Source of the DNA: Thermoleptolyngbya sichuanensis A183
GTDB taxonomy: Bacteria > Cyanobacteriota > Cyanobacteriia > Elainellales > Elainellaceae
Assembly (NCBI RefSeq): GCF_013177315.1
Contig: NZ_CP053661.1
Location: 4,092,001 to 4,156,000, forward strand
Direction of reading: 5' to 3'
Length of the DNA: 64,000 nt
The notes under the pieces were generated by a model. It was not told where the DNA came from. It saw only the letters and a program-made list of their open reading frames with translations, and made no database searches. Numbering within the stretch: position 1 is the stretch's first letter; each line of letters starts with the position of its first letter. This document shows positions 1 to 64,000 of this stretch, one piece after another. A program made the position numbers and the translations under genes.

Positions 1-309
1 GGAATTCAGCAGCTACAAGCCTTATTTGAACAGGATGCACTATTTTATCAACTGCGAGAAGACACAGTGTTGATCAGCGCCAATGATGCAGCAGTGCAAG
101 CCAATAGCCCAGATGCCTACACGCTGGAATTCCTGCAACAGACCCGACAGCGCACCACCCTGAGTGAAGCAAACTGGCGCGATCGCCTGATGCAGCGGGT
201 GGGGGGCTACTGGCTGCTGCTGGTTCCTGGCACGATTCTGATCGCGCTGCTGATGTATGGCGTGGGTCAGGCCTGGCTGAATCGGTATCCGTCTCAAGAA
301 AAGCAGTAG
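1..309 (+). CDS. C-terminal end of a membrane-anchored protein, probably BcsB-like (partial)
   Basis: The frame is open from the first base of the window to a TAG at 307-309, so only about the last 102 residues are visible. The tail has a hydrophilic stretch, then one hydrophobic helix (GGYWLLLVPGTILIALLMYG) and a short charged end. That is the layout of a periplasmic protein held by a C-terminal membrane anchor. It lies 14 bp before the cellulose synthase gene in the same direction, the usual place of the BcsB subunit, which guides the growing glucan chain out of the synthase. The BcsB identity rests on position and topology only; no diagnostic BcsB domain is within the window. Confidence 0.5.
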   Translation, partial: GIQQLQALFEQDALFYQLREDTVLISANDAAVQANSPDAYTLEFLQQTRQRTTLSEANWRDRLMQRVGGYWLLLVPGTILIALLMYGVGQAWLNRYPSQEKQ

Positions 310-323
310 AAAAGCAGTAGGAG

Positions 324-2906
324 ATGTCTATGGTTCGTGCGATCGCCCCTGCTGCAACGCCAGCATCGGAACAGGCGAGAGTTCCGCTTGCCAAACGGAT
401 CTTACTTCGTCTGGTGAATGGCATTCCGCATTTTTTTGAAACGGCTTTTCGCCGCCATCGCTACGTATTTTTGGTACTTCTCAGCGCCCTGCTGTGGCTG
501 GCCACACCTATGATTACGGCCCGTCCTGGCATTTGGCAGCAGGGCGTTTTTGGACTGTCGCTGGTGTTTTTGGGCAACTGGCTGGTGCGCCTGGAGGAGC
601 AGCAAGAAGACTCTGCGCTCAGCGAACGGCTGCATCTGGTCTTGGTTGCCCTCAGCGGACTGACCACTCTCCGCTATTTCTACTACCGCACGTTCTATAC
701 CCTCTCGCTGAATGGCTGGCTGAATGCAGCCTTTAGCGTGCTGCTCTATGCCGCAGAGATGTACGCCATTCTGACGCTGTTTCTGGCCTATTTTCAGACG
801 CTCCGCATCCGTCAGCGCCAGCCGATTGACTTATCCACCGTGCCCCAGACGCAGTGGCCCAGTGTCGATGTATACATTCCGACCTATAACGAAGACGTAG
901 AAATTGTGCGAAAAACGGCGATCGCCGCCCTCGCCATCGACTATCCCGCCGACAAAAAGTGCGTGTACGTTCTAGACGACGGCCGCAAGTATCCCGAACG
1001 CCGCGCCGAATTGCAGGCCATGTGCGACGAGGTGGGCGCAATCATGCTGGTGCGCGACAACAACGACCACGCCAAAGCGGGCAACATCAACACGGCGCTA
1101 GAGAAAACCCACGGCGATTTGGTGCTGATTTTGGACTGCGACCATATCCCCGCCCGCTGCTTTCTCAAAGAAACAGTGGGCTTTTTCCTCAAGCCCAAAG
1201 TCGCACTCGTGCAAACGCCGCACTGGTTCTACAATCCCGACCCCTTCGAGCGCAACCTGCTGACTCGTGGCCAAATTCCCGTGGGCAACGAGCTATTTTA
1301 CAAAGTGCTGCAAAAGGGGAATGACCACTGGAATGCGGCGTTCTTTTGCGGTTCCGCTGCGGTTGTGCGGCGCGAGTATATTCTGGAGATTGGCGGTATC
1401 GCCACCGAAACTGTAACCGAGGATTGTCACACGGCGCTGCGGCTACATTCGCTCGGCTACCAGTCTGTCTACTACGACAAGATTATGGTGGCGGGATTGG
1501 CTCCCGAAAAATTTTCGTCCTATGTGGGTCAGCAGGTGCGCTGGGCGAGGGGCATGGCGCAAATCCTGCGGCTCGAAAATCCCCTGTTTAACCGCAAGCT
1601 GAAGCTCACGCTGGCGCAGCGATTGTGCTATTTCAGCGCCACGTCACACTTCTTCTTTGGCTTTCCGCGACTGATGTATGTGGTTGCACCGATGATTTAC
1701 CTGCTGCTGGGCATTTCGTCGGTGCGTGGGCTGGGTCTAGAGACGATGGCTTACGCACTGCCGCACATTCTTTTGTCTATGCAAACCAACCACATTCCCT
1801 ATAAGCACGTTAGATTCTCTTTCTGGAACGAAGTGTATGAATTTGCCATGTCGTTTCAGGCGGGCATTGTGACGCTGCTGGCGTTGATCAATCCAAAGCT
1901 GGGATCGTTCAACGTGACGGACAAAGGGCTGATGGTGACTGAGCGCAACTTTGATTTTGAGAGTGTGCGATATCTGGTGTATTTGAGTGCGATCGCCGCT
2001 GCTTCGCTATTGGCCATTCCCTTCTGGTTAGTCATCAGCCCGCAGGACATGCAGGCTGTGCTGATCAATGCAATTTGGAATGTGTTTAACCTGTTTTTGC
2101 TGCTGGCGGCCTGCCTGGTGGCCTTTGAACAACCTCAGTTGCGAGATGCTCATCGCTTGCCCCGACGAATTGCTGCCATCATCCACAGCGGCGATCAGCA
2201 GTGGGCCGCAACCACGCAGAATGTCAGCGAATCGGGTGCGCTGCTGCTGCTGGATGAATGGCCGAACGTCCCAGACGAAATCCGCGTAGAACTGATTGGA
2301 GACTATGGCGCACGAGTGCTGCTGGATGCCAAAATCATTCGCGCCAAGGCGACAAGCAGCTTGCAGGTTCAGGTTGCGGTGCAGTTCATCCACCTCAGCC
2401 GCACTCAAACCGATGATTTGGTTCTCGTGCTTTACTCGGACGTAAAAGAGTGGTACTCCCAAAAGCGTGAGCAGCGAGACAATCCGGTAGATTCCTTTAA
2501 GTTCATCGCTGCCAGCATTGGGCGCGTCTTTCGCGAGTTTCGACCCGAATCCAGCGTTGCTGTGCGAAAGCAGGTACAGGCTGCGTCCTATCTGTTTTGG
2601 GAAGGCTGGGGCGACATATCGTATCCGGCGACGCTAACCGAGATGGGGATGCGCGATCTGCGGCTGGAGATAGAAGCGATGGATCTAGAGAGCATTGAAG
2701 CATTGCAGATCAGCCAACCGCTGCTGAGTCTGCTGGTGTTGCGCCAGCCGGATGATCCAGAACCGCAAAGCCTGGTTGTACAAGTTATGCGGGTTGAGGT
2801 GCTAGCTGGGCTGAGCGATCGCGCCATTTTGGAACTCAGCTTTCCACCCGAACTCGATCGCCAGCAAAAAGATAAGATCCGCCGCCTGCTGCGATCGCTC
2901 AATTAA
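324..2906 (+). CDS. bcsA: Cellulose synthase catalytic subunit with C-terminal PilZ domain
   Basis: This 860-residue inner-membrane family 2 glycosyltransferase would polymerise UDP-glucose into beta-1,4-glucan and export it. N-terminal membrane helices (about residues 45-155) precede the cytoplasmic GT domain. The GT signature is complete: D182 and D218/D219 region, DCDH (D271, D273), TED (365-367) and QxxRW (403-407). More helices follow, then a PilZ domain at about 605-700 with RxxxR (RDAHR, near 607-611) and NxSxxG (NVSESG, near 633), the two motifs that bind cyclic di-GMP and release the gating loop. Length is normal for BcsA. The ATG follows an AGGAG-like site. The upstream partial gene is probably its BcsB partner. 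Activation by c-di-GMP is expected from the family; the exact polymer (cellulose or a related glucan) is not provable from sequence alone. Confidence 0.93.
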   Translation: MSMVRAIAPAATPASEQARVPLAKRILLRLVNGIPHFFETAFRRHRYVFLVLLSALLWLATPMITARPGIWQQGVFGLSLVFLGNWLVRLEEQQEDSALSERLHLVLVALSGLTTLRYFYYRTFYTLSLNGWLNAAFSVLLYAAEMYAILTLFLAYFQTLRIRQRQPIDLSTVPQTQWPSVDVYIPTYNEDVEIVRKTAIAALAIDYPADKKCVYVLDDGRKYPERRAELQAMCDEVGAIMLVRDNNDHAKAGNINTALEKTHGDLVLILDCDHIPARCFLKETVGFFLKPKVALVQTPHWFYNPDPFERNLLTRGQIPVGNELFYKVLQKGNDHWNAAFFCGSAAVVRREYILEIGGIATETVTEDCHTALRLHSLGYQSVYYDKIMVAGLAPEKFSSYVGQQVRWARGMAQILRLENPLFNRKLKLTLAQRLCYFSATSHFFFGFPRLMYVVAPMIYLLLGISSVRGLGLETMAYALPHILLSMQTNHIPYKHVRFSFWNEVYEFAMSFQAGIVTLLALINPKLGSFNVTDKGLMVTERNFDFESVRYLVYLSAIAAASLLAIPFWLVISPQDMQAVLINAIWNVFNLFLLLAACLVAFEQPQLRDAHRLPRRIAAIIHSGDQQWAATTQNVSESGALLLLDEWPNVPDEIRVELIGDYGARVLLDAKIIRAKATSSLQVQVAVQFIHLSRTQTDDLVLVLYSDVKEWYSQKREQRDNPVDSFKFIAASIGRVFREFRPESSVAVRKQVQAASYLFWEGWGDISYPATLTEMGMRDLRLEIEAMDLESIEALQISQPLLSLLVLRQPDDPEPQSLVVQVMRVEVLAGLSDRAILELSFPPELDRQQKDKIRRLLRSLN

Positions 2907-3422
2907 TCTTTTGGCTCATCCCCACTATGTCTTTTTATTTGCCATTTCATCTTTATTCAAGATTTGCAAAATTTGCTCATTGGTTTGTTAGTCTAGTGAT
3001 ATGCATCAGCCGAATTGCTGAAATGATTCAGCCCTTAAGAGAGCCTGCCTGAATCATCTACCACTCTTCTACCAGTTTCGATCCCTTGCATCTCCCTCTA
3101 GGTTGATCAGACTTTGATCAGACATTGATCAGCCATTCAAGCCTCCCTTGAACCCGCGCACTTAGTTCAATTTGCATTTCAATTTACAGGTTCAAGCACG
3201 TAAGGCTAAAACTGCGTTTTTTCTCCAGCAGCCCAGAGATTTGGGCACTGAGACAAACGCATAGCACTAATCCAGTAGAGAGATTGGGCGATCGCCCTTA
3301 TTACCTCTGCGGGTTATGCTGCATCATCCAAGATACTGAACCAGTCAGATTCAGCGCTTGAATCATTTGCGGAACCCCTCATGAAGGCTGTCAACAGTTG
3401 AAGTAAGGTCAAGTAGCGACTC
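2907..3422. other. Intergenic region before the phototaxis operon
   Basis: There are 516 bp without a convincing gene. It holds an imperfect short direct repeat of the type TTGATCAGAC near 3112-3132 and one HIP1 site near 3287. The promoter of the pix operon should lie here, but I cannot point to a clear -35/-10 pair. Confidence 0.5.
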
Positions 3423-4478
3423 ATGAATACCACCTCAATTGCAGGCTATCGATTTCCTCAAAAGTTATATCCACTCAATCTTTTGGCCCAGCTTAAAAGT
3501 CGTAAAACGACTGGCTGCTTGCGCGTCACTGATGGTTCCACAACCTGGTTCATCTATCTTGAAGAGGGTGACTTAGTATATGCGTCTAGCTCGATTGATC
3601 CGTTTGGACGGCTGGATCGTCACCTCAGTCAAGTAAGCCGCCGCCTACCTAGCTTGGTCAGCGCAGTGCGCGTGCAACTGCGGCTCTTGTTTGAAAACCG
3701 TCCTATCTATCAATCAGAGTTCGTGCCAGATTATCAGGCCATCTGCTGGCTGGTCGATCAAAATCACCTGATGGATGAACATATTTTTAATTTGATTGAC
3801 AGCTTGGCGAAGGAAGTGATTGAGGGATTTTTGCTAGTTCATGCGGGCAGCTATGAACTGCTTGAAAGAGAGCGGTTTTTGGAGTGGCGGACTTTCTGCA
3901 AGATCGATCTGCGAAATTTGGTGGAATATTGCCAGCAGCATGTTGCACATCAAAAGCCGCAAATGGCGATCGCCCACTCACCAGCTTCCAAAACAATTCC
4001 CATTGAAAGAGGGCGATCGCAGCCAGCCATACCTCACAAAGATACGCTTGAAAAAACAGCACCTACAGAGCATAGCTCAACCATAGAGGTCAATCCACCA
4101 AAGCTTTCCAAAGACCACTACACCGTCGTCTGTATTGACGACAGTCCAACAATTTTGCGGTCGATTGAGGCATTTCTAGACGACACTATTTTTTCGGTGG
4201 TGGTGATTAGCGATCCGGTAAAAGCGCTCATGCAAATTGTGCGTACCAAACCTGATCTGATTTTGCTAGATGTAACAATGCCCAACTTAGACGGCTATGA
4301 GTTATGTTCTCTTTTGCGCCGCCATCCGAGTTTCAAGAATGTTCCTGTGGTGATGGTAACTAGCAACACGGGTTTGATTGATCGTGCCAAGGCAAAACTG
4401 GTCGGCGCATCGGGCTATCTCACCAAGCCATTCAATCAGTCCGATTTGCTAAAAGTTGTCTTCAAGCACTTGAGCTAG
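3423..4478 (+). CDS. pixG: PatA-family response regulator, PixG-type
   Basis: The 351-residue protein has a PATAN/DUF4388-type N-terminal domain (about 10-160), a polar linker with a HIP1-derived stretch, and a C-terminal receiver domain (about 233-350). The receiver has the acidic pair IDDS, phosphoacceptor D283 in LLDVTMP, and the conserved K in TKPF. No DNA-binding domain is present, which fits the PatA/PixG/PilG class. In Synechocystis such a protein is the first gene of pixGHIJL and works in phototaxis output to the type IV pilus. The gene order here (PatA-like, CheY, CheW, MCP, CheA) is the same, which is the main ground for the symbol. Confidence 0.88.
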   Translation: MNTTSIAGYRFPQKLYPLNLLAQLKSRKTTGCLRVTDGSTTWFIYLEEGDLVYASSSIDPFGRLDRHLSQVSRRLPSLVSAVRVQLRLLFENRPIYQSEFVPDYQAICWLVDQNHLMDEHIFNLIDSLAKEVIEGFLLVHAGSYELLERERFLEWRTFCKIDLRNLVEYCQQHVAHQKPQMAIAHSPASKTIPIERGRSQPAIPHKDTLEKTAPTEHSSTIEVNPPKLSKDHYTVVCIDDSPTILRSIEAFLDDTIFSVVVISDPVKALMQIVRTKPDLILLDVTMPNLDGYELCSLLRRHPSFKNVPVVMVTSNTGLIDRAKAKLVGASGYLTKPFNQSDLLKVVFKHLS

Positions 4479-4573
4479 GGCAAGGTCGCAAATTAATCAA
4501 GAGCAGCATGGTATCTCTTGCAATGGCTGCTCAGACACCATGTGTAATTTTTATCTATAGAGGCAACTAATCT

Positions 4574-4960
4574 ATGACTCTCACCTTGACGAAAACAATC
4601 CTGGTTGTTGAAGATACCCCTTCTGAAATGGAATTGATGAGCCATTATCTTCGCGAAAGCGGCTGCACAGTGATTAATGCGGTCACGGCTAAAGAAGCGA
4701 TGGAAAAAGCCATTCAGCACCGTCCAGATGTGATTGTCACTGATGTTGTCATGCCAGGAATGAGCGGCTTTGAATTGTGTCGTAGCCTAAAAAAACAGCC
4801 AGAGACATCCAAGGTGCCAATCGTTATTTGCACGTCCAAGAACCAAGAAATTGATCGGCTTTGGGGCATGAAACAAGGGGCGGATGCGTATTTAACTAAG
4901 CCCTACACCCGCGAACAGTTGCTACGAGCAGTGATGAGCGTTGTTGGAGTTGGGCTATGA
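4574..4960 (+). CDS. pixH: CheY-like single-domain response regulator, PixH-type
   Basis: This 128-residue stand-alone receiver has the acidic pocket VVED, phosphoacceptor D57 in TDVVMP, a Thr/Ser position in ICTSKN and the conserved K in TKPY. It would take phosphate from the PixL kinase and act as a diffusible output or phosphate sink. The stop overlaps the next start (ATGA), showing translational coupling with the CheW gene. Confidence 0.9.
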   Translation: MTLTLTKTILVVEDTPSEMELMSHYLRESGCTVINAVTAKEAMEKAIQHRPDVIVTDVVMPGMSGFELCRSLKKQPETSKVPIVICTSKNQEIDRLWGMKQGADAYLTKPYTREQLLRAVMSVVGVGL

Positions 4961-5466
4961 GTGCGGCTCTAGTTCCCAATCCACCGTCTTCCCTGGCTCC
5001 AGTATCTTATGTGGGGCGATCGCACACTCACATTCGATTTAACATAACTCATCAAACGCCTGCGGTGTTGCCGTTGTCTTGCGTACAGGAAGCCATCACA
5101 GTGCCAACTCAGCGCATCACTCCCATGCCGAATATGCATCCCTGCCTATCTGGCCTAATGAATCGTCGGAGTCAGGTGATTTGGGTTATCGATTTGGCAC
5201 AAATGTTGGAATTGTCAGCTAGTTTCTATCACTCGCAGCAATTCAACTTGATTTTGGTGCAAACGGAGGCAACGCCCCTCATGTTTCGAGTTCAGGAAGT
5301 CAGTGGCATTCTGAATATCCATTCTGATCTGATTCAACCTGCACCAGCCAATATTTCTAGTGGTATTACGCCCTACCTAGACGGATGTGTTTCCCTAGAT
5401 TCTGAGCTGCTGCTGGTGTTGAATGCAGAGGCGATCGCTCGCTCATCCCTCTTGCGATCTTCTTAA
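4957..5466 (+). CDS. pixI: CheW-like coupling protein, PixI-type
   Basis: This 169-residue CheW-domain protein couples the photoreceptor/MCP to the CheA-type kinase. The CheW fold spans about 40-165, with typical pieces such as LPLSCVQEAI, QVIWVIDLAQ and LNIHSDLIQP. An extra N-terminal segment of about 35 polar residues is present. It overlaps pixH by 4 bp (ATGA) and precedes the MCP gene by 72 bp, so it belongs to the same operon. Confidence 0.87.
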   Translation: MSAALVPNPPSSLAPVSYVGRSHTHIRFNITHQTPAVLPLSCVQEAITVPTQRITPMPNMHPCLSGLMNRRSQVIWVIDLAQMLELSASFYHSQQFNLILVQTEATPLMFRVQEVSGILNIHSDLIQPAPANISSGITPYLDGCVSLDSELLLVLNAEAIARSSLLRSS

Positions 5467-5538
5467 GGTTCTCTCTTTATCATCTATCCTTGCCGCCCAA
5501 TTCCATTCTTTAACCTCTCTTGCGCTAGGTTTTGAACT

Positions 5539-8500
5539 ATGACCACCGAATTTCGCCCAGCTCCCAAAAAGACGGACTCTACTACGCTTTCACCAACCCA
5601 TTCATTTTCTCAAAACGGCCATGAGGAAGGGGTGTCCTTGCCCCCCGACTTTGATGATCAAATGATTTATCGGGGTATCAACTATGGCAAAAATCAAAAA
5701 GAACCGATTAAGGTGACTCGGCCGAGTCCCTATCCTTGGACTCAGTGGTTTTATAACCTGAGCGTTCGCAACAAGCAAATTTTGGGATTGGCAACGTCCG
5801 AAGCGATCTCGGTTATTGGTCTAGTTGGAATTGGCGCGTTGCTGATTGTGACATCCGGCCGCAATCAGTTGCGGAACCAAGCCGAATCTGAACTGGCGGT
5901 GATTGAACTTGCCTACGACATCAAAGTCAACCAAATGGCCTTTGGGTTTCGAGGGCAGGCCGACAACCGAGCGATTATTTCTGCAGCAGCCACTCATGCC
6001 GCAGGTAGCCGCCTTTCGCCACAGGCCGAGGCCGAGGTGAAAACGATTTTGCAAAACGAGGTTAAAGCTCGTGAGATTGAATATGCAACGCTCGTGGGTA
6101 AGGATTTGCGGATTATCGCCAGCGCCAATGCAACACGGACTGGGCAACGATTCGATCCCAATGGATTGGTGGGTACGGTGCTGAAAAACCCAAGGCAGAT
6201 CAGAGCGACAGCAATGGTTTCCTGGGACGAGTTAAAAAACGAAGCGCCACCACTGCCTGAGGGCGTTAGCGGGAAAGATGCGCTAATTCGCTACACAGTG
6301 ACCCCGGTTTTTGCACCCGGCACGGAAGAGGTGATTGGGGTGCTGGTATCAGGGGATATTGTCAATGGCAAGCTGCCAATCGCGGAAAAGCCGTTGTCTG
6401 CATTTGAAAACGGGTATGGTGCAGTTTATCAGGTGCAGCCCGATGGCAGCTTAGCGCTGGCAACCGCGCTGGCAGCGGGAGATAACCCCGATATTAATCA
6501 AGCAATTCCAGATGTCGCCCTAGAAGATCCGCAACTGCTGCGCGATGCGATCGCCGCTCGCGGTCAGGTGGTAACCCGGCGCGGGCCAGTTGGCTCAATG
6601 ACCCATACGCTGGCTGCCAAGGCAATTCCCAACTTCAACGGTGAGCCAACGGCCGTGCTGGTGCGGGGGAGTTCTGAAACCGCACTGAATCAACTGATTT
6701 TCGAGAGCTTGAAACTGCAATTTTTGATTGCGCTGGTGGCGATCGCCGCCGATTTAGTGTTAGCCAAGCTACTAGGGATGTCTATCCTGCGTCCAGCGCG
6801 GCAACTGCAATCCACCGCCCAGCGCTTTATTCAGGGCGATCGCCAGGCTCGCGCCGAGATCTACGGCACTGACGAACTCGGAGAAGTGGCTCAAGTCTTT
6901 AACAAACTGGCAGACAGCGTTGTGCAAACCGAAGCAGTCTTGCGGATGCAAAGTGAGCGCGAAAAGCAGTCTACCGAACGCGCCATGACGCTAGCAGAAG
7001 TCACTAGCCGAATTCGCCAATCCCTCGACGAAAGGACAATTCTGACAACCTCCGTAGAGGGCGTGCGGGAAGTGCTCAAGGTCGATCGGGTGCTGATCTA
7101 TCGCTTTGCTCCCGACCTAAAAAGTGGCGAAATCACTGCTGAGGCCGTCGGGCGTGGATGGAAGCGAGCTATGGGGCAAATCATTGAGGACCCCCTCAGC
7201 CCCGAAGCCATTGAGCGCTACTACACGGGTCGAGTCAGCTTTATGACCAATCGCGAAACCGCCGAATTGACCCACTGCCACTGCGAAATTCTGAAACGCC
7301 TAGAGGTGCAAGCCAACATGGCAGCCCCCATTTTGGCGGGTGATGAGTTGGTGGGGCTGCTCTGTGCCCATCAATGCTCTAGCCCACGGCAGTGGGAAGT
7401 GGCCGAAGTTGAGCTGCTGCAACAAATTTCCGTGCAGATTGGTTATGCCCTGAGTCAGGCAAGGCTCTTGCAAAAACAGCAAGCAGCCGCCGAGAAGGAA
7501 CGCCAACTCGCCGAGATTGTGGCACGGATGCGGGAAAGCTTTGAGGAGCCGCGGATTCTGCGAGTGGCGGTGACTGAGACCCGGCGATCGCTCAACTGCC
7601 AGCGGGTTGCGGTCTATGCCTTCGACGAAAACTGGCAAGGCACCTTCATTGCCGAATCGGTCGAATCGGGTTATCCGGCCGCCCTGTCTAACAAGATTTA
7701 TGACCCCTGCTTTGCCGAGAAATATGTAGAGCAATATCGCCAAGGGCGTGTACAAGCGGTTGCCGACATTACCCAAGCCGGACTCACCGAATGCCATCTC
7801 GAACAGCTCAAACCCTACCAGGTTCGGGCCAACCTCGTTGCGCCTATCCTGATTGGCGAAGATCTGATGGGCTTGCTGATTGCCCACCAGTGTAATGCGC
7901 CCCGCGTCTGGAATCAGCTTGAAATCAACTTCTTCCGCCAAGTCGCGATTCAGCTTGGCTATGCGATCGAGCAAGCTCGCCTGTTTAACCAAGCCAACAT
8001 GCTCTCTGAAGAACGCCGTCGGCAGCAAGAAACGCTCCAACGTCAGCTGATGTCTTTGCTAGACGACGTGGAAGGAGCTGCTTCGGGCGACCTCACGGTT
8101 CGGGCGGACGTGACGGCTGGGGAAATTGGCACGGTTGCAGACTTTTTCAACTCCATTATTGAGAGCTTGCGCCAGATTGTGACCCAGGTGAAGCGTTCCG
8201 CCAACCGAGTGAATGAGTCTCTCGGACAAAACGAGAGCGCCATTGCCGCGCTGGCAAATGCAGCCCTCAAGCAGGCCGAGGAAACCACGCGCATTATGAA
8301 CTCGGTGGAAGTTATGACGCACTCCGTTCAGCAAGTCTCGCAACAGGCGCAGCAGGCGGCTACGGTGGCCCATACAGCCTCCGCCACCGCCGAGGTCAGC
8401 GGCAGTGCGATGGACTTGACGGTGCAAAACATTCTCAATCTGCGGGAAATCATCGGAGAAACGTCCAAGAAAGTGAAGCGTTTGGGTGAATCGTCGCAGC

Positions 8501-9030
8501 AAATTTCCAAGGCCGTGTCGCTGATTAACCAAATTGCCATGCAAACGAACTTGCTGGCGATTAACGCTGGGATTGAGGCGGCTCGCGCGGGCGAAGAAGG
8601 CCAGGGGTTTGCAGTGGTGGCAGAAGAGGTGGGCGAGCTGGCGGCTCGGTCTGCGGATGCGACAAAGGAAATTGAGCGCATTGTAGAAAACATCCAGCAG
8701 GAAACGGTCGAGGTGGTCGAAGCGATGGAGCAAAGCACCAGCAAGGTGGTCGAGGGCACCCACTATGTGGAAGATGCGAAGCGAAACTTGATGCAAATTC
8801 TGGATCTGTCGCGTCAAATTGACGAACTGGTGCAGTCGATTTCGCAGGCAACCGTGTCTCAGGTGGAAACGTCTGCGGCTGTGTCGATGCTGATGCAGGA
8901 AGTGGCTCAGGTGTCGGAGTTGACCTCTGATTCGTCGCGCAAGATCTCTGGGGCGCTGGCAGAAACAGTCGAAGTTGCCCGCGAACTGCAAGCCTCGGTC
9001 GGTGCCTTTAAGACAGGGGAACAGGTTTAG
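5539..9030 (+). CDS. pixJ: Cyanobacteriochrome-type methyl-accepting phototaxis receptor, PixJ-like
   Basis: The 1163-residue membrane receptor has a cytoplasmic N-terminal tail, a first helix (about 88-108), a ~285-residue extracytoplasmic sensor region, a second helix (about 393-412) and a HAMP domain. Two GAF domains follow (about 490-650 and 665-825), then a long MCP signalling domain with the conserved hairpin tip [23 protein letters not shown]2 carries both cysteines of a DXCF cyanobacteriochrome: DPCF with C724 and CH with C752. GAF1 has DPLS in place of DPCF but keeps a canonical-position C580-H581, followed by C582. In the family such GAFs bind a bilin and sense blue, green or teal light for directional motility. 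GAF2 is very likely chromophore-bearing; GAF1 is possible. The position between pixI and a CheA gene supports the assignment. Confidence 0.92.
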
Positions 9031-9097
9031 TTTGCAGAGTTTTGGTTTGTTTTCCTGGGTTTGCGATACCGCTTGTCGCCTTTCATAGAGAGTCATT

Positions 9098-12000
9098 ATG
9101 GTCTACGACAAGGAACTTGAAATCCAACTGCAATTCTTGGAGGAAGCTCAAGAATATTTGAGGACGTTAGAATCTCGACTGCTCGGGCTGGCCCAAGCGA
9201 TTGATGCAGACAAGATCAACGAGGCACTGCGGGCTGCTCACTCTATTAAGGGGGGAGCGGGTCTAATGGGCTTTCAAAGCTTAAGTGATTTGGCGCATCG
9301 CCTAGAAGATGGGCTGAAGGTGTTGAAGGTGCAGCGCCAATCGTTGGAAGTAGATGGCAGTCTGGAGCAGCTTTTGTTGGAGTGTGTGGATGGGTTGGGG
9401 AGGGTGATTGCCTGCGATCGCCAAAGTCTGTCTACAGAGGGCGATCGCCCCCGTCCAACCATTGCCCCGGCTTGGCTGTTGGAACAGATTGAACCCGCCT
9501 ATCAGCAACTTCACGAGCGGCTAGGCACGCCCCAGGATGAAGATGCCTACTCGCTCCTATCTCCTGAAGACGGACAGGATATTATTCCCCTGCTGTTTGA
9601 AACCGAAGTCGAGGGCTGTTTGCAGCGGCTAGAATCGGCAATTCATGAACAGTCTCCCCGCCTAAAAGAAGAAGTCGAAATTTTGGCCCAGGAGCTAGAG
9701 GGCTTGGGGGAGATGCTCCAGATCGAGAGCTTTTCCCAACTGTGTCAGTCCATTGGTGTCCAAACGGCTCAAACAGAAGCGACCAATGCAACTGCCATTT
9801 CTACCTTGGCGCAGACGGCGTTGCAGGCTTGGCGGCGGGCGCAGGCGCTCGTTTTGACTGGCAACCTGGCAGCCATTCCTACGGCGATACAGCTTGAAAC
9901 CTCCGGGGCCGGGTCTTTTGCACCTTCCTGGAGCGCTGAAATGGCCGGAGCGTCGGCATTTGCAACGTCCTCTGATGATGAAATCACACTTCCTCTCGAA
10001 ACAATTGCTGCCCAGGCAGCAGACCATTCTGGGGTGCAAGAGGAAGTTGCGGCGGCAGATCATGCGGTTGCAGACTATGTCGATCTGGAATACGCAGGGG
10101 TGGACTATGGAGCGCCTGCAACAGAGCTGGCAACGACCGAAATCTCTGGTATCTCTGAAGGGTTGGATGGGGAAGAGATTGCCGATTTCACGCTTTCGGC
10201 TTCCTTATCTGAGCCGTCGGCACAGCCTCCTTTGTTAGAGGATCAGGTAGAGGATCAGGTCGGTGCTGATGTTGCGGGTCGCTCCCAGTCGGGCGATCGC
10301 CCCGTTGATCGTCCTGCTGATCGCCCCATCGTAGCCCCGGCTCAGCAAAGCCGCTGGAGCAGCAACGCACCCGCCACTGAGACGACCCAAGAGAATACGG
10401 TGCGGGTGTCGGTGCAGCAGTTGAACCAACTGAGTGACTTGTTTGGTGAGCTGACGATTGACCGCAACGCGCTCAACCTCTACCTCAAACGTCTTCGGAA
10501 TTTGACGCGGCTGCTAAACAACCGGGTGCAAACGCTAGAACAGGCTAGCTCCGAACTGCGAACGACCTACGATCGATTGGCGACTGATGTTGGGCGATCG
10601 CCCCTCTCCTCCGCCCTCAACCTGCTCCCAAGCAGTGAGGCGCGTGCTGCCCAGTCGGGCGATCGCCCCCAAATAGCCCAGCTCTACAACAGCCCCTCAG
10701 ACGTCAGCACCGAGCCAGCTCCAGCCCCAGCCACCAATCTGTTCCAGCAGATCCCATCCTCAGCTATTCCTCCTGGGTCTGAGCATCGTCCAGGGAGTGG
10801 GTTTGGCGCTGGGTTGGGCAATGGGTTTGATGCGCTGGAGCTAGATCGGTATGAAGATGTTCACTCGCTCTCGCAGGACATTCTAGAAACCATCGTCCAG
10901 GTTCAAGAAGTTACCACAGACATCGATCTGACCCTTGAGGAAGTCGAGCAGGCATCTCGCACCCTAGACAAAACAGCAAACCAACTCCAGTCTCGACTGA
11001 CTCAAATCCGGATGCGGCCGCTGTCTGACTTGGTTGACCGCTTCCCTCGCGCTCTGCGGGAACTGTGCTTGCAATATGGCAAGAAGGTGCGTCTTCAGGT
11101 CAATGGCGCTGGCACACTGATTGATCGCAACATCCTGGAAGCGCTCAATGATCCACTGATGCATTTGCTGCGAAATGCTTTCGATCATGGCATCGAAGAT
11201 CCGCAAACCCGGCTGGCTCAGGGCAAACCAGAAGAAGGCGTGATTAAAATTCAAGCCTTTCATCGGGGCAATCGCACATTTATCACCATCCAAGACGATG
11301 GACGAGGTATCCCGATTGAAAAAATCCGCGCCAAGGCGATCGCCATGGGGCTAGACCCTAGCTTGTTGGGGGTGGCCAGCGAAGAGGAACTCGTCTCCCT
11401 CATTTTTGAACCCGGTTTCAGTACCAAGGAACAGGTCACGTCGCTATCGGGTCGCGGCGTAGGCATGGATGTGGTGCGTGATCATCTCAAGCAAATTCGC
11501 GGCGATATTAAAGTAGAAACCAAAGCAGGGCAAGGCACAACGTTTACGCTCTCAGTGCCGTTCACGATGTCTGTTGTGCGCGTGCTAATTGCCGAAAGCA
11601 ACGACATGCTGATTGGCTTTCCGAGCGACGTGATTGGCGAAATGCTGAAGCTTGAGCCAGAGCATATTGTTCGGGTGGGCGACAGCGAAATGCTGAACGT
11701 GCAAGGCAACTTGATTCCGCTGGTGGTTCTATCACGCTGGCTCCGATTTCCTGGGCCGCGTCATCCCTATCGCCTAGAAACACCCCCTAGCATTAGCGAA
11801 CCAGTCGTGCTGCTGGTGGAACACAACAGTCAAATCTTTGGCATCCAAATCGAGTCTTGTTGGGGCGAACAGGAAACTGCGGTGCGCCGTATCCATAGCA
11901 CCATTCCGCTTCCTGCTGGCTTTAGCAACTGCACCATTCTGGGTGATGGGCGCGTTGTGCCGCTTGTCAATGTCCCAGAATTGCTGCACTGGATTGCCAG

Positions 12001-12511
12001 CACTGAGGCAGCCGGCCCAGTGGTGCCCAGGTCTTCCCAACTGGGCGATCGCCAGTTCAGCCTCATGGATGCCGATCGCCGATTGCTAGGTCGCGCTGTC
12101 CCAGTGGAGCAGCAGCCCGCCGTTCTGGTGGTAGACGATTCGATTAATGTCCGCCGATTTTTGGCACTCACTCTGGAGAAAGCGGGCTATCAGGTTGAGC
12201 AAGCAAAAGACGGGCAGGAAGCGGTCGAAAAGCTGCGGGCCGGGCTTCAGGTGAACGCGGTTGTGTGCGATATCGAAATGCCGCGTTTAGATGGCTACGG
12301 CTTTTTGGCGAAAGTGAAATCGGACCCGCAGTTTGAGCATTTGCCCGTCACCATGCTCACCTCACGCACGAGCGCCAAACATCGACAACTGGCGCTAAGC
12401 CTGGGGGCGATCGCCTATTTCTCAAAACCCTACAACGAGCAAACTCTCCTGACCACCTTGGCACAACACATTCATGACCCTTCTGAACTCTCTGCGAGCG
12501 CTGCGCTCTAA
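9098..12511 (+). CDS. pixL: CheA-type hybrid histidine kinase with C-terminal receiver, PixL-like
   Basis: This 1137-residue cytoplasmic kinase takes the MCP signal and phosphorylates the receivers. An HPt domain begins the protein, with the phosphorylatable H48 in AAHSIKGGAG. A long low-complexity linker (about 260-430) follows, then dimerisation and HATPase domains (NDPLMHLLRNAFDHG, DDGRGIP, SGRGVGMDVV), a CheW-like domain, and a C-terminal receiver (about 1003-1125) with D1058 in CDIEMPRLDG. The architecture matches cyanobacterial PixL/PilL. The linker contains many HIP1 sites, giving repeated SGDRP-like peptides. Its 3' end overlaps the next gene by 38 bp. Confidence 0.93.
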   Translation: MVYDKELEIQLQFLEEAQEYLRTLESRLLGLAQAIDADKINEALRAAHSIKGGAGLMGFQSLSDLAHRLEDGLKVLKVQRQSLEVDGSLEQLLLECVDGLGRVIACDRQSLSTEGDRPRPTIAPAWLLEQIEPAYQQLHERLGTPQDEDAYSLLSPEDGQDIIPLLFETEVEGCLQRLESAIHEQSPRLKEEVEILAQELEGLGEMLQIESFSQLCQSIGVQTAQTEATNATAISTLAQTALQAWRRAQALVLTGNLAAIPTAIQLETSGAGSFAPSWSAEMAGASAFATSSDDEITLPLETIAAQAADHSGVQEEVAAADHAVADYVDLEYAGVDYGAPATELATTEISGISEGLDGEEIADFTLSASLSEPSAQPPLLEDQVEDQVGADVAGRSQSGDRPVDRPADRPIVAPAQQSRWSSNAPATETTQENTVRVSVQQLNQLSDLFGELTIDRNALNLYLKRLRNLTRLLNNRVQTLEQASSELRTTYDRLATDVGRSPLSSALNLLPSSEARAAQSGDRPQIAQLYNSPSDVSTEPAPAPATNLFQQIPSSAIPPGSEHRPGSGFGAGLGNGFDALELDRYEDVHSLSQDILETIVQVQEVTTDIDLTLEEVEQASRTLDKTANQLQSRLTQIRMRPLSDLVDRFPRALRELCLQYGKKVRLQVNGAGTLIDRNILEALNDPLMHLLRNAFDHGIEDPQTRLAQGKPEEGVIKIQAFHRGNRTFITIQDDGRGIPIEKIRAKAIAMGLDPSLLGVASEEELVSLIFEPGFSTKEQVTSLSGRGVGMDVVRDHLKQIRGDIKVETKAGQGTTFTLSVPFTMSVVRVLIAESNDMLIGFPSDVIGEMLKLEPEHIVRVGDSEMLNVQGNLIPLVVLSRWLRFPGPRHPYRLETPPSISEPVVLLVEHNSQIFGIQIESCWGEQETAVRRIHSTIPLPAGFSNCTILGDGRVVPLVNVPELLHWIASTEAAGPVVPRSSQLGDRQFSLMDADRRLLGRAVPVEQQPAVLVVDDSINVRRFLALTLEKAGYQVEQAKDGQEAVEKLRAGLQVNAVVCDIEMPRLDGYGFLAKVKSDPQFEHLPVTMLTSRTSAKHRQLALSLGAIAYFSKPYNEQTLLTTLAQHIHDPSELSASAAL

Positions 12512-13055
12512 ACCCGTCGAGATCACTCGTCAACTGCTGGTTTTCCCGCTGCGGCAGGAACTGTTCGCCCTGCCATTAGCAATCGTGCATCGGGTCATCG
12601 AAATCGACCGTCTCTATGCCCAGCAAGAAGGAACGGGGACGGCGATCGCCCTCGATCATGACCAAAATATTCCCGTCTTAAACCTCCAGCAGCGCATCTT
12701 TGCGAACACACCAACATCCACTCAATGCTTAGAACCCGGAACGCAGATTGACCCACAAGAGGTCACAAAATATTCCACGCTTGGGCAAACCTTCAGCCAC
12801 ACTGTTACGACCCAATACCTAATTCTGGTCTACAGCCTGCAAGGGGATGTCATTGGGCTACAAATTGATGGGCCACCCGCTCTCAAGCGCTTCACAGAAT
12901 CCGCCTTCAAGCCATTGTCTGTGCTTTACCAGCAAGAAGGCGGAATTCGCTGCGTCAGCGGACTGATTCTGCCCACAGACGACAGCCCGCCCATTTTTTT
13001 GCTCAACTTGGCGCAGGTTTTGCAGCCACCGTCAGCCCTGCTGGGCGCAGGATAA
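12474..13055 (+). CDS. CheW-like protein at the end of the pix operon
   Basis: This 193-residue protein has a CheW-like core (about 18-185): LLVFPLRQELFALPL, IPVLNLQQRIF, and a C-terminal part ending in NLAQVLQPP. The Synechocystis pixGHIJL set does not include this gene, so it is an accessory coupling or scaffold protein. The start used overlaps pixL by 38 bp, an unusually long overlap for a coupled pair. No later ATG or GTG starts the CheW fold better, and the first strand begins soon after, so I keep it. Confidence 0.72.
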   Translation: MTLLNSLRALRSKPVEITRQLLVFPLRQELFALPLAIVHRVIEIDRLYAQQEGTGTAIALDHDQNIPVLNLQQRIFANTPTSTQCLEPGTQIDPQEVTKYSTLGQTFSHTVTTQYLILVYSLQGDVIGLQIDGPPALKRFTESAFKPLSVLYQQEGGIRCVSGLILPTDDSPPIFLLNLAQVLQPPSALLGAG

Positions 13056-13228
13056 GCGGAGGGCAGAACAGGATCAAATCTGCATTTCTGCAACAATCCT
13101 GCAATAATTATTGATTCTTGTGGATTAAGCCCCTTCTACGGGCAGTTCGGTTTGCTGGATAACAGCGCCCTGCGCTCCTTTCTAGATAGTTTTGGATAGG
13201 TTTTTAAGATACGCTTTTTTAGATACCT

Positions 13229-13873
13229 ATGCTAAGACCTATCTTGCTGGCGCTGTTTTCAGCAGTTTTCGGCGTGCTGCTCTGCCTTGGGGGCTACCGC
13301 TTTTTTATGGTGATGCTGCCCGTCTGGTCGTTTTTTGCGGGGCTGTGGCTGGGCGCAAAGGCCGTGTTTCTGCTGCTAGGCGGCGGCTTTTTGGCTACCA
13401 CGACGGGGCTAACGGTCGGGCTGGTGCTGGGAATTTTGCTGGCAATTTTTTGCTGGCAGTTCTATGAAGTGGGCGTGGCGCTGATGGGCGGAGCTACGGG
13501 TGCGCTGTTTGGATCAAGCATCATGGCTATTCTTGGCTTTCAGCAGGGGACGTTGCCCGCGCTGGTGGCCCTCGGATCGGGGCTGGTGCTGGGGGTCTTG
13601 ACCTACGTGCGAAACTGGCAGAAGTATATTGTCATGCTGCTGTCTGCTCAGGGCGGAGCAAATGCGCTGGTGCTGTCGCTGCTGCTGCTGAATGGGCGCG
13701 TCTCGATTGAGGATTTGAAGAACGCAGGCAACACGCTGCTGCCCATTTTCCGGGATTCGTGGTTTTGGCTGCTGCTGTGGAGCGGGCTGGCGATCGCCGG
13801 ATTTCTCTACCAACTGCGGCGCTATCGCAGCGTGGAGTTTGCCAAGCAAGAGTTTGTCCGCTTTTGGATGTAG
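13229..13873 (+). CDS. Multi-pass membrane protein, DUF4203-like
   Basis: This 214-residue protein has about seven hydrophobic helices, many with small-residue motifs such as GATGALFGSSIM and LGSGLVLGVLTY. The pattern resembles the DUF4203/TMEM198-like family, whose function in bacteria is unknown. It is separated from the pix operon by 173 bp and followed by other small membrane proteins. No catalytic motif is seen. Confidence 0.7.
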   Translation: MLRPILLALFSAVFGVLLCLGGYRFFMVMLPVWSFFAGLWLGAKAVFLLLGGGFLATTTGLTVGLVLGILLAIFCWQFYEVGVALMGGATGALFGSSIMAILGFQQGTLPALVALGSGLVLGVLTYVRNWQKYIVMLLSAQGGANALVLSLLLLNGRVSIEDLKNAGNTLLPIFRDSWFWLLLWSGLAIAGFLYQLRRYRSVEFAKQEFVRFWM

Positions 13874-14047
13874 GAGGCTGGTGCTAGGCTGTTTACTTAA
13901 GGTATGAGAGCTTATCTGCAAGCATGTACTTATCTGCAAGTAGAACGTCGAGGAACCAACTGTTCAAAACTGTTCAAAAGTTGGATTAAGTCAAAAATTT
14001 GGATTAAAACGATTCAAGTCTTATCTACTTAAGCTTGCCCTGAAACT

Positions 14048-14746
14048 ATGTTTTTTTATGATCCGATCTACTTACTTTGGGTGATGCTACCCACGATACT
14101 AATTTCCATGCTGGTTCAGGCTCGTCTCAAAAGCGCCTTTGCCAAGTGGAGCCAAGTGCCCAACAGCGAACGCTACACCGGAATGCAGGTTGCTCAGACC
14201 ATTTTTAATCGCACGTCGCTGAAGTCGATTCCGCTGGAGCCAACGCGCGGCTCCCTGACCGACCACTACGACCCGCGAACCAACGTGGTGCGGCTATCGG
14301 AACCCGTGTGCGCCCAGCCGTCGGTTGCATCAATGGCGATCGCCGCCCATGAGTTGGGGCATGTACAGCAATACCAGACGGGTTCGCCGATGATCGCTGC
14401 CCGCAGTTTCTTGCTGCCTGCGCTGCAATTCACGCCGACCATTTCCTACATGGCCTTCTTGCTGGGCTTCATGTTTGGCATGGTGGGGCTAATGTGGATT
14501 GGGGTTCTCATGTTTGGGCTGATGGTGGTCTTTTCCCTGCTGACGGTGCCGATTGAAATCGATGCTAGCCGTCGGGGGCTAAAGCTGCTAGAGGATGCGG
14601 GGCTGCTGGATACGCCAGAGGAGCGTCAGGGAGCCAGACAGATGCTCGGTGCCGCAGGCTGGACCTACATCGCTGCTGCTGCCACTTCTATCATGCAACT
14701 ACTCTACTACGTTAGCCTGACCCAGCGCAGCCGTCGCCGCTACTAG
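14048..14746 (+). CDS. Membrane zinc metallopeptidase, YugP family
   Basis: This 232-residue integral membrane protein has the zinc-binding HExxH motif as HELGH (H101, E102, H105) within MAIAAHELGHVQQY. An N-terminal helix lies at about 5-25, and hydrophobic segments follow the metal site (about 117-185). E173 in PIEIDAS is a likely third zinc ligand region, as in related HExxH membrane peptidases. Length and layout fit the YugP family, whose substrates are unknown. The next gene starts 17 bp downstream. Confidence 0.86.
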   Translation: MFFYDPIYLLWVMLPTILISMLVQARLKSAFAKWSQVPNSERYTGMQVAQTIFNRTSLKSIPLEPTRGSLTDHYDPRTNVVRLSEPVCAQPSVASMAIAAHELGHVQQYQTGSPMIAARSFLLPALQFTPTISYMAFLLGFMFGMVGLMWIGVLMFGLMVVFSLLTVPIEIDASRRGLKLLEDAGLLDTPEERQGARQMLGAAGWTYIAAAATSIMQLLYYVSLTQRSRRRY

Positions 14747-14763
14747 ATCCTATTCGCACGCCC

Positions 14764-15159
14764 ATGCCTGACGCGCCCCGCAACCTGAACAACGAACTCG
14801 CGAAAGAGCGCAACCGAGCCGCCGCCGAACGCACGCTGCTAGCATGGATTCGTACCTCGCTCTCGCTGATTGGCTTTGGCTTTGGCATTGACCAGATTGT
14901 GACGGCGATTCAGCGAACCCGCAGGCTTGACTATCTGGGGACAATGTACCTAGCGAGAATCACTGGGCTGGCATTCATCGCGGTCGGGCTGTATGCCATG
15001 CTATCGGCGACGATTGAACATCGCCAGGAGTTGCGGCGCATTCAGCGAGACGACTACCTCTACACACCGCGACGCTCCAACGCGCTGGTCGTGGCGATCG
15101 CCCTGATGGTGATTGGCATCTTCGCCTTCCTGGGAATTATCATCAGCACTCTGAACTAG
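14764..15159 (+). CDS. DUF202/YidH-family small membrane protein
   Basis: This 131-residue protein starts with a polar segment carrying the family signature (LAKERNRAAAERTLLAWIRT), followed by three hydrophobic helices. This is the standard YidH/DUF202 layout. Function is unknown. It is likely co-transcribed with the zinc peptidase (17 bp gap). Confidence 0.85.
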   Translation: MPDAPRNLNNELAKERNRAAAERTLLAWIRTSLSLIGFGFGIDQIVTAIQRTRRLDYLGTMYLARITGLAFIAVGLYAMLSATIEHRQELRRIQRDDYLYTPRRSNALVVAIALMVIGIFAFLGIIISTLN

Positions 15160-15288
15160 CCCCCTGCCTTGCTCGCCGCGGCAGACTAGAATATCGCCCC
15201 CAAAAAATTTGCAAAAATCTTTGGCCCAGGTTGACAAACGGTGACCTCTCACACACAATAGTAGTTACGCTTTTTTGGAGCGTGTTTT

Positions 15289-15360
15289 GCGGGTATAGCT
15301 CAGTGGTAGAGCGTCACCTTGCCAAGGTGAATGTCGCGCGTTCGAATCGCGTTACCCGCT
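15289..15360 (+). tRNA. tRNA-Gly (anticodon GCC)
   Basis: This is a 72-nt cloverleaf. The acceptor arm GCGGGTA pairs with TACCCGC, the D arm is GCTCAGTGGTAGAGC, the anticodon stem is TCACC/GGTGA with loop TTGCCAA, and the T arm contains GTTCGAATC. The discriminator is T and the CCA end is not encoded. Confidence 0.97.
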
Positions 15361-15834
15361 TTGTTTCCGACCTAGTGCTAAGAGTCAGTGGTGGTTTGGG
15401 AATGAGTTCAATCTGCTGCAAGGTTGTGCTGAGTAGGCGCTGCTGAACCAGCGTGTCTGATGCGTTCGCTTTTAGCATCTTCGTGAATCAAGACACCTTT
15501 CTGCTCGGTTTTCGCTGGGCTTGCAGGCTTTATCCAAGCTTAAGCGAATTTTCCACTGATCTCTCAGCTTGCCCCTGTAGGATGAGTCTAGAGAGTCTTA
15601 CCAGTACTGATGACACGACGGGTTGGATGGGCTGGGAAGCGGGCGATCGCGCTCGTGTTTCTCTGGCCACATCTTTCACTCCACGTTTCTCAGTCCACGG
15701 TTTTCTGTCACTGACTCCCGCAAACAGGAATGTTAGAATCGGGCTGAATCTGGGTATTCGCAACCCCAGTTCCTGGCAGAAGCTCTGAGAAAAGTCTGGG
15801 TCGCTGCCTAGAAGCCTGTCTAGGATCACGCATC

Positions 15835-15974
15835 AGAGCTAATTTATGAAGCAAATCTTAAGAAGCCTGAAACTCTTGGCATGTGTGGCTTTGAGGTCAT
15901 GTTTGCCCAGGAAAAGCGGTTTCTCGGAAATCCTTGATTAACAAGGCTTTCAGGCTCCTTTACAAATTAGCTCT
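15835..15974. repeat. Nested inverted repeat of ~140 bp (MITE-like or structured RNA candidate)
   Basis: The outer arms are AGAGCTAATTT (15835-15845) and AAATTAGCTCT (15964-15974), an exact reverse complement. Inner arms AGCCTGAAA (15864-15872) and TTTCAGGCT (15948-15956) are also exact. No coding frame spans it and no clear target duplication flanks it. Confidence 0.65.
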
Positions 15975-16021
15975 CAAGTCACACCCAAACCAACCTCTCT
16001 GACGAGGGTTGGAGGATGGGT

Positions 16022-16066
16022 CGGTTGACGATAGTCCGGTTGACGATAGTCCGGTTGACGATAGTC
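16022..16066. repeat. Tandem repeat, 15 bp x 3
   Basis: There are three perfect copies of CGGTTGACGATAGTC in the non-coding gap before the 16207 gene. Confidence 0.95.
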
Positions 16067-16206
16067 AATGAATCATGGTTTAGCGCTGGTTCGTCTGCGG
16101 CTGCGCGGGAAGGGCGATCGCCCCCAGCGGCTTTTGGGTTCACGGTCGTGGCTCCCAAGGCGCTAGACCCTGCACCGCTTGCATCACACTCACCGCTGCT
16201 CTGCTT

Positions 16207-16614
16207 GTGCAAACTCAGAAACCCCACAAAATCGACCTAAACGGCGACTACCCCTGTCCCTGTCGTCGTCGGGGCAAGCTGACACCCATCGCCCTGACGG
16301 ATGCCTTTGGCTGCGACCGATGTCAGCAAATTTTCGTCGTGCAAGACAGCGGGCATACGATTGAGCAGCTTTCGACCAACTATCCCTACAAGCGGGCGTG
16401 GCGCTGGAACGGGCATCAGTGGATTGTGGTGAACCCATCCCTGGGAAAGGGCTATGTGCCGCTGACGCTGCTGTTCATGTTTGCGCTGGTGTTTCTGCTG
16501 CTGCTGACCACGCTGAGCGCACCCGCTGCCTCTCAGGTGGCGTTTCGGGTGGTGGCGGCGCTGGTGCTGTCGGTCATGCTGGCGTTTATGCTGTGGCTAG
16601 CCTGTCGGCGATAG
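16207..16614 (+). CDS. Zinc-ribbon-like small membrane protein, unknown function
   Basis: This 135-residue protein starts at GTG. I do not recognise a named family. The N-terminal half has paired cysteines (CPC near residue 17 and CDRC near 36), which could form a zinc ribbon. The C-terminal half has two strongly hydrophobic helices and ends LWLACRR. Coding quality is good over the whole length. The start is uncertain because no strong ribosome site is seen and no ATG is nearby. Confidence 0.65.
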   Translation: MQTQKPHKIDLNGDYPCPCRRRGKLTPIALTDAFGCDRCQQIFVVQDSGHTIEQLSTNYPYKRAWRWNGHQWIVVNPSLGKGYVPLTLLFMFALVFLLLLTTLSAPAASQVAFRVVAALVLSVMLAFMLWLACRR

Positions 16615-16660
16615 TCCGCCGAAAACCCAGTCCTGCTAATCCCTCATGGGCTGCAACGTC

Positions 16661-16735
16661 ACCAAGCTGTCACTGACCAAACTGTCACTGACCAAACTGT
16701 CACTGACCAAACTGTCACTGACCAAACTGTCACTG
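16661..16735. repeat. Tandem repeat, 15 bp x 5
   Basis: There are five copies of ACCAAACTGTCACTG (the first has AAG in place of AAA), starting 46 bp after the 16614 stop. The rest of the gap to 16989 holds looser duplications such as TTTAGCGCAATA and AGCTTTACAG. Confidence 0.95.
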
Positions 16736-16989
16736 AAATGTGATTAGGATAGGGCGATCGCGCTGTGCTACTGCAAAGTGCTACTGAGCGATTCCCTAAA
16801 AGCTTTACAGTCTTGAGCTTTACAGCCGTGAGCCTTACAGGTTAAAGCTGTATTAGTGCAATGGATTTAGCGCAATAGATTAGTGCAATAGATTTAGCGC
16901 AATACACAGATTATCGAGTCATCGAGGCGATACTTGTGCAATTCATTGTCTAATGCAGTGAATGGCAGCGTTTTTCACAGTTCTTTACC

Positions 16990-18258
16990 GTGTTTTCTAA
17001 CAGTCAGGATTCTTTAGATTCCCCAGCCGATTTGCTGACCACGCTTCATCGGGCTTATGCAGCGGCGGGACATTTGGCTGCGATGAAAGGGGGCGATCGC
17101 AGTCGGGCGCTCCAGATTATGGCGGAAGTGCTGAAGGATCAGCAGGACGATATTCTTGAGGCCAACACGCTAGATCTCGAAGCCAGCCGAGAAATGGCCG
17201 TGCCCGATCTGGTGCTGGAATGGCTGAAGCTCACGCCGGAGCGGATCGAGGCGGTGGTCAAGATTTTGCAACGCCTTTCGGAACTGGCAGACCCCACGCA
17301 GCAAATGCTGACGATTCCCTATTCCCTCAGTCATTCTCAGTCCTATTGCCAACTGATGCCGCTGGGGGTGATTGCGCTGGTGTATGAGGCGTTTCCCGAA
17401 CTGGGGGCGATCGCCGCTGGGCTGTGTATTCGCACGGGCAACAGCATCGTCCTGCGGGGCAGCAGCGAGGCCAGCAACTCCAACCAGGCGATCGCCAGCA
17501 CGCTGAAACTCGCCCTCCAGGAAGCCGGCCTGCCCACCGATGCCCTCGGCTGGATTCCGACTGACCAGGGCGACTCAATCCGCGAACTGGTGACCCAAGA
17601 TGCCTACGTTAATCTAGTCATTCCCTATGGTCGCGTGAGCCTGGTGAACCAAGTGATCCGCCAGGCCACTGTGCCTGTGCTAAAAACGGCAATTGGCAAC
17701 TGCTATCTCTACTGGTCGCCCTCCGGCAGCCTGGATCTGGCCCGGAGCATGATTCTAGACAGCCACCAGAGCGAACCTGATCCAGTCAACGCCATCGAGA
17801 AGGTGCTGATCAGCACTCACCACGACCCCAACACGCTACAAGCCCTGTGGCGCAGCCTGCGCGAAAAAGGCTTTCACCTGCGGGGCGATGCGGGGCTGGT
17901 GGCGGAGTTTCCGGATCTGGTACTGACGGAAGACGACGAGTGGCCGCGCCCCTACCTGGACAACACGATTGCCTTCCGTTCGGTCAGCGGACTGGAAGAG
18001 GCGATCGCCCTGATGAATCGCTACAGCAGCGGCCACGCCGACTGCCTGGTGACCGAATCCTACCAGGAAAGCCACCAGTTTGCCCTGCATATCAACAGCG
18101 CCACGACCTATATCAACGCCTCGCCCCGGTTCTATCGCAACCCCAAGCAGGGCAGCCCCATCGCCCTCGGCATGTCCAACCAAAAAGGACATCGGCGCGG
18201 GCTAATCACGCTAGAAACGCTGACCACGCTGAAGTATGTGGTACAGGGGAGCGGCTGA
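16990..18258 (+). CDS. ProA-like (glutamate-5-semialdehyde dehydrogenase family) protein lacking the usual catalytic Cys
   Basis: This 422-residue protein starts at GTG and is collinear with gamma-glutamyl phosphate reductase (ProA), which makes glutamate semialdehyde for proline. Family landmarks are present: YEAFPELGAIAAGLCIRTGN, LRGSSEASNSN, VIPYGRVSLV, AIGNCYLYW and INASPRFY. However, the segment that normally reads PGVCNA-type, with the nucleophilic Cys, reads EPDPVNAIEK here, so Val266 stands where that Cys is expected. Either this is a ProA paralogue with another role or its chemistry differs. Cyanobacteria commonly carry two ProA-like genes, which fits a divergent paralogue. It is convergent with aroA. 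Confidence 0.8.
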   Translation: MFSNSQDSLDSPADLLTTLHRAYAAAGHLAAMKGGDRSRALQIMAEVLKDQQDDILEANTLDLEASREMAVPDLVLEWLKLTPERIEAVVKILQRLSELADPTQQMLTIPYSLSHSQSYCQLMPLGVIALVYEAFPELGAIAAGLCIRTGNSIVLRGSSEASNSNQAIASTLKLALQEAGLPTDALGWIPTDQGDSIRELVTQDAYVNLVIPYGRVSLVNQVIRQATVPVLKTAIGNCYLYWSPSGSLDLARSMILDSHQSEPDPVNAIEKVLISTHHDPNTLQALWRSLREKGFHLRGDAGLVAEFPDLVLTEDDEWPRPYLDNTIAFRSVSGLEEAIALMNRYSSGHADCLVTESYQESHQFALHINSATTYINASPRFYRNPKQGSPIALGMSNQKGHRRGLITLETLTTLKYVVQGSG

Positions 18259-18261
18259 GGA

Positions 18262-18345
18262 GGAAGAACGAAGAGAGAAGAACGAAGAGAGAAGAGGTTC
18301 TGTTTTTCATTCTTCGTTTTTCGTTCTTCGTTCTTCTTTTTTCCG
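18262..18345. terminator. Purine/pyrimidine inverted array between proA-like and aroA
   Basis: Directly after the stop comes a purine run built on GAAGAACGAAGAGA (to about 18296), then GTTCTGTTTTTC, then the complementary pyrimidine run CTTCGTTCTTCTTTTTT. The arms can fold into a long hairpin ending in a T-tract, suitable as a terminator for the forward gene. The same sequence family occurs near 43984 and 59000. Confidence 0.6.
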
Positions 18346-18357
18346 TCTCTCGCCCCC

Positions 18358-19701
18358 TCACCTCACCACCTGCCTCAGCGTGTCCACAAACCCCGGATAG
18401 GAAACCGCAGCGGCTTCGGCGCGGTGGATCGTGGTGGGGCCTGTGGCGCGGAGGGCGGCGATCGCCAGACTCATGGCAATGCGGTGGTCGGTGTGGCTAT
18501 CCACCTCGGCTCCGTGCAGGGGTTTGCCGCCCGTGATTTCCAAACCATCAGGACGCTCGGTGACGGTTGCGCCCAGGCGGCTGAGCTGGGTGGCCATGAC
18601 GGCGAGGCGATCGCTCTCTTTCACCCGCAGTTCGGCGGCATCGGAGATGACGGTCGTCCCTTCGGCAAAGGCGGCTGCCACCGCGAGAATGGGGATTTCG
18701 TCAATCAGCCGGGGAATCAGGTCGCCGCCGATGTGCCCCGCCTTTAGCCGATTGTGGCCGCGCACGCGCAGATCGGCAACGGGTTCGCCTGCCACCTCGC
18801 GAGCATTCTCCAGGGTCACGTCTGCCTCCATCTGCGCCAGCGCGTCGAGAATGCCCGTGCGCGTTGGGTTCACGCCGACATTTTGGATGAGCAAATCAGA
18901 ACCGGGGGCGATCGCCCCGGCCACCAGCCAAAACGCCGCCGAACTGATGTCGCCGGGAACCACCACGGGCTGCCCGATCAGCCGCGCCGGGCCGACTACC
19001 GTTGCGCTACAGGTGTCGGGATCAACCAGAACCTCTGCCCCAAAGGCCCGCAGCATCCGTTCGCTGTGGTCGCGAGATAGGGCGGGTTCGCTGACGGTCG
19101 TTTTGCCCTCTGTGGCCAGCCCCGCCAGCAAAATGCAGGATTTCACCTGGGCCGAAGCAATGAGCGAGGTGTAGTGAATCGGCCGAAGCGCCTGCCCCTG
19201 CACCGCCAGTGGCGCGAGGCCCCCAGCACGACTCCAGATCTGTGCGCCCATGTCCTGGAGCGGCCGAATCACGCGAGACATGGGGCGCGATCGCAGCGAT
19301 CCGTCACCCGTCACCGTGAAAAATCGCCCCGCGTGGGAGGCCAAAATCCCCAGCATCAGCCGCATCGTGGTGCCAGAATTGCCCGCATTCAGCACGTCGG
19401 CAGGTTCCTGGAGTTGCCCCAGTCCAATGCCCTCTACGGTCACTCGTTCCGTATTCAGGTCGGAAATGTTTGCCCCCATTGCCCGAAAGCAGGCGGCGGT
19501 ACTCAGGGGATCTTCCCCCAACAGCAGCCCGCGAATTTCCGTCGTGCCCTCCGCCAGTGCCCCCAGCATCAGCGCCCGGTGGGAGATAGACTTGTCGCCG
19601 GGAATGGCGATCGCCCCTGTCAGCGCCAAATCCACAGGCGGCGAAATTGTCAGCACATGATGATGTTCGGTGGTTTTGAGGGTGATAGAAGCCGTCTGCA
19701 T
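18358..19701 (-). CDS. aroA: 3-phosphoshikimate 1-carboxyvinyltransferase (EPSP synthase)
   Basis: This 447-residue cytoplasmic enzyme joins phosphoenolpyruvate to shikimate-3-phosphate in aromatic amino acid synthesis. Family motifs run in order: [13 protein letters not shown] at the start, [34 protein letters not shown], the [15 protein letters not shown] loop and the C-terminal [13 protein letters not shown]. Length is normal. I prefer the ATG at 19699-19701; an in-frame TTG eight codons upstream (19725) is possible but weaker. It converges on the ProA-like gene with a hairpin array between them. Confidence 0.94.
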
Positions 19702-19925
19702 TGCTATAGTTCCGTAGGTGGGCAATTGCCTCGTCGAGCGTGCTGCGCCATCGCTGCGTTTACTACGCTACCAGAGCAGTGCAAAGGCCGGATCACTGGT
19801 CGAACTGCATTCTCTGCCGACAGATTCTATTTCATCCTGTTTCGCAGATCTGGCAAGGTTGAACCTGTTTGACTGGATGAAAAAATCATTTTCCCAGCCC
19901 TTTTTAGTCCCAGCCCTTTTTAGCC

Positions 19926-20411
19926 ATGCTCACCGAACATCGCCAGCCAGTCTGTCTGTCCTGGATGTCACTGAATTCGCCGCTCTGGTCGGTGGTGGAA
20001 GCCTCTGCCGCGCTATATGAAAAAGAGCCAGGCCGCTATCACGTCGTGCTGACGGAGCCGCTGTTTATGGACTATTCCCAAGGGGAAACTTCGGCTGACC
20101 AGGCCCAGCAGCCCCACCTGCTCTGGCTCGAAATTTCCCCCTACCGCGTGATTATGACCATGCAGGGCAACGGCAGCATCAGCTATCGCCACTTTTGGGA
20201 GCAAGGAGTCTACGGCATCAGCCGCTACTGGCTGCGATCGCAGTCGGGCGACCTGGGTATGAGCGACCAGATGCGCCTGCGGAACTATACGCGCCACCTG
20301 AAGCTGATTTCCGATCCCCAGCCCCGTCACCTGCGCGTGGAGTATGAACTGTGGACAGAAAACTTGCAGCTTGGGCATTATGTGCTGAATTTAGAAATGC
20401 AGTCCTTGTAG
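19926..20411 (+). CDS. Conserved-looking protein of unknown function
   Basis: This 161-residue soluble protein has no family I recognise. It is rich in aromatic residues and beta-like segments (HLLWLEISPYRVIM, YGISRYWLRS, LRVEYELWTENLQLGHYVLNL). No signal peptide or catalytic motif is seen. It lies 27 bp before a transglutaminase-like gene in the same direction, so the two probably form an operon. Confidence 0.6.
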   Translation: MLTEHRQPVCLSWMSLNSPLWSVVEASAALYEKEPGRYHVVLTEPLFMDYSQGETSADQAQQPHLLWLEISPYRVIMTMQGNGSISYRHFWEQGVYGISRYWLRSQSGDLGMSDQMRLRNYTRHLKLISDPQPRHLRVEYELWTENLQLGHYVLNLEMQSL

Positions 20412-20438
20412 CGCCAGCCATCGGTTGAGGATTCTCAA

Positions 20439-21242
20439 ATGCGGCTGGAAGCAGGCTGTCAGCTTTTATTCTCGGCAGAAGCGCCAAGTCCGCTGCTGCT
20501 GATGTTGCGCCCCCGCAGCGGCGAAGGGCAGTGGGTGGTGCGCGAAGAATATCGGCTGGAGCCGTCGGTGCCTATGGTGGAATATACCGACAGCTACGGC
20601 AATCTCTGCCAGCGTTTGGTTACGTCAGAGGGAAGATTTCTGGTTTACACCGCCGCTTGTGTAGAAACAGCGGACGAGATCGACGTTGCGCCCGATGCCG
20701 CCTATGTGCCTGTGGAACTGCTGCCCGATGGCGTGGTGCAGTTTTTGCTGCCCAGCCGCTACTGCCAGTCAGATATGCTCTACGACGAGGCGATCGCCAT
20801 CGTGGGCGACACGGAACCGGGCTATGCCCAGGTGGAGGCGATCCGCCACTGGATTCATACCCAGGTGAAATATCAATACGGCACCAGCAACTCCTCTACA
20901 TCTGCGGTAGACACTGCCCAGAGCAAAATCGGTGTCTGCCGCGACTTTGCCCATCTGGGGATCGCCCTCTGCCGCAGCCTCTCGATTCCGGCGCGGATGG
21001 TGGTGGGGTACTTGTACGAACTGGAGCCGATGGATCTGCACGCTTGGTTTGAGGCATTCCTCAGCAGCCCCGACGGGTCAACCGCCGAGGGCCGCTGGTA
21101 TACCTTCGACGCGACGCAGCCACAGCCACGGGGAAACCGAATTGCGATCGCCTATGGTCGTGATGCCGCCGATGTGGCCCTAGCGACCCAGTTTGGCCCG
21201 CTGACACTTCAGGAAATGCGCGTGTGGGTGAAGGAGGGCTAG
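20439..21242 (+). CDS. Transglutaminase-like cysteine peptidase/hydrolase
   Basis: The 267-residue protein has the Cys-His-Asp triad of the transglutaminase-like superfamily: C167 in IGVCRDFAH, H201 in DLHAWFEAF and D224 in YTFDATQ. The N-terminal ~120 residues form the beta-rich domain often found before this fold. No signal peptide is visible, so it is probably cytoplasmic. Substrate is unknown; bacterial members are mostly peptidases or amidases. It is paired with the 19926 gene and followed by a tandem repeat. Confidence 0.85.
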   Translation: MRLEAGCQLLFSAEAPSPLLLMLRPRSGEGQWVVREEYRLEPSVPMVEYTDSYGNLCQRLVTSEGRFLVYTAACVETADEIDVAPDAAYVPVELLPDGVVQFLLPSRYCQSDMLYDEAIAIVGDTEPGYAQVEAIRHWIHTQVKYQYGTSNSSTSAVDTAQSKIGVCRDFAHLGIALCRSLSIPARMVVGYLYELEPMDLHAWFEAFLSSPDGSTAEGRWYTFDATQPQPRGNRIAIAYGRDAADVALATQFGPLTLQEMRVWVKEG

Positions 21243-21277
21243 GGGTTAGCAGCTAGGCAAGGAAATGTGCAGCCCCC

Positions 21278-21342
21278 AGGTAAACTCACCAGGCAAACTC
21301 ACCAGGCAAACTCACCAGGCAAACTCACCAGGTAAACTCAAA
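21278..21342. repeat. Tandem repeat, 13 bp x 5
   Basis: There are five copies of AGG(C/T)AAACTCACC, 35 bp after the transglutaminase stop and before the ABC permease start. The longer open frame that could begin at 21265 would translate this array, so I use the later start. Confidence 0.93.
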
Positions 21343-21417
21343 GAATTCCCCCTTGGTGCGGGTGAACCCGCCGAAAGGGTTTTGCCTGATCTCCAACCTC
21401 TATCCCATCCTCGACGA

Positions 21418-22248
21418 ATGCCCTCGACGCGATCGCTCAAGACCCTCGCTTTGTATGCCCTGCTGGGGGCGATCGCCCTCGTCATGCTGCTGCCGCTGAT
21501 CTGGCTAGTCAGCACGGCGTTCAAAGCCCCCACAGAAAATATCTTCGAGTTTCCGCCCCGGTTTTTGCCCCAGTCTCCAACGCTGCAAAATTTTGTAACA
21601 GTATGGCAGACCAATCCTTTCGGGCGCTACCTGTTCAACAGCACCCTGGTCGCAGTGCTAACGGTGGTGCTAAATCTGCTGTTTTGCTCGCTGGCGGCCT
21701 ATCCCCTGGCGCGACTCCAGTTTCGCGGGCGCGAGGCGCTGTTGCTGCTGATTGTGTCCACAATTCTGATTCCGTTTCAGATTGTGATGATTCCGCTGTA
21801 TGTCCTGGCGGTGAAGCTGGGGCTGCGTAATACGTACTTAGGGCTGATCTTACCGGCGATCGCCTCTGCCTTTGGGATTTTTCTCCTGCGTCAGGCGTTT
21901 CAAGGCGTACCCAAAGAGCTAGAAGAAGCCGCCCGCATCGACGGCTGCTCGGAACTGGGGATCTGGTGGAATGTGATGCTGCCCGCTGTCCGCCCTGCCC
22001 TGATCACGCTGGCGATTTTCGTTTTCATCGGAGCTTGGAGCGACTTTCTCTGGCCGCTCATCCTGCTCGACCAGCCCGACTATTACACGCTGCCCCTGGG
22101 CGTTGCCAAACTAGCGGGTGCATTTTCCCTCGACTGGAGACTGATTGCAGCGGGGTCTGTGATTTCGATTGCGCCTATCTTGCTGGTATTCGGTCTGCTT
22201 CAGCGCTACATCGTGCCAACGGATACCAGTAGTGGGGTCAAGGGATAA
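21418..22248 (+). CDS. Carbohydrate ABC transporter permease, MalG/UgpE type
   Basis: This 276-residue membrane protein has six hydrophobic helices and the EAA loop that docks on the ATPase: EEAARIDGCSELGIWWNVMLP. The family imports sugars or glycerol-3-phosphate with a MalF-type partner, a binding protein and an ATPase. None of these partners is next to it, so it is an orphan subunit here. The start at 21418 (ATG, MPSTRSLK) removes a repeat-encoded N-terminus. Confidence 0.87.
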   Translation: MPSTRSLKTLALYALLGAIALVMLLPLIWLVSTAFKAPTENIFEFPPRFLPQSPTLQNFVTVWQTNPFGRYLFNSTLVAVLTVVLNLLFCSLAAYPLARLQFRGREALLLLIVSTILIPFQIVMIPLYVLAVKLGLRNTYLGLILPAIASAFGIFLLRQAFQGVPKELEEAARIDGCSELGIWWNVMLPAVRPALITLAIFVFIGAWSDFLWPLILLDQPDYYTLPLGVAKLAGAFSLDWRLIAAGSVISIAPILLVFGLLQRYIVPTDTSSGVKG

Positions 22249-22696
22249 TCAAAACTGCCCGCTCAACCGGGCTAAACGGCGAAATGTCTTGCTGTTGAGG
22301 GGTTTCAGCCCCTAGCGCTGAGGGGTTTCATTTTTCTAGGTTATGGAGAATTAACTCCGCCCCATTGCCGAAAAATACTCTGTGAGATATTCTGAAACAA
22401 CCTGTAAAGGCTCGATAAAGAAAGAGTCAGTGTTCCGTTGTTATACTGTAAAGAACTCTTTCGCCTTGAGCTAATCTCCGTATTATCCCGGAGGGAAAGC
22501 GTCGCTAGACCAGTCTGTTCATCGGGAGCCAGTAAATTCTCTGAAGATACACGCCCGTTATTACTTGCTGAGATGTGAGCTTAAATGCGGGTTTATAGTG
22601 GATTTACAGGTGAATTTACAAAGGTTTTCTGCTCCAAAGTTGCAGAGCATCGGGATTTTCCGAGATTTGCTTTTGATACCGCTGTACTGATCTGCT
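22249..22696. other. Intergenic region with repeats and possible long leader
   Basis: There are 448 bp without a gene. Near 22296-22332 the motif GAGGGGTTTCA appears twice around CAGCCCCTAGCGCTG, followed by TTTTTCT, which may terminate the permease gene. A possible -10 (TATACT) is near 22442, and a small CTCCG/CGGAG hairpin lies near 22477-22495. Confidence 0.4.
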
Positions 22697-23149
22697 ATGA
22701 GTTGTATGACTATGCGTGATAGGAGCGATCGCTATCGAGTAACATCTATTCCCATGCCGATGCGCCCCAAGCGCCTGGGCAGCTACCTGCTAGATGCAGG
22801 TCTGATCACGCCGGATCAGGTCACGGTGGCGCTGAACGATCAGCAGGCAACTGGGATGCGTCTGGGCGAGGTGCTGGTGGCTCGCGGCTGGGTCAAAGAA
22901 CAGACGATTGAGTGGATCATGAAAAAGGTGATCCTGCCTGAGAAGAAAGCATTTCAAGATTGGGAAGAGAAGCAGCGCCAACAGCAGCCGCCGTTGACCC
23001 CAATTCCTGCACCTGCTCAACGAGTCGAGCCAGTGCCGCCAGCAGCGCCGGCCAACGCCCAAAAGACTCCTACCCGGCGCGAGGTTCCCATTTCCAAGCC
23101 CCTGCCTCCGGTGAACTCGTCAGATAGCGACGTAAGCTGGGTCGGCTAG
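22697..23149 (+). CDS. Small MshEN/GspE-N-domain protein, possible c-di-GMP binder
   Basis: This 150-residue protein has a domain (about 25-85) with the two repeated motifs of the MshEN (GspE N-terminal) family: RLGSYLLDAGLI and RLGEVLVARGWV, with the intervening VALNDQQ. In secretion and pilus ATPases this domain binds cyclic di-GMP; here it stands alone. The C-terminal 65 residues are proline- and glutamine-rich and look disordered. The start is unsure: in-frame ATGs occur at 22697, 22712 and 22754, and none has a strong ribosome site. Confidence 0.7.
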   Translation: MSCMTMRDRSDRYRVTSIPMPMRPKRLGSYLLDAGLITPDQVTVALNDQQATGMRLGEVLVARGWVKEQTIEWIMKKVILPEKKAFQDWEEKQRQQQPPLTPIPAPAQRVEPVPPAAPANAQKTPTRREVPISKPLPPVNSSDSDVSWVG

Positions 23150-23210
23150 GAGCGTTGGTCTAAGGAAAAAGACCACATTGAAGCCGCATTTGGGCTGCTT
23201 CTGCTGCGTA

Positions 23211-23253
23211 TAACTTGCATTTCTAACTTGCATTTAACTTGCGTCTAACTTGT
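23211..23253. repeat. Short tandem repeat (about 11 bp x 4) across the end of the AEC gene
   Basis: TAACTTGCATTT-like units start at 23211, 23224, 23235 and 23246. The stop codon of the reverse-strand AEC gene (23245-23247) lies inside the array. Confidence 0.8.
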
Positions 23254-24219
23254 GGGAAACAGCAGCAGCCAGAGGGGCAGCGTGACGAGTAGCCCGATCG
23301 ATCCCATGGCCAGCGCCGTCACTGTTAGCTCTCGGTCTAGCTCGTAGGCTTCACACAGTACGAGGGTTGCAAAGGCCGGTGGCATACTGACCTGGAGGAC
23401 GATCGCTAGCTTTTCTGCTGAGCCAAGGCTGGTGAACGAGAGCAGCACGCCGATTAGCAGCGGCACAATGAGCATTTTCACGCTCAGGCTGACGGAGGCG
23501 AGGCGGACACTGCGCCAAGAACGCAACTGGCTGAGCCGCATTCCGATCAGCACAAGGGCAACGGTAATGCTTGTCCAAGCGACTGTTTTGAGGAACGAGT
23601 CTAGCCAGAGCGGTAGCGGTATGTCGTGGATGCCCAACCCCAGCGCAAAGCTCCACAGCACCGGGTTGCACACTAGCGCCCGCAGCAAATCCCGTGGACT
23701 CTTTTGCATGCCGCCAAAGTGGGCGGCCATGACTACGCCCAGCCCGTAGGCTCCGAGCGTCGTGCCAATCATGTCGTAAAACAGAGCCCAGGCAAAGTAC
23801 TTTGGGCCTATAAGCGCTAGACTGACGGGGAACCCCAAATAGCCCGTGTTGCCCATCATGGTCGCCAGCAAAAAGCTGCCTTGCTGAGGACGGCTCTGAG
23901 TCATGGGGGAAGAAACAGGTCGTTGTTTTTGTTCTGGTCTTTGTCCTTGCTTTAGCGTAGCCATCAGCCATAGCCAGCCCAGCAGCCCCCCCAGCGCGAT
24001 CGCCAGCCACGCTGCCACGGGCGCGAGCCACACCGCTGCCGAGAGTTCGGACTGGCGCAGAAACCCCAGCACGCTAATCGGCACCCCTACCCAAAACAGC
24101 AGCTTTCCGAGGCGATCGCCCACCCACAGCGGACAAATCCGTCCTAGCCAAAATCCCAAACTGCTCCACCCTATCAGCGGGACATAGAGACTCAGCAAGC
24201 GAAGACTCGGAAATTCCAT
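23245..24219 (-). CDS. AEC-family (auxin efflux carrier-like) transporter
   Basis: This 324-residue membrane protein has about ten helices arranged in two halves, matching the AEC/PIN-like family in length and pattern. Typical segments are LLATMMGNTGYLGFPVSLAL in the first half and VLQVSMPPAFATLVLCEAY in the second, with the crossover prolines of this fold. Bacterial members export or import small organic anions; the substrate cannot be read here. It converges with the MshEN gene. Confidence 0.85.
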   Translation of the reverse strand: MEFPSLRLLSLYVPLIGWSSLGFWLGRICPLWVGDRLGKLLFWVGVPISVLGFLRQSELSAAVWLAPVAAWLAIALGGLLGWLWLMATLKQGQRPEQKQRPVSSPMTQSRPQQGSFLLATMMGNTGYLGFPVSLALIGPKYFAWALFYDMIGTTLGAYGLGVVMAAHFGGMQKSPRDLLRALVCNPVLWSFALGLGIHDIPLPLWLDSFLKTVAWTSITVALVLIGMRLSQLRSWRSVRLASVSLSVKMLIVPLLIGVLLSFTSLGSAEKLAIVLQVSMPPAFATLVLCEAYELDRELTVTALAMGSIGLLVTLPLWLLLFPTS

Positions 24220-24351
24220 AGGTTGATTATCGTTGGAGTAATTTGAACGGTTTTAAGGCTATCGTTGCGGAGCAAGGGTTCAGCAGACCGTTGAGTTACT
24301 TTGCCGTGTGTCGAAGGGGATGACGCTCTTCCAAGGCCATGCAATAATAAC

Positions 24352-24377
24352 CCCGCAGGACTAAACCAGTCTGCGGG
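24352..24377 (+). promoter_or_regulatory. Stable hairpin at the ribosome-binding region of the VanY-type gene
   Basis: CCCGCA(G)GACT pairs with AGTCTGCGGG around a 5-nt loop, with one bulged G. The 3' arm runs into GGGAGAG, the only Shine-Dalgarno-like stretch before the GTG at 24387. This suggests the hairpin limits translation, or ends a transcript reading in. Confidence 0.5.
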
Positions 24378-24386
24378 AGAGTTTGC

Positions 24387-25235
24387 GTGAAAGATGCCAG
24401 TTTGCCCAAGTCGTCAGCGCCCCAGCCCGATGTCTCTGGCCAGGAAAGTCAATATGGGCTGACCGACGATATCCCGGTTGCTCAGCGAGATGGGGCGCGT
24501 TTAGAGGCCGATTTGAACCCCGGTGGGTTTGGGTTTCGAGCGGCGGCGGATAGGCTGCGATCGCTCTTTCGGGGGCGGGTTTGGCTATGGGGGCTGATTG
24601 GCTTTGTGGCGGCGGTGCAGCTTGCGCTGGTCAGCCGCAGCCTGTTCTTTAGCAATGTTTCTACCGCACAGGGCTATCAGCCGATCGAGGCCGGCTTGTC
24701 CGCAGCGATGTCTCAACTGTCGCTGACCCCGGCCGATAGCCTGCTGGGCCATATCGCCTACGCCGAAGCTCCTCCAGACACCCTCAGCCCAGTGCTTCCC
24801 AATGGCAGCATCCTGCTGCGTGATGCGGCTGCCGAGCGCTTTTTGGCAATGGTGAGGGCGGCTCGCGCTGAGCGGGTGAGGCTGGTGCCGCTGTCGGGCT
24901 TTCGCTCGGTGGAAGAACAGACTTACCTGTTTTTCACGCTGAAGGCGAAGCGATCGCTCTCGGCTCAGGAACGGGCCCAGGTCAGCGCTCCTCCCGGCTA
25001 CAGCGAACACCACACGGGCTATGCAGTGGATATTGGGGACGGCGATCGCCCAGATACAGACTTGGAAACCGATTTCGATCAGACAGCCGCCTACCGCTGG
25101 CTGACGGCCAATGCTGCCCGCTTTGGGTTTGAGCTGTCTTTCCCTCAGGACAACGCTCAGGGCGTGAGCTACGAACCGTGGCACTGGCGCTTCGTGGGCG
25201 ATCGCCACAGCCTCGAAACGTTTTATAAGCGGTAG
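24387..25235 (+). CDS. D-alanyl-D-alanine carboxypeptidase, VanY family
   Basis: This 282-residue membrane-anchored zinc peptidase would trim D-Ala from peptidoglycan stem peptides. A cytoplasmic tail of ~70 residues precedes one helix (about 72-90). The periplasmic catalytic domain has LSGFRSVEEQ, the zinc-binding SEHHTGYAVDIG (SxHxxGxAxD) and the final EPWHWRF with the third ligand His. All key residues are present. The start is GTG, chosen because the GGGAG site and hairpin lie just upstream. Confidence 0.9.
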   Translation: MKDASLPKSSAPQPDVSGQESQYGLTDDIPVAQRDGARLEADLNPGGFGFRAAADRLRSLFRGRVWLWGLIGFVAAVQLALVSRSLFFSNVSTAQGYQPIEAGLSAAMSQLSLTPADSLLGHIAYAEAPPDTLSPVLPNGSILLRDAAAERFLAMVRAARAERVRLVPLSGFRSVEEQTYLFFTLKAKRSLSAQERAQVSAPPGYSEHHTGYAVDIGDGDRPDTDLETDFDQTAAYRWLTANAARFGFELSFPQDNAQGVSYEPWHWRFVGDRHSLETFYKR

Positions 25236-25304
25236 TTTCGGCTACTGGCAATCAGTCAGGGGGCAGGTGAACCCACCCCCCACGCTTAGACTTCTTGATC
25301 AGCT

Positions 25305-25676
25305 CTAGCGCTTGCGAATGTCGCGAGCCATGTTACGGAAGAGATCCATACTGGAGTCGGCCGTGCGGCGCTCGTTCGTTAGCTTGGGTGTCGCTTCAGA
25401 AGACGTGGAAGTCGGTTCGGTTGGAACTTGCAGACTGTTGCCCGACTTCATATTGTCAGAAGACACTTCGTACTCCACTTCAAACTCGCCACCGTTGCCT
25501 GCGGTCTTGGGAAACTTGTGCTTGATGACTTTTTTCGAGCGCATGTACTCGATGTTGCCCATCGTTTTGGCATCGTCTGCGTCCAGGAAATAGGCTCCTG
25601 GCTTTGCGCCATTGCTAGCGGAGGGTGGTGCCTCTGCATTATTCTTTTTGCCAAACAAACCGAATAGTCCTGCCAT
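25305..25676 (-). CDS. Small conserved-looking protein of unknown function
   Basis: This 123-residue soluble protein begins MAGLFGLFGKKNN; a longer in-frame start (25703) is less likely. A central segment (GNIEYMRSKKVIKHKFPK) is charged and ordered-looking, while the C-terminal third is Ser/Thr-rich and ends with a basic helix (MARDIRKR). I do not recognise the family. A perfect palindrome lies 30 bp upstream of the start. Confidence 0.65.
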   Translation of the reverse strand: MAGLFGLFGKKNNAEAPPSASNGAKPGAYFLDADDAKTMGNIEYMRSKKVIKHKFPKTAGNGGEFEVEYEVSSDNMKSGNSLQVPTEPTSTSSEATPKLTNERRTADSSMDLFRNMARDIRKR

Positions 25677-25705
25677 GAGTGCCTCTGAAAAATATCGTTG
25701 CATTA

Positions 25706-25722
25706 ATTAACATTATGTTAAT
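25706..25722. promoter_or_regulatory. Perfect 17-bp palindrome, candidate operator
   Basis: ATTAACAT-T-ATGTTAAT lies 30 bp upstream of the reverse-strand 25676 start and within the 411-bp divergent spacer shared with the PPC gene. The size and AT-rich symmetry resemble a dimeric regulator site; the regulator is unknown. Confidence 0.45.
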
Positions 25723-26087
25723 TTTGCCCAGGATTTCCAAGCGGTTAGGCGAGATTTGTGAACGAATTGAGGCGGGCGATCGCCTCCTGAGGCCAATCCC
25801 CAAATTGACCCATCCACAAGGCTTGCAAGACTTGCCGCAGGCGAGGGGCGATCGCCATCCAGTGCGTCTAATGGATGTTACGGACGGGATCAAATCTGGG
25901 TAATCTTCAAGAAGAGAATGATTTTGCTTTTGTGAATTCCGCATTTTCTCCCTGAAGCCAAATAGCAGAGCATGTAAGAATCGTTGTGTTGTGTTTGGCA
26001 GGCCCTGTATCAGGTGAGACATTAAAACACCATCGCAGGATTCTCTAGCGCGACTTGTTCTATTTGGATTTAGTTGAGGAACGGGCT
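25723..26087. other. Divergent spacer with no recognised gene
   Basis: The rest of the spacer between the 25676 and 26088 starts holds two HIP1 sites (near 25778 and 25849) and no convincing open frame. Confidence 0.5.
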
Positions 26088-26501
26088 ATGACAGGTCAGA
26101 AATGGTTTGCTAGGGTGCTGGCCGGTGCAGTAGCGGTGGGAATCTGCGCGACAGGGGCGATCGCCCGCGCTCAGGAAATGCTGCTAAGTGAAGAAGGCGT
26201 GCTGGAAAACGGCGACATGGTGCTGCCTTCGGATAACAGCCTGTACGACCAGTTCACCTTTGAAGGTAAAGCTGGACAAACGGTGACGATCAAACTATTC
26301 AGCACTGAATTTCAGCCCTATCTGGCGGTCATCAGCCCAGAAGGTGAGGTGCTGGGCGAAAACCACAGCGCAGGCGGCAACCCTCAGAACTCGCAGTTGG
26401 AACTGACGTTGGCCACCGACGGCACCTACATCGTGATTGCCAACGGTTTTGATGCCAGCAGCCGCGGCCGCTACACGGTCGAGGTCATGGTTGCCGAATA
26501 G
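26088..26501 (+). CDS. Secreted protein with a PPC (pre-peptidase C-terminal) domain
   Basis: The 137-residue precursor has a clear signal peptide (MTGQKWFARVLAGAVAVGIC, cleavage likely after ARA). The mature part is a single PPC beta-sandwich (about 38-136) with the usual DQFTFEGKAGQTVTI, PYLAVISPEGEVL and LATDGTYIVIANG. PPC domains usually hang on secreted proteases; here the domain stands alone in the periplasm. The ATG at 26088 is preferred over an upstream in-frame start because the signal peptide begins there. Confidence 0.85.
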   Translation: MTGQKWFARVLAGAVAVGICATGAIARAQEMLLSEEGVLENGDMVLPSDNSLYDQFTFEGKAGQTVTIKLFSTEFQPYLAVISPEGEVLGENHSAGGNPQNSQLELTLATDGTYIVIANGFDASSRGRYTVEVMVAE

Positions 26502-28557
<2,056 letters not shown>

Positions 28558-28672
28558 GACTGGGCGTGCCAAGCGCTCCACTCCTACTCCACAGCTAAAG
28601 AGAATGGGCTGCCTATAAAGAATGGGCTGCCTATAAGAGAAAAGCTGCCCATAAAATTAGCCTATAAAATTA

Positions 28673-28712
28673 GCCGTCGAAGTCGTCCCCAGCAGGAACC
28701 CCATTCGACGGC
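28673..28712 (-). terminator. Inverted repeat between pyrG and psbT
   Basis: GCCGTCGAA (28673-28681) pairs exactly with TTCGACGGC (28704-28712). On the reverse strand it is followed by TAATTTTATAGG. It sits beyond the psbT stop and probably ends the psbB-psbT transcript. Short duplications (18 bp and 13 bp) fill 28600-28675. Confidence 0.55.
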
Positions 28713-28779
28713 CGATTTTGCATCGTTGCAAGCGCAAAGTTGCAAGCGCAAAATTAAAGCGAAAACCTAATCCGTAAAA

Positions 28780-28884
28780 CTAATCCTTGTCGCGGGTGAT
28801 CCGAGGCGGCTCACGGAAGGCGATCGCAAAAAAGAGCAGTCCCAGCGTGCAAACCAGCAGAAAAACGTAAATCAGGCTCTCCAT
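28780..28884 (-). CDS. psbT: Photosystem II protein PsbT
   Basis: This 34-residue single-helix thylakoid protein lies at the photosystem II dimer interface next to D1 and CP47. It begins [11 protein letters not shown], has [14 protein letters not shown], the family signature, and ends TRDKD, a few residues longer than the common ~31. It follows psbB on the same strand after 160 bp, the standard psbB-psbT order. Confidence 0.96.
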
Positions 28885-29044
28885 AACACAGTCTCCTAAA
28901 GCTATTCAAGGAAACGTAGCACCAGACTAAAACTCAGCACAGCAGATACGAATCCAGCAGATACAAACCTGCAAACCTGAAGGAGGGAATGCTCACAGAG
29001 CAAAACTCGTCAGCAAGCCCTCCTCCAATTCACAATTCAGATGC

Positions 29045-30577
29045 CTAGACGGCTTCCTTACGGCGAGTAGACTTGTCACCCACCTTCTGGAACAAGCCCC
29101 ACTCCACCTGCTCTTCTGAGAGGTCAGGGTCAATCCCCGCAAACACGTCGCGGAACAGCGTCCGAGAGCCGTGCCAGATATGACCAAAGAAGAACAGCAG
29201 CGCAAACACCGCATGTCCGTAGGTAAACCAACCGCGAGGACTGGTTCGGAACACCCCATCAGACTTGAGAGGCTCCCGATCAAACTCAAAGGGTTCGCCC
29301 AACTGAGCCTTACGCGCAAGCTTCTTCACTTCTGCCGGGTCGTCAAACACCTGACCATCCAGCGCACCGCCGTAGATCGTCGCCGTCACGCCAGCCTGCT
29401 CAAAGCTGTATTTCGACTCAGCCCGACGGAACGGAATGTCTGCACGAACCACGCCGTCTTTATCCGTCAGGATAACCGGGAAGTTCTCGAAAAAGTTGGG
29501 AATCCGGCGCACAAACAGTTCACGCCCAGCGGCATCCTTAAACACAGGATGCCCCAGCCAGCCCTGAGCAATACCGTCGCCCTTGTTCATCGGCCCGGTG
29601 CGGAACAGACCGCCCTTAGCCGGGTTGTTGCCCACATAGTCATAGAAAGCGAGCTTCTCAGGGATATTCTCCCAAGCTTCGGCCAACGTCAGACCATCGT
29701 CCACATCCGCTTGAACGCGACGATTGATCTCTTGCTGGAAGTAGCCGCTATCCCACTGATAGCGAGTCGGGCCAAACAGTTCAATCGGCGTGGCAGCGCT
29801 GCCATACCACATGGTGCCAGCCACCACAAACGCCGCGAAGAATACTGCTGCAATACTGCTCGACAGCACCGTTTCAATGTTCCCCATCCGAAGCGCCTTA
29901 TACAAACGCTCGGGCGGACGAACCGTGAGGTGGAACAGGCCTGCAATAATGCCTACGATGCCAGCGGCGATATGGTGTGCCACGATGCCGCCTGGATTAA
30001 ACGGATTGAAACCTTCAGGGCCCCAAGACGGAGCAACAGGCTGGACGCTTCCTGTCAATCCATAAGGGTCGGACACCCACATGCCTGGGCCAAACAGCCC
30101 TGTGAGGTGGAATGCTCCAAAGCCGAAGCAAAGCAGACCAGAAAGAAACAGATGGATACCGAACATTTTGGGCAAGTCCAATGCAGGCTCACCCGTCCGA
30201 GGATCTCTAAATAGCTCCAGATCCCAATAGACCCAGTGCCAGCAGGCTGCCAGGAACAGCAGTCCCGACAGAACGATGTGGGCAGCAGCAACACCCTCAA
30301 ATGACCAGAAGCCAGGGTTGACCGCAGTTTCACCCGTAATGCTCCAACCTGCCCAGGACTGAGTAACGCCCAGGCGAGCCATAAACGGCATAACAAACAT
30401 GCCCTGTCTCCACATGGGGTTCAAAACCGGGTCGCTGGGGTCGTAAATCGCCAATTCGTACAACGCCATTGAACCGGCCCAGCCTGCAACCAGCGCGGTG
30501 TGCATCAGGTGTACAGCAATCAGGCGTCCTGGATCATTCAGAACCACTGTGTGTACGCGATACCAGGGTAGTCCCAT
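29045..30577 (-). CDS. psbB: Photosystem II CP47 chlorophyll-binding core antenna
   Basis: This 510-residue thylakoid protein binds about 16 chlorophylls and passes energy to the reaction centre. The start [18 protein letters not shown] and His pairs in the six helices ([61 protein letters not shown]) are those of CP47, with a large lumenal loop between helices five and six. Length is exact for the family. A good ribosome site (AGGAGG) precedes the ATG. It is divergent from a ferredoxin gene. Confidence 0.98.
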
Positions 30578-30855
30578 CGACTACGCTCCTCCTATTACGT
30601 TTCAACGCCTTTTTGAGCCTTTTTATTAAGCTGCAAGATACTAGTAAGCCTACCAGAATCAAGCACCATTATCCGTGGCAAACCGCCCAAAGTCCTATGA
30701 ACCAACGAAAGACAACGTGCGATCGCCAGACACTTCGACAGTTTGACAATCCGGTTGTAAAAATGAAAGTGTATTAAAAAGTGTAACCAGGGCCTGGATG
30801 GGACGCAAGCATTGGTTACAGGCGCATTGCGTAAGACGCAGGGACGGTATCGGAC

Positions 30856-31356
30856 ATGGCCAATATTAAGTTTGTTAAAGAAAGCAAAGAGATTATTGCT
30901 GCCGACGGAGCGAATCTGAGGCTGAAGGCGCTTGAGAACAGTATCGACCTCTACACCTTCATGGGCAAAATGATGAACTGTGGAGGCTACGGTCAGTGCG
31001 GCACCTGCGTCGTGGAGATTGTCGAAGGCGGGGAAAACCTTTCCCCGCGGACTCCAGTTGAAGACCAGAAGCTGAGAAAGAAACCCGCAGGCTATCGACT
31101 CGCCTGCCAGACGATGGTAAATGGGCCGGTCAGCGTCGTGACCAAGCCCAAGCCCGGTGAGACGGTGGAGTATCAGCCCAGTTCACCGTCTCAGGCAGAT
31201 TTGGAAGGTGGCGCAGTGGGGGCGACCCAATCCTCTGAACCCGGTTCATCTTCTGAAGCATCTGAGCCAGATTTGGAAGTGTTGGCAGAAGAGCAGGTAT
31301 CCGGTTCCAGTGCTGAGGAGACGAATCCCTCAACAGGGAAACTGGAAGTCGTCTGA
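30856..31356 (+). CDS. Plant-type [2Fe-2S] ferredoxin with long acidic C-terminal tail
   Basis: This 166-residue protein has a ferredoxin fold (about 1-100) with cluster ligands C42, C48, C51 ([10 protein letters not shown]) and C84 (RLACQT). It would carry electrons at low potential in the cytosol. Residues ~101-166 form a Ser/Glu/Pro-rich acidic tail unusual for photosynthetic ferredoxin, which ends near residue 98. It is divergent from psbB and followed by psbM, suggesting a role tied to photosystem II assembly or regulation; that link is inferred from position. Confidence 0.88.
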
Positions 31357-31528
31357 ATCCATAGGGTTTGCAGATCTAAGAGTTTGCAGACCTGAGTAAC
31401 CAAAGGGTCAGACCTTCACAATTCCAGCGTCTTCGTAGCCCTGTTGGCTTGATGTGCTTAGGCGGTGGAGTGATATTCTGTAGTCTTAGGAGTTTATATC
31501 TCTGGATTTGCGTGGAGGGTCTAGCACT

Positions 31529-31645
31529 ATGGTTGTCAATGATCTTGGGTTTGTTGCGAGCTTGCTGTTCGTTCTGGTTCCAACGGTTTTCCTGCTGATT
31601 CTCTATATTCAGACCGCTAGCCGCGAGGGTAAACAGTCGAAATAG
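31529..31645 (+). CDS. psbM: Photosystem II protein PsbM
   Basis: This 38-residue single-helix thylakoid protein lies at the photosystem II dimer interface. It begins [11 protein letters not shown], has the conserved [18 protein letters not shown] and ends REGKQSK. A ribosome site (GGAGGG) precedes the ATG, and a strong terminator lies 31 bp after the stop. Confidence 0.97.
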
Positions 31646-31675
31646 GTGAGGGCACCAGATTCTTTGATTGATGAA

Positions 31676-31707
31676 AGCGGGCAGAGTTTCCTGTCCGCTT
31701 TTTGTTT
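31676..31707 (+). terminator. Rho-independent terminator after psbM
   Basis: AGCGGGCAG pairs with CTGTCCGCT (one G-T pair) around AGTTTC, followed by TTTTTGTTT. Confidence 0.85.
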
Positions 31708-32110
31708 GGTCTGTAAAGGGAGTTGTGAAACCTCTGGGCTTTACTAGGGGCAAAACTAGGGGCGAATTAGTGGCGATCGCCCAGCCTATTCCTACAGATC
31801 AATCCTCCAAATCCTCTAAAATCCTCAAATTTGCCGCAGACTCAGCTTCAGAACTCTTAGCGCACATCGAACTTAGGATTTGGGGTTACCCCTTAGATAT
31901 AGAGCGTTGCGCTAGAGAAGAGGTTGTATCTACAAAAGCAGATCATTTTATTTCTGTTATGCGATATTTGTTTAGCTAGCTTCACATTTCCGTGAAAATA
32001 CTGTGACCCGCGCCGGGAAGCTTGCCTCACATTGGGTCATGTGCCAGATACTTTAGTTTTAGACAGCCTGTAGTGCGTTTGGAGTTGTACACACTTATAC
32101 GGTGGTAACT
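31708..32110. other. Intergenic region before the UDP-xylose genes
   Basis: About 400 bp. A 103-codon open frame (31668-31979) starts inside the psbM terminator and has no family-like features, so I do not call it. Otherwise there is one HIP1 site and an AT-rich stretch near 31940. Confidence 0.5.
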
Positions 32111-33073
32111 ATGCGAATTTTAGTGACGGGTGGTGCAGGGTTCATTGGTTCTCACCTGATTGATCGCCTCATGGCAGAGGGGCATGAGGTGATTTGTTTA
32201 GACAACTTTTATACAGGTGACAAGCGAAATATTCTTCGCTGGATCGATAGTCCGTTTTTCGAGCTGATTCGCCACGACATCACTGAACCCATCCGGCTAG
32301 AAGTCGATCAGATCTATCACCTGGCCTGCCCCGCATCCCCGGTTCACTATCAATACAACCCCGTAAAGACGATTAAGACCAACGTCATGGGAACTCTAAA
32401 TATGCTGGGGCTGGCCAAGCGGATCAAAGCTCGATTCCTATTGGCATCCACTTCTGAGGTTTACGGAGACCCAGAAATTCATCCCCAGGTGGAGGAATAT
32501 CGCGGCAATGTGAACCCCATTGGGATTCGCAGTTGCTACGACGAAGGAAAGCGGGTCGCAGAAACGCTGGCGTTTGACTATCATCGCCAGAACGATGTGG
32601 AAATTCGGGTTGCTCGGATTTTCAATACCTATGGCCCCCGGATGCTGGAAAACGACGGTCGGGTGGTTAGCAACCTTGTGGTGCAAGCCCTGAAAGGCAA
32701 GCCGCTAACGGTCTACGGCGACGGGTCGCAAACCCGGAGCTTCTGCTATGTCTCAGACTTGGTAGACGGACTGATTCGCCTGATGAATGGTGATTTTATG
32801 GGCCCGGTTAATTTGGGGAATCCTGAGGAGTACACCATTTTGCAACTGGCTCAAACGGTGCAATCCATGATCAACCCTGACGTAGCCCTCAAGTTTGAGC
32901 CGTTGCCCCAGGACGATCCTCGTCGTCGTCAGCCCGACATTACCCGTGCCAAGACGCATCTAGGCTGGCAGCCGACGGTGCCTCTGGCAGACGGGCTACG
33001 GCTTACGATTGAGGATTTTCGGACTCGTCTGGGCGATCGCGTCGCTAAAGTTCCCTCGGTTTCCTCACACTAG
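32111..33073 (+). CDS. UDP-glucuronate decarboxylase (UDP-xylose synthase)
   Basis: This 320-residue short-chain dehydrogenase-fold enzyme turns UDP-glucuronate into UDP-xylose with bound NAD. The N-terminus has the Rossmann motif GGAGFIGSH; the active site has [10 protein letters not shown] and YxxxK as Y143-K147 (CYDEGKR). RPGARNF-like segments ([10 protein letters not shown]) and [14 protein letters not shown] match the UXS family closely. I start at the ATG 32111; a GTG three codons upstream is possible. The next gene makes its substrate. Confidence 0.9.
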
Positions 33074-33337
33074 CGGGGCTGGTTGCCCAGGGTTCCCCAG
33101 AATCTCTGAAGCCTCTTACTGGGTTCACGAGCCAGTCTTGTAGAGGGGTGCCCCGCCAAGTCCTTTGATCCTGCCTCACGGTAGCTTTGATGGGCTACAC
33201 AGCTTGTCCTACCTGGGCGTTTTAGATCTGGAGCGCTTTTGACTGCATCTTGTAGGAATTTTTATTGCTCGAGATTTGTTGTTCGAGATGCGTTTCCCTT
33301 GTCCATCGTCAGCAGTTGAATAAATGAGGTACTGCCC

Positions 33338-34714
33338 ATGCGCGTGTGTGTTATCGGTACAGGCTACGTCGGCTTGGTGACAGGTGTTTGCTTGTCTCAC
33401 ATTGGGCATGACGTAATTTGTGTGGACAACAACGAAGAAAAGGTCAAGCTGATGAAGTCCGGGCAGTCGCCCATTTTCGAGCCTGGACTCTCTGAGCTAA
33501 TGACCGCCTGCATTCAGGAAGGCAGGATTGAGTTCACCACTGATCTGGCCAAGGGTGTGGAACATGGCGAGATTTTGTTTATTGCAGTGGGTACGCCTCC
33601 GCTACCGACCGGAGAGAGCGATACCCGCTATGTCGAAGCCGTGGCGCGTGGGATTGGGGCACACCTGAACAGCGGCTACAAGGTGATTGTGAACAAGTCA
33701 ACAGTGCCGATTGGCTCCGGCGACTGGGTTCGTATGATTGTTATGGATGGCGTTTTAGAGCGTCAGGTGGCTACGGCTGGCGGTGGCGTGGCGGTGGCAG
33801 AGCCGGATGTGGCCTTCGATGTAGTCAGCAACCCCGAATTTCTACGAGAAGGTTGCGCGGTGTATGACACCTTCAACCCAGATCGGATTGTGCTAGGTAG
33901 CAATAGCTCCCGCGCCATCTCGATGATGAAGGAACTATATGCGCCGATTGTGGCTCGTCAGTTTGCGGAAGACAAATCTGGCCCGACGGTGCCCGTGGTC
34001 GTGACTGACCTCAGTTCGGCAGAGATGGTGAAGTACGCTGCCAATGCATTCCTGGCAACCAAGATTAGCTTCATCAACGAAGTGGCAAATATCTGCGATC
34101 GCGTGGGTGCGGACGTAACCCAGGTCGCCAAAGGCATTGGTCTGGACTCGCGCATCGGCGGCAAGTTCCTGCAAGCAGGCATCGGCTGGGGCGGCTCTTG
34201 CTTCCCCAAAGACGTTGCGGCGTTGGTTCACACGGCGGATGATTACGGTTATGAAGCTCAGCTTCTAAAGGCTGCTGTGAGCGTTAACGACCGCCAGCGC
34301 TTGATTGCGGTTGAGAAACTCCAGCAAGTGCTGAAGATTCTGAAGGGCAAGACGGTGGGCCTGCTGGGCTTGACCTTTAAGCCTGACACCGACGACATGC
34401 GCGATGCGCCTGCGCTGACTATCATCGAGCATCTGACTCGTTTGGGCACAAAGGTCAAAGCGTATGATCCGTTGGTATCTCAGACCGGAATGCGCCACGG
34501 CTTGTCGAACGTGATTGTGGAAACCGATCCGGAGCGTCTGGCGGATGGCTGCGATGCGCTGGTGCTAGTGACGGACTGGAGCCAGTTTAAGACGCTCGAC
34601 TATACCAAGATGGCAACCCTGATGAACAGCCCCATCCTGATCGACGGACGGAACTATCTTGATCAAGAAGCGATTGAGAAAGCTGGTTTCCGCTATGTGG
34701 GCATTGGTCGCTAG
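33338..34714 (+). CDS. UDP-glucose 6-dehydrogenase
   Basis: The 458-residue cytoplasmic enzyme oxidises UDP-glucose to UDP-glucuronate with two NAD. It has the NAD-binding GTGYVGLVTG, the central helix region KYAANAFLATKISFINE, catalytic C288 in GWGGSCFPKD, and GLTFKPDTDDMRDAP in the C-terminal domain. Length is typical. With the preceding UDP-xylose synthase it forms a two-step branch feeding surface polysaccharides or glycolipids. Confidence 0.94.
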   Translation: MRVCVIGTGYVGLVTGVCLSHIGHDVICVDNNEEKVKLMKSGQSPIFEPGLSELMTACIQEGRIEFTTDLAKGVEHGEILFIAVGTPPLPTGESDTRYVEAVARGIGAHLNSGYKVIVNKSTVPIGSGDWVRMIVMDGVLERQVATAGGGVAVAEPDVAFDVVSNPEFLREGCAVYDTFNPDRIVLGSNSSRAISMMKELYAPIVARQFAEDKSGPTVPVVVTDLSSAEMVKYAANAFLATKISFINEVANICDRVGADVTQVAKGIGLDSRIGGKFLQAGIGWGGSCFPKDVAALVHTADDYGYEAQLLKAAVSVNDRQRLIAVEKLQQVLKILKGKTVGLLGLTFKPDTDDMRDAPALTIIEHLTRLGTKVKAYDPLVSQTGMRHGLSNVIVETDPERLADGCDALVLVTDWSQFKTLDYTKMATLMNSPILIDGRNYLDQEAIEKAGFRYVGIGR

Positions 34715-34796
34715 ATCTGGGATGAGGGAGTCGGCCGCCAGCTAGTTCGCAGCTGATCCTGCCCGATTGAACCTCCAATCAAGCTAGAAAGCATCA

Positions 34797-34837
34797 AGAC
34801 CTTGCTGAGAATTCTCGCAAGGTCTTTTTGTTTTTTT
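34797..34837. terminator. Strong terminator between the UDP-glucose dehydrogenase gene and the ABC operon
   Basis: AGACCTTGC pairs perfectly with GCAAGGTCT around an 11-nt loop, with T-tracts (TTTTTGTTTTTTT) on the forward strand. It lies between convergent genes. Confidence 0.88.
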
Positions 34838-34890
34838 GTACTGGGTTCTTGTCAGGTGCAATTTCAGGTTTCGCCCCGGGTGAGAACCGC

Positions 34891-35610
34891 TTAGACAGGC
34901 GCAACGGACACTTGAGCGATGTCTGACGGAGCCATGTTGGCATGGATGACCTGCCCGTCGCGGAACCAGACCACGCGGCGAGTGAGTCGAGCCACCTCTG
35001 GTTCATGCGTCACCATGACCACTGTGATGCCACTTGCATTTAGCTCCTGAAAGATATTCATCACTTCTTGAGTGGTGTGTGAGTCGAGGGCACCCGTCGG
35101 CTCGTCGGCTAGCAGCAAGACAGGACGGTTTACAATAGCGCGGGCGATCGCCACCCGTTGTTGCTGTCCTCCCGAAAGCTGATTGGGGCGGTTGTTCATG
35201 CGGTTTTCCAGACCCACACGGGTTAGCGCTTCGGCGGCCCGCTCCTGGCGCTCGCGTACAGGCACGCCTGCATAAACCATTGGCAGCATCACATTCTCGA
35301 TGGCAGTGAGTTGCGGCAGCAGGTGGAATTGTTGAAACACAAAGCCAATCTTGCGATTTCGGACGTGGGCCAGTTCCGTATCATCCAAACCCGCCACATC
35401 GGTTCCGTCCAGGTAATAGCTGCCAGACGTAGGGCGATCGAGACAGCCGATCACGTTCATCGCCGTGGACTTGCCAGAACCCGAGGGCCCCATGATGGAG
35501 CAATATTCCCCTGCTTCGACCGTCAGGTTCACATCCGACAGGGCGCGGACTTCCGTATTGCCAGAACCGTAGACTTTGGAGATGTGCTCGAGGCGGATGA
35601 TGGGCTGCAT
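34891..35610 (-). CDS. ABC transporter ATPase, MacB/LolD type
   Basis: This 239-residue ATPase has Walker [11 protein letters not shown], signature LSGGQQQR, Walker [13 protein letters not shown] and the switch His (VTHE). The closest family is the LolD/MacB/FtsE group, which powers efflux or lipoprotein release without moving substrate through the membrane. It is the last gene of a reverse-strand operon behind MacB- and MacA-like genes. Confidence 0.92.
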
Positions 35611-35678
35611 AGGAAAAGGGGATTTTAGGAAGGTGAGGTGTTGGCGCAGTGGAGCCGGAACCCTACCACGCCAACACG

Positions 35679-35743
35679 AGTTAGGCGCAGTTAGGCACAG
35701 TTAAGTAGGCATAAGTTAGGCACAGTTAGGCACAGTTAGGCAC
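35679..35743. repeat. Short tandem repeat, 10 bp x 5, across the end of the macB-like gene
   Basis: AGTTAGGC(A/G)C units start at 35679, 35689, 35714, 35724 and 35734, with a 15-bp interruption. The stop codon of the reverse-strand permease (35736-35738) lies in the last unit. Confidence 0.88.
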
Positions 35744-36953
35744 TGCGGAGGGCAACAATGGGGTCAAGCTTGGCGGCCTGGCGGGCGGGAACCACGCCGA
35801 AGAAGAGGCCTATGCCACCCGATACACCCACCGCTAGAAGAATGGCGGTGGGAGAAACGCCCGCCTTGAGCGGGGTCAGCGCACCGGCTAGGGACACACC
35901 GCCGATGCCGATCAGGGTTCCTGCCACGCCGCCCAGCACGGCCAGGATGGTTGCCTCGATCATAAACTGCACCAGAATGTCTTGCTGGGATGCGCCGATT
36001 GCCTTCCTGAGGCCGATTTCCTGGGTGCGCTCGCGGACAGAGACGAGCATGATGTTCATGATGCCGATGCCGCCGACGAGGAGCGAAATTCCGGCGATCG
36101 CCGCCAGCATGATGGTCAGCGCCCCGGTAACATTGCCCACAATCTCCAGCGCGTCTTTTTGGCTGCGAACCGTAAAGTCATCTTCAGATACGATTCTGTG
36201 GCGCAATCGAAGCAGATTCGTCACCTGAAACTGGGCCGCACCAATGGACTGCTCATCCCGCGACATGATGGAAATAAAGGTGACTTCTGTGCCGTAGGGC
36301 GACGAGTTGCCTGTAATCTGCGACGACATGGTGGTGATGGGGATATAGGCCACGTCATCCTGGTTATTACCTAAGAATGCGCCCTTCGCCTCCATCACGC
36401 CCACGACCTGAAAGGTGAGATTTTTAATCCGAATCGTTTGCCCCAGCGGGTCAGCGTCGCCAAACAGGCTGCGGGCCAGGTCAGCCCCCAGCGCCACCGA
36501 GCGGTTTCCCCGCTGCACGTCCATATCCGTGAGGAAGCGACCCCGTGCCACTGGGAAGCTCCGCACTGTGCTGAATTCAGGAGTCGTGCCCACGATTAGG
36601 GCGCTGGTGCTGCGGTTGCCTTGGGTGACGGTCTGCTGGGTTTGCAGTTGGGGCGCAACGCCGATGACCGTGGGAACCTGGGAGGCGATCGCCTCTGCAT
36701 CTTCTAGCGTCAGGGTGCGCGGTGTTTCTAGCGTGCGCTGACGAGACGAGTCACTGCCGGGAATCACAAACAGCACGTTCGGCCCCAGCGACTCAAACTG
36801 TTCGGACGCATAGCGCTGCGCCCCCTGGCCCACGCCCACCATCGTAATCACCGAGGCATTCCCAATGATGATGCCCAGCATGGTCAACGCACTGCGGAGC
36901 TTATTGGCTTTGAGGGTTTTCACCGCCATTGCGGTGCTTTCGAGTAAGTCCAT
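35736..36953 (-). CDS. MacB-type ABC transporter permease (FtsX fold)
   Basis: This 405-residue membrane protein has one N-terminal helix (about 20-45), a ~230-residue periplasmic MacB_PCD domain, and three C-terminal helices with the FtsX-like motifs LLVGGIGIMNIMLVSV and ERTQEIGLRKAIGA. It forms a mechanotransmission-type efflux system with the ATPase downstream and the adaptor upstream. In E. coli MacB the ATPase is fused; here it is separate. Confidence 0.92.
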   Translation of the reverse strand: MDLLESTAMAVKTLKANKLRSALTMLGIIIGNASVITMVGVGQGAQRYASEQFESLGPNVLFVIPGSDSSRQRTLETPRTLTLEDAEAIASQVPTVIGVAPQLQTQQTVTQGNRSTSALIVGTTPEFSTVRSFPVARGRFLTDMDVQRGNRSVALGADLARSLFGDADPLGQTIRIKNLTFQVVGVMEAKGAFLGNNQDDVAYIPITTMSSQITGNSSPYGTEVTFISIMSRDEQSIGAAQFQVTNLLRLRHRIVSEDDFTVRSQKDALEIVGNVTGALTIMLAAIAGISLLVGGIGIMNIMLVSVRERTQEIGLRKAIGASQQDILVQFMIEATILAVLGGVAGTLIGIGGVSLAGALTPLKAGVSPTAILLAVGVSGGIGLFFGVVPARQAAKLDPIVALRSA

Positions 36954-36962
36954 AGATCCTCC

Positions 36963-38300
36963 CTATTGCGGCTGCATCCACTCGCGGGCATACTGCGGGG
37001 GCAAATCGATAAAGACGCGATCGCCCGGTTCGATGCCGTCTAGAATCTGGGTCTGGTTGCCGACGGCAGTGCCCAGCGTAACAGGGCGAAATTCGGGTCG
37101 ATTTCGCTCACCGGGAACCAGCACCCCGTTCTGCCCATCCTTCGTGACGATCGCCACCGTCGGAACCACGACCGCGCTATCGAGGCGATCGCCCAAAAAG
37201 TCCAGATCCACATTCATGCCCGACAGCAACCTGTCTTGCCCCGTCAGCAGGCGAATCCGCACCTGAAAGGAGGTGACGTTTTGCCGCACCACCGCCTCCG
37301 GAGCCACCAGCCGCACTTCACCCGTGAACACCTGATTAGGCAGGGCATCGGCACGAATTTCTACCGTTTGGCCGGGGCGAATTTGCCCGATGTCTACCTC
37401 TGGCACATCTGCCAGGATTTCTAGCCCGCTGGCGATCGCCACAATCGCGGTCGAAGTAGCAGAAGTTGCGTCCGAAGCCGAAGTCGTCGGCGTGACGAAC
37501 GCCCCCTCCGTCGCATATTTCTGAGTCACAATGCCGTCAAAGGGGGCCCGCAGCACTGTGTCCTCTTGCTGCACTTCTACGCTGCGGAGATTGCCTAAGG
37601 CGCTGGCCAACTGGGCTTCTGCCTGGGCAATGTCTTCGGCGCGGCTGCCGTTGCGAGACAGATTCAGGCTCTGCTCCGCGGCCCGCAGGCTGGCCTGGGT
37701 TTGCTCCAGGTTGGCGCGGGCACTGTTGGCTTCACGCACCACTTCATCCAGCGCATCGCGGGAAATTGCGCCCTGGCTGGCCAGCGATCGGTTCCGCTCT
37801 AGCCGCTGATTCGCCAACTGCACGCGGGTTTCGGCATCGCGCACCTGGGCCCGGGCCCGCTCCACTTCGGCCTGGCGCTGGGCAATTTCTTCGGGACGAT
37901 TGCCCGATCGCACTTCTGCCAGTCGGGCCTGCGCTTCGGCAACCTGGGCCCGCGCCTGCATCATTCGCGCCGCCACGTCTTCACTCTCCATGCGGGCGAT
38001 GATCTGCCCTTCCCGGACGCGATCGCCCTGTTCCACCAGCAGTTCTCGCAAAATACCCGTCGCCTTGGGGCTGATATTCACCGTTTGCACAGGCTGCACC
38101 CTGCCGTTGGCGGTAATTCGCACCGTCAGGGCTTGCGATTCCACGGGCACCGTCAGCGCCGCCACATCAGGAATCGTCGCACTCTGTCGCGCCACCAGCG
38201 CCGCCGTCGTACCCGTGCCAATCAAACCCGCCGCTACCAATCCCCACAGCCAGGGATTGCTGGGCTGAACTTTGCCGATCATAGGGAGTCGCATGGTCAT
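36963..38300 (-). CDS. HlyD/MacA-type periplasmic adaptor
   Basis: This 445-residue adaptor has an N-terminal membrane anchor (about 15-35), a barrel-sandwich domain split around a long coiled coil (QAEVERARAQVRDAETRVQL region), and beta-barrel and membrane-proximal domains. It links the MacB permease to an outer-membrane exit. I use the ATG at 38300 (MTMRLPMIG); the frame stays open to 38375, but that part is proline-rich and looks non-coding. It ends 9 bp before the permease gene. Confidence 0.9.
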   Translation of the reverse strand: MTMRLPMIGKVQPSNPWLWGLVAAGLIGTGTTAALVARQSATIPDVAALTVPVESQALTVRITANGRVQPVQTVNISPKATGILRELLVEQGDRVREGQIIARMESEDVAARMMQARAQVAEAQARLAEVRSGNRPEEIAQRQAEVERARAQVRDAETRVQLANQRLERNRSLASQGAISRDALDEVVREANSARANLEQTQASLRAAEQSLNLSRNGSRAEDIAQAEAQLASALGNLRSVEVQQEDTVLRAPFDGIVTQKYATEGAFVTPTTSASDATSATSTAIVAIASGLEILADVPEVDIGQIRPGQTVEIRADALPNQVFTGEVRLVAPEAVVRQNVTSFQVRIRLLTGQDRLLSGMNVDLDFLGDRLDSAVVVPTVAIVTKDGQNGVLVPGERNRPEFRPVTLGTAVGNQTQILDGIEPGDRVFIDLPPQYAREWMQPQ

Positions 38301-38419
38301 TTTAGGGATTGGGTTAGGGATTGGGGGTGTTGGAATTGGGAGGATTGAGAGATTCGCAGAGGGGATGAGAAACAAAATTAAAAGGGGGCTAGCAGTCCTC
38401 TCATTTTGGTCATCTGCTA

Positions 38420-38917
38420 CTACTCCACCGCCATCTTTCGGCGATGCTCAATCCAGCGCTGATGCACACGGGGCAGCTCTTGCTCCCAAAAGGCATGGTA
38501 GTCGTGCATTTCGCGGAGGCGCTGCTGGGATTCGGGCGGCTGGGTTTTGAGCAGGTCGAGGCCGCGTTCGGAGAGCTTGCGGAAGGCGGCGATGCGGGCA
38601 AGCTGCTGTTCATGAAGCTGTGACCAGGCGTGGGGCTTGATCTGAAAAAAATCGCGGCGATCGCCCGGCAGCGGCAGTCGCTCAATCAGCCCAAGCTGGA
38701 TCAGCAGGCGCGTCATCGAGCTAATGGACCCTTTGCTGGCTTGCAGCACCTCCGCCAGTTCGCCACTGGACTGGTGCGGCGGTTGAGAAATCAGCAGCCA
38801 GCCAAAGATGCGCCCGGCCATGCGGGGCAGCCCAATCAGTTCAAACATCAGCCCCACTTCTTCGACAAAATGCGTATGCTCGAACGGCTGCTCTCGGTTC
38901 AACGGCTTCCACCTCAC
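38420..38917 (-). CDS. GbsR/MarR-family transcriptional regulator
   Basis: This 165-residue protein has a winged helix at about 25-95: IFGWLLISQPPHQSSGELAE, then the recognition part SKGSISSMTRLLIQLGLIERL and the wing PGDRRDFF. The C-terminal helices should dimerise. GbsR-like proteins are mostly repressors. It heads the efflux operon and would control it. The start is GTG; a perfect palindrome lies 47 bp upstream and may be its own site. Confidence 0.85.
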   Translation of the reverse strand: MRWKPLNREQPFEHTHFVEEVGLMFELIGLPRMAGRIFGWLLISQPPHQSSGELAEVLQASKGSISSMTRLLIQLGLIERLPLPGDRRDFFQIKPHAWSQLHEQQLARIAAFRKLSERGLDLLKTQPPESQQRLREMHDYHAFWEQELPRVHQRWIEHRRKMAVE

Positions 38918-38963
38918 GTTAGATCTTAACGATACTTAACACGAATCGCCCTCAGTTTGGAAT

Positions 38964-38981
38964 GTTCAGTAATCACTGAAC
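38964..38981. promoter_or_regulatory. Candidate operator of the GbsR-type regulator
   Basis: GTTCAGT-AATC-ACTGAAC is a perfect inverted repeat 47 bp upstream of the regulator's start. It could fold as a hairpin before TTTTT on the forward strand, but no forward gene ends here, so an operator is more likely. Confidence 0.5.
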
Positions 38982-39106
38982 TTTTTGAATAAATAATTAG
39001 GAAGGTAAGCATTTCTCCCCATAGCTTCACTTTAACCTGAAGACATTCCTGACGGCTCCTCCGGATATCCTCACCTGACCGGAGGAATTTGCTGGCAGCA
39101 ATGGGA

Positions 39107-40621
39107 TCACGGCTCGTCTGTTCTGCGCCAGATCAGGATCGAGCCGTCGGCACTGCCGCTGGCCAGGATGCGCTGCGGTTCCAGAAAACCAACAGCGGTG
39201 ACGGCGGCTTCGTGCCCGTCCAGCACGGCGAGAAGCTGTCTGGTTTCTACATTCCACAGGCGAACCGTGCGATCGCCACCACTAGCCACCGCGTTTCGGC
39301 TATGACCCGACGAGATGCCCGTGACGGCGGCCGCGTGACCAGCAAGCGTTGCCACAAGGCGATCGCCCACCCTGTCCCAGATTCGCAGGGTGCGATCCTG
39401 ACAGCCCAAAATTAACCGCGAATCATCTGCCGTGAAGGTCATCGCTGAAATGCCACCGCAGGGCCAATCCAGCGTCCGCATCGGGCGGTTCAAGCTCAGG
39501 TTCCAAAGCACCAGAGAACCGTTGCCGCTGGCGATCGCCAGGGTGCGTCCGTCGGGGTTAATTTCGAGGGCAGAAACGGATGTTTTTTGCCAGTTCAAGC
39601 CTTTCACCAACTTGCCCGATCGCAAATCCCAAAAGGTAATGCTGCCGTCTTTGCTGGCGACGATTAGAATCGGCTGATGCGGATGAAAGGTGATGTCGGC
39701 GATCGCCTCTGCATTGGGTCTGAGCGTTTTGAGCAAAGCGCCCGTCCGCAAATGCCAGAGTTTGACTTCAGGCATGGCATTAGCGCTGGCTAGAATTTCG
39801 CCATTTGCGCTAAGAGCCAGCGAGGCGATTGCCGCTGATCGGGTTTCTAATGTAACCAATAAGGTGCCTTTTAGCGGATTCCAAAGCTGAATTGATCCGT
39901 CTTTGCTAGCGCTGATCAGGCTCTTTCCATTTGGGGAAAATAACAGACCTGTGACTTCATCATGATGTGGCTCCAGGGGATGAACCCACTGCCAAATTTG
40001 ACTTTTGGAGTTTTCTGGAGTCAGAACTTCGGAAACAATTTCGGGTTCAGATTGAGCCGTTCGATCCGATCGGGAGGTACGGTTTTGGGACGTAAGTCCT
40101 AGTGCTTTTGCTTTTCTCAGGTCTGATTCTGCCCCTAGCTCTAACCCCATCAAAGAATAGACAAAGCCCCGATGTCGATAGGCTTCTGCATAGTTGGGAT
40201 TGAGCTTGATAGCGCTGCTGAAATGGGCGATCGCCTCTTCATATTTTCCGGCCTTGGTCAATTCAGCCCCCATCTGGTAAAGCGCTTCTGCGGCCGATGC
40301 CCCTGAAGTGTAGATTTTGGTCTGTGCCGACGAGGATTTAGATGACGAATGATTTGCGGTTGGGTCTGAGTTTTCGCGCTCTTGAGACTGTCCTCCTGCC
40401 TCGGTTTGAGGAGAGGGATTTTCGATTAGAAACGCCTTGATTTTTTGATAGGCTTCATTGATTTTTTTGAGTTCCTCTTCGGCCTGTTTCTTTTGTTGAG
40501 GATCACGAAACTGATCGGGATGCCAGCGCTTTGCCAGGGCCCGATAGGCGGCCTTTACGTCGGCTTCGGATGCGCCAACTTTGAGATCAAGACGCTCGTA
40601 ATAGGACTGAATTTCTGCCAT
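39107..40621 (-). CDS. J-domain / TPR / WD40-repeat fusion protein
   Basis: The 504-residue protein starts with a J-domain (about 1-65) with the Hsp70-stimulating HPD motif (RWHPDQF). A polar linker and a short TPR region (about 105-170: GAELTKAGKYEEAIAHFSSA) follow. The rest is seven WD40 repeats (about 215-504), enough for one closed beta-propeller, with blade ends such as GSIQLWNP, RTLRIWDR and GSILIWRR. No signal peptide or membrane helix is seen. It should recruit DnaK to a client bound by the propeller or TPR. I use the ATG at 40621 (MAEIQSYY); the frame extends eight codons further. Confidence 0.88.
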   Translation of the reverse strand: MAEIQSYYERLDLKVGASEADVKAAYRALAKRWHPDQFRDPQQKKQAEEELKKINEAYQKIKAFLIENPSPQTEAGGQSQERENSDPTANHSSSKSSSAQTKIYTSGASAAEALYQMGAELTKAGKYEEAIAHFSSAIKLNPNYAEAYRHRGFVYSLMGLELGAESDLRKAKALGLTSQNRTSRSDRTAQSEPEIVSEVLTPENSKSQIWQWVHPLEPHHDEVTGLLFSPNGKSLISASKDGSIQLWNPLKGTLLVTLETRSAAIASLALSANGEILASANAMPEVKLWHLRTGALLKTLRPNAEAIADITFHPHQPILIVASKDGSITFWDLRSGKLVKGLNWQKTSVSALEINPDGRTLAIASGNGSLVLWNLSLNRPMRTLDWPCGGISAMTFTADDSRLILGCQDRTLRIWDRVGDRLVATLAGHAAAVTGISSGHSRNAVASGGDRTVRLWNVETRQLLAVLDGHEAAVTAVGFLEPQRILASGSADGSILIWRRTDEP

Positions 40622-40715
40622 ATTTCGATACTTCAGTTGGCACACGGATGACCTGCGGGTTGTCCTGCCAGGGGTTGCCGATCGGGTGGCATGGTCTAGT
40701 ATTCACAGGAATCGT

Positions 40716-40785
40716 GAGTGGGCAATCAGGAGTGGGAAATCAGAACGGGGCAATCAGGAGCGGGCAATCAGGAGCGAGTAATCTG
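40716..40785. repeat. Tandem repeat, 14 bp x 5
   Basis: Units related to GAG(T/C)GGGCAATCAG start at 40716, 40730, 40744, 40758 and 40772. The array lies in the 329-bp divergent spacer between the J-domain gene and the amidase gene; the remainder shows only a two-fold AGATAGGGCAAGTA duplication near 40808. Confidence 0.9.
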
Positions 40786-40950
40786 AACAAGCGCAATGGC
40801 TCAATTCAGATAGGGCAAGTATCAGATAGGGCAAGTAGGACAGCAGACGCAAATTGTGGGCTATGAGAAAATCTGTCCTGCTGTTGCAGGAATTTGGGAG
40901 CGGCCTTGCTAGAGTCATCAGAAGTCGCTCCTTACTGAACGTCGCCACCC

Positions 40951-42360
40951 ATGAATGCCGTTGACCTTGCCTTTACCCCAGCGCTAGAACAGGCCCGTCT
41001 GATTCGGAGCCGCGAGGTGTCGCCTCTGGAATTGGTAGAGCTATACCTGGAGCGGATCGAGCGGCTCAATCCCTTGCTGGGCAGCTATTTCACCGTGATG
41101 GCCGAGGCGGCGATCGCCACGGCAAAAGACCAGACCGAGCGGCTCCTCCAGGCAGACCCCAGTGAACTGCCGCCGTTTTTGGGGGTTCCTATCTCTATTA
41201 AAGATCTGACCCCGGTGGCGGGTGAGTGCTGTAGCTATGGTTTGAGCGTGGCAAAGAATCGAGTCGCTGCCGAAGATGCGGGCGTGGTGACGCGGCTGCG
41301 GCAGGCGGGCTTCGTGCTTCTGGGCAAAACAGCCACCTCAGAGATTGGCTCCACGCCCTTTACGGAGCCACGCGGCTTTCCACCCGCCCGCAATCCCTGG
41401 AATCCGGACTATACACCGGGTGGCTCTAGCGGCGGCGCGGCGGCCTCGGTGGCGGCGGGTTTGGCGGCGATCGCCCAGGGCACAGATGGCGGCGGCTCGA
41501 TTCGCGGGCCCGCGTTTTGCTGCGGGCTGGTGGGGCTAAAGCCCGCACGAGGGCGGGTGTCGCTAGCTCCGGTGGGCGATCGCATGAACGGGCTGTCTAC
41601 CGATGGCCCCATCGCCCGCACGGTGGCAGATGCCGCAGCCCTGCTGGACGTAATGGCGGGCTATACCGTGGGCGATCCCTACTGGCTGCCCGATCCCGAA
41701 CCCAGTTTCCTGGCAGCAGTAGGGCGATCGCCCGGTCGCCTGCGGATTGGCTATACTACGGACTTTTCGCCCATCGGGGCTGCCGATGCCGCCTGCACCC
41801 AGGCCGTGCTGGACACGGCAAAGCAACTGGAGGCGCTGGGCCACACGGTCGAACCTGTGCAGATTGACCTGAATCAATTGGTGGAGCCGCTGATCGCTGT
41901 TTGGCAAACGGGCGTAGACGTCGGCGTGCCGTGGTTTGTGATGGGCAAGCTGAATCGCTGGCTCTACTGGCGATCGCGCAAACGCAGTGCCGGACAATAC
42001 CTGACCGCAGTGAACCAGATGCAGATCGCCGCTCGCCAGATTGTCGCAACGCTGTTGCCCTACGATGCCGCCCTGTTTCCCGTGTTTCTCCACCCCACGA
42101 TTCGCGTGGGGGAATGGGCCAGCCTGCCTGCCCACAAAATGTTTCAAAACATCGTCCACTGGGTTGCGCCCAGCCCCATCTTGAACGCGACTGGGCAACC
42201 GGGCATTGCCCTCCCGACGGGATTCACCGAAACCGGATTGCCTATCGGTGTTCAACTTGTGGGGCGACCCGCCGACGAAGTGACGCTCATTTCCCTGGCA
42301 GCACAGCTAGAGCAAGACCAGCCGTGGATTCAGCACCGGCCGGCGATCGCCACCACCTAG
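40951..42360 (+). CDS. Amidase-signature family hydrolase
   Basis: The 469-residue enzyme has the complete Ser-cisSer-Lys triad: K84 in PISIKDL, S159 in GGSSGG and S183 in DGGGSIRGPA. The spacing (75 and 24 residues) matches known amidases. Length and the lack of GatB/GatC neighbours favour a general amidase rather than GatA of the tRNA amidotransferase. No signal peptide is present. The substrate is unknown. Confidence 0.9.
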   Translation: MNAVDLAFTPALEQARLIRSREVSPLELVELYLERIERLNPLLGSYFTVMAEAAIATAKDQTERLLQADPSELPPFLGVPISIKDLTPVAGECCSYGLSVAKNRVAAEDAGVVTRLRQAGFVLLGKTATSEIGSTPFTEPRGFPPARNPWNPDYTPGGSSGGAAASVAAGLAAIAQGTDGGGSIRGPAFCCGLVGLKPARGRVSLAPVGDRMNGLSTDGPIARTVADAAALLDVMAGYTVGDPYWLPDPEPSFLAAVGRSPGRLRIGYTTDFSPIGAADAACTQAVLDTAKQLEALGHTVEPVQIDLNQLVEPLIAVWQTGVDVGVPWFVMGKLNRWLYWRSRKRSAGQYLTAVNQMQIAARQIVATLLPYDAALFPVFLHPTIRVGEWASLPAHKMFQNIVHWVAPSPILNATGQPGIALPTGFTETGLPIGVQLVGRPADEVTLISLAAQLEQDQPWIQHRPAIATT

Positions 42361-42465
42361 AACGGGTTTTCCTGCAAATTTTGCTGTAAAGCAGGGCTGA
42401 CCCCTTGGCCAGCCCCGCAAACAATGCTCTGAATTGGAGACTTTCGAGCTTAGACTCCGACGAAC

Positions 42466-43032
42466 CTAGAACCGACCGGTTTCTCGTGGCGTGCCGGTAA
42501 GTCCAGACTGATCCAGGAACAGGTTTTGGGCAGAGTCGTTTTGGTAAATGCAGGTGACGCGCACATTCTCGCCACCCTTCTGGATGTCGCCCGTAAAGCC
42601 GAAGGTATTCAAACGGCGACGGCACTCATTTACTTCCTGCGCGTTTACCACGTTCGCCTTTTCCAAAATCGACCAGTTGCTACTCCGCAGCACGCAGCCG
42701 GGCTGCATCACCGGACGCGACACGTACACGCTAAACGGGTTTAGCGTCAAAAACGCCCGCATATCCATCGTGATGGCGCTGGCTCCGTATTGCACGCAGA
42801 TATCGGCATTGGGGGCGCTGCGGTCGATCACTTCCCGCGAGGCGACGTTCTCAGTGCCAAAGTTTGCTGTCGAGCTAAAGGCAATGCCAAGCCCGATGCC
42901 CAGAATCAACACGGCAGCCATCAGCATGGCTGTGCCGTAGTTAATGGCTGAGCCGAGGGGCGATCGCTTGGGTTCGTCATCCATGTAGCGGGAAGAGGGG
43001 GGACGCTGGGGTGCCTTGGGTCTACGTGCCAT
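42466..43032 (-). CDS. DUF3172-like single-pass membrane protein
   Basis: This 188-residue protein has a basic, proline-rich start (MARRPKAPQRPPSSRYMDDE), one helix (about 37-57: AMLMAAVLILGIGLGIAF) and an extracytoplasmic or lumenal domain of ~130 residues. That domain has four cysteines (in ICVQYG, GCVLRS, NECRRR and VTCIYQ) that could pair as disulfides. It fits DUF3172, a family of cyanobacteria and plastids with unknown function. I use the ATG at 43032. Confidence 0.78.
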   Translation of the reverse strand: MARRPKAPQRPPSSRYMDDEPKRSPLGSAINYGTAMLMAAVLILGIGLGIAFSSTANFGTENVASREVIDRSAPNADICVQYGASAITMDMRAFLTLNPFSVYVSRPVMQPGCVLRSSNWSILEKANVVNAQEVNECRRRLNTFGFTGDIQKGGENVRVTCIYQNDSAQNLFLDQSGLTGTPRETGRF

Positions 43033-43300
43033 AGGGAAATATCTGGAAAAGCACAAGGACTGAAGAAGCGAGGACTGGTGGTTTGCCCAATCCTTTCATC
43101 CAGTTTAGTGCCTCGCTTGGGAAATCGACAGGCACGGGGACAGGAATCGAAAAACAGGGTTTGGGGAAAGGGGCAAGTCGAGAGTTTCGAGATTCTAGGA
43201 AACAACGGCAGCGGTTTACGAATTGCAACAAAACCGGGCATCATATAAGAAGAGGTAATACCTGGCTATCACGGCTTTGGAATGATTTAACGCTGCGTTC

Positions 43301-43377
43301 TGGTTTGCCACTGGTTTGCCACTGGTTTGCCACTCGTTCGCCATTGGTTCGCCATTCGTTCGTCACTGGTTCGCCAC
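43301..43377. repeat. Tandem repeat, 11 bp x 7
   Basis: Seven units of T(G/C)GTT(T/C)G(C/T)CA(C/T) lie directly before the NYN nuclease gene. The first three are identical (TGGTTTGCCAC). An open frame runs through the array, but translation probably begins after it at 43399. Confidence 0.9.
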
Positions 43378-43398
43378 TGTCGCACTCCGCACTCTGCC

Positions 43399-43968
43399 AT
43401 GCCCCGTCGCCGCCCCGTATATCAGGCAATTTTGCTCGTCGATGGCTACAACGTGATTGGAGCCTGGGACGTGCTGCGGCAACTGCGCGATCGCCACGGG
43501 CTAGAAGAAGCGCGGCGCGGGCTGGTGGAATCGCTGGTGGGCTACAGCGCCTTTCAGGGCTTTAACACGCAGGTCGTGTTCGACGCGCAATATCAGGACA
43601 CGCCGGGCAGCCGCGAAATTATCACCGAAAATCTCTGCATCTGCTATACCGACTTTCAGCAAACGGCAGATACCTTTATCGAACTAGCCTGCTCTCGCTT
43701 TCGCAACGATCTGCGGAAATATGAGCAGCGGCTGATTGTGGCCACCTCTGACCGGGCGCAGCAGCAGACGGTCATTGGCTACGGCGCAGAACTGATGTCC
43801 GCCCAACGGCTCCTTTCGGACGTGGAGGCGGCAGAGCGGCGGGTGCGGCAGCGACAGTTTACCAAGGGGCGATCGCCCGGCCGCTTCCTGGCCAACTCCC
43901 TCGACCCACAGGCGCGTGAAAAACTCTCTCGGCTCCGGTTTGGGGAGTTGGAGCCTGAACAGCCCTAA
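43399..43968 (+). CDS. NYN-domain ribonuclease, YacP/Rae1-like
   Basis: This 189-residue protein has the NYN/PIN-like fold with conserved acids: LLVDGYNVIGAWD at the start, VVFDAQYQ in the middle and VATSDRAQQQTV near the end. These bind the metal for RNA cleavage. In Firmicutes the family member Rae1 cuts mRNA on the ribosome; the cyanobacterial role is not known to me. The ATG at 43399 (MPRRRP) is chosen over 43327 because the earlier part is repeat-derived. Confidence 0.85.
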   Translation: MPRRRPVYQAILLVDGYNVIGAWDVLRQLRDRHGLEEARRGLVESLVGYSAFQGFNTQVVFDAQYQDTPGSREIITENLCICYTDFQQTADTFIELACSRFRNDLRKYEQRLIVATSDRAQQQTVIGYGAELMSAQRLLSDVEAAERRVRQRQFTKGRSPGRFLANSLDPQAREKLSRLRFGELEPEQP

Positions 43969-43983
43969 ATTGCCTTTCAGCAC

Positions 43984-44064
43984 CCCAAGCCTCCATCTCT
44001 CCCGCTTCTCTTTTCGTTCTTCTTTCTTCGTTTTTCGTTCTTCATTTTCCCTTCTTCCCAATGG
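43984..44064. terminator. Pyrimidine-rich array after the NYN gene
   Basis: A run of CTTCTCTTTTCGTTCTTC-type sequence starts within 20 bp of the stop codon. It is the pyrimidine half of the purine/pyrimidine arrays found after the ProA-like and NdbB-like genes; here the purine half is missing. Confidence 0.5.
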
Positions 44065-44155
44065 CTCCAAAAACACTCCTCCAAAAAAATCTCAAAAAAA
44101 CTGCGGTTCGCCCTTGCCAATCGGCCGTTTTGATCTGCTAATATGAGATTCGCGT

Positions 44156-44227
44156 TCCTCAGTAGCTCAGTGGTAGAGCGGTCGGCTGTTAACCGATTGG
44201 TCGCTGGTTCGAATCCAGCCTGGGGAG
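44156..44227 (+). tRNA. tRNA-Asn (anticodon GTT)
   Basis: This is a 72-nt cloverleaf. The acceptor TCCTCAG pairs with CTGGGGA (one G-T pair), the D arm is GCTCAGTGGTAGAGC, the anticodon loop is CTGTTAA, and the T arm contains GGTTCGAATCC. The discriminator is G and CCA is not encoded. Confidence 0.97.
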
Positions 44228-44245
44228 TTTTTTGAATCCTGTGCC

Positions 44246-45439
44246 ATGCTCTCTTCTGCGGTGGTTGATGCGTCGAGTCAGGGCTGGCGAAAGGTCTGGG
44301 GGTTAGACCCTGCTTTTACATTCCTGAACCACGGCTCCTTTGGCGCGTGTCCGCTGGCCGTGCAGCAGCGGCAGCAGGCGCTTCGGCAGCAGCTAGAGGC
44401 GCAGCCCGTGCAGTTCTTTGGGCGATCGCTCGAACCCTTGCTAGACGAGTCGCGGGCGGTGCTGGCGGCGTTTGTGGGGGCGAGTCCCGCCGATTTAGCC
44501 TTTGTGCCCAATGCCACGACGGGCGTGAACACCGTGCTGCGATCGCTCTCGTTTCGCCCTGGCGACGAACTGCTGACCACGAACCACGAGTACAACGCCT
44601 CTCGCAATGCGCTAGAGTTTGTCGCCCAGCGGAGCGGCGCAACGGTCGTGGTAGCAGACATTCCCTTTCCGCTGAGCAGCCCCGCACAGGTGGTCGAGCG
44701 CGTGTTGAGCAAGGTCTCTAACCGAACCCGGCTGTTGCTGATCGACCATGTGTCTAGCCAGACGGCGCTGGTGTTGCCGATTTCGCCGCTGATTCGGGCG
44801 CTTGCGGATCAGGGCATCGACACGCTGGTAGACGGGGCCCATGCACCTGGCATGATTCCGCTGGCGCTGAACGACCTGGGTGCGGCCTATTACACAGGCA
44901 ACTGCCACAAGTGGCTCTGTGCGCCCAAAGGAGCGGCATTTCTCTATGTGCGGGCTGATCGGCGCGATTGCATTCGGCCGCTGGTGATTAGCCACGGAGC
45001 CAATTCTCCCCGGCGCGATCGCCCCTTCTTTCATCTGGAATTTGACTGGACAGGCACAGGCGACCCCACGCCGTTTCTCTGCGTGGGCACGGCGATTCTG
45101 TACCTGGCGACGCTGCTGCCCGGCGGCTGGGCAGACATCATGGCGCAAAACCGGGCGCTGGCGCTGTGGGCGCGAGAACGGCTGAGCCAGCGGTTGGGGT
45201 TGGGGTTGCCCTGTCCCGACGAGATGATCGGCTCGATGGCGACGCTGCCCCTGCCGGAGGGCGATGCCGACTCACTCTACCGGGCGCTAGTAGAAGACCA
45301 CGCCATTGAAATTCCCGTGATCCCCTGGCAGGGCGTGTCTAATCGGCTGATTCGCCTGTCGGCGCAGCTTTACAACACGCCCGCAGACTATGATCGGTTG
45401 GCAGATGTCCTTGCGCTATTGCTTGCCAAACCCCAGTGA
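44246..45439 (+). CDS. Class V aminotransferase-fold PLP enzyme (isopenicillin N epimerase-like)
   Basis: This 397-residue PLP enzyme has D197 in DGAHAPG (binds the pyridine nitrogen) and Schiff-base K222 in GNCHKWLCAPKG. The start FLNHGSFGACP and FVPNATTGVNTVL fit the CefD/isopenicillin N epimerase-like branch of class V, which also includes cysteine desulfurase-like lyases. No cysteine-loop typical of NifS/SufS is seen, so a desulfurase role is unlikely. The real substrate is unknown. The stop overlaps the GTG start of the next gene (GTGA). Confidence 0.87.
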   Translation: MLSSAVVDASSQGWRKVWGLDPAFTFLNHGSFGACPLAVQQRQQALRQQLEAQPVQFFGRSLEPLLDESRAVLAAFVGASPADLAFVPNATTGVNTVLRSLSFRPGDELLTTNHEYNASRNALEFVAQRSGATVVVADIPFPLSSPAQVVERVLSKVSNRTRLLLIDHVSSQTALVLPISPLIRALADQGIDTLVDGAHAPGMIPLALNDLGAAYYTGNCHKWLCAPKGAAFLYVRADRRDCIRPLVISHGANSPRRDRPFFHLEFDWTGTGDPTPFLCVGTAILYLATLLPGGWADIMAQNRALALWARERLSQRLGLGLPCPDEMIGSMATLPLPEGDADSLYRALVEDHAIEIPVIPWQGVSNRLIRLSAQLYNTPADYDRLADVLALLLAKPQ

Positions 45440-47133
45440 CCGATCGCCCTGATGCCATGTTCAGAAATCGACTTGCCACCCAGGGGCGATCGCTCCTCTG
45501 GCTGTTGGGGTGGACGCTGCTGGGGCTGGCGCTGCGGTTTGCCCGCCTGTCGGACAAAGCCCCCTGGACGGACGAATTTTCCACGATGGTGTTTAGCCTG
45601 GGCAACAGCTTCCGCACCGTGCCGCTAGACCGCGTGATTTCTCTATCAGACCTGATGCAGCCGCTCGTGCCCAATCCCAATGCAGGCGAGGGCGATGTAG
45701 TGCAAACCCTGCTGAGCGAGAGCAACCATCCGCCGCTGTATTTTGCGCTGACGCACCTCTGGCTGCGGCTGTTTTCTCCCGATGGAGGGTATGTCTCGCT
45801 GTGGGGCGTGCGATCGCTCTCTGCCTTCTTCGGCACGCTGACGATTCCCGCTGCCTTTGGGCTGGGCTGGCTGGCCTTTCGCACTCGCCCCGCTGCCCAC
45901 CTGACTGCCCTGCTCATGGCGGTGTCGCCCTTTGGCGTGTATCTGGCGCAGGAGGCGCGGCACTACACGCTGCCTGTGCTGTGGGTGATGGCCTCCCTGG
46001 CTTGCCTGCTGGCGACCGTTCGCGCTTTGCAAACCGAGAGAGTGCCAGCGCTCTGGCTCTGCGGCGCGTGGATTTTGGTGAACGGGCTGGGGCTGGCGAC
46101 GCATTATTTTGTGGCGATCGCCCTTGCTGCCGAAGCGTTGACCCTAGTCGGATTGGCGCTCTTTCAACTCCGGCAGGGCAAATTTCGCCTGAATGCGGGC
46201 TGGCGGCGAGTGCTGGCGGTGGGGGGGGGCACGCTGCTCAGTGGGTTGGTGTGGCTGCCAACGCTTCAGGGCACGCAAGAATCGGAGCTAACCCGCTGGA
46301 TCGTGCGGCGCGATCGCACGGGGCTGGCGTGGCTCACTCCCCTGGGGCAATTGCTCAGCGGGCTGGTCAGTATGCTTTATTTGCTGCCTGTCCAAGCAAC
46401 GCCGCCGACTGTCGCCTATGCCTCGGTGCTGGCGCTGGTGGGGCTGGCGCTGTGGACGGCTGCCAAACTCACGGCTGGCCTGCGGCTCCAGGTTCAGAAA
46501 ACGCCTGATTCCGTCCTGCCGCTGGGGGGCGTGGTGCTAAGTGCGATCGCCCTGTTTTTGCTGATCACCTATGGCTTTCAGCGCGACCTGACCGTGGCAT
46601 TTCGCTATCAGTTTGTGGTTTACCCGGCGGTCATGGTGCTGGTTGCAGGAGGATTCGCGGCCCTGTGGCAACAGGGGCAGCGGCGGGTAATTCTTCTGGT
46701 AGCCCTGCTGGGGCTGCTGGGCAGCCTTACGGTGCTGGCGAACCTGGGCTTCCAAAAAACGCACCGGCCCGACCTGCTGGCTCAGCGGATTCGGGAGAAT
46801 ACCCGCTTTCCCGCTCTGGTGGCGATCGCCCACCGCACGCATGGGCAAACGGGTCGGCTGATGGGCGTGGCGTGGTCATGGCGATCGCAGTTTGCCGATG
46901 GCCCCGAACCGCGTTTTCTGCTGGCGCATCAGGAGTCCCCCAGAGCGGCGATCGCCCCCAGTATTCTCAGCGCTGTCGCACCCCAGCCCCGCCCGTTCGA
47001 CCTCTGGCTGCTGAATATCGAAATTCCCCAGCGTCCGGCGCTGCTTCGGGAACTGGCACAACAAAACTGCACCGTGCTAGACGACGGCACGGAAGACGGC
47101 TATCGGCTGCACCACCTCCGCTGCGAGGGCTAG
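45436..47133 (+). CDS. Polytopic GT-C glycosyltransferase, ArnT/PMT-like (family 39 type)
   Basis: This 565-residue membrane protein has about eleven helices. Just after the first comes the acidic motif APWTDEFSTM, placed like the catalytic Asp of the PMT/ArnT fold. NHPPLYFALTHLWLRLF and QEARHYTLPVLW also match this group, which moves sugars from polyprenyl-phosphate donors to targets outside the membrane. Acceptor and sugar are unknown. The start GTG overlaps the previous stop by 4 bp; an ATG seven codons later is possible. It converges with thioredoxin, with overlapping stop codons. Confidence 0.83.
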   Translation: MTDRPDAMFRNRLATQGRSLLWLLGWTLLGLALRFARLSDKAPWTDEFSTMVFSLGNSFRTVPLDRVISLSDLMQPLVPNPNAGEGDVVQTLLSESNHPPLYFALTHLWLRLFSPDGGYVSLWGVRSLSAFFGTLTIPAAFGLGWLAFRTRPAAHLTALLMAVSPFGVYLAQEARHYTLPVLWVMASLACLLATVRALQTERVPALWLCGAWILVNGLGLATHYFVAIALAAEALTLVGLALFQLRQGKFRLNAGWRRVLAVGGGTLLSGLVWLPTLQGTQESELTRWIVRRDRTGLAWLTPLGQLLSGLVSMLYLLPVQATPPTVAYASVLALVGLALWTAAKLTAGLRLQVQKTPDSVLPLGGVVLSAIALFLLITYGFQRDLTVAFRYQFVVYPAVMVLVAGGFAALWQQGQRRVILLVALLGLLGSLTVLANLGFQKTHRPDLLAQRIRENTRFPALVAIAHRTHGQTGRLMGVAWSWRSQFADGPEPRFLLAHQESPRAAIAPSILSAVAPQPRPFDLWLLNIEIPQRPALLRELAQQNCTVLDDGTEDGYRLHHLRCEG

Positions 47134-47447
47134 ATCTTTGCGGCAAGGCGCTGCATGAGCTGTGGCGCAGTCAACACACCCTCAATCCGATCCACAGGCT
47201 GCCCCTGCTTAAACAGCACCAGCGTCGGCAGCGCGTAGACCTGGTACTTTGAGGCCAAATCTGGATAGGCTTCGGTGTTGATTTTCACGACCCGCAGCTT
47301 GGATTTCATCCGGGCGTTCACATCTTCGAGAATTTTGCCCATCATCTGGCAGGGGCCACACCACGTCGCATAAAAGTCCACCAGCACGGGCTTCTCCGAC
47401 TGATCGATCATCTCTTGAAAACTGCCAAAGGCTTTCTTGACGGCCAT
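47130..47447 (-). CDS. Thioredoxin
   Basis: This 105-residue thioredoxin has the redox pair C30-C33 in ATWCGPCQMM, the cis-proline segment ALPTLVLFKQG and the usual fold length. It reduces protein disulfides in the cytoplasm. The ATG at 47447 (MAVKKAFGS) is preferred; the frame extends to 47495 without family support. Its stop (CTA at 47130-47132) shares bases with the TAG of the convergent glycosyltransferase. Confidence 0.93.
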   Translation of the reverse strand: MAVKKAFGSFQEMIDQSEKPVLVDFYATWCGPCQMMGKILEDVNARMKSKLRVVKINTEAYPDLASKYQVYALPTLVLFKQGQPVDRIEGVLTAPQLMQRLAAKI

Positions 47448-47698
47448 CGTCGCATCCTCCGTTAAATAGGGCTTGGGGGCTGCTATTTCCTCCATCCTAG
47501 TGAGGATTTTGGGCTACGGGGGGCGGTTTTCTGGCGATGCATGGCGGGTTTTCTCGCCAGGATTGCCCCCGCCCCGCGCTTCTGGATTTCGGGACTCGCC
47601 TTAGAACGAGTTACGTCTTGCGGGTGCAGCCTGCGAGACATCCAGACAACCCCCCAGAAAGCAGGTCTTAACGGCGTAACGCCTGTGGGATAAGATGA

Positions 47699-48472
<774 letters not shown>

Positions 48473-48557
48473 CGCCCTAGATTAGCACCCCCGATTAGCG
48501 CAATAAATTAGCGCCCCACCTTCGGGACTAGGCTTCAATTCAAAAGCCTCAATTCAA

Positions 48558-48606
48558 AAGCCTCTGAGGGAGTGAGCGACAGGACGACGCTTGACCTCAG
48601 AGGCTT
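48558..48606. terminator. Long hairpin between fabG and rpmA
   Basis: AAGCCTCTGAGG (48558-48569) pairs perfectly with CCTCAGAGGCTT (48595-48606) around a 25-nt loop. It lies between the convergent fabG and rpmA genes and may end both; no long T-tract follows. A partial extra copy (AAAAGCCTC) lies just upstream. Confidence 0.6.
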
Positions 48607-48695
48607 CTAGGTTAATAGAGGGAACCGAGCAAAGGGCGATCGCCCCGCCAGAATCCTATCTCAATGCTTAACTTGATGCTCAACGACTGATCACA

Positions 48696-48968
48696 CTAGG
48701 CAGACGCGGTTTCCGCCGCCGGATACACGCTCACCTTCTTGCGGCTGTTGCCCTTTCGCTCAAACGTCACCACGCCGTCAATCAGCGCAAACAGGGTGTC
48801 ATCGCTGCCGATGCCAACGTTGAAGCCGGGGTGAACCTTGGTGCCACGCTGACGCACCAGGATGCTGCCTGCGGTCACGGTTTGTCCACCGTAGCGCTTC
48901 ACGCCAAGGCGCTGTGCATTAGAGTCGCGGCCGTTGCGAGTGCTGCCAGTTCCTTTCTTGTGTGCCAT
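48696..48968 (-). CDS. rpmA: Ribosomal protein bL27
   Basis: This 90-residue large-subunit protein begins [20 protein letters not shown], with the flexible N-terminus that reaches the peptidyl transferase centre, and contains [17 protein letters not shown]. There is no extra cleavable N-terminal extension. It lies 81 bp after rplU in the usual operon. Confidence 0.98.
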
Positions 48969-49049
48969 GATTCCTGCCCTTCTCTAAATCAACAAACTCA
49001 ATCCACAAACTCACGTCTCAAAACTAGAAACTGCGCTCCAGCTTACCCT

Positions 49050-49463
49050 CTAGGCTTCTGCGTCGTCTGCCGCAGGTTCCGGGGCAGGTTCCACCAGCTC
49101 AGTCGCCTGAACAACTTCTGTTTTCTTTGCAGCGGCCAGAGTCGTGCCGCCCAGGTTGATCGCGTCGATCATCAGGCGGGTCAGATCTTGGCGATGGCCT
49201 TGCTTCTTGCGGGTTTTCTTTTTGGGGCGCATCTTGTAGACGATGATTTTGCGGGCCCGCAGATGGCGCAGGACAGTCGCTTCGACGGTTGCCCCAGCCA
49301 CCAAAGGCTGCCCCACCGAAATTTCGCCGTCGTTTTCAACAAACAGCACCCGATCCAGGGTGACTTTTTCGTTTTCGCCCACATCCAGGCGGTTCACGTC
49401 GTAGAACCGGCCCGGCTCTACCCGCAGTTGGGTTCCACTCGTTTCGACAATTGCGTAGGTCAT
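49050..49463 (-). CDS. rplU: Ribosomal protein bL21
   Basis: This 137-residue large-subunit protein begins [19 protein letters not shown] and has the conserved [16 protein letters not shown] basic segment that contacts 23S rRNA. The C-terminal ~30 residues are an Ala/Glu/Pro-rich extension. The ATG at 49463 is the family start; the frame runs on to 49577 but without similarity. Confidence 0.96.
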
Positions 49464-49631
49464 TTTCGTAAAGCGATCGCCGTACAGGCCGCACCAGGGA
49501 AAGGCGTTAAGCCATGTCCTTTGTGCTGTTTGGAACCTGATCCGAGCGCATGAATAACAGTTAACTATTCTCGCCAAGAATCTGCCAAAGTGTCAAGTTC
49601 GCTTTCGTTTCCACCAGGGGATCTATAGTAA

Positions 49632-51275
49632 ATGAGTAATGCGGTGCGAAGAATCGCGTCTGAACATGACAGCGCTATGGTTGCTGGCAATTTCATCTAT
49701 CGCGGCTTAAAAAACGGCTTGATTCGGCTTATAAAGCTGCACTCGGTTAAAGGGCACTTGGGCTGGGCAGCGGGGTCGGCGCTGGTGGTGCCGCTGTGGT
49801 CGATGCCGATTTTGCCTGTGGAGGCGTTTGAGATGGAGGCGATCGCCCCCCTGCCGCCACTGATGCCGCTGCTGTCTACGGTAAGCTTGCCCCCCGCTTC
49901 GACAGATCCGCCGCCCGAATCGCCCCAGTATTTACCGAATTTCCCTTCCTTCAACAGCCAGCGGCTTGACCACCAGATTCGGCTCTATTCGCACTATGTG
50001 ATGACCGAGGGCACGCCTGACGTGCTGATCATCGGCAGTTCGCGGGCGTTGCAGGGCATCGACCCGGCGGTGCTGCGACAGGCACTCGCAGAACGGGGCC
50101 GCCCCAACCTGCGGATTTACAATTTCAGCATCAACGGCGCGACGGCTCGCGTCATGGATCTGGTGGTGCGCCAAGTGCTGCCGCCCGACCGCCTGCCGCG
50201 GCTGATTATCTGGGCGGACGGGCTGCGGGCGTTTAATAGCGCCAAGGCAGACGTGACGTTTAACGGCATCGCATCTTCAGCAGGCTATCGCCAGTTGGCG
50301 GCGCGTGTGCGGACGATTCCGCCGGAGCCTGTGCCCGCGTCGCAGGCGATCGCCGAGCAGCCGCCCGAAATTTGCCTGGAGATTCCGCCGATTCCGGTAC
50401 TGGCAAAGCCTGTGGGCAACCCAGCGGTCCTCGGCGCAACGGCGCAAGCATCGACCCCCGTCCCCACGACCGCGCGATCGCCCGCTGCAACCACGGGGCA
50501 AGTCACGGGGCAAGTCATAGGGCAAGTCATAGGGCAAGTCACGGGGCAAATTTCTGGAGGCGATCGAAAAGAAGAAAAAGGTCAAACGCCTCACCTAGAG
50601 CCTGTTCCATCCTCCTCTGTAGATTGGTCGAATCCCGACGCGGCGAACTTTTTCCTGGATCTTCAGTCCACGCTGACACCGTTGCAGGGGGTTCCTGATC
50701 TGACCGATCCACAGCGGGCGTTTCCGGGGGATGCGCTGCTAGCGGAGTCGCCCGTCTGTCTATCTTTTCTCGATCCAACGTTGCCCGCGCCGAGCCAAGT
50801 AGCCTCGGTGGTGGTGTTGCCCGATGTGCCTGCAAATTCGGGACTGCGGGCGGATGGCTTCGAGGCGATCGCTACCCAGTTCAACCCCGCCACATATTAC
50901 CGCCAGTTTCCCCGCGTTGCGGGCCAATACGACAGCAACTACACGCCGTTTCAGCTTACTGGCTCCCAGACCCAGGCGACGGTGGCGCTGGCCAGCTATG
51001 TGCGCGATCGCCAGATTCCCCTTGTATTCGTCAGCCTGCCGCTGACTCAGGACTACCTCGACCCGCTGCGTCGTCGCCGCGAGCAGCAGTTTCGCCAGCA
51101 TATGCAGCAAATCGCCACCCAGCAGCGGTTTCTCTTCCGCGACCTGAGCCTACTCTGGCCCACGCGCAATCAATACTTCGCCGACCCCAGCCACCTGAAT
51201 CAAGATGGTGCCGCAGCGGTCGCTCGTCACCTAGCCCAAGATCCGAGTATTCCCTGGCCATCGCCCCAGCCCTAA
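49632..51275 (+). CDS. DUF1574-like SGNH-fold protein
   Basis: This 547-residue protein starts with a basic segment and a hydrophobic stretch (about 47-65), probably a membrane anchor or signal. The folded part shows SGNH-type marks: VLIIGSSRALQGIDP (nucleophile-elbow Ser), YNFSINGATARVMDL, IIWADGLRAFNS and, near the end, YFADPSHLNQDG with the DxxH pair. The family resembles DUF1574 and polysaccharide acyltransferase/esterase partners. A long low-complexity insert (about 215-330) contains a 12-bp repeat in frame giving TGQVIGQV-like units. A second start (49677) is possible. Confidence 0.72.
   Translation: MSNAVRRIASEHDSAMVAGNFIYRGLKNGLIRLIKLHSVKGHLGWAAGSALVVPLWSMPILPVEAFEMEAIAPLPPLMPLLSTVSLPPASTDPPPESPQYLPNFPSFNSQRLDHQIRLYSHYVMTEGTPDVLIIGSSRALQGIDPAVLRQALAERGRPNLRIYNFSINGATARVMDLVVRQVLPPDRLPRLIIWADGLRAFNSAKADVTFNGIASSAGYRQLAARVRTIPPEPVPASQAIAEQPPEICLEIPPIPVLAKPVGNPAVLGATAQASTPVPTTARSPAATTGQVTGQVIGQVIGQVTGQISGGDRKEEKGQTPHLEPVPSSSVDWSNPDAANFFLDLQSTLTPLQGVPDLTDPQRAFPGDALLAESPVCLSFLDPTLPAPSQVASVVVLPDVPANSGLRADGFEAIATQFNPATYYRQFPRVAGQYDSNYTPFQLTGSQTQATVALASYVRDRQIPLVFVSLPLTQDYLDPLRRRREQQFRQHMQQIATQQRFLFRDLSLLWPTRNQYFADPSHLNQDGAAAVARHLAQDPSIPWPSPQP
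50493..50552. repeat. In-frame tandem repeat, 12 bp x 5, inside the DUF1574-like gene
   Basis: There are five units of A(CG/TA)GGGCAAGTC, encoding a (T/I)GQV tetrapeptide array in the low-complexity insert. Being a multiple of three, copy-number change would keep the frame. Confidence 0.93.
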
Positions 51276-51688
51276 TCTGAGAGCGTTGTGGGGTTCACAG
51301 CAGTTTTTCCAGCGGTTTATCGGATTTGTGAAGCCCGTCTGTGTAAAGTAACGGCCTGCAGGGCGATCGCCTTCTGTAAATTTCGGGTGGAGGAGGGCGA
51401 TCGCCCCTGTTGCCATCTCCGGGAAACCGGGCACACTAGACCTAGAGATTCGTTACAGCCAAACTGTAAAATTCGCAATCCTACTGGGCAATCCTACTGG
51501 CTTCTCATGACACAGGTTCAGGAAATCTAGAGCCTGAATCCGCTCAAACTCTGTTCAAACTCTCTGGTTCCAGGATGTTAGACCCAACTGATCTGGTCTA
51601 GCGTACATTGCATCCTTAGAGATTCACCTTTGAAAGTGCGTCAAAGTGCATCTTTGAAGATAACCCCCACAGTTCTGCAATACACGCC
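51276..51688. other. Intergenic region, no gene seen
   Basis: 413 bp with two HIP1 sites, a small hairpin (TTCAGG/CCTGAA near 51510) and short duplications (CAATCCTACTGG near 51476). Confidence 0.5.
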
Positions 51689-51970
51689 ATGCCCCAACAT
51701 CAAACGCTTTTATCCAGTGTCAAACCCAGTGTTAAACCCAGCGTCAAACAGCCAGCCGCAGTGTATCTGGCAGAGTTTGCCTACTTGGGCACAACCGAGC
51801 TAGCCGATGAACTGCTCATTCAAGCCGAATCTGCCAAGCAAGCAAGACGATTCGCAAAAGAATACGCCGCCCATTGGGGCATTGAGTTATTTGCGATTAC
51901 CCAAGCAACTAAGCAGCAAGTCCGCCTGTATCGACTGCTGGGCAGATCCGTTTTGCTGAGTGCAGCCTGA
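51689..51970 (+). CDS. Small protein of unknown function
   Basis: This 93-residue soluble protein has no family I recognise. After a repeat-derived start (SVKPSVKPSVK, from a 12-bp duplication) comes a compact alpha/beta region (AAVYLAEFAYLGTTELADEL, AKQARRFAKEYAAHWGI, LYRLLGRSVLL). Coding quality and codon use look real. It stands alone. Confidence 0.55.
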   Translation: MPQHQTLLSSVKPSVKPSVKQPAAVYLAEFAYLGTTELADELLIQAESAKQARRFAKEYAAHWGIELFAITQATKQQVRLYRLLGRSVLLSAA

Positions 51971-52502
51971 AGACGATTCGTGCATCAAGATTGGGGCATC
52001 AGCGGGCATCAGATCGGGCATTAGATAGGGCGCATTAGATAGGGCGGCGATCGCCTCGCAATGATGGCAATGAAAATGCGGCAAATGAGCGAGAGAAATC
52101 TCATCTGCCGCACTAATAGAAACGATCCCAGGGACGACTGAACAAAGGGTATTGAGCAAGGTATATTGCCGAAACCTTGTTGATCAACCCTTGATCACAT
52201 CGGGTGCATCCCACTTTTGTAACCCTCACCCTAAATCCCTCTCCCAAAGCGGGAGAGGGACTTTCAATCCGGCTCCCCTGCTCCATTTTAGGGAGAAGGG
52301 GCTGGGGTGATGAGGGCAAACTTGCAGAACTGGAATGCGCCTGATCACATCAATCCTTTATCAACCCTTTATCAATCGAAGTATGCGATCGAAGTGTGCA
52401 TAGAGAGCACCTGACCTAACTGCCTGACGACCCGAAATCTTGGGTAGAGGATTCACGGTCAGGAAGTTCGGTGTCAGGAAACCCTGATTGATTAACCTGT
52501 GG
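51971..52502. other. Intergenic region carrying repeat copy 1
   Basis: 532 bp. It includes short duplications near 51998-52045 (GGGCATTAGATA-like), the 135-bp repeat at 52203 and AATCC/ACCCTTTATCAA duplications near 52350. No gene is seen. Confidence 0.5.
52203..52337. repeat. Dispersed ~135-bp repeat, copy 1 (MITE-like)
   Basis: It starts GGTGCATCCCACTTTTG and ends GCAGAACTGGAATG, with CCCTCACCCTAAATCC and GGGAGAGGGACTTTC inside. It is ~90% identical by eye to 53545-53677, in the same orientation. The ends are imperfect inverted repeats (CATCCCA...). Confidence 0.88.
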
Positions 52503-52895
52503 CTACTCTTCAACTACGCCGTCTTCATCGATTTGCTTTAGGCGAATATGCTTTCGCCCAAGAGAAATCTCAAACTCGTCTCCGGGCTGCAAATTCATCT
52601 GCTTAGTGTAGGCAGAGCCAATCAGCAAGTTTCCGTTAGACTGCACCGTAATGCGATAGCTAGCGCTGCGTCCGCCGCGACCATTTGTCGCAGATTTGCT
52701 GTCTAGCTCAATTCCCTCAGCATCAATCAACGCATTCAGGAATTTCATCATATTGACCCGCTCTACACCATTTTTAGTGACGGTATAGTATCCGCACTCC
52801 CTAGCCTTCTCTTCCTTGGTAAGATTTTCCAGTTGCTTCACCTTAGCCAACAGAGATTCTCCTGTCAGTGGCTCGATCTTCTTTTTTCTACTCAT
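52503..52895 (-). CDS. cyAbrB-family transcriptional regulator
   Basis: This 130-residue cyanobacterial AbrB-like DNA-binding protein has an N-terminal region with KVKQLENLTKEEKARECGYYT and GVERVNMMKFLNALIDAEGI, and a C-terminal swapped-hairpin AbrB domain (about 75-125: YRITVQSNGNLLIGSAYTKQ, LQPGDEFEISLGRKHIRL). cyAbrB proteins act as global regulators of nitrogen, carbon and hydrogenase genes in other cyanobacteria. It is bracketed by two copies of a ~135-bp repeat and has a long upstream region. Confidence 0.9.
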   Translation of the reverse strand: MSRKKKIEPLTGESLLAKVKQLENLTKEEKARECGYYTVTKNGVERVNMMKFLNALIDAEGIELDSKSATNGRGGRSASYRITVQSNGNLLIGSAYTKQMNLQPGDEFEISLGRKHIRLKQIDEDGVVEE

Positions 52896-53544
52896 TCACT
52901 TAAACTCTAAAACGAGCGACTTAGAAACATTGCGCCTTGCCTAGCCGAAGACCCCATTCATCTGGTACTTCTATTCAGGACATTGCTCTAGCTTTTGACT
53001 TCACAGCGTTTGCCTGCTAGCTGAAGCATACCCTCTATGCCCTGTGCAAGGATCATGATATTCACATCCTTCACTTGCTTTAGACATGCCTCAGAAACGC
53101 TGTAGCTTGCCCCCATGTTACAACGAGATAGATAAAGCCATACATTTTTCTAAGCAGCGTTCGAGAAAGCTCATTTCACTCTGGCGCTAGAGCGATTTCA
53201 CCTTCTGATCGCGGCTAAATGTTTAGCCAAACCATTGCTTGTCAGCAGTTGTCCATATAGATGAGCCATTCATTAACCCATCTACATAGACGATGAGTTT
53301 ATATCAAATAACGAGTTTGGAACCAACTTTTTTGACAGGGCTTGTAGGCAAATTGAATCTAACCCGTTTGGTCATCTTCAGGAGGACCGTGGGCAGCCTG
53401 GGGGTAGCAATCAGAAACCGGCTTAAGATCGGTGCATCAAGATAGCTTCTGAGGCAGATATCTCCGCTTACTTGCATGACTGACTGGCTGAACGGAATCG
53501 ACTGGCTTTATGAGCGGAGTCACTACTAGCAATCTCAGCGCGAA
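52896..53544. other. Long upstream region of cyAbrB
   Basis: 649 bp with no family-like gene. It holds the cyAbrB promoter region (reverse strand) and one 18-codon frame with a strong ribosome site (53389-53445), which I do not call as a gene. Confidence 0.5.
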
Positions 53545-53677
53545 GGTGCATCCCACTTTTGTAACCCTCACCCTCAATCCCCTCCCAAAGCGAGAGAGGG
53601 ACTTCCAATCCGGCTCCCCTTCTCCCTTTTGGGAAGAAAGGGCTGGGGGATGAGGGCAAACTTGCAGAACTGGGATG
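53545..53677. repeat. Dispersed ~135-bp repeat, copy 2 (MITE-like)
   Basis: This is the second copy of the element at 52203, same orientation, ending GCAGAACTGGGATG. Here the outer CATCCCA/TGGGATG ends match better than in copy 1. Confidence 0.88.
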
Positions 53678-53959
53678 TGTCCCAGCGCGATCGCCCCCTT
53701 CCCTAGCTCAGGGCAGACGCATACTTAGGGCGCGAGGAGGTGAGGGAGGAATCGTCCCATGCAGCACGGTTAATATCCAGGGGTTTGGCAATTCTTCATA
53801 GAACTACGCCAAAACCGGAGCCTGCCAGATAGAATCAGGTCAGTGCAACCGCAGTTAGGATTCTTTAGTTAGGATTCTTTGTCAGGCTCTTTTTTGTAGA
53901 ACTCTTTGTCAGACTTTGTATTGTCGGACTCTTTGTTGAACCGTGGGGGAGGAGGCAGC

Positions 53960-54775
53960 GTGGACGAGCTAAGGGCAGCGTTGGAACTGGCGACCGAAGA
54001 GGAATTGGAAGTGCTGACTGAGATCCTGTTCTGCCGCAAGCTGAACCCGCTGGACTATGTGTATACGCCCGACCCCGTGGCGGTGTGTAGCCAGGAGCGC
54101 GATCGCTGGCTGAGCGATTTGGAGCAGCGCTTTCGGTTTTTGGCGGCGGACGGGATGACGGTGTTGCAGGGCAAGACGCGCCACGTCACCTATCGCCAGG
54201 TCTTGATCCAGATCTGCCGCTATCTGCGAATCCCCTATTCCCTCAGCCTGTCTACTGCTGAGCTAGAAGCGGAGATTTTTCTGACGTTGCTCCAGCGGGC
54301 GTGGCAGCAGTTGCCCCCGGCTGAGCAGCGGGTATTAAACAGCGAATTGCAGGAGTCGCTGTCCCATTCTGAGCTAACTCGCCAACTTCCGCCGTCGCTG
54401 CAAACCAACCCATCCAGCCTGCTGATGAAGGGCGGTAGTGCGCTGGCGCTGAGTGCGGTGGTGCGGCCGTGGCTGCTGCAAATGATGGCGCGTCAGTTTA
54501 CGCTACACGCGGCGACCTATCAAGCAGCAAAACAGGCCGGCGGGGCGATCGCCAATCAGGTTGCGGTGCGGGCTGCCTATCGCGGCATGGCCGCCAGCGC
54601 TGCTCGATATGGGGCTGTGCGCTCGGTGCTGGCGGTGCTGGGGCCAGCGCTGTGGGCCTGGTTCTTTGCAGATTTGGGCTGGCGGGCGATCGCCACCAAC
54701 TATGCCCGCGTCATCCCTGTCGTCTTCACCCTGGCCCAAATCCGCCTGATTCGCGCCGCCGAATGCCCCGTCTAG
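53960..54775 (+). CDS. YaaW-like protein of unknown function
   Basis: This 271-residue protein has an alpha-helical N-terminal domain (MDELRAALELATEEELEVL, CRKLNPLDYV) and a C-terminal region with moderately hydrophobic helices (about 155-260). The layout fits the YaaW/DUF3944-type family known in enterobacteria and cyanobacteria; its role is unknown. I choose GTG 53960 because GGGGGAGGAGG lies 5 bp upstream. The frame also opens at TTG 53906 inside a repeat. Confidence 0.72.
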   Translation: MDELRAALELATEEELEVLTEILFCRKLNPLDYVYTPDPVAVCSQERDRWLSDLEQRFRFLAADGMTVLQGKTRHVTYRQVLIQICRYLRIPYSLSLSTAELEAEIFLTLLQRAWQQLPPAEQRVLNSELQESLSHSELTRQLPPSLQTNPSSLLMKGGSALALSAVVRPWLLQMMARQFTLHAATYQAAKQAGGAIANQVAVRAAYRGMAASAARYGAVRSVLAVLGPALWAWFFADLGWRAIATNYARVIPVVFTLAQIRLIRAAECPV

Positions 54776-54830
54776 ACCTGCACCCTCCCCGTTAAGAGAC
54801 CTAGTTATCTAAGCCATCATTAAAGCCATC

Positions 54831-55055
54831 ATGTTGACCCTGGAAGGAACTGTTGAAAAATCTACCCTCGGCATGGGCGCGTGGGCGCTGAAGACCGAGC
54901 AGGGCACCTATGAGATCATGAAAAACGCGCCAGAGGGCTTGCTGAAGGCGGGTCAGCAGGTGCGCGTGACGGGCAAGGTACGCGACGATGTGATGTCGAT
55001 TGCCATGATTGGCCCGGTTTTGGAGGTGAGTGGGTTTGAGGTGATGGGATCTTGA
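54831..55055 (+). CDS. Small OB-fold-like protein of unknown function
   Basis: This 74-residue protein reads as a small beta-barrel: LEGTVEKSTLGMGAWALKT, YEIMKNAPEGLLKAGQQV, RVTGKVRDDVMSIAMIGP. No named family is recognised. It is 55 bp after the YaaW-like gene. Its last codons and stop lie in a 16-bp tandem repeat. Confidence 0.65.
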   Translation: MLTLEGTVEKSTLGMGAWALKTEQGTYEIMKNAPEGLLKAGQQVRVTGKVRDDVMSIAMIGPVLEVSGFEVMGS

Positions 55056-55084
55056 GGTGATAGGATCTTGAGGGCGTGGGATCG
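55037..55084. repeat. Tandem repeat, 16 bp x 3, across a stop codon
   Basis: TGAGGTGAT(G/A)GGATCT occurs at 55037 and 55053, with a decayed third unit at 55069. The TGA stop of the 54831 gene opens the second unit. Confidence 0.9.
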
Positions 55085-55243
55085 TAGCAGGATTGCCGGA
55101 GGACGCGGCTTTCTGGTTCTACCCCCTTCCGTCCATTGGCCCTAGCTCCGGAATCCTGGCTGCTTTTTGTGTAGTTAGTAAATACTCTCGTGTGATATCG
55201 GATAGAGATATCATTAGAGCGATCGCCCTTTAGATTTACAGCT

Positions 55244-56557
55244 ATGCTCCAGCCTCCTCCGGTTGCATCTCCCGCCCGGTCTACCCCTCCTGAAAAGTCG
55301 GTTTATCGCTTCAAAACTGGATCGCGTCTGATTTTAACTTCGGGCGCATTGGCGCTGCTGAGTTTGGGCGGGTGGGCAGTGTATGCCTGGGTGACCAGTC
55401 GGGGGGCCGAGCCAGTAGCGGTGCGCCTGTTGACGATAGAGCGGGATACCGTAGAAACCGTCATTAACGAAAGCGGCACGCTGGAGCTGGGCGGGCAGCA
55501 AACCCTGCTGTCGCCGCTGGAAGGGGCAGTAGAGCAAGTGCTAGTGGCTCCGGGCGATCGCATCGAGCAGGGGCAAACGCTGATCGTGTTGCGGAATCCC
55601 GATCGCCAAACGGCCCTGCTAGAGCAGGAATTGCAAGCTGCAAAGCAGGCGGAAACCCTGGCCCGCAGCCAGATGCAGATTGACGAAGCCAGGGCACAAC
55701 TGAGCGCCGACCAGGAGCAATTGACGACGCTGCAAGGGCTGGCCAACGCAGGCGCAATTTCGCGGGAACGGGTGCAGCAGCAAGCTACAGAGGTGCGGCG
55801 ATCGCTGGCAGCGCTGCGGGATGCAGAAACGGCCGTAAAGACGGCTCGATTAGAACTCCAGAGTTTGCAGTTGCAGCAGCGGCGCACCCAGCAGGAACTT
55901 CAGGACACCATCATTGCGGCACCGAGGGACGGCGTGGTGTTGGGGCTGAGCGTGAAAGACGGGGACGGCGTAGAGCGCCGGACGGAGTTGCTGACGCTGG
56001 GCGATCCGCGCCAGGAATTGGTGAAGTTGCAGCTTTCCACGTTGAATGCGACGCAGGTGCGACCCGGACAAATGGCGCGGGTGACGGTGATTGGGCCCGA
56101 CCCAACGGTGTATCTAGGGCGCGTGGTGGAGTTGTATCCGCAGGCGATCGCCTCTGAGTCTGGTGATTCCCAATCTGCCCAGACCACCGTGCCGACGACG
56201 ATTCGCCTCGATCGCCCAACAGGAACCCTAATTCCTGGCAGTTCGGTCAATGTGGAACTGGTGCTACAACAGCGCCAGAATGCCGTGACGCTGGAGATCG
56301 AGGCGTTGCAGCGCAATGGCGCAAATTCGTTCGTCTGGCTGATGGACGGCAACGGGCGGGCCCAACAGCAGCCCGTGGAACTGGGGCTGGAGGGACTGAC
56401 GGAGGTAGAAGTGACGAGGGGACTGCGGCCGGGCGATCGCGTCATTGTGCCGCCGCCGGACGTGCTGCTGACTCCGGGAATGCCCGTTGTGCCTGCAAAC
56501 TCGTTAGATACATCTGGCGGCAACGCGGAACCGGAATCGACGGAGGATGAACCGTGA
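55244..56557 (+). CDS. HlyD/MacA-type periplasmic adaptor (second locus)
   Basis: This 437-residue adaptor has a single N-terminal helix (about 28-50), the barrel-sandwich start VNESGTLELGGQQTLLSPLEG, a coiled coil (about 125-215) and C-terminal beta domains ending in an acidic tail. It joins an inner-membrane permease to an exit. The stop overlaps the start of the permease gene (GTGA). Confidence 0.88.
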   Translation: MLQPPPVASPARSTPPEKSVYRFKTGSRLILTSGALALLSLGGWAVYAWVTSRGAEPVAVRLLTIERDTVETVINESGTLELGGQQTLLSPLEGAVEQVLVAPGDRIEQGQTLIVLRNPDRQTALLEQELQAAKQAETLARSQMQIDEARAQLSADQEQLTTLQGLANAGAISRERVQQQATEVRRSLAALRDAETAVKTARLELQSLQLQQRRTQQELQDTIIAAPRDGVVLGLSVKDGDGVERRTELLTLGDPRQELVKLQLSTLNATQVRPGQMARVTVIGPDPTVYLGRVVELYPQAIASESGDSQSAQTTVPTTIRLDRPTGTLIPGSSVNVELVLQQRQNAVTLEIEALQRNGANSFVWLMDGNGRAQQQPVELGLEGLTEVEVTRGLRPGDRVIVPPPDVLLTPGMPVVPANSLDTSGGNAEPESTEDEP

Positions 56558-57735
56558 GCCTTGCGCCAGGAGATTTGCTGATGCTGACCTGGCGATCGCT
56601 GCGCGGCAACCCCGTGCGATCGCTCCTGACGACCCTGGGCACGCTGATGGGTGTTGCTGCCGTTAGTGCCACGCTAAACGTCGGCGACATTAGCCGCGCC
56701 GTGATTGCCCGCCGCCTGACCGACCAGGAAGCTCCCCAGGTGACGGCGATTCCAGAGTGGATGGGTGGCAATGATTGGGTGTCGCTTCAGCAGAGCGATA
56801 TTGCCTACTTGCAGCAGCGCTTGCCTCAGGCGGCCGTGGTCAGCGGGCTAAAGTGGGACGGGCCGAGAGAGGCGCTATTCCGCGATCGCCGCGCCCGGCC
56901 CAGCTTCGTTGCAGTAGACACCGACTATCTCCGCAGTTCTGGCAATCGGTTGCAGGCAGGGCGATTTTTTACGTCCGCTGATCTGGCGGCTTACCGTCCG
57001 GTTGCCGTGATCGATCAGATGTTAGCGGCATCCCTGTTTCAAGACACCCCGGCGGTCGGAGAGCAGGTTTATGTGAATCGTCAGCCGTTCACTATAGTCG
57101 GCGTAATCCATCGCAAAGTCAATCCCGAAAGCACGAATCGAGACGGTCTGTTATTGGTATCGCTATCGTTCTATAGTGCGCTCACGGGCGATCGCGGCAT
57201 GGATGCCGTGCGCGTTCGTCCCAAGCAGCTTGACCAGATCAAACCGCTGGAAGATCAGATGAAGACGCTGATGCAACAGCGCTACGGGGGGCATCGATTT
57301 TACACCTGGAATAACGTTGAAGAGATCTTGCAGCAGCAAGACCTGCTGAAGCTGACTTCCCGAGCCCTAGCGGCTGTCGGCGCAATTTCGCTGCTGGTGG
57401 GCGGGGTTGGCATTGCCAATATCATGATTGCTGCCGTAACCGAGCGCACATCGGAAATTGGCATCCGCCGTGCCATTGGCGCAACCCAGCAGGAGATTCT
57501 GGTGCAGTTTGTGCTGGAAGCAGTGCTGCTGAGTTCGATGGGGGGGCTGGTGGCGATCGCCTCGGTTCACGGACTCACGCTACTCGTCGCCCAACAGTTT
57601 GATCTGCCCTACCAATTCAACCCCCGCACTGCTACGGTAGCCATGAGTTCTGCCCTGCTCGTTGGCATCGGAGCTAGTCTGTTTCCTGCCCTGCGCGCCA
57701 GCCGCCTCGACCCGGTAACCGCGCTCAGGGAATAA
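56554..57735 (+). CDS. MacB-type ABC permease (FtsX fold), second locus
   Basis: The 393-residue membrane protein has an N-terminal helix (about 18-42), a periplasmic domain, and three C-terminal helices with LLVGGVGIANIMIAAVTERT and EIGIRRAIGATQQEIL. Its start is GTG, coupled to the adaptor gene. Unlike the 34891-38300 operon, no ATPase gene is adjacent, so its motor must be encoded elsewhere; the ATPase at 34891 is one candidate. Confidence 0.9.
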   Translation: MSLAPGDLLMLTWRSLRGNPVRSLLTTLGTLMGVAAVSATLNVGDISRAVIARRLTDQEAPQVTAIPEWMGGNDWVSLQQSDIAYLQQRLPQAAVVSGLKWDGPREALFRDRRARPSFVAVDTDYLRSSGNRLQAGRFFTSADLAAYRPVAVIDQMLAASLFQDTPAVGEQVYVNRQPFTIVGVIHRKVNPESTNRDGLLLVSLSFYSALTGDRGMDAVRVRPKQLDQIKPLEDQMKTLMQQRYGGHRFYTWNNVEEILQQQDLLKLTSRALAAVGAISLLVGGVGIANIMIAAVTERTSEIGIRRAIGATQQEILVQFVLEAVLLSSMGGLVAIASVHGLTLLVAQQFDLPYQFNPRTATVAMSSALLVGIGASLFPALRASRLDPVTALRE

Positions 57736-57807
57736 GCGGTTGGGCATTCAGGCTAAAATCCTAACCTGCGATATCCTAAGGGTGATGCCCGATTTTAACG
57801 TTTACGT

Positions 57808-58998
57808 ATGACCCAACGTTCCGATCGAATCTGCATTCTGGGCGGCGGGTTTGGAGGGCTATACACTGCCCTGCGCCTCAGCCAGTTGCCCTGGACGGAC
57901 GCAAAGCCAGAGATTGTGCTGGTAGATCAGCGCGATCGCTTCCTGTTTTTGCCGCTGCTCTACGAACTGGTGACTGGGGAACTGCAAACCTGGGAAGTGG
58001 CCCCTCCGTTTTCTGAACTGCTGGCCAACACAGGCATCCAGTTTCGCCAGGGAGCCGTTGCCCACATCGATGTCACCGCGCGTCAGGTTCAGCTTCAGGA
58101 TGGCGCAACGCTGGACTATGACCGCCTCGTGCTGGCGCTGGGCGGCGAAACGCCCCTGACGATGGCTCCTGGCGTAGCAGAACACGCCATTCCCTTCCGC
58201 TCGATTGACGATGCCTATCGGCTGCAAGAGCGGCTAAGAATCCTCGAAGCCTCTCCCGCTGACCGGGTTCGTGTGGCCATTGTGGGCGCGGGCTACAGCG
58301 GCGTGGAACTGGCCTGCAAGCTGGCAGACCGGCTGGGCGATCGCGGCCGGGTGCGCCTCGTGGAGTTGGGCGACCAGATCTTGAGAAACTCTCCCAGCTT
58401 TAACCGCGACGCTGCGACAAAAGCATTGGAAAAGCGCGGAGTCTGGATCGATCTGGAAACCCAGGTGACCGAGGTGACCGCAGACAGCATCTCGCTAGAC
58501 TATCGCGGCAAGGTGGACACCCTTCCGGTAGACATTGTGATGTGGACGGTGGGCAACAAAGTGCCAGACTTTGTGAAAAGCCTGCCTCTGCCCCAGACCG
58601 AGCGCGGGCAACTCCTCGTCACCCCGACCCTGCAAGTGGTAGACTATCCTGAAATCTTTGCGCTGGGCGACCTGGCCGAGATGAAGGATGCCGACGGGCA
58701 AAAAGTGCCTGCAACGGCTCAGGCCGCGTTTCAGGCAGCAGACTATGCGGGGTGGAATGTGTGGGCCTCTCTGAGCGATCGCCCCCTGTTGCCCTTCCTC
58801 TATCAGCACTTAGGCGAGATGCTCTCTCTTGGCACCACAGAAGCCACCCTCACGGGCCTCGGCGTTTCCCTCGACGGCCCCGCCGCGCATCTCTTTCGTC
58901 GCCTTGCCTACCTCTATCGAATGCCCACCTTCGACCATCAAATCAAAGTAGGGCTGAACTGGATCACGAAACCGATTCGGGATCTGCTGGCAAGCTGA
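57808..58998 (+). CDS. ndbB: Type 2 NAD(P)H dehydrogenase / quinone oxidoreductase, NdbB-like
   Basis: The 396-residue FAD enzyme has the N-terminal dinucleotide motif ILGGGFGGLYTALRL, a second one for NAD(P)H (VAIVGAGYSGVELAC) and the FAD-contacting ALGDLAEM. A C-terminal amphipathic part (KVGLNWITKPIRDLL) could attach to the membrane. Length and sequence style fit cyanobacterial NdbB, which reduces demethylphylloquinone in phylloquinone synthesis; another type 2 NDH role is possible. Confidence 0.82.
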   Translation: MTQRSDRICILGGGFGGLYTALRLSQLPWTDAKPEIVLVDQRDRFLFLPLLYELVTGELQTWEVAPPFSELLANTGIQFRQGAVAHIDVTARQVQLQDGATLDYDRLVLALGGETPLTMAPGVAEHAIPFRSIDDAYRLQERLRILEASPADRVRVAIVGAGYSGVELACKLADRLGDRGRVRLVELGDQILRNSPSFNRDAATKALEKRGVWIDLETQVTEVTADSISLDYRGKVDTLPVDIVMWTVGNKVPDFVKSLPLPQTERGQLLVTPTLQVVDYPEIFALGDLAEMKDADGQKVPATAQAAFQAADYAGWNVWASLSDRPLLPFLYQHLGEMLSLGTTEATLTGLGVSLDGPAAHLFRRLAYLYRMPTFDHQIKVGLNWITKPIRDLLAS

Positions 58999-58999
58999 A

Positions 59000-59240
59000 G
59001 GGGAAGAAGGAAGAAGGAAGAACGAAGAGAGAAGAGCGAAAAAAGAAGAGATTCTGTTCTGTGTTCTTTCCAGCTCCTGCTTTAGCGCCCCTTGGGGCTG
59101 CTTCGCTCGTCTCTCCCCAGCGCATTAATCCGCCAACCCCAACCCCCAACTTTCACACTTCCTTCTTCCCTCTTCGTTCTTCCCTCTTCCTTTTTCGTTC
59201 TTCCTTCTTCGTTCTTCCCTCTTCGTTCTTCCTCCTTTCA
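59000..59240. terminator. Purine/pyrimidine array after the NdbB-like gene
   Basis: A purine run (GAAGGAAGAACGAAGAGAGA type, about 59000-59052) follows the stop at once. After ~105 bp comes a long pyrimidine run (CTTCGTTCTTCCCTCTTCG type, about 59158-59237). The arms are complementary and could fold into a large hairpin. It is the same sequence family as at 18262 and 43984. Confidence 0.6.
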
Positions 59241-59260
59241 TCCCCCCCTCCCCTCCCCCA

Positions 59261-59905
59261 ATGCCCCTCCCCAAGGTCATTTTCTTTGATGCAGTTGGTA
59301 CGCTGTTTGGTGTTCGCGGCAGTGTGGGTGCGGTGTATGCCGATCTGGCCAAGCGGTTTGGGGTGACGGTGGATGCAGCGGCGGTGGATCGGGCGTTTTT
59401 CAAAAGCTTTAAGGCAGCAACCCCGATGGCGTTTCCAGGAACCGACCCGACGGAGATTCCCGACCGCGAATATGCCTGGTGGTGGGCGATCGCCGCTGAG
59501 ACGTTTCAAGAAGTTGGCGTGCTGAACCAGTTTGCGGATTTTTCTGCTTTCTTCAGTGCGCTTTACGACCACTTCGCTGCCGCAGACCCGTGGTTTGTCT
59601 ATGCCGACACGCTGGCCACGCTAGATCAGTGGCGCGATCGCGGTGTGGAACTGGGTGTGCTGTCCAACTTTGACTCCCGGATTCACAGCGTGCTGGAAGC
59701 GCTGGATTTGGCCAGCTACTTCTCCTCAGTCACGATTTCCACCGAAGCAGGCGTATCCAAGCCAGATGCCCAAATCTTTCAACTGGCGCTGAAAAAGCAC
59801 GACTGCCCGCCGGATGCCGCATGGCACGTCGGCGACAGTTTCAGAGAAGACTATGAAGGCGCGACGCGGGCGGGGCTGCGGGGCATCTGGCTGAAGCGGG
59901 AATAG
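59261..59905 (+). CDS. HAD-superfamily hydrolase (HDHD3-like)
   Basis: This 214-residue HAD phosphatase-like protein has motif I FFDAVGTLF (D-A-V-G-T, lacking the second Asp of classic phosphatases, as in HDHD3/dehalogenase-like members), motif II VLSNFDSR, motif III with K in SKPDAQIF and motif IV HVGDSFREDYEGA. The cap is helical. The substrate is unknown. Confidence 0.85.
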   Translation: MPLPKVIFFDAVGTLFGVRGSVGAVYADLAKRFGVTVDAAAVDRAFFKSFKAATPMAFPGTDPTEIPDREYAWWWAIAAETFQEVGVLNQFADFSAFFSALYDHFAAADPWFVYADTLATLDQWRDRGVELGVLSNFDSRIHSVLEALDLASYFSSVTISTEAGVSKPDAQIFQLALKKHDCPPDAAWHVGDSFREDYEGATRAGLRGIWLKRE

Positions 59906-60003
59906 CCCCTCTCCACATGGCTACATTGCGAGCTGTATGGCTGCTCCATCCAGTCGAAAATCCCAATCGAAAATCCCAAAAATCGCAAATCTAAAACCGA
60001 GAA

Positions 60004-60181
60004 TCGCTCTTAGAGGATGTTTGAAAAGTCCTACTGTTTGTAGCAAAGCGTGCAAGATCCCCCTGAATCCCCCTTAAAAAGGAGGACTTTAAGGCGGTTT
60101 CCCCCCTTTTTAAGGGGGGCTAGGGGGGATCTCTGAGTGCTATAGCATTACAGGTGATACCTTTTCAAACTCGCTCTTAGA
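60004..60181. mobile_element. MITE-like element with flanking 11-bp direct repeat
   Basis: The inverted ends GTTTGAAAAG (60019-60028) and CTTTTCAAAC (60161-60170) bound a short non-coding body with an inner palindrome (GATCCCCC near 60056 and GGGGGATC near 60124) of a type common in cyanobacteria. TCGCTCTTAGA occurs on both sides (60004-60014 and 60171-60181) and looks like a target duplication. The right copy contains the stop codon of the DUF4231 gene. Confidence 0.72.
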
Positions 60182-60731
60182 ACCCTCTCTGTTGGGCAGA
60201 GTCTTCGTGTCTCTTGGCAGTGGCAACGGTCGTTGAGTAAGTTTCTACGTCTTTTTGGATAATATCCTCGACTTGGCTGGCGAAGAAGTCGAACGCCTCT
60301 TCATGGGTCGGGTATTGTGTGTATAGCCCGGTCAGTTGAGAAAACTGCCAGCCCTGTGTTTTCAGCGACTCTACGCTGCGGCGGTAGTGTCGCCAGCGCT
60401 CGCCGTACTTGAAAAATTCCTCGACTGCTGCACAGGCCGCAACCACTGTGCTGATGCCTACCGTAGACCAGCGGATAATGGCATCCGCCCTGCGGTTATC
60501 AACGTTATTCAGGCTCACCAGCACTGGCACCAGCACGCCGCCAATAATCGTGGTCAGCCGCAGCCGATAGTAGCGATCGCGTGCCCTGCCGGCCTTGTTC
60601 TCCATCCACAGCACCTGATCCAGCCAGCGCGATCGCAGGTAGTGCTGCTGGGCTTCGTCTAGCTCCAAGGTGTTAAACAAGCTCCCAAAGTCTTGCTTAA
60701 GCTGCTCGCGGTAGGGGTCTTTGCTAGCCAT
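60177..60731 (-). CDS. DUF4231 (SLATT-like) two-helix membrane protein
   Basis: The 184-residue protein has an N-terminal helical segment, two transmembrane helices (about 58-78 TTIIGGVLVPVLVSL; about 88-108 STVGISTVVAACAAV) and a C-terminal cytoplasmic helical tail. This is the DUF4231 layout, related to the SLATT domains proposed to form pores next to nucleotide-sensing partners. It lies 30 bp after the SLOG gene on the same strand, so the two are almost surely co-transcribed. A MITE-like element abuts its stop codon. Confidence 0.8.
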   Translation of the reverse strand: MASKDPYREQLKQDFGSLFNTLELDEAQQHYLRSRWLDQVLWMENKAGRARDRYYRLRLTTIIGGVLVPVLVSLNNVDNRRADAIIRWSTVGISTVVAACAAVEEFFKYGERWRHYRRSVESLKTQGWQFSQLTGLYTQYPTHEEAFDFFASQVEDIIQKDVETYSTTVATAKRHEDSAQQRGF

Positions 60732-60761
60732 AATGCACCCTGGGTTGTGGAGCTAAAGTCC

Positions 60762-61529
60762 TCATGAGAGGATTTTACTCGATAAAATCTCGTGAATCAC
60801 ACAGGACAACTTTTCTGAGCTACGCAGATCGACGGCTTGCATCAGCCCCGATGCCACCAGTTTGCGGGCGCGTTCATCAGTGATTTTTCCAGCCAGCGCA
60901 TCGGCCAGCGCGTCGGCGGTGCGGCCACTACCTGCCACAACGAGCAACGGACGGCCCTGCCCCACGTTGTGCGACGCATCACTCCAGGTGACTTCGCCGC
61001 CGTTGATCAGCACCGTCAGCGAAGGAAAACCATCGGACAGGGCGCTGGCCAGTCGAGCGATCCAGGCAGACTCGTCGCCCCAATAGCGACCAGGCACCAG
61101 CACAAAATGCGTATGGTTTGGCTCTAGATTGGCGGCATCAGGGTGGGACGCACGTCCCCCCGGCAAAATCGCCATCTGCTCTGGCGCAATGCCAATGAGC
61201 GGAAAGCTGCCGTGGGTGCGGCGACGCGCCTGCCCCATCATCCGCATAATGCCTGTGTCTGTGCCGCCATCAATCACGGCTGCACCGAGGGTTTCCGCTA
61301 GGGGCGCTAAAACTTTTACAAAGAGCGATCGCACTTGTGCCTGATCTTCGCGGCTAAGCTTGCCTGCGCCACCTACCACCACCAGCACAGGCCGCTTTTT
61401 GACTAAGCCCAACTGGTCAAGCACCAGAGGCAACTCGCGATCTGCCTCAGCCCGCAGAACAGCCGCCACAGCGCCATCTTCAAATTGGATATCGAAGCGG
61501 TTTTCCATCTTGTACACGCTTGAAATCAT
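60762..61529 (-). CDS. TRPM-like SLOG (LSDAT) domain protein
   Basis: The 255-residue protein is a single Rossmann-like SLOG domain of the TRPM/LSDAT branch. The marks are VLVVVGGAGKLS, AAVIDGGTDTGIMRMMGQA (glycine-rich GGTxTGIM, as in TRPM), and LLVVAGSGRTADALADAL (the GSGRxAD motif of TRPM). SLOG domains bind or process nucleotide-derived ligands such as ADP-ribose derivatives. No membrane segment is present; the membrane partner is the DUF4231 gene 30 bp downstream. The start is the ATG at 61529; an ATG at 61508 is possible. Confidence 0.82.
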   Translation of the reverse strand: MISSVYKMENRFDIQFEDGAVAAVLRAEADRELPLVLDQLGLVKKRPVLVVVGGAGKLSREDQAQVRSLFVKVLAPLAETLGAAVIDGGTDTGIMRMMGQARRRTHGSFPLIGIAPEQMAILPGGRASHPDAANLEPNHTHFVLVPGRYWGDESAWIARLASALSDGFPSLTVLINGGEVTWSDASHNVGQGRPLLVVAGSGRTADALADALAGKITDERARKLVASGLMQAVDLRSSEKLSCVIHEILSSKILS

Positions 61530-61791
61530 CGATGGCAGGCTCCGTGTTTACTATCGCACCTGGGAGTTCAAATGACTCCCTTTATTAATAGTTTTAGAAA
61601 ACCCGGAAGGATAGAAGCCTCTGAAGATCTACGGAGATGAGGGGTTGAACCCCCTTGGTTGAAAACCTGAGTGGGTGTCTGGAGAGCAGCAGTTGCGCCA
61701 GAAAGATACAGAAGCGACTTCCTCCAGTCACCTACAATAAAGATAAATACTTCTGGGCGATCGCCTCTTCAGGTAAAAACGAGTGACAACT

Positions 61792-62022
61792 ATGGAACTG
61801 ACAACCGACAACGTAGAAAAGGTGCTGGACGAACTGCGCCCTTACCTCATGTCCGATGGCGGTAATGTAGAACTGGTAGAACTGGACGGGCCCATCGTCA
61901 AGCTGCGGCTCCAGGGGGCTTGCGGCTCTTGCCCCAGCTCTGCAATGACGCTGAAGATGGGCATCGAGCGCAAGCTGCGCGAAAGCATTCCCGAAATTGT
62001 TGAAGTCGAACAGGTGTTGTAA
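61792..62022 (+). CDS. NifU C-terminal-domain iron-sulfur scaffold protein
   Basis: This 76-residue protein is a single NifU-C/Nfu domain with the cluster-binding CxxC (ACGSCPSS). It assembles or passes iron-sulfur clusters, in photosynthetic cells especially to photosystem I and ferredoxins. I use the ATG at 61792; an in-frame GTG three codons upstream is possible. A strong terminator lies 75 bp downstream. Confidence 0.94.
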
Positions 62023-62096
62023 CACCTTGAATTAAAACCATAAAAAAATTCTGAAAATTTGCTACACCGCACCGATCCAGGTGTTGGTAGACTCTG

Positions 62097-62127
62097 AGGC
62101 AGGGACGATTCGGGTTCCCTGCCTTTT
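62097..62127 (+). terminator. Rho-independent terminator after the NifU-domain gene
   Basis: AGGCAGGGA pairs perfectly with TCCCTGCCT around a 10-nt loop, followed by TTTTGCTTT. Confidence 0.88.
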
Positions 62128-62189
62128 GCTTTCGCGCCGATTCGCCACCGCACATTACCGAACGTTACTAAACGTTACTGAACGTTGAT

Positions 62190-64000
62190 ATGCCCTACCC
62201 TCTCTACGTCGCCTTTATCTGGCATCAGCATCAGCCGCTCTACAAAAGCCGCACTGCCGGACAATATCGTTTGCCCTGGGTGCGATTGCACGGCACAAAG
62301 GATTACCTGGATTTGATCCTGATTTTGGAGCAATTTCCCAAGCTCCATCAAACGGTGAACCTGGTGCCTTCGCTGATGATGCAGATCGAAGACTATGTAG
62401 CGGGAACGGCGTTTGACCCGTACCTGACGCTGGCGCTATCCCCCGAAGACACCCTCGATCAAGAGCAGAAGCAGTTTATTATCGAGCATTTCTTCGATGG
62501 CAACCACCGCACGCTGATTGACCCGCATCCGCGCTACGCCGAACTGTATTATCAGCGGCAGGACAACGGGCGCGAGTGGTGCTTGGAACACTGGAGCTTG
62601 CAGGACTATAGCGACCTGCTGGCGTGGCATAACCTGGCGTGGATTGATCCGCTGTTTTGGGGCGATCCAGACATTTCACAGTGGCTAGAGCAAGGGCGCG
62701 GGTTTACCCTGAGCGATCGCCAGCGAATCTATTCCAAGCAAAAGGAAATCCTCAGCCACATTATTCCCCACCACCGCAAGATGCAGGAAACGGGGCAGCT
62801 TGAGGTGATCACCACGCCCTACACGCATCCCATCCTGCCTTTGCTGGCGGATACCAATGCGGGTCGGGTGGCCGTGCCCGATATGACCTTGCCCAACTTT
62901 CGCTTTCAGTGGCCTGAAGACATTCCCCGCCACCTGGCGCGGGCCAAGCAGATGTATTGGGAACGGTTTGGCTGCAAACCTCGCGGGCTGTGGCCGTCGG
63001 AGCAGTCGGTCAGTCCCGCAATTCTGCCGGAGGTGGCGGCGCAGGAGTTTGAATGGCTGGTGTCGGATGAAGCCGTGTTGGGCTGGACGCTGAAGCACTT
63101 TTTCCATCGCGACGGGCATGGCAACGTGCTGGAACCGGAAAAACTCTACCGCCCCTATCGCCTGGAAACGCCCAATGGGGATCTTTCGATTGTGTTCCGT
63201 GATCACCGTCTGTCTGACCTGATCGGCTTTACCTATGGCGTGATGGAGCCAGACGCGGCCGCAAACGACCTAGTGAGCCATCTAGAGGCGATCGCCCACA
63301 CGCTGAAATCCCACCAGTCCGACGGCACAACGACCCTCGAACAGCCCTGGCTTGTCACCATTGCCCTGGATGGCGAAAACTGCTGGGAATACTACCCGCT
63401 CGACGGCAAGCCCTTTTTGGAAGCGCTGTATCAAAAGCTGAGCGACCACAGCGAAATCGAACTCGTTACCGTCGCTGAATTTCTTGACCAATTCCCCACG
63501 ACAGAAACCCTGCCCGCCGATACACTACACAGCGGCTCCTGGGTAGACGGCAACTTCACGACCTGGATTGGCGACCCTGCCAAAAATCGCGCCTGGGATT
63601 TGCTGACTCAGGCTCGCGCTGTGCTGGCCGCCCATCCCGAAGCCACCGAAGAAACCAACCCTGAAGCCTGGGAAGCGCTCTACGCCGCCGAAGGATCTGA
63701 CTGGTTCTGGTGGTTTGGCGAGGGGCACTCCTCCAATCAGGATGCCATGTTTGACCAGTTGTTTCGCGAACACCTGACAGCGCTGTATGTCGCCCTGAAC
63801 GAACCCGTACCGCCAGACGTGCGCCGCCCTGTCGAAGACCACGCCCGCGCCCGCAGCCACGGCCCCGACAGCTTCATCAGCCCCATGATTGACGGCCGCG
63901 CCGACGAACAGGACTGGGACAAGGCGGGGCGCATCGAGGTCGGCGGCGCACGCGGCACCATGCACCGCAGCAGCAAGGTGCAACGCCTCTGGTATGGCGT
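62190..64000 (+). CDS. Glycoside hydrolase family 57 (partial, runs off the window)
   Basis: At least 603 residues are open to the window end. The start reads MPYPLYVAFIWHQHQPLYKS, with GH57 motif 1 (HQHQP). Later come GLWPSEQSVS with the nucleophile position E271, and IALDGENCWEYY with D394 as the acid/base position. The C-terminal part has the WFGEGHSS segment and WYGV at the edge. GH57 enzymes act on alpha-glucans (amylase, branching or debranching types); the activity here is open, glycogen metabolism being likely. The ATG follows a short AACGTTACT duplication. Confidence 0.9.
   Translation, partial: MPYPLYVAFIWHQHQPLYKSRTAGQYRLPWVRLHGTKDYLDLILILEQFPKLHQTVNLVPSLMMQIEDYVAGTAFDPYLTLALSPEDTLDQEQKQFIIEHFFDGNHRTLIDPHPRYAELYYQRQDNGREWCLEHWSLQDYSDLLAWHNLAWIDPLFWGDPDISQWLEQGRGFTLSDRQRIYSKQKEILSHIIPHHRKMQETGQLEVITTPYTHPILPLLADTNAGRVAVPDMTLPNFRFQWPEDIPRHLARAKQMYWERFGCKPRGLWPSEQSVSPAILPEVAAQEFEWLVSDEAVLGWTLKHFFHRDGHGNVLEPEKLYRPYRLETPNGDLSIVFRDHRLSDLIGFTYGVMEPDAAANDLVSHLEAIAHTLKSHQSDGTTTLEQPWLVTIALDGENCWEYYPLDGKPFLEALYQKLSDHSEIELVTVAEFLDQFPTTETLPADTLHSGSWVDGNFTTWIGDPAKNRAWDLLTQARAVLAAHPEATEETNPEAWEALYAAEGSDWFWWFGEGHSSNQDAMFDQLFREHLTALYVALNEPVPPDVRRPVEDHARARSHGPDSFISPMIDGRADEQDWDKAGRIEVGGARGTMHRSSKVQRLWYG

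Follow-up and report, generated by a model that had tools for sequence, protein, structure and literature searches.

The gene pair described here, an LSDAT-type SLOG gene followed by a DUF4231/SLATT gene for a two-helix membrane protein, is, in our moderately confident judgement, the receptor-effector half of a TIR-signalled nucleotide conflict or cell-death system. It lies in the window, by which we mean the whole stretch of 64,000 nucleotides that was analysed, within a cyanobacterial genome of 5.5 Mb in a single contig. Pairs of the same kind recur among cyanobacteria and exist as single-chain fusions in other bacteria; the membrane partner is swapped for other effectors at some loci, and TIR genes lie near the sensor gene more often than their densities predict.

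The gene pair and its genomic site

A sequence-only reading of the window had proposed a 255-residue SLOG gene and, 30 bp beyond it, a gene of the DUF4231/SLATT type, and both open reading frames were recovered on the minus strand at the positions given in Table 1. Profile searches bore out the two family assignments. The SLOG protein scored 238.8 bits against Pfam LSDAT_prok ('SLOG in TRPM, prokaryote'; cut-off 25.4) and also matched LSDAT_euk (4.1e-14), and the only other Pfam families listed for it, AA_kinase and LDcluster4, stayed under their cut-offs. A better match to a different Rossmann family, the outcome that would have told against the reading, did not appear: none outscored LSDAT in Pfam or Foldseek. 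The SLATT protein matched SLATT_1 both in Pfam (7.9e-9) and in NCBIfam (4.3e-35; 120.5 bits, cut-off 41). PADLOC offered no family for the SLOG protein and, for the SLATT protein, nothing beyond a weak ZorA match (E 0.011).

The first seven residues of the SLOG reading frame may be non-coding, as the column of M8 holds the start in 9 of 17 relatives and an internal methionine in a further five. Comparison with the orthologue J069 from the same genus gave dN/dS values, at a dS of about 1.6 that is near saturation, of 0.076 for SLOG and 0.065 for SLATT, and both genes look to be under purifying selection. A promoter scan was uninformative, returning one site with 1.0 expected.

Read from their open reading frames alone, the identified neighbours in the window (an NAD(P)/FAD-type oxidoreductase, a HAD hydrolase, a NifU-like protein and a GH57-like enzyme) look like housekeeping-type genes. 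The pair occupies this site also in G291, a second genome of the genus (contig of J069 and L046), in the order NifU - SLOG - SLATT - HAD. Among 27 other HAD-carrying relatives, over the 3-4 kb examined, the pair adjoined HAD in none; 18 of the 27 have the adjoining oxidoreductase. The pair was therefore probably gained, or moved to its present site, within the genus. LSDAT relatives were not found by a pattern scan of the viral_contigs set and had no tblastn match among 50,697 phage records; they occurred in 4 of 72,556 plasmid records. SLATT was not found in viral_contigs or plasmids.

Two features of the surrounding DNA may be recorded. A 161-bp MITE-like interspersed repeat with an internal inverted repeat (window 60020-60180) overlaps the SLATT stop codon, and about 40 near-full-length copies, of 90-100% identity, are spread over the genome. 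Between the oxidoreductase and HAD genes, at about 58960-59290, the window is of low complexity, with overlapping reading frames that read as repeated RSSFFVLPSSFF-like peptides.

Table 1. Features of the window pair and arrangements of related loci (L) and genomes (G)
Feature	Position or loci	Strand	Basis or remark
LSDAT-type SLOG gene, 255 aa	60762..61529	-	Pfam LSDAT_prok 4e-71
SLOG gene, alternative start	codon 8, 61508	-	possible true start
GGTDTGIM nucleotide-loop motif, residues 88-95	61245..61268	-	conservation, 82 SLOGs
W150 codon, aligned to TRPM2 Y295	61080..61082	-	profile alignment
GSGRTAD motif, residues 200-206; R203 aligned to TRPM2 R358	60912..60932	-	profile alignment
Intergenic gap, 30 bp	60732..60761	.	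sequence
DUF4231/SLATT two-helix membrane protein, 184 aa	60177..60731	-	Pfam DUF4231 2.7e-30
Predicted TM helix 1, residues about 59-77	60501..60557	-	hydropathy maximum
Predicted TM helix 2, residues about 85-107	60411..60479	-	hydropathy
Adjacent SLOG-SLATT pairs	G000 (window's genome), G002, G008, G022, G038, G052, G058, G119, G125, G183, G290		
Adjacent pairs, special form	G110, G117, G141, G274		divergent, truncated, convergent and tandem, respectively
DUF4231 unlinked to LSDAT (6/23)	G121, G135, G163, G199, G203, G207		
Tandem SLATT (four-helix by reading)	L040, L049, L064		Pfam-confirmed
Tandem SLATT	L074 (in HMM training), L120 (found)		local HMM
SLATT with C-terminal Phage_lysozyme	L055, L057, L111		Pfam
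SLATT with Phage_lysozyme	L061 (in HMM training), L065, L115, L118 (found)		local HMM
SLATT with GH19-type domain	L071, L134, L090		L071 and L134 over cut-off, L090 below
SLATT with Peptidase_C39_2	L139, L141		without or with GH19
Patatin beside SLOG	L042, L106, L122		all three patatin loci found
SLOG - patatin - TIR	L042, L106, L122	one strand	3/3 patatin loci found
SLOG - SLATT - TIR	L041, L097, L141 (two SLATTs)	one strand	
TIR adjoining SLOG, no effector between	G163 106 bp, L045 17 bp, L063 262 bp, L072 146 bp		

A TRPM2-like pocket in the sensor

Both glycine-rich motifs that the sequence-only reading had picked out, GGTDTGIM and GSGRTAD, are present (Table 1), and their conservation was counted over 82 distinct cyanobacterial SLOGs. 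Within the first, G88, G89, T90 and G93 are kept in all 82 sequences and D91 in 80; in the second, R203, at the position of TRPM2 R358, is kept in 82/82. H139 is likewise universal (82/82) and E153 nearly so (79/82), while W150, which stands where TRPM2 has Y295, is tryptophan in 80/82. The position of TRPM2 R302 is I157 here and holds I, L or M throughout, the arginine being kept in 0/82. Many polar residues of the pocket (D87, T90, H139, R203) are invariant.

A profile of 18 sequences (A1) retrieved TRPM2 channels from the PDB, at best with 3.5e-19. The AlphaFold2 model of the window SLOG (pLDDT 93.7) found its best structural match in nvTRPM2 (9jje_A; Z 25.8, rmsd 2.4 over 232 residues), and the 50 best Foldseek matches listed were TRPM channels, with the exception of 9nw3_6A, a ciliary chain named 'cation channel family protein'. 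In human TRPM2, according to PMC6759353, the MHR1/2 domain is the ligand receptor, in which Y295 clamps ADP-ribose (ADPR), R358 touches its phosphates and R302 a ribose. As judged from the alignment, a TRPM2-type pocket appears to be kept in the cyanobacterial SLOGs, though not identical; their ligand may be related to ADPR without being ADPR itself.

The likeness to TRPM2 has clear bounds. By sequence and predicted fold the N-terminal MHR1/2 of the channel is the same sensor domain, LSDAT, and the cyanobacterial SLOGs keep, at the aligned positions, an aromatic residue for the clamp and the phosphate-binding arginine. However, the bacterial SLOG is separate and soluble, R302 is not kept, there is no NUDT9H, and the partner is a SLATT protein rather than a TRP channel. 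The sequence-only description of the pair as a 'split TRPM' is only an analogy, because SLATT shows no relation to the TRP channel (no fold match in the PDB at E <= 0.001) and LSDAT-SLATT fusions occur in other bacteria.

Divergence in these positions was seen outside the cyanobacterial set. Both LSDAT-SLATT fused proteins lack an equivalent of R203, and that of Chlorohelix has EGI in place of GGT. An Embleya plasmid (L128:3752-5200) encodes an actinobacterial LSDAT reading frame of 482 aa with no SLATT part, in which R203 is kept and H139/H141 are not.

The membrane protein

The flanks of the two predicted helices carry charges of +5 before TM1, +1 in the loop and +4 after TM2, from which alone an N-in, C-in topology, with both termini cytoplasmic, is predicted. 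The AF2 model is all helical (pLDDT 88.2), and a PDB fold search returned no match at E <= 0.001. VIA rows for the model (best Z 10.2) were long-helix arrangements, for example BAR domains, and were given no weight. Designed PPR proteins were also rejected as relatives: the best reached 3e-7 with no single stretch passing, and the matches were taken as chance because they covered only about 27 helix residues. Formation of a pore by the window SLATT is a candidate function.

The BFVD collection of viral structures did contain matches to the SLATT model, several lower rows bearing the SLATT name; the best was A0A5B8IQA6 of Mimiviridae sp. ChoanoV1, a choanoflagellate giant virus (E 1.9e-10, TMq 0.83). 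Giant viruses, then, encode proteins with a predicted fold similar to that of the window SLATT.

Recurrence of the pair

LSDAT was present in 23 of 291 cyanobacterial genomes, and in 15 of these 23 a SLATT/DUF4231 gene lay within 1.5 kb of it; adjacency is thus not confined to the window's genome, the other circumstance that could have undone the sequence-only reading. DUF4231 occurs anywhere in 21/23 LSDAT-positive genomes, and its high-scoring kind (at least 93 bits) in 19/23. The remaining two genomes are G223, with patatin beside SLOG, and G270, with no DUF4231 despite LSDAT. In the reverse direction, LSDAT exceeded its cut-off in none of 24 rechecked genomes positive for DUF4231 and negative for LSDAT, eight of which gave weak matches below the cut-off (E 0.009-0.098); the high-scoring DUF4231 was found in G229 alone among these 24.

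A second set of loci is biased, as it comprises the best 80 of 249 from genome_contigs, all cyanobacterial and rich in Nostoc; the draw of 23 genomes is the fairer of the two. At 48 of these best 80 loci a SLATT-containing gene follows SLOG in the same orientation at a distance of up to 1.5 kb (two visibly broken copies, L058 and L081, included), with a gap of at most 13 bp in 33 of the 48. The sensor gene therefore comes first in most adjacent pairs, as had been noted in the window. From that order, ligand sensing followed by membrane opening had been suggested, and we would retain this as a putative sequence of events. SLATT lies upstream of SLOG or on the opposite strand in L054, L116 and L119, and a SLATT-type reading frame occurs anywhere in the locus at 55 of the best 80 of 249. 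The partners sought were absent within 1.5 kb at 18/80 loci, and four more loci end too early for this to be judged.

The two proteins also occur as one. LSDAT, DUF4231 and SLATT_1 stand on a single chain in two plasmid proteins, from Candidatus Chlorohelix (Chloroflexota) and Hymenobacter (Bacteroidota).

Two further arrangements were observed. In L031:6503-8817 and L110:5911-8225, apparently from the same genome since their contigs share the length 274483, two different LSDAT genes enclose one SLATT gene. An intact SLOG stands beside a broken or short SLATT in G117 (L033:6230-6667; one TAG), L058:6854-7396 and L081:7061-7387; such broken copies would fit a costly effector.

Exchange of effectors

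The partner of the sensor varies (Table 1): SLATT is doubled, extended by lysozyme, GH19-type or peptidase domains, or replaced by patatin. The common thread of these effectors is damage to membrane or wall. The SLATT genes of L134 and L139 have no SLOG linkage in their own genomes. In PHROGs, phage endolysin families are matched by the endolysin-like domains of both L055 and L071, and cyanophage lysozymes are up to 58% identical to the lysozyme part of L055. By analogy, a SLATT-endolysin may be likened to phage holin and endolysin in one chain. Origin of the fusion from a phage lysis cassette is nevertheless disfavoured, because none of the 555 phage records with a match to the SLATT-lysozyme protein covers 80% of it and the 15 matches listed cover its C-terminal third only. 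In Hymenobacter a Glyco_hydro_108 gene lies just upstream of the LSDAT-SLATT fusion.

A protein of 448 aa is encoded near SLATT-lysozyme genes (L055:9083-10426, L061:9882-11228, L065:9381-10727 and others). The one member searched, from L061, had no match in Pfam or NCBIfam; in PHROGs the C-terminal half matched an endolysin (6.4e-25) and phrog_3000, of function not known (2e-37). An initial guess of an L,D-transpeptidase was dropped. Between the two genes lies a conserved 111-aa protein (cluster c16) with no PHROGs match.

Linkage to TIR genes

A recurrent neighbour cluster of the sensor genes (c2) consists of TIR proteins, many of them TIR-WD40. TIR reading frames occur at 12 of the best 80 of 249 loci, and Table 1 lists the arrangements in which TIR follows an effector or adjoins SLOG; the TIR frame of L041 is only 105 aa long, and small ORF calls separate the TIR gene from patatin in L122 (two) and from SLATT in L097 (one). 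Pfam ThsB_TIR also matches the TIRs of L042, L097 and L122. In the fairer draw, 5 of 23 genomes had a TIR gene no more than 5 kb from SLOG, against 0.186 expected from TIR densities (P 6.5e-7), and such P values are optimistic, since the LSDAT-positive genomes are related and independence is overstated. The other 18, the window's genome among them, had no TIR at that distance. TIR_2 was found in 23/23 LSDAT-positive genomes and in 10 of 33 LSDAT-negative ones, the latter being a non-random draw plus G229, picked for its SLATT (9/32 without G229; 7/20 among LSDAT-negative genomes of at least 4.1 Mb).

The single TIR_2 hit of the window's genome is a 1034-aa reading frame far from the pair (G000:C1:136944-140048). 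When its first 352 residues were searched against 24 genomes, the best match outside the genus was the SLOG-adjacent TIR of G163, from another family, with 49% identity over 331 aa that include the region before the TIR domain. Through this phylogenetic linkage the match suggests, and does not prove, that the distant TIR is a partner in trans of the SLOG-SLATT pair.

Other neighbours were observed in the same context. In G229 (C263, L174), LSDAT-negative with a high-scoring SLATT, a TPR-S (Tetratricopeptide Repeats-Sensor) gene and then a TIR gene stand beside SLATT; TPR-S lies beside SLOG in L112 and is fused to SLATT_1 in L116, and L071 has a similar long TPR-S-like protein (local HMM only). 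TPR-S may be another sensor belonging to this network. The sole TIR gene of G002 adjoins two C39/GH19 wall-hydrolase-like genes.

Proposed mechanism and alternatives

A TIR NADase would sense a threat, putatively a phage, and make an ADP-ribose-type nucleotide; the enzyme would be supplied by the distant TIR_2 gene in the window's genome and from the same gene run in some others. The LSDAT SLOG would bind this nucleotide in its TRPM2-type pocket and would, presumably through contact, change the state of SLATT, or of patatin or a SLATT-endolysin at other loci. SLATT would then permeabilise the membrane, and the cell would stop or die. This chain from TIR to membrane damage is obtained by joining what is known of TIR/SLOG signalling in Thoeris with the pairing, swapping and TIR linkage described above. 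Several of the observations given earlier count against it: the replacement of R302 throughout, the lack of R203 in both fused proteins, the 18 of 23 genomes with no TIR near SLOG, the loci that have none of the partners sought, the short TIR frame of L041 and the small ORF calls in L122 and L097, the absence of a PADLOC family for SLOG, the housekeeping-type neighbours and the lack of LSDAT matches among phage records.

TM-Macro is an alternative ThsA effector form in Thoeris. Neither it nor SIR2-SLOG is present at the window locus, where Pfam finds LSDAT alone together with SLATT, and a TIR gene in the same run, as in Thoeris, is likewise absent there and present in L042, L106, L122, L041, L097 and L141. 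According to the Thoeris literature, isomers of cyclic ADPR are the products of TIR enzymes, and a SIR2-SLOG effector reads such a signal. The systems resemble each other in having a SLOG sensor linked to a TIR gene and a killing effector, the latter presumed in our case. They differ in that the SLOG here is stand-alone and of the LSDAT kind, the effectors are SLATT, patatin and SLATT-endolysin rather than SIR2, WD40 repeats occur in many of the TIRs, and TIR is often unlinked. DRT10, composed of a reverse transcriptase, an ncRNA and SLATT, offers a second comparison: according to a preprint (PMC12632851) phage defence by this system depends on its SLATT protein, and SLATT is the presumed membrane effector in both, whereas that system is built on a reverse transcriptase and ours pairs SLATT with a predicted nucleotide-binding protein.

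Could the SLOG protein be an enzyme, such as an N-glycosidase or nucleotide hydrolase like the LOG-clade SLOGs, that makes or destroys the signal, with SLATT sensing the product? The many invariant polar residues of the pocket (D87, T90, H139, R203) may exceed what passive binding demands, and enzymes exist among other SLOG clades, as PMC9503650 describes. Several of these invariant residues occur in TRPM2 too, however, and the nearest structures are those of TRPM MHR1/2, a ligand receptor in TRPM2; we consider catalysis unlikely. A physiological channel, tuned by SLOG to NAD/ADPR, redox or osmotic stress and with no role in conflict, would suit the chromosomal site among apparently ordinary genes, the purifying selection on both genes and the many Nostoc-type genomes with the two-gene form. 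Such a benign function is quite unlikely in our estimation: exchange for patatin and endolysins misfits it, LSDAT is patchily distributed (23/291 genomes), and the pair adjoins HAD in the two genomes of the genus and in none of 27 other HAD-carrying relatives.

Gene order, tight spacing and the degraded SLATT copies next to intact SLOG in L033/G117 (one TAG) and L058 would also be compatible with a toxin-antitoxin-like arrangement, in which SLOG restrains a constitutively toxic SLATT until ligand or SLOG is lost. Single-chain LSDAT-SLATT fusions speak against this, as do the 6/23 genomes in which the two genes are unlinked and the invariant pocket, which suggests use of a ligand; we regard it as very unlikely. 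We thus return to the TIR-signalled receptor-effector pair as our preferred reading. A broader proposal is more tentative, and we would call it possible, somewhat short of probable: that a cyanobacterial TIR signals to a stand-alone TRPM-type LSDAT receptor with interchangeable killers (SLATT pore, SLATT-endolysin, patatin lipase), and that ADPR gating of TRPM2 descends from, or mirrors, a bacterial suicide circuit.

Significance

As related by citing papers, Burroughs et al. (2015) named SLOG/LSDAT, predicted SLATT to be a nucleotide-responsive pore and predicted SLOG-SLATT systems; priority for the TIR link, the patatin swap and the endolysin fusions relative to that work is uncertain. Literature searches on LSDAT, SLOG, DUF4231, SLATT and bacterial TRPM, covering titles, the openings of abstracts and selected passages, yielded neither a TIR-LSDAT link nor an endolysin fusion, and no report of what bacterial LSDAT proteins do. 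What is new here is the variation of partners, the TIR linkage and the match of the window-genome TIR to a SLOG-adjacent TIR.

The domain that senses ADP-ribose in TRPM2 is also that of the bacterial LSDAT proteins. Their linkage to TIR genes points to a likely class of ligand, the conserved pocket singles out the residues of interest, and the arrangement is available in compact three-gene runs (e.g. Calothrix L106, G223). If true, the proposal would describe a Thoeris-like type of immunity with swappable effectors that lyse membrane or wall, and would suggest an ancestry for the nucleotide gating of animal channels.
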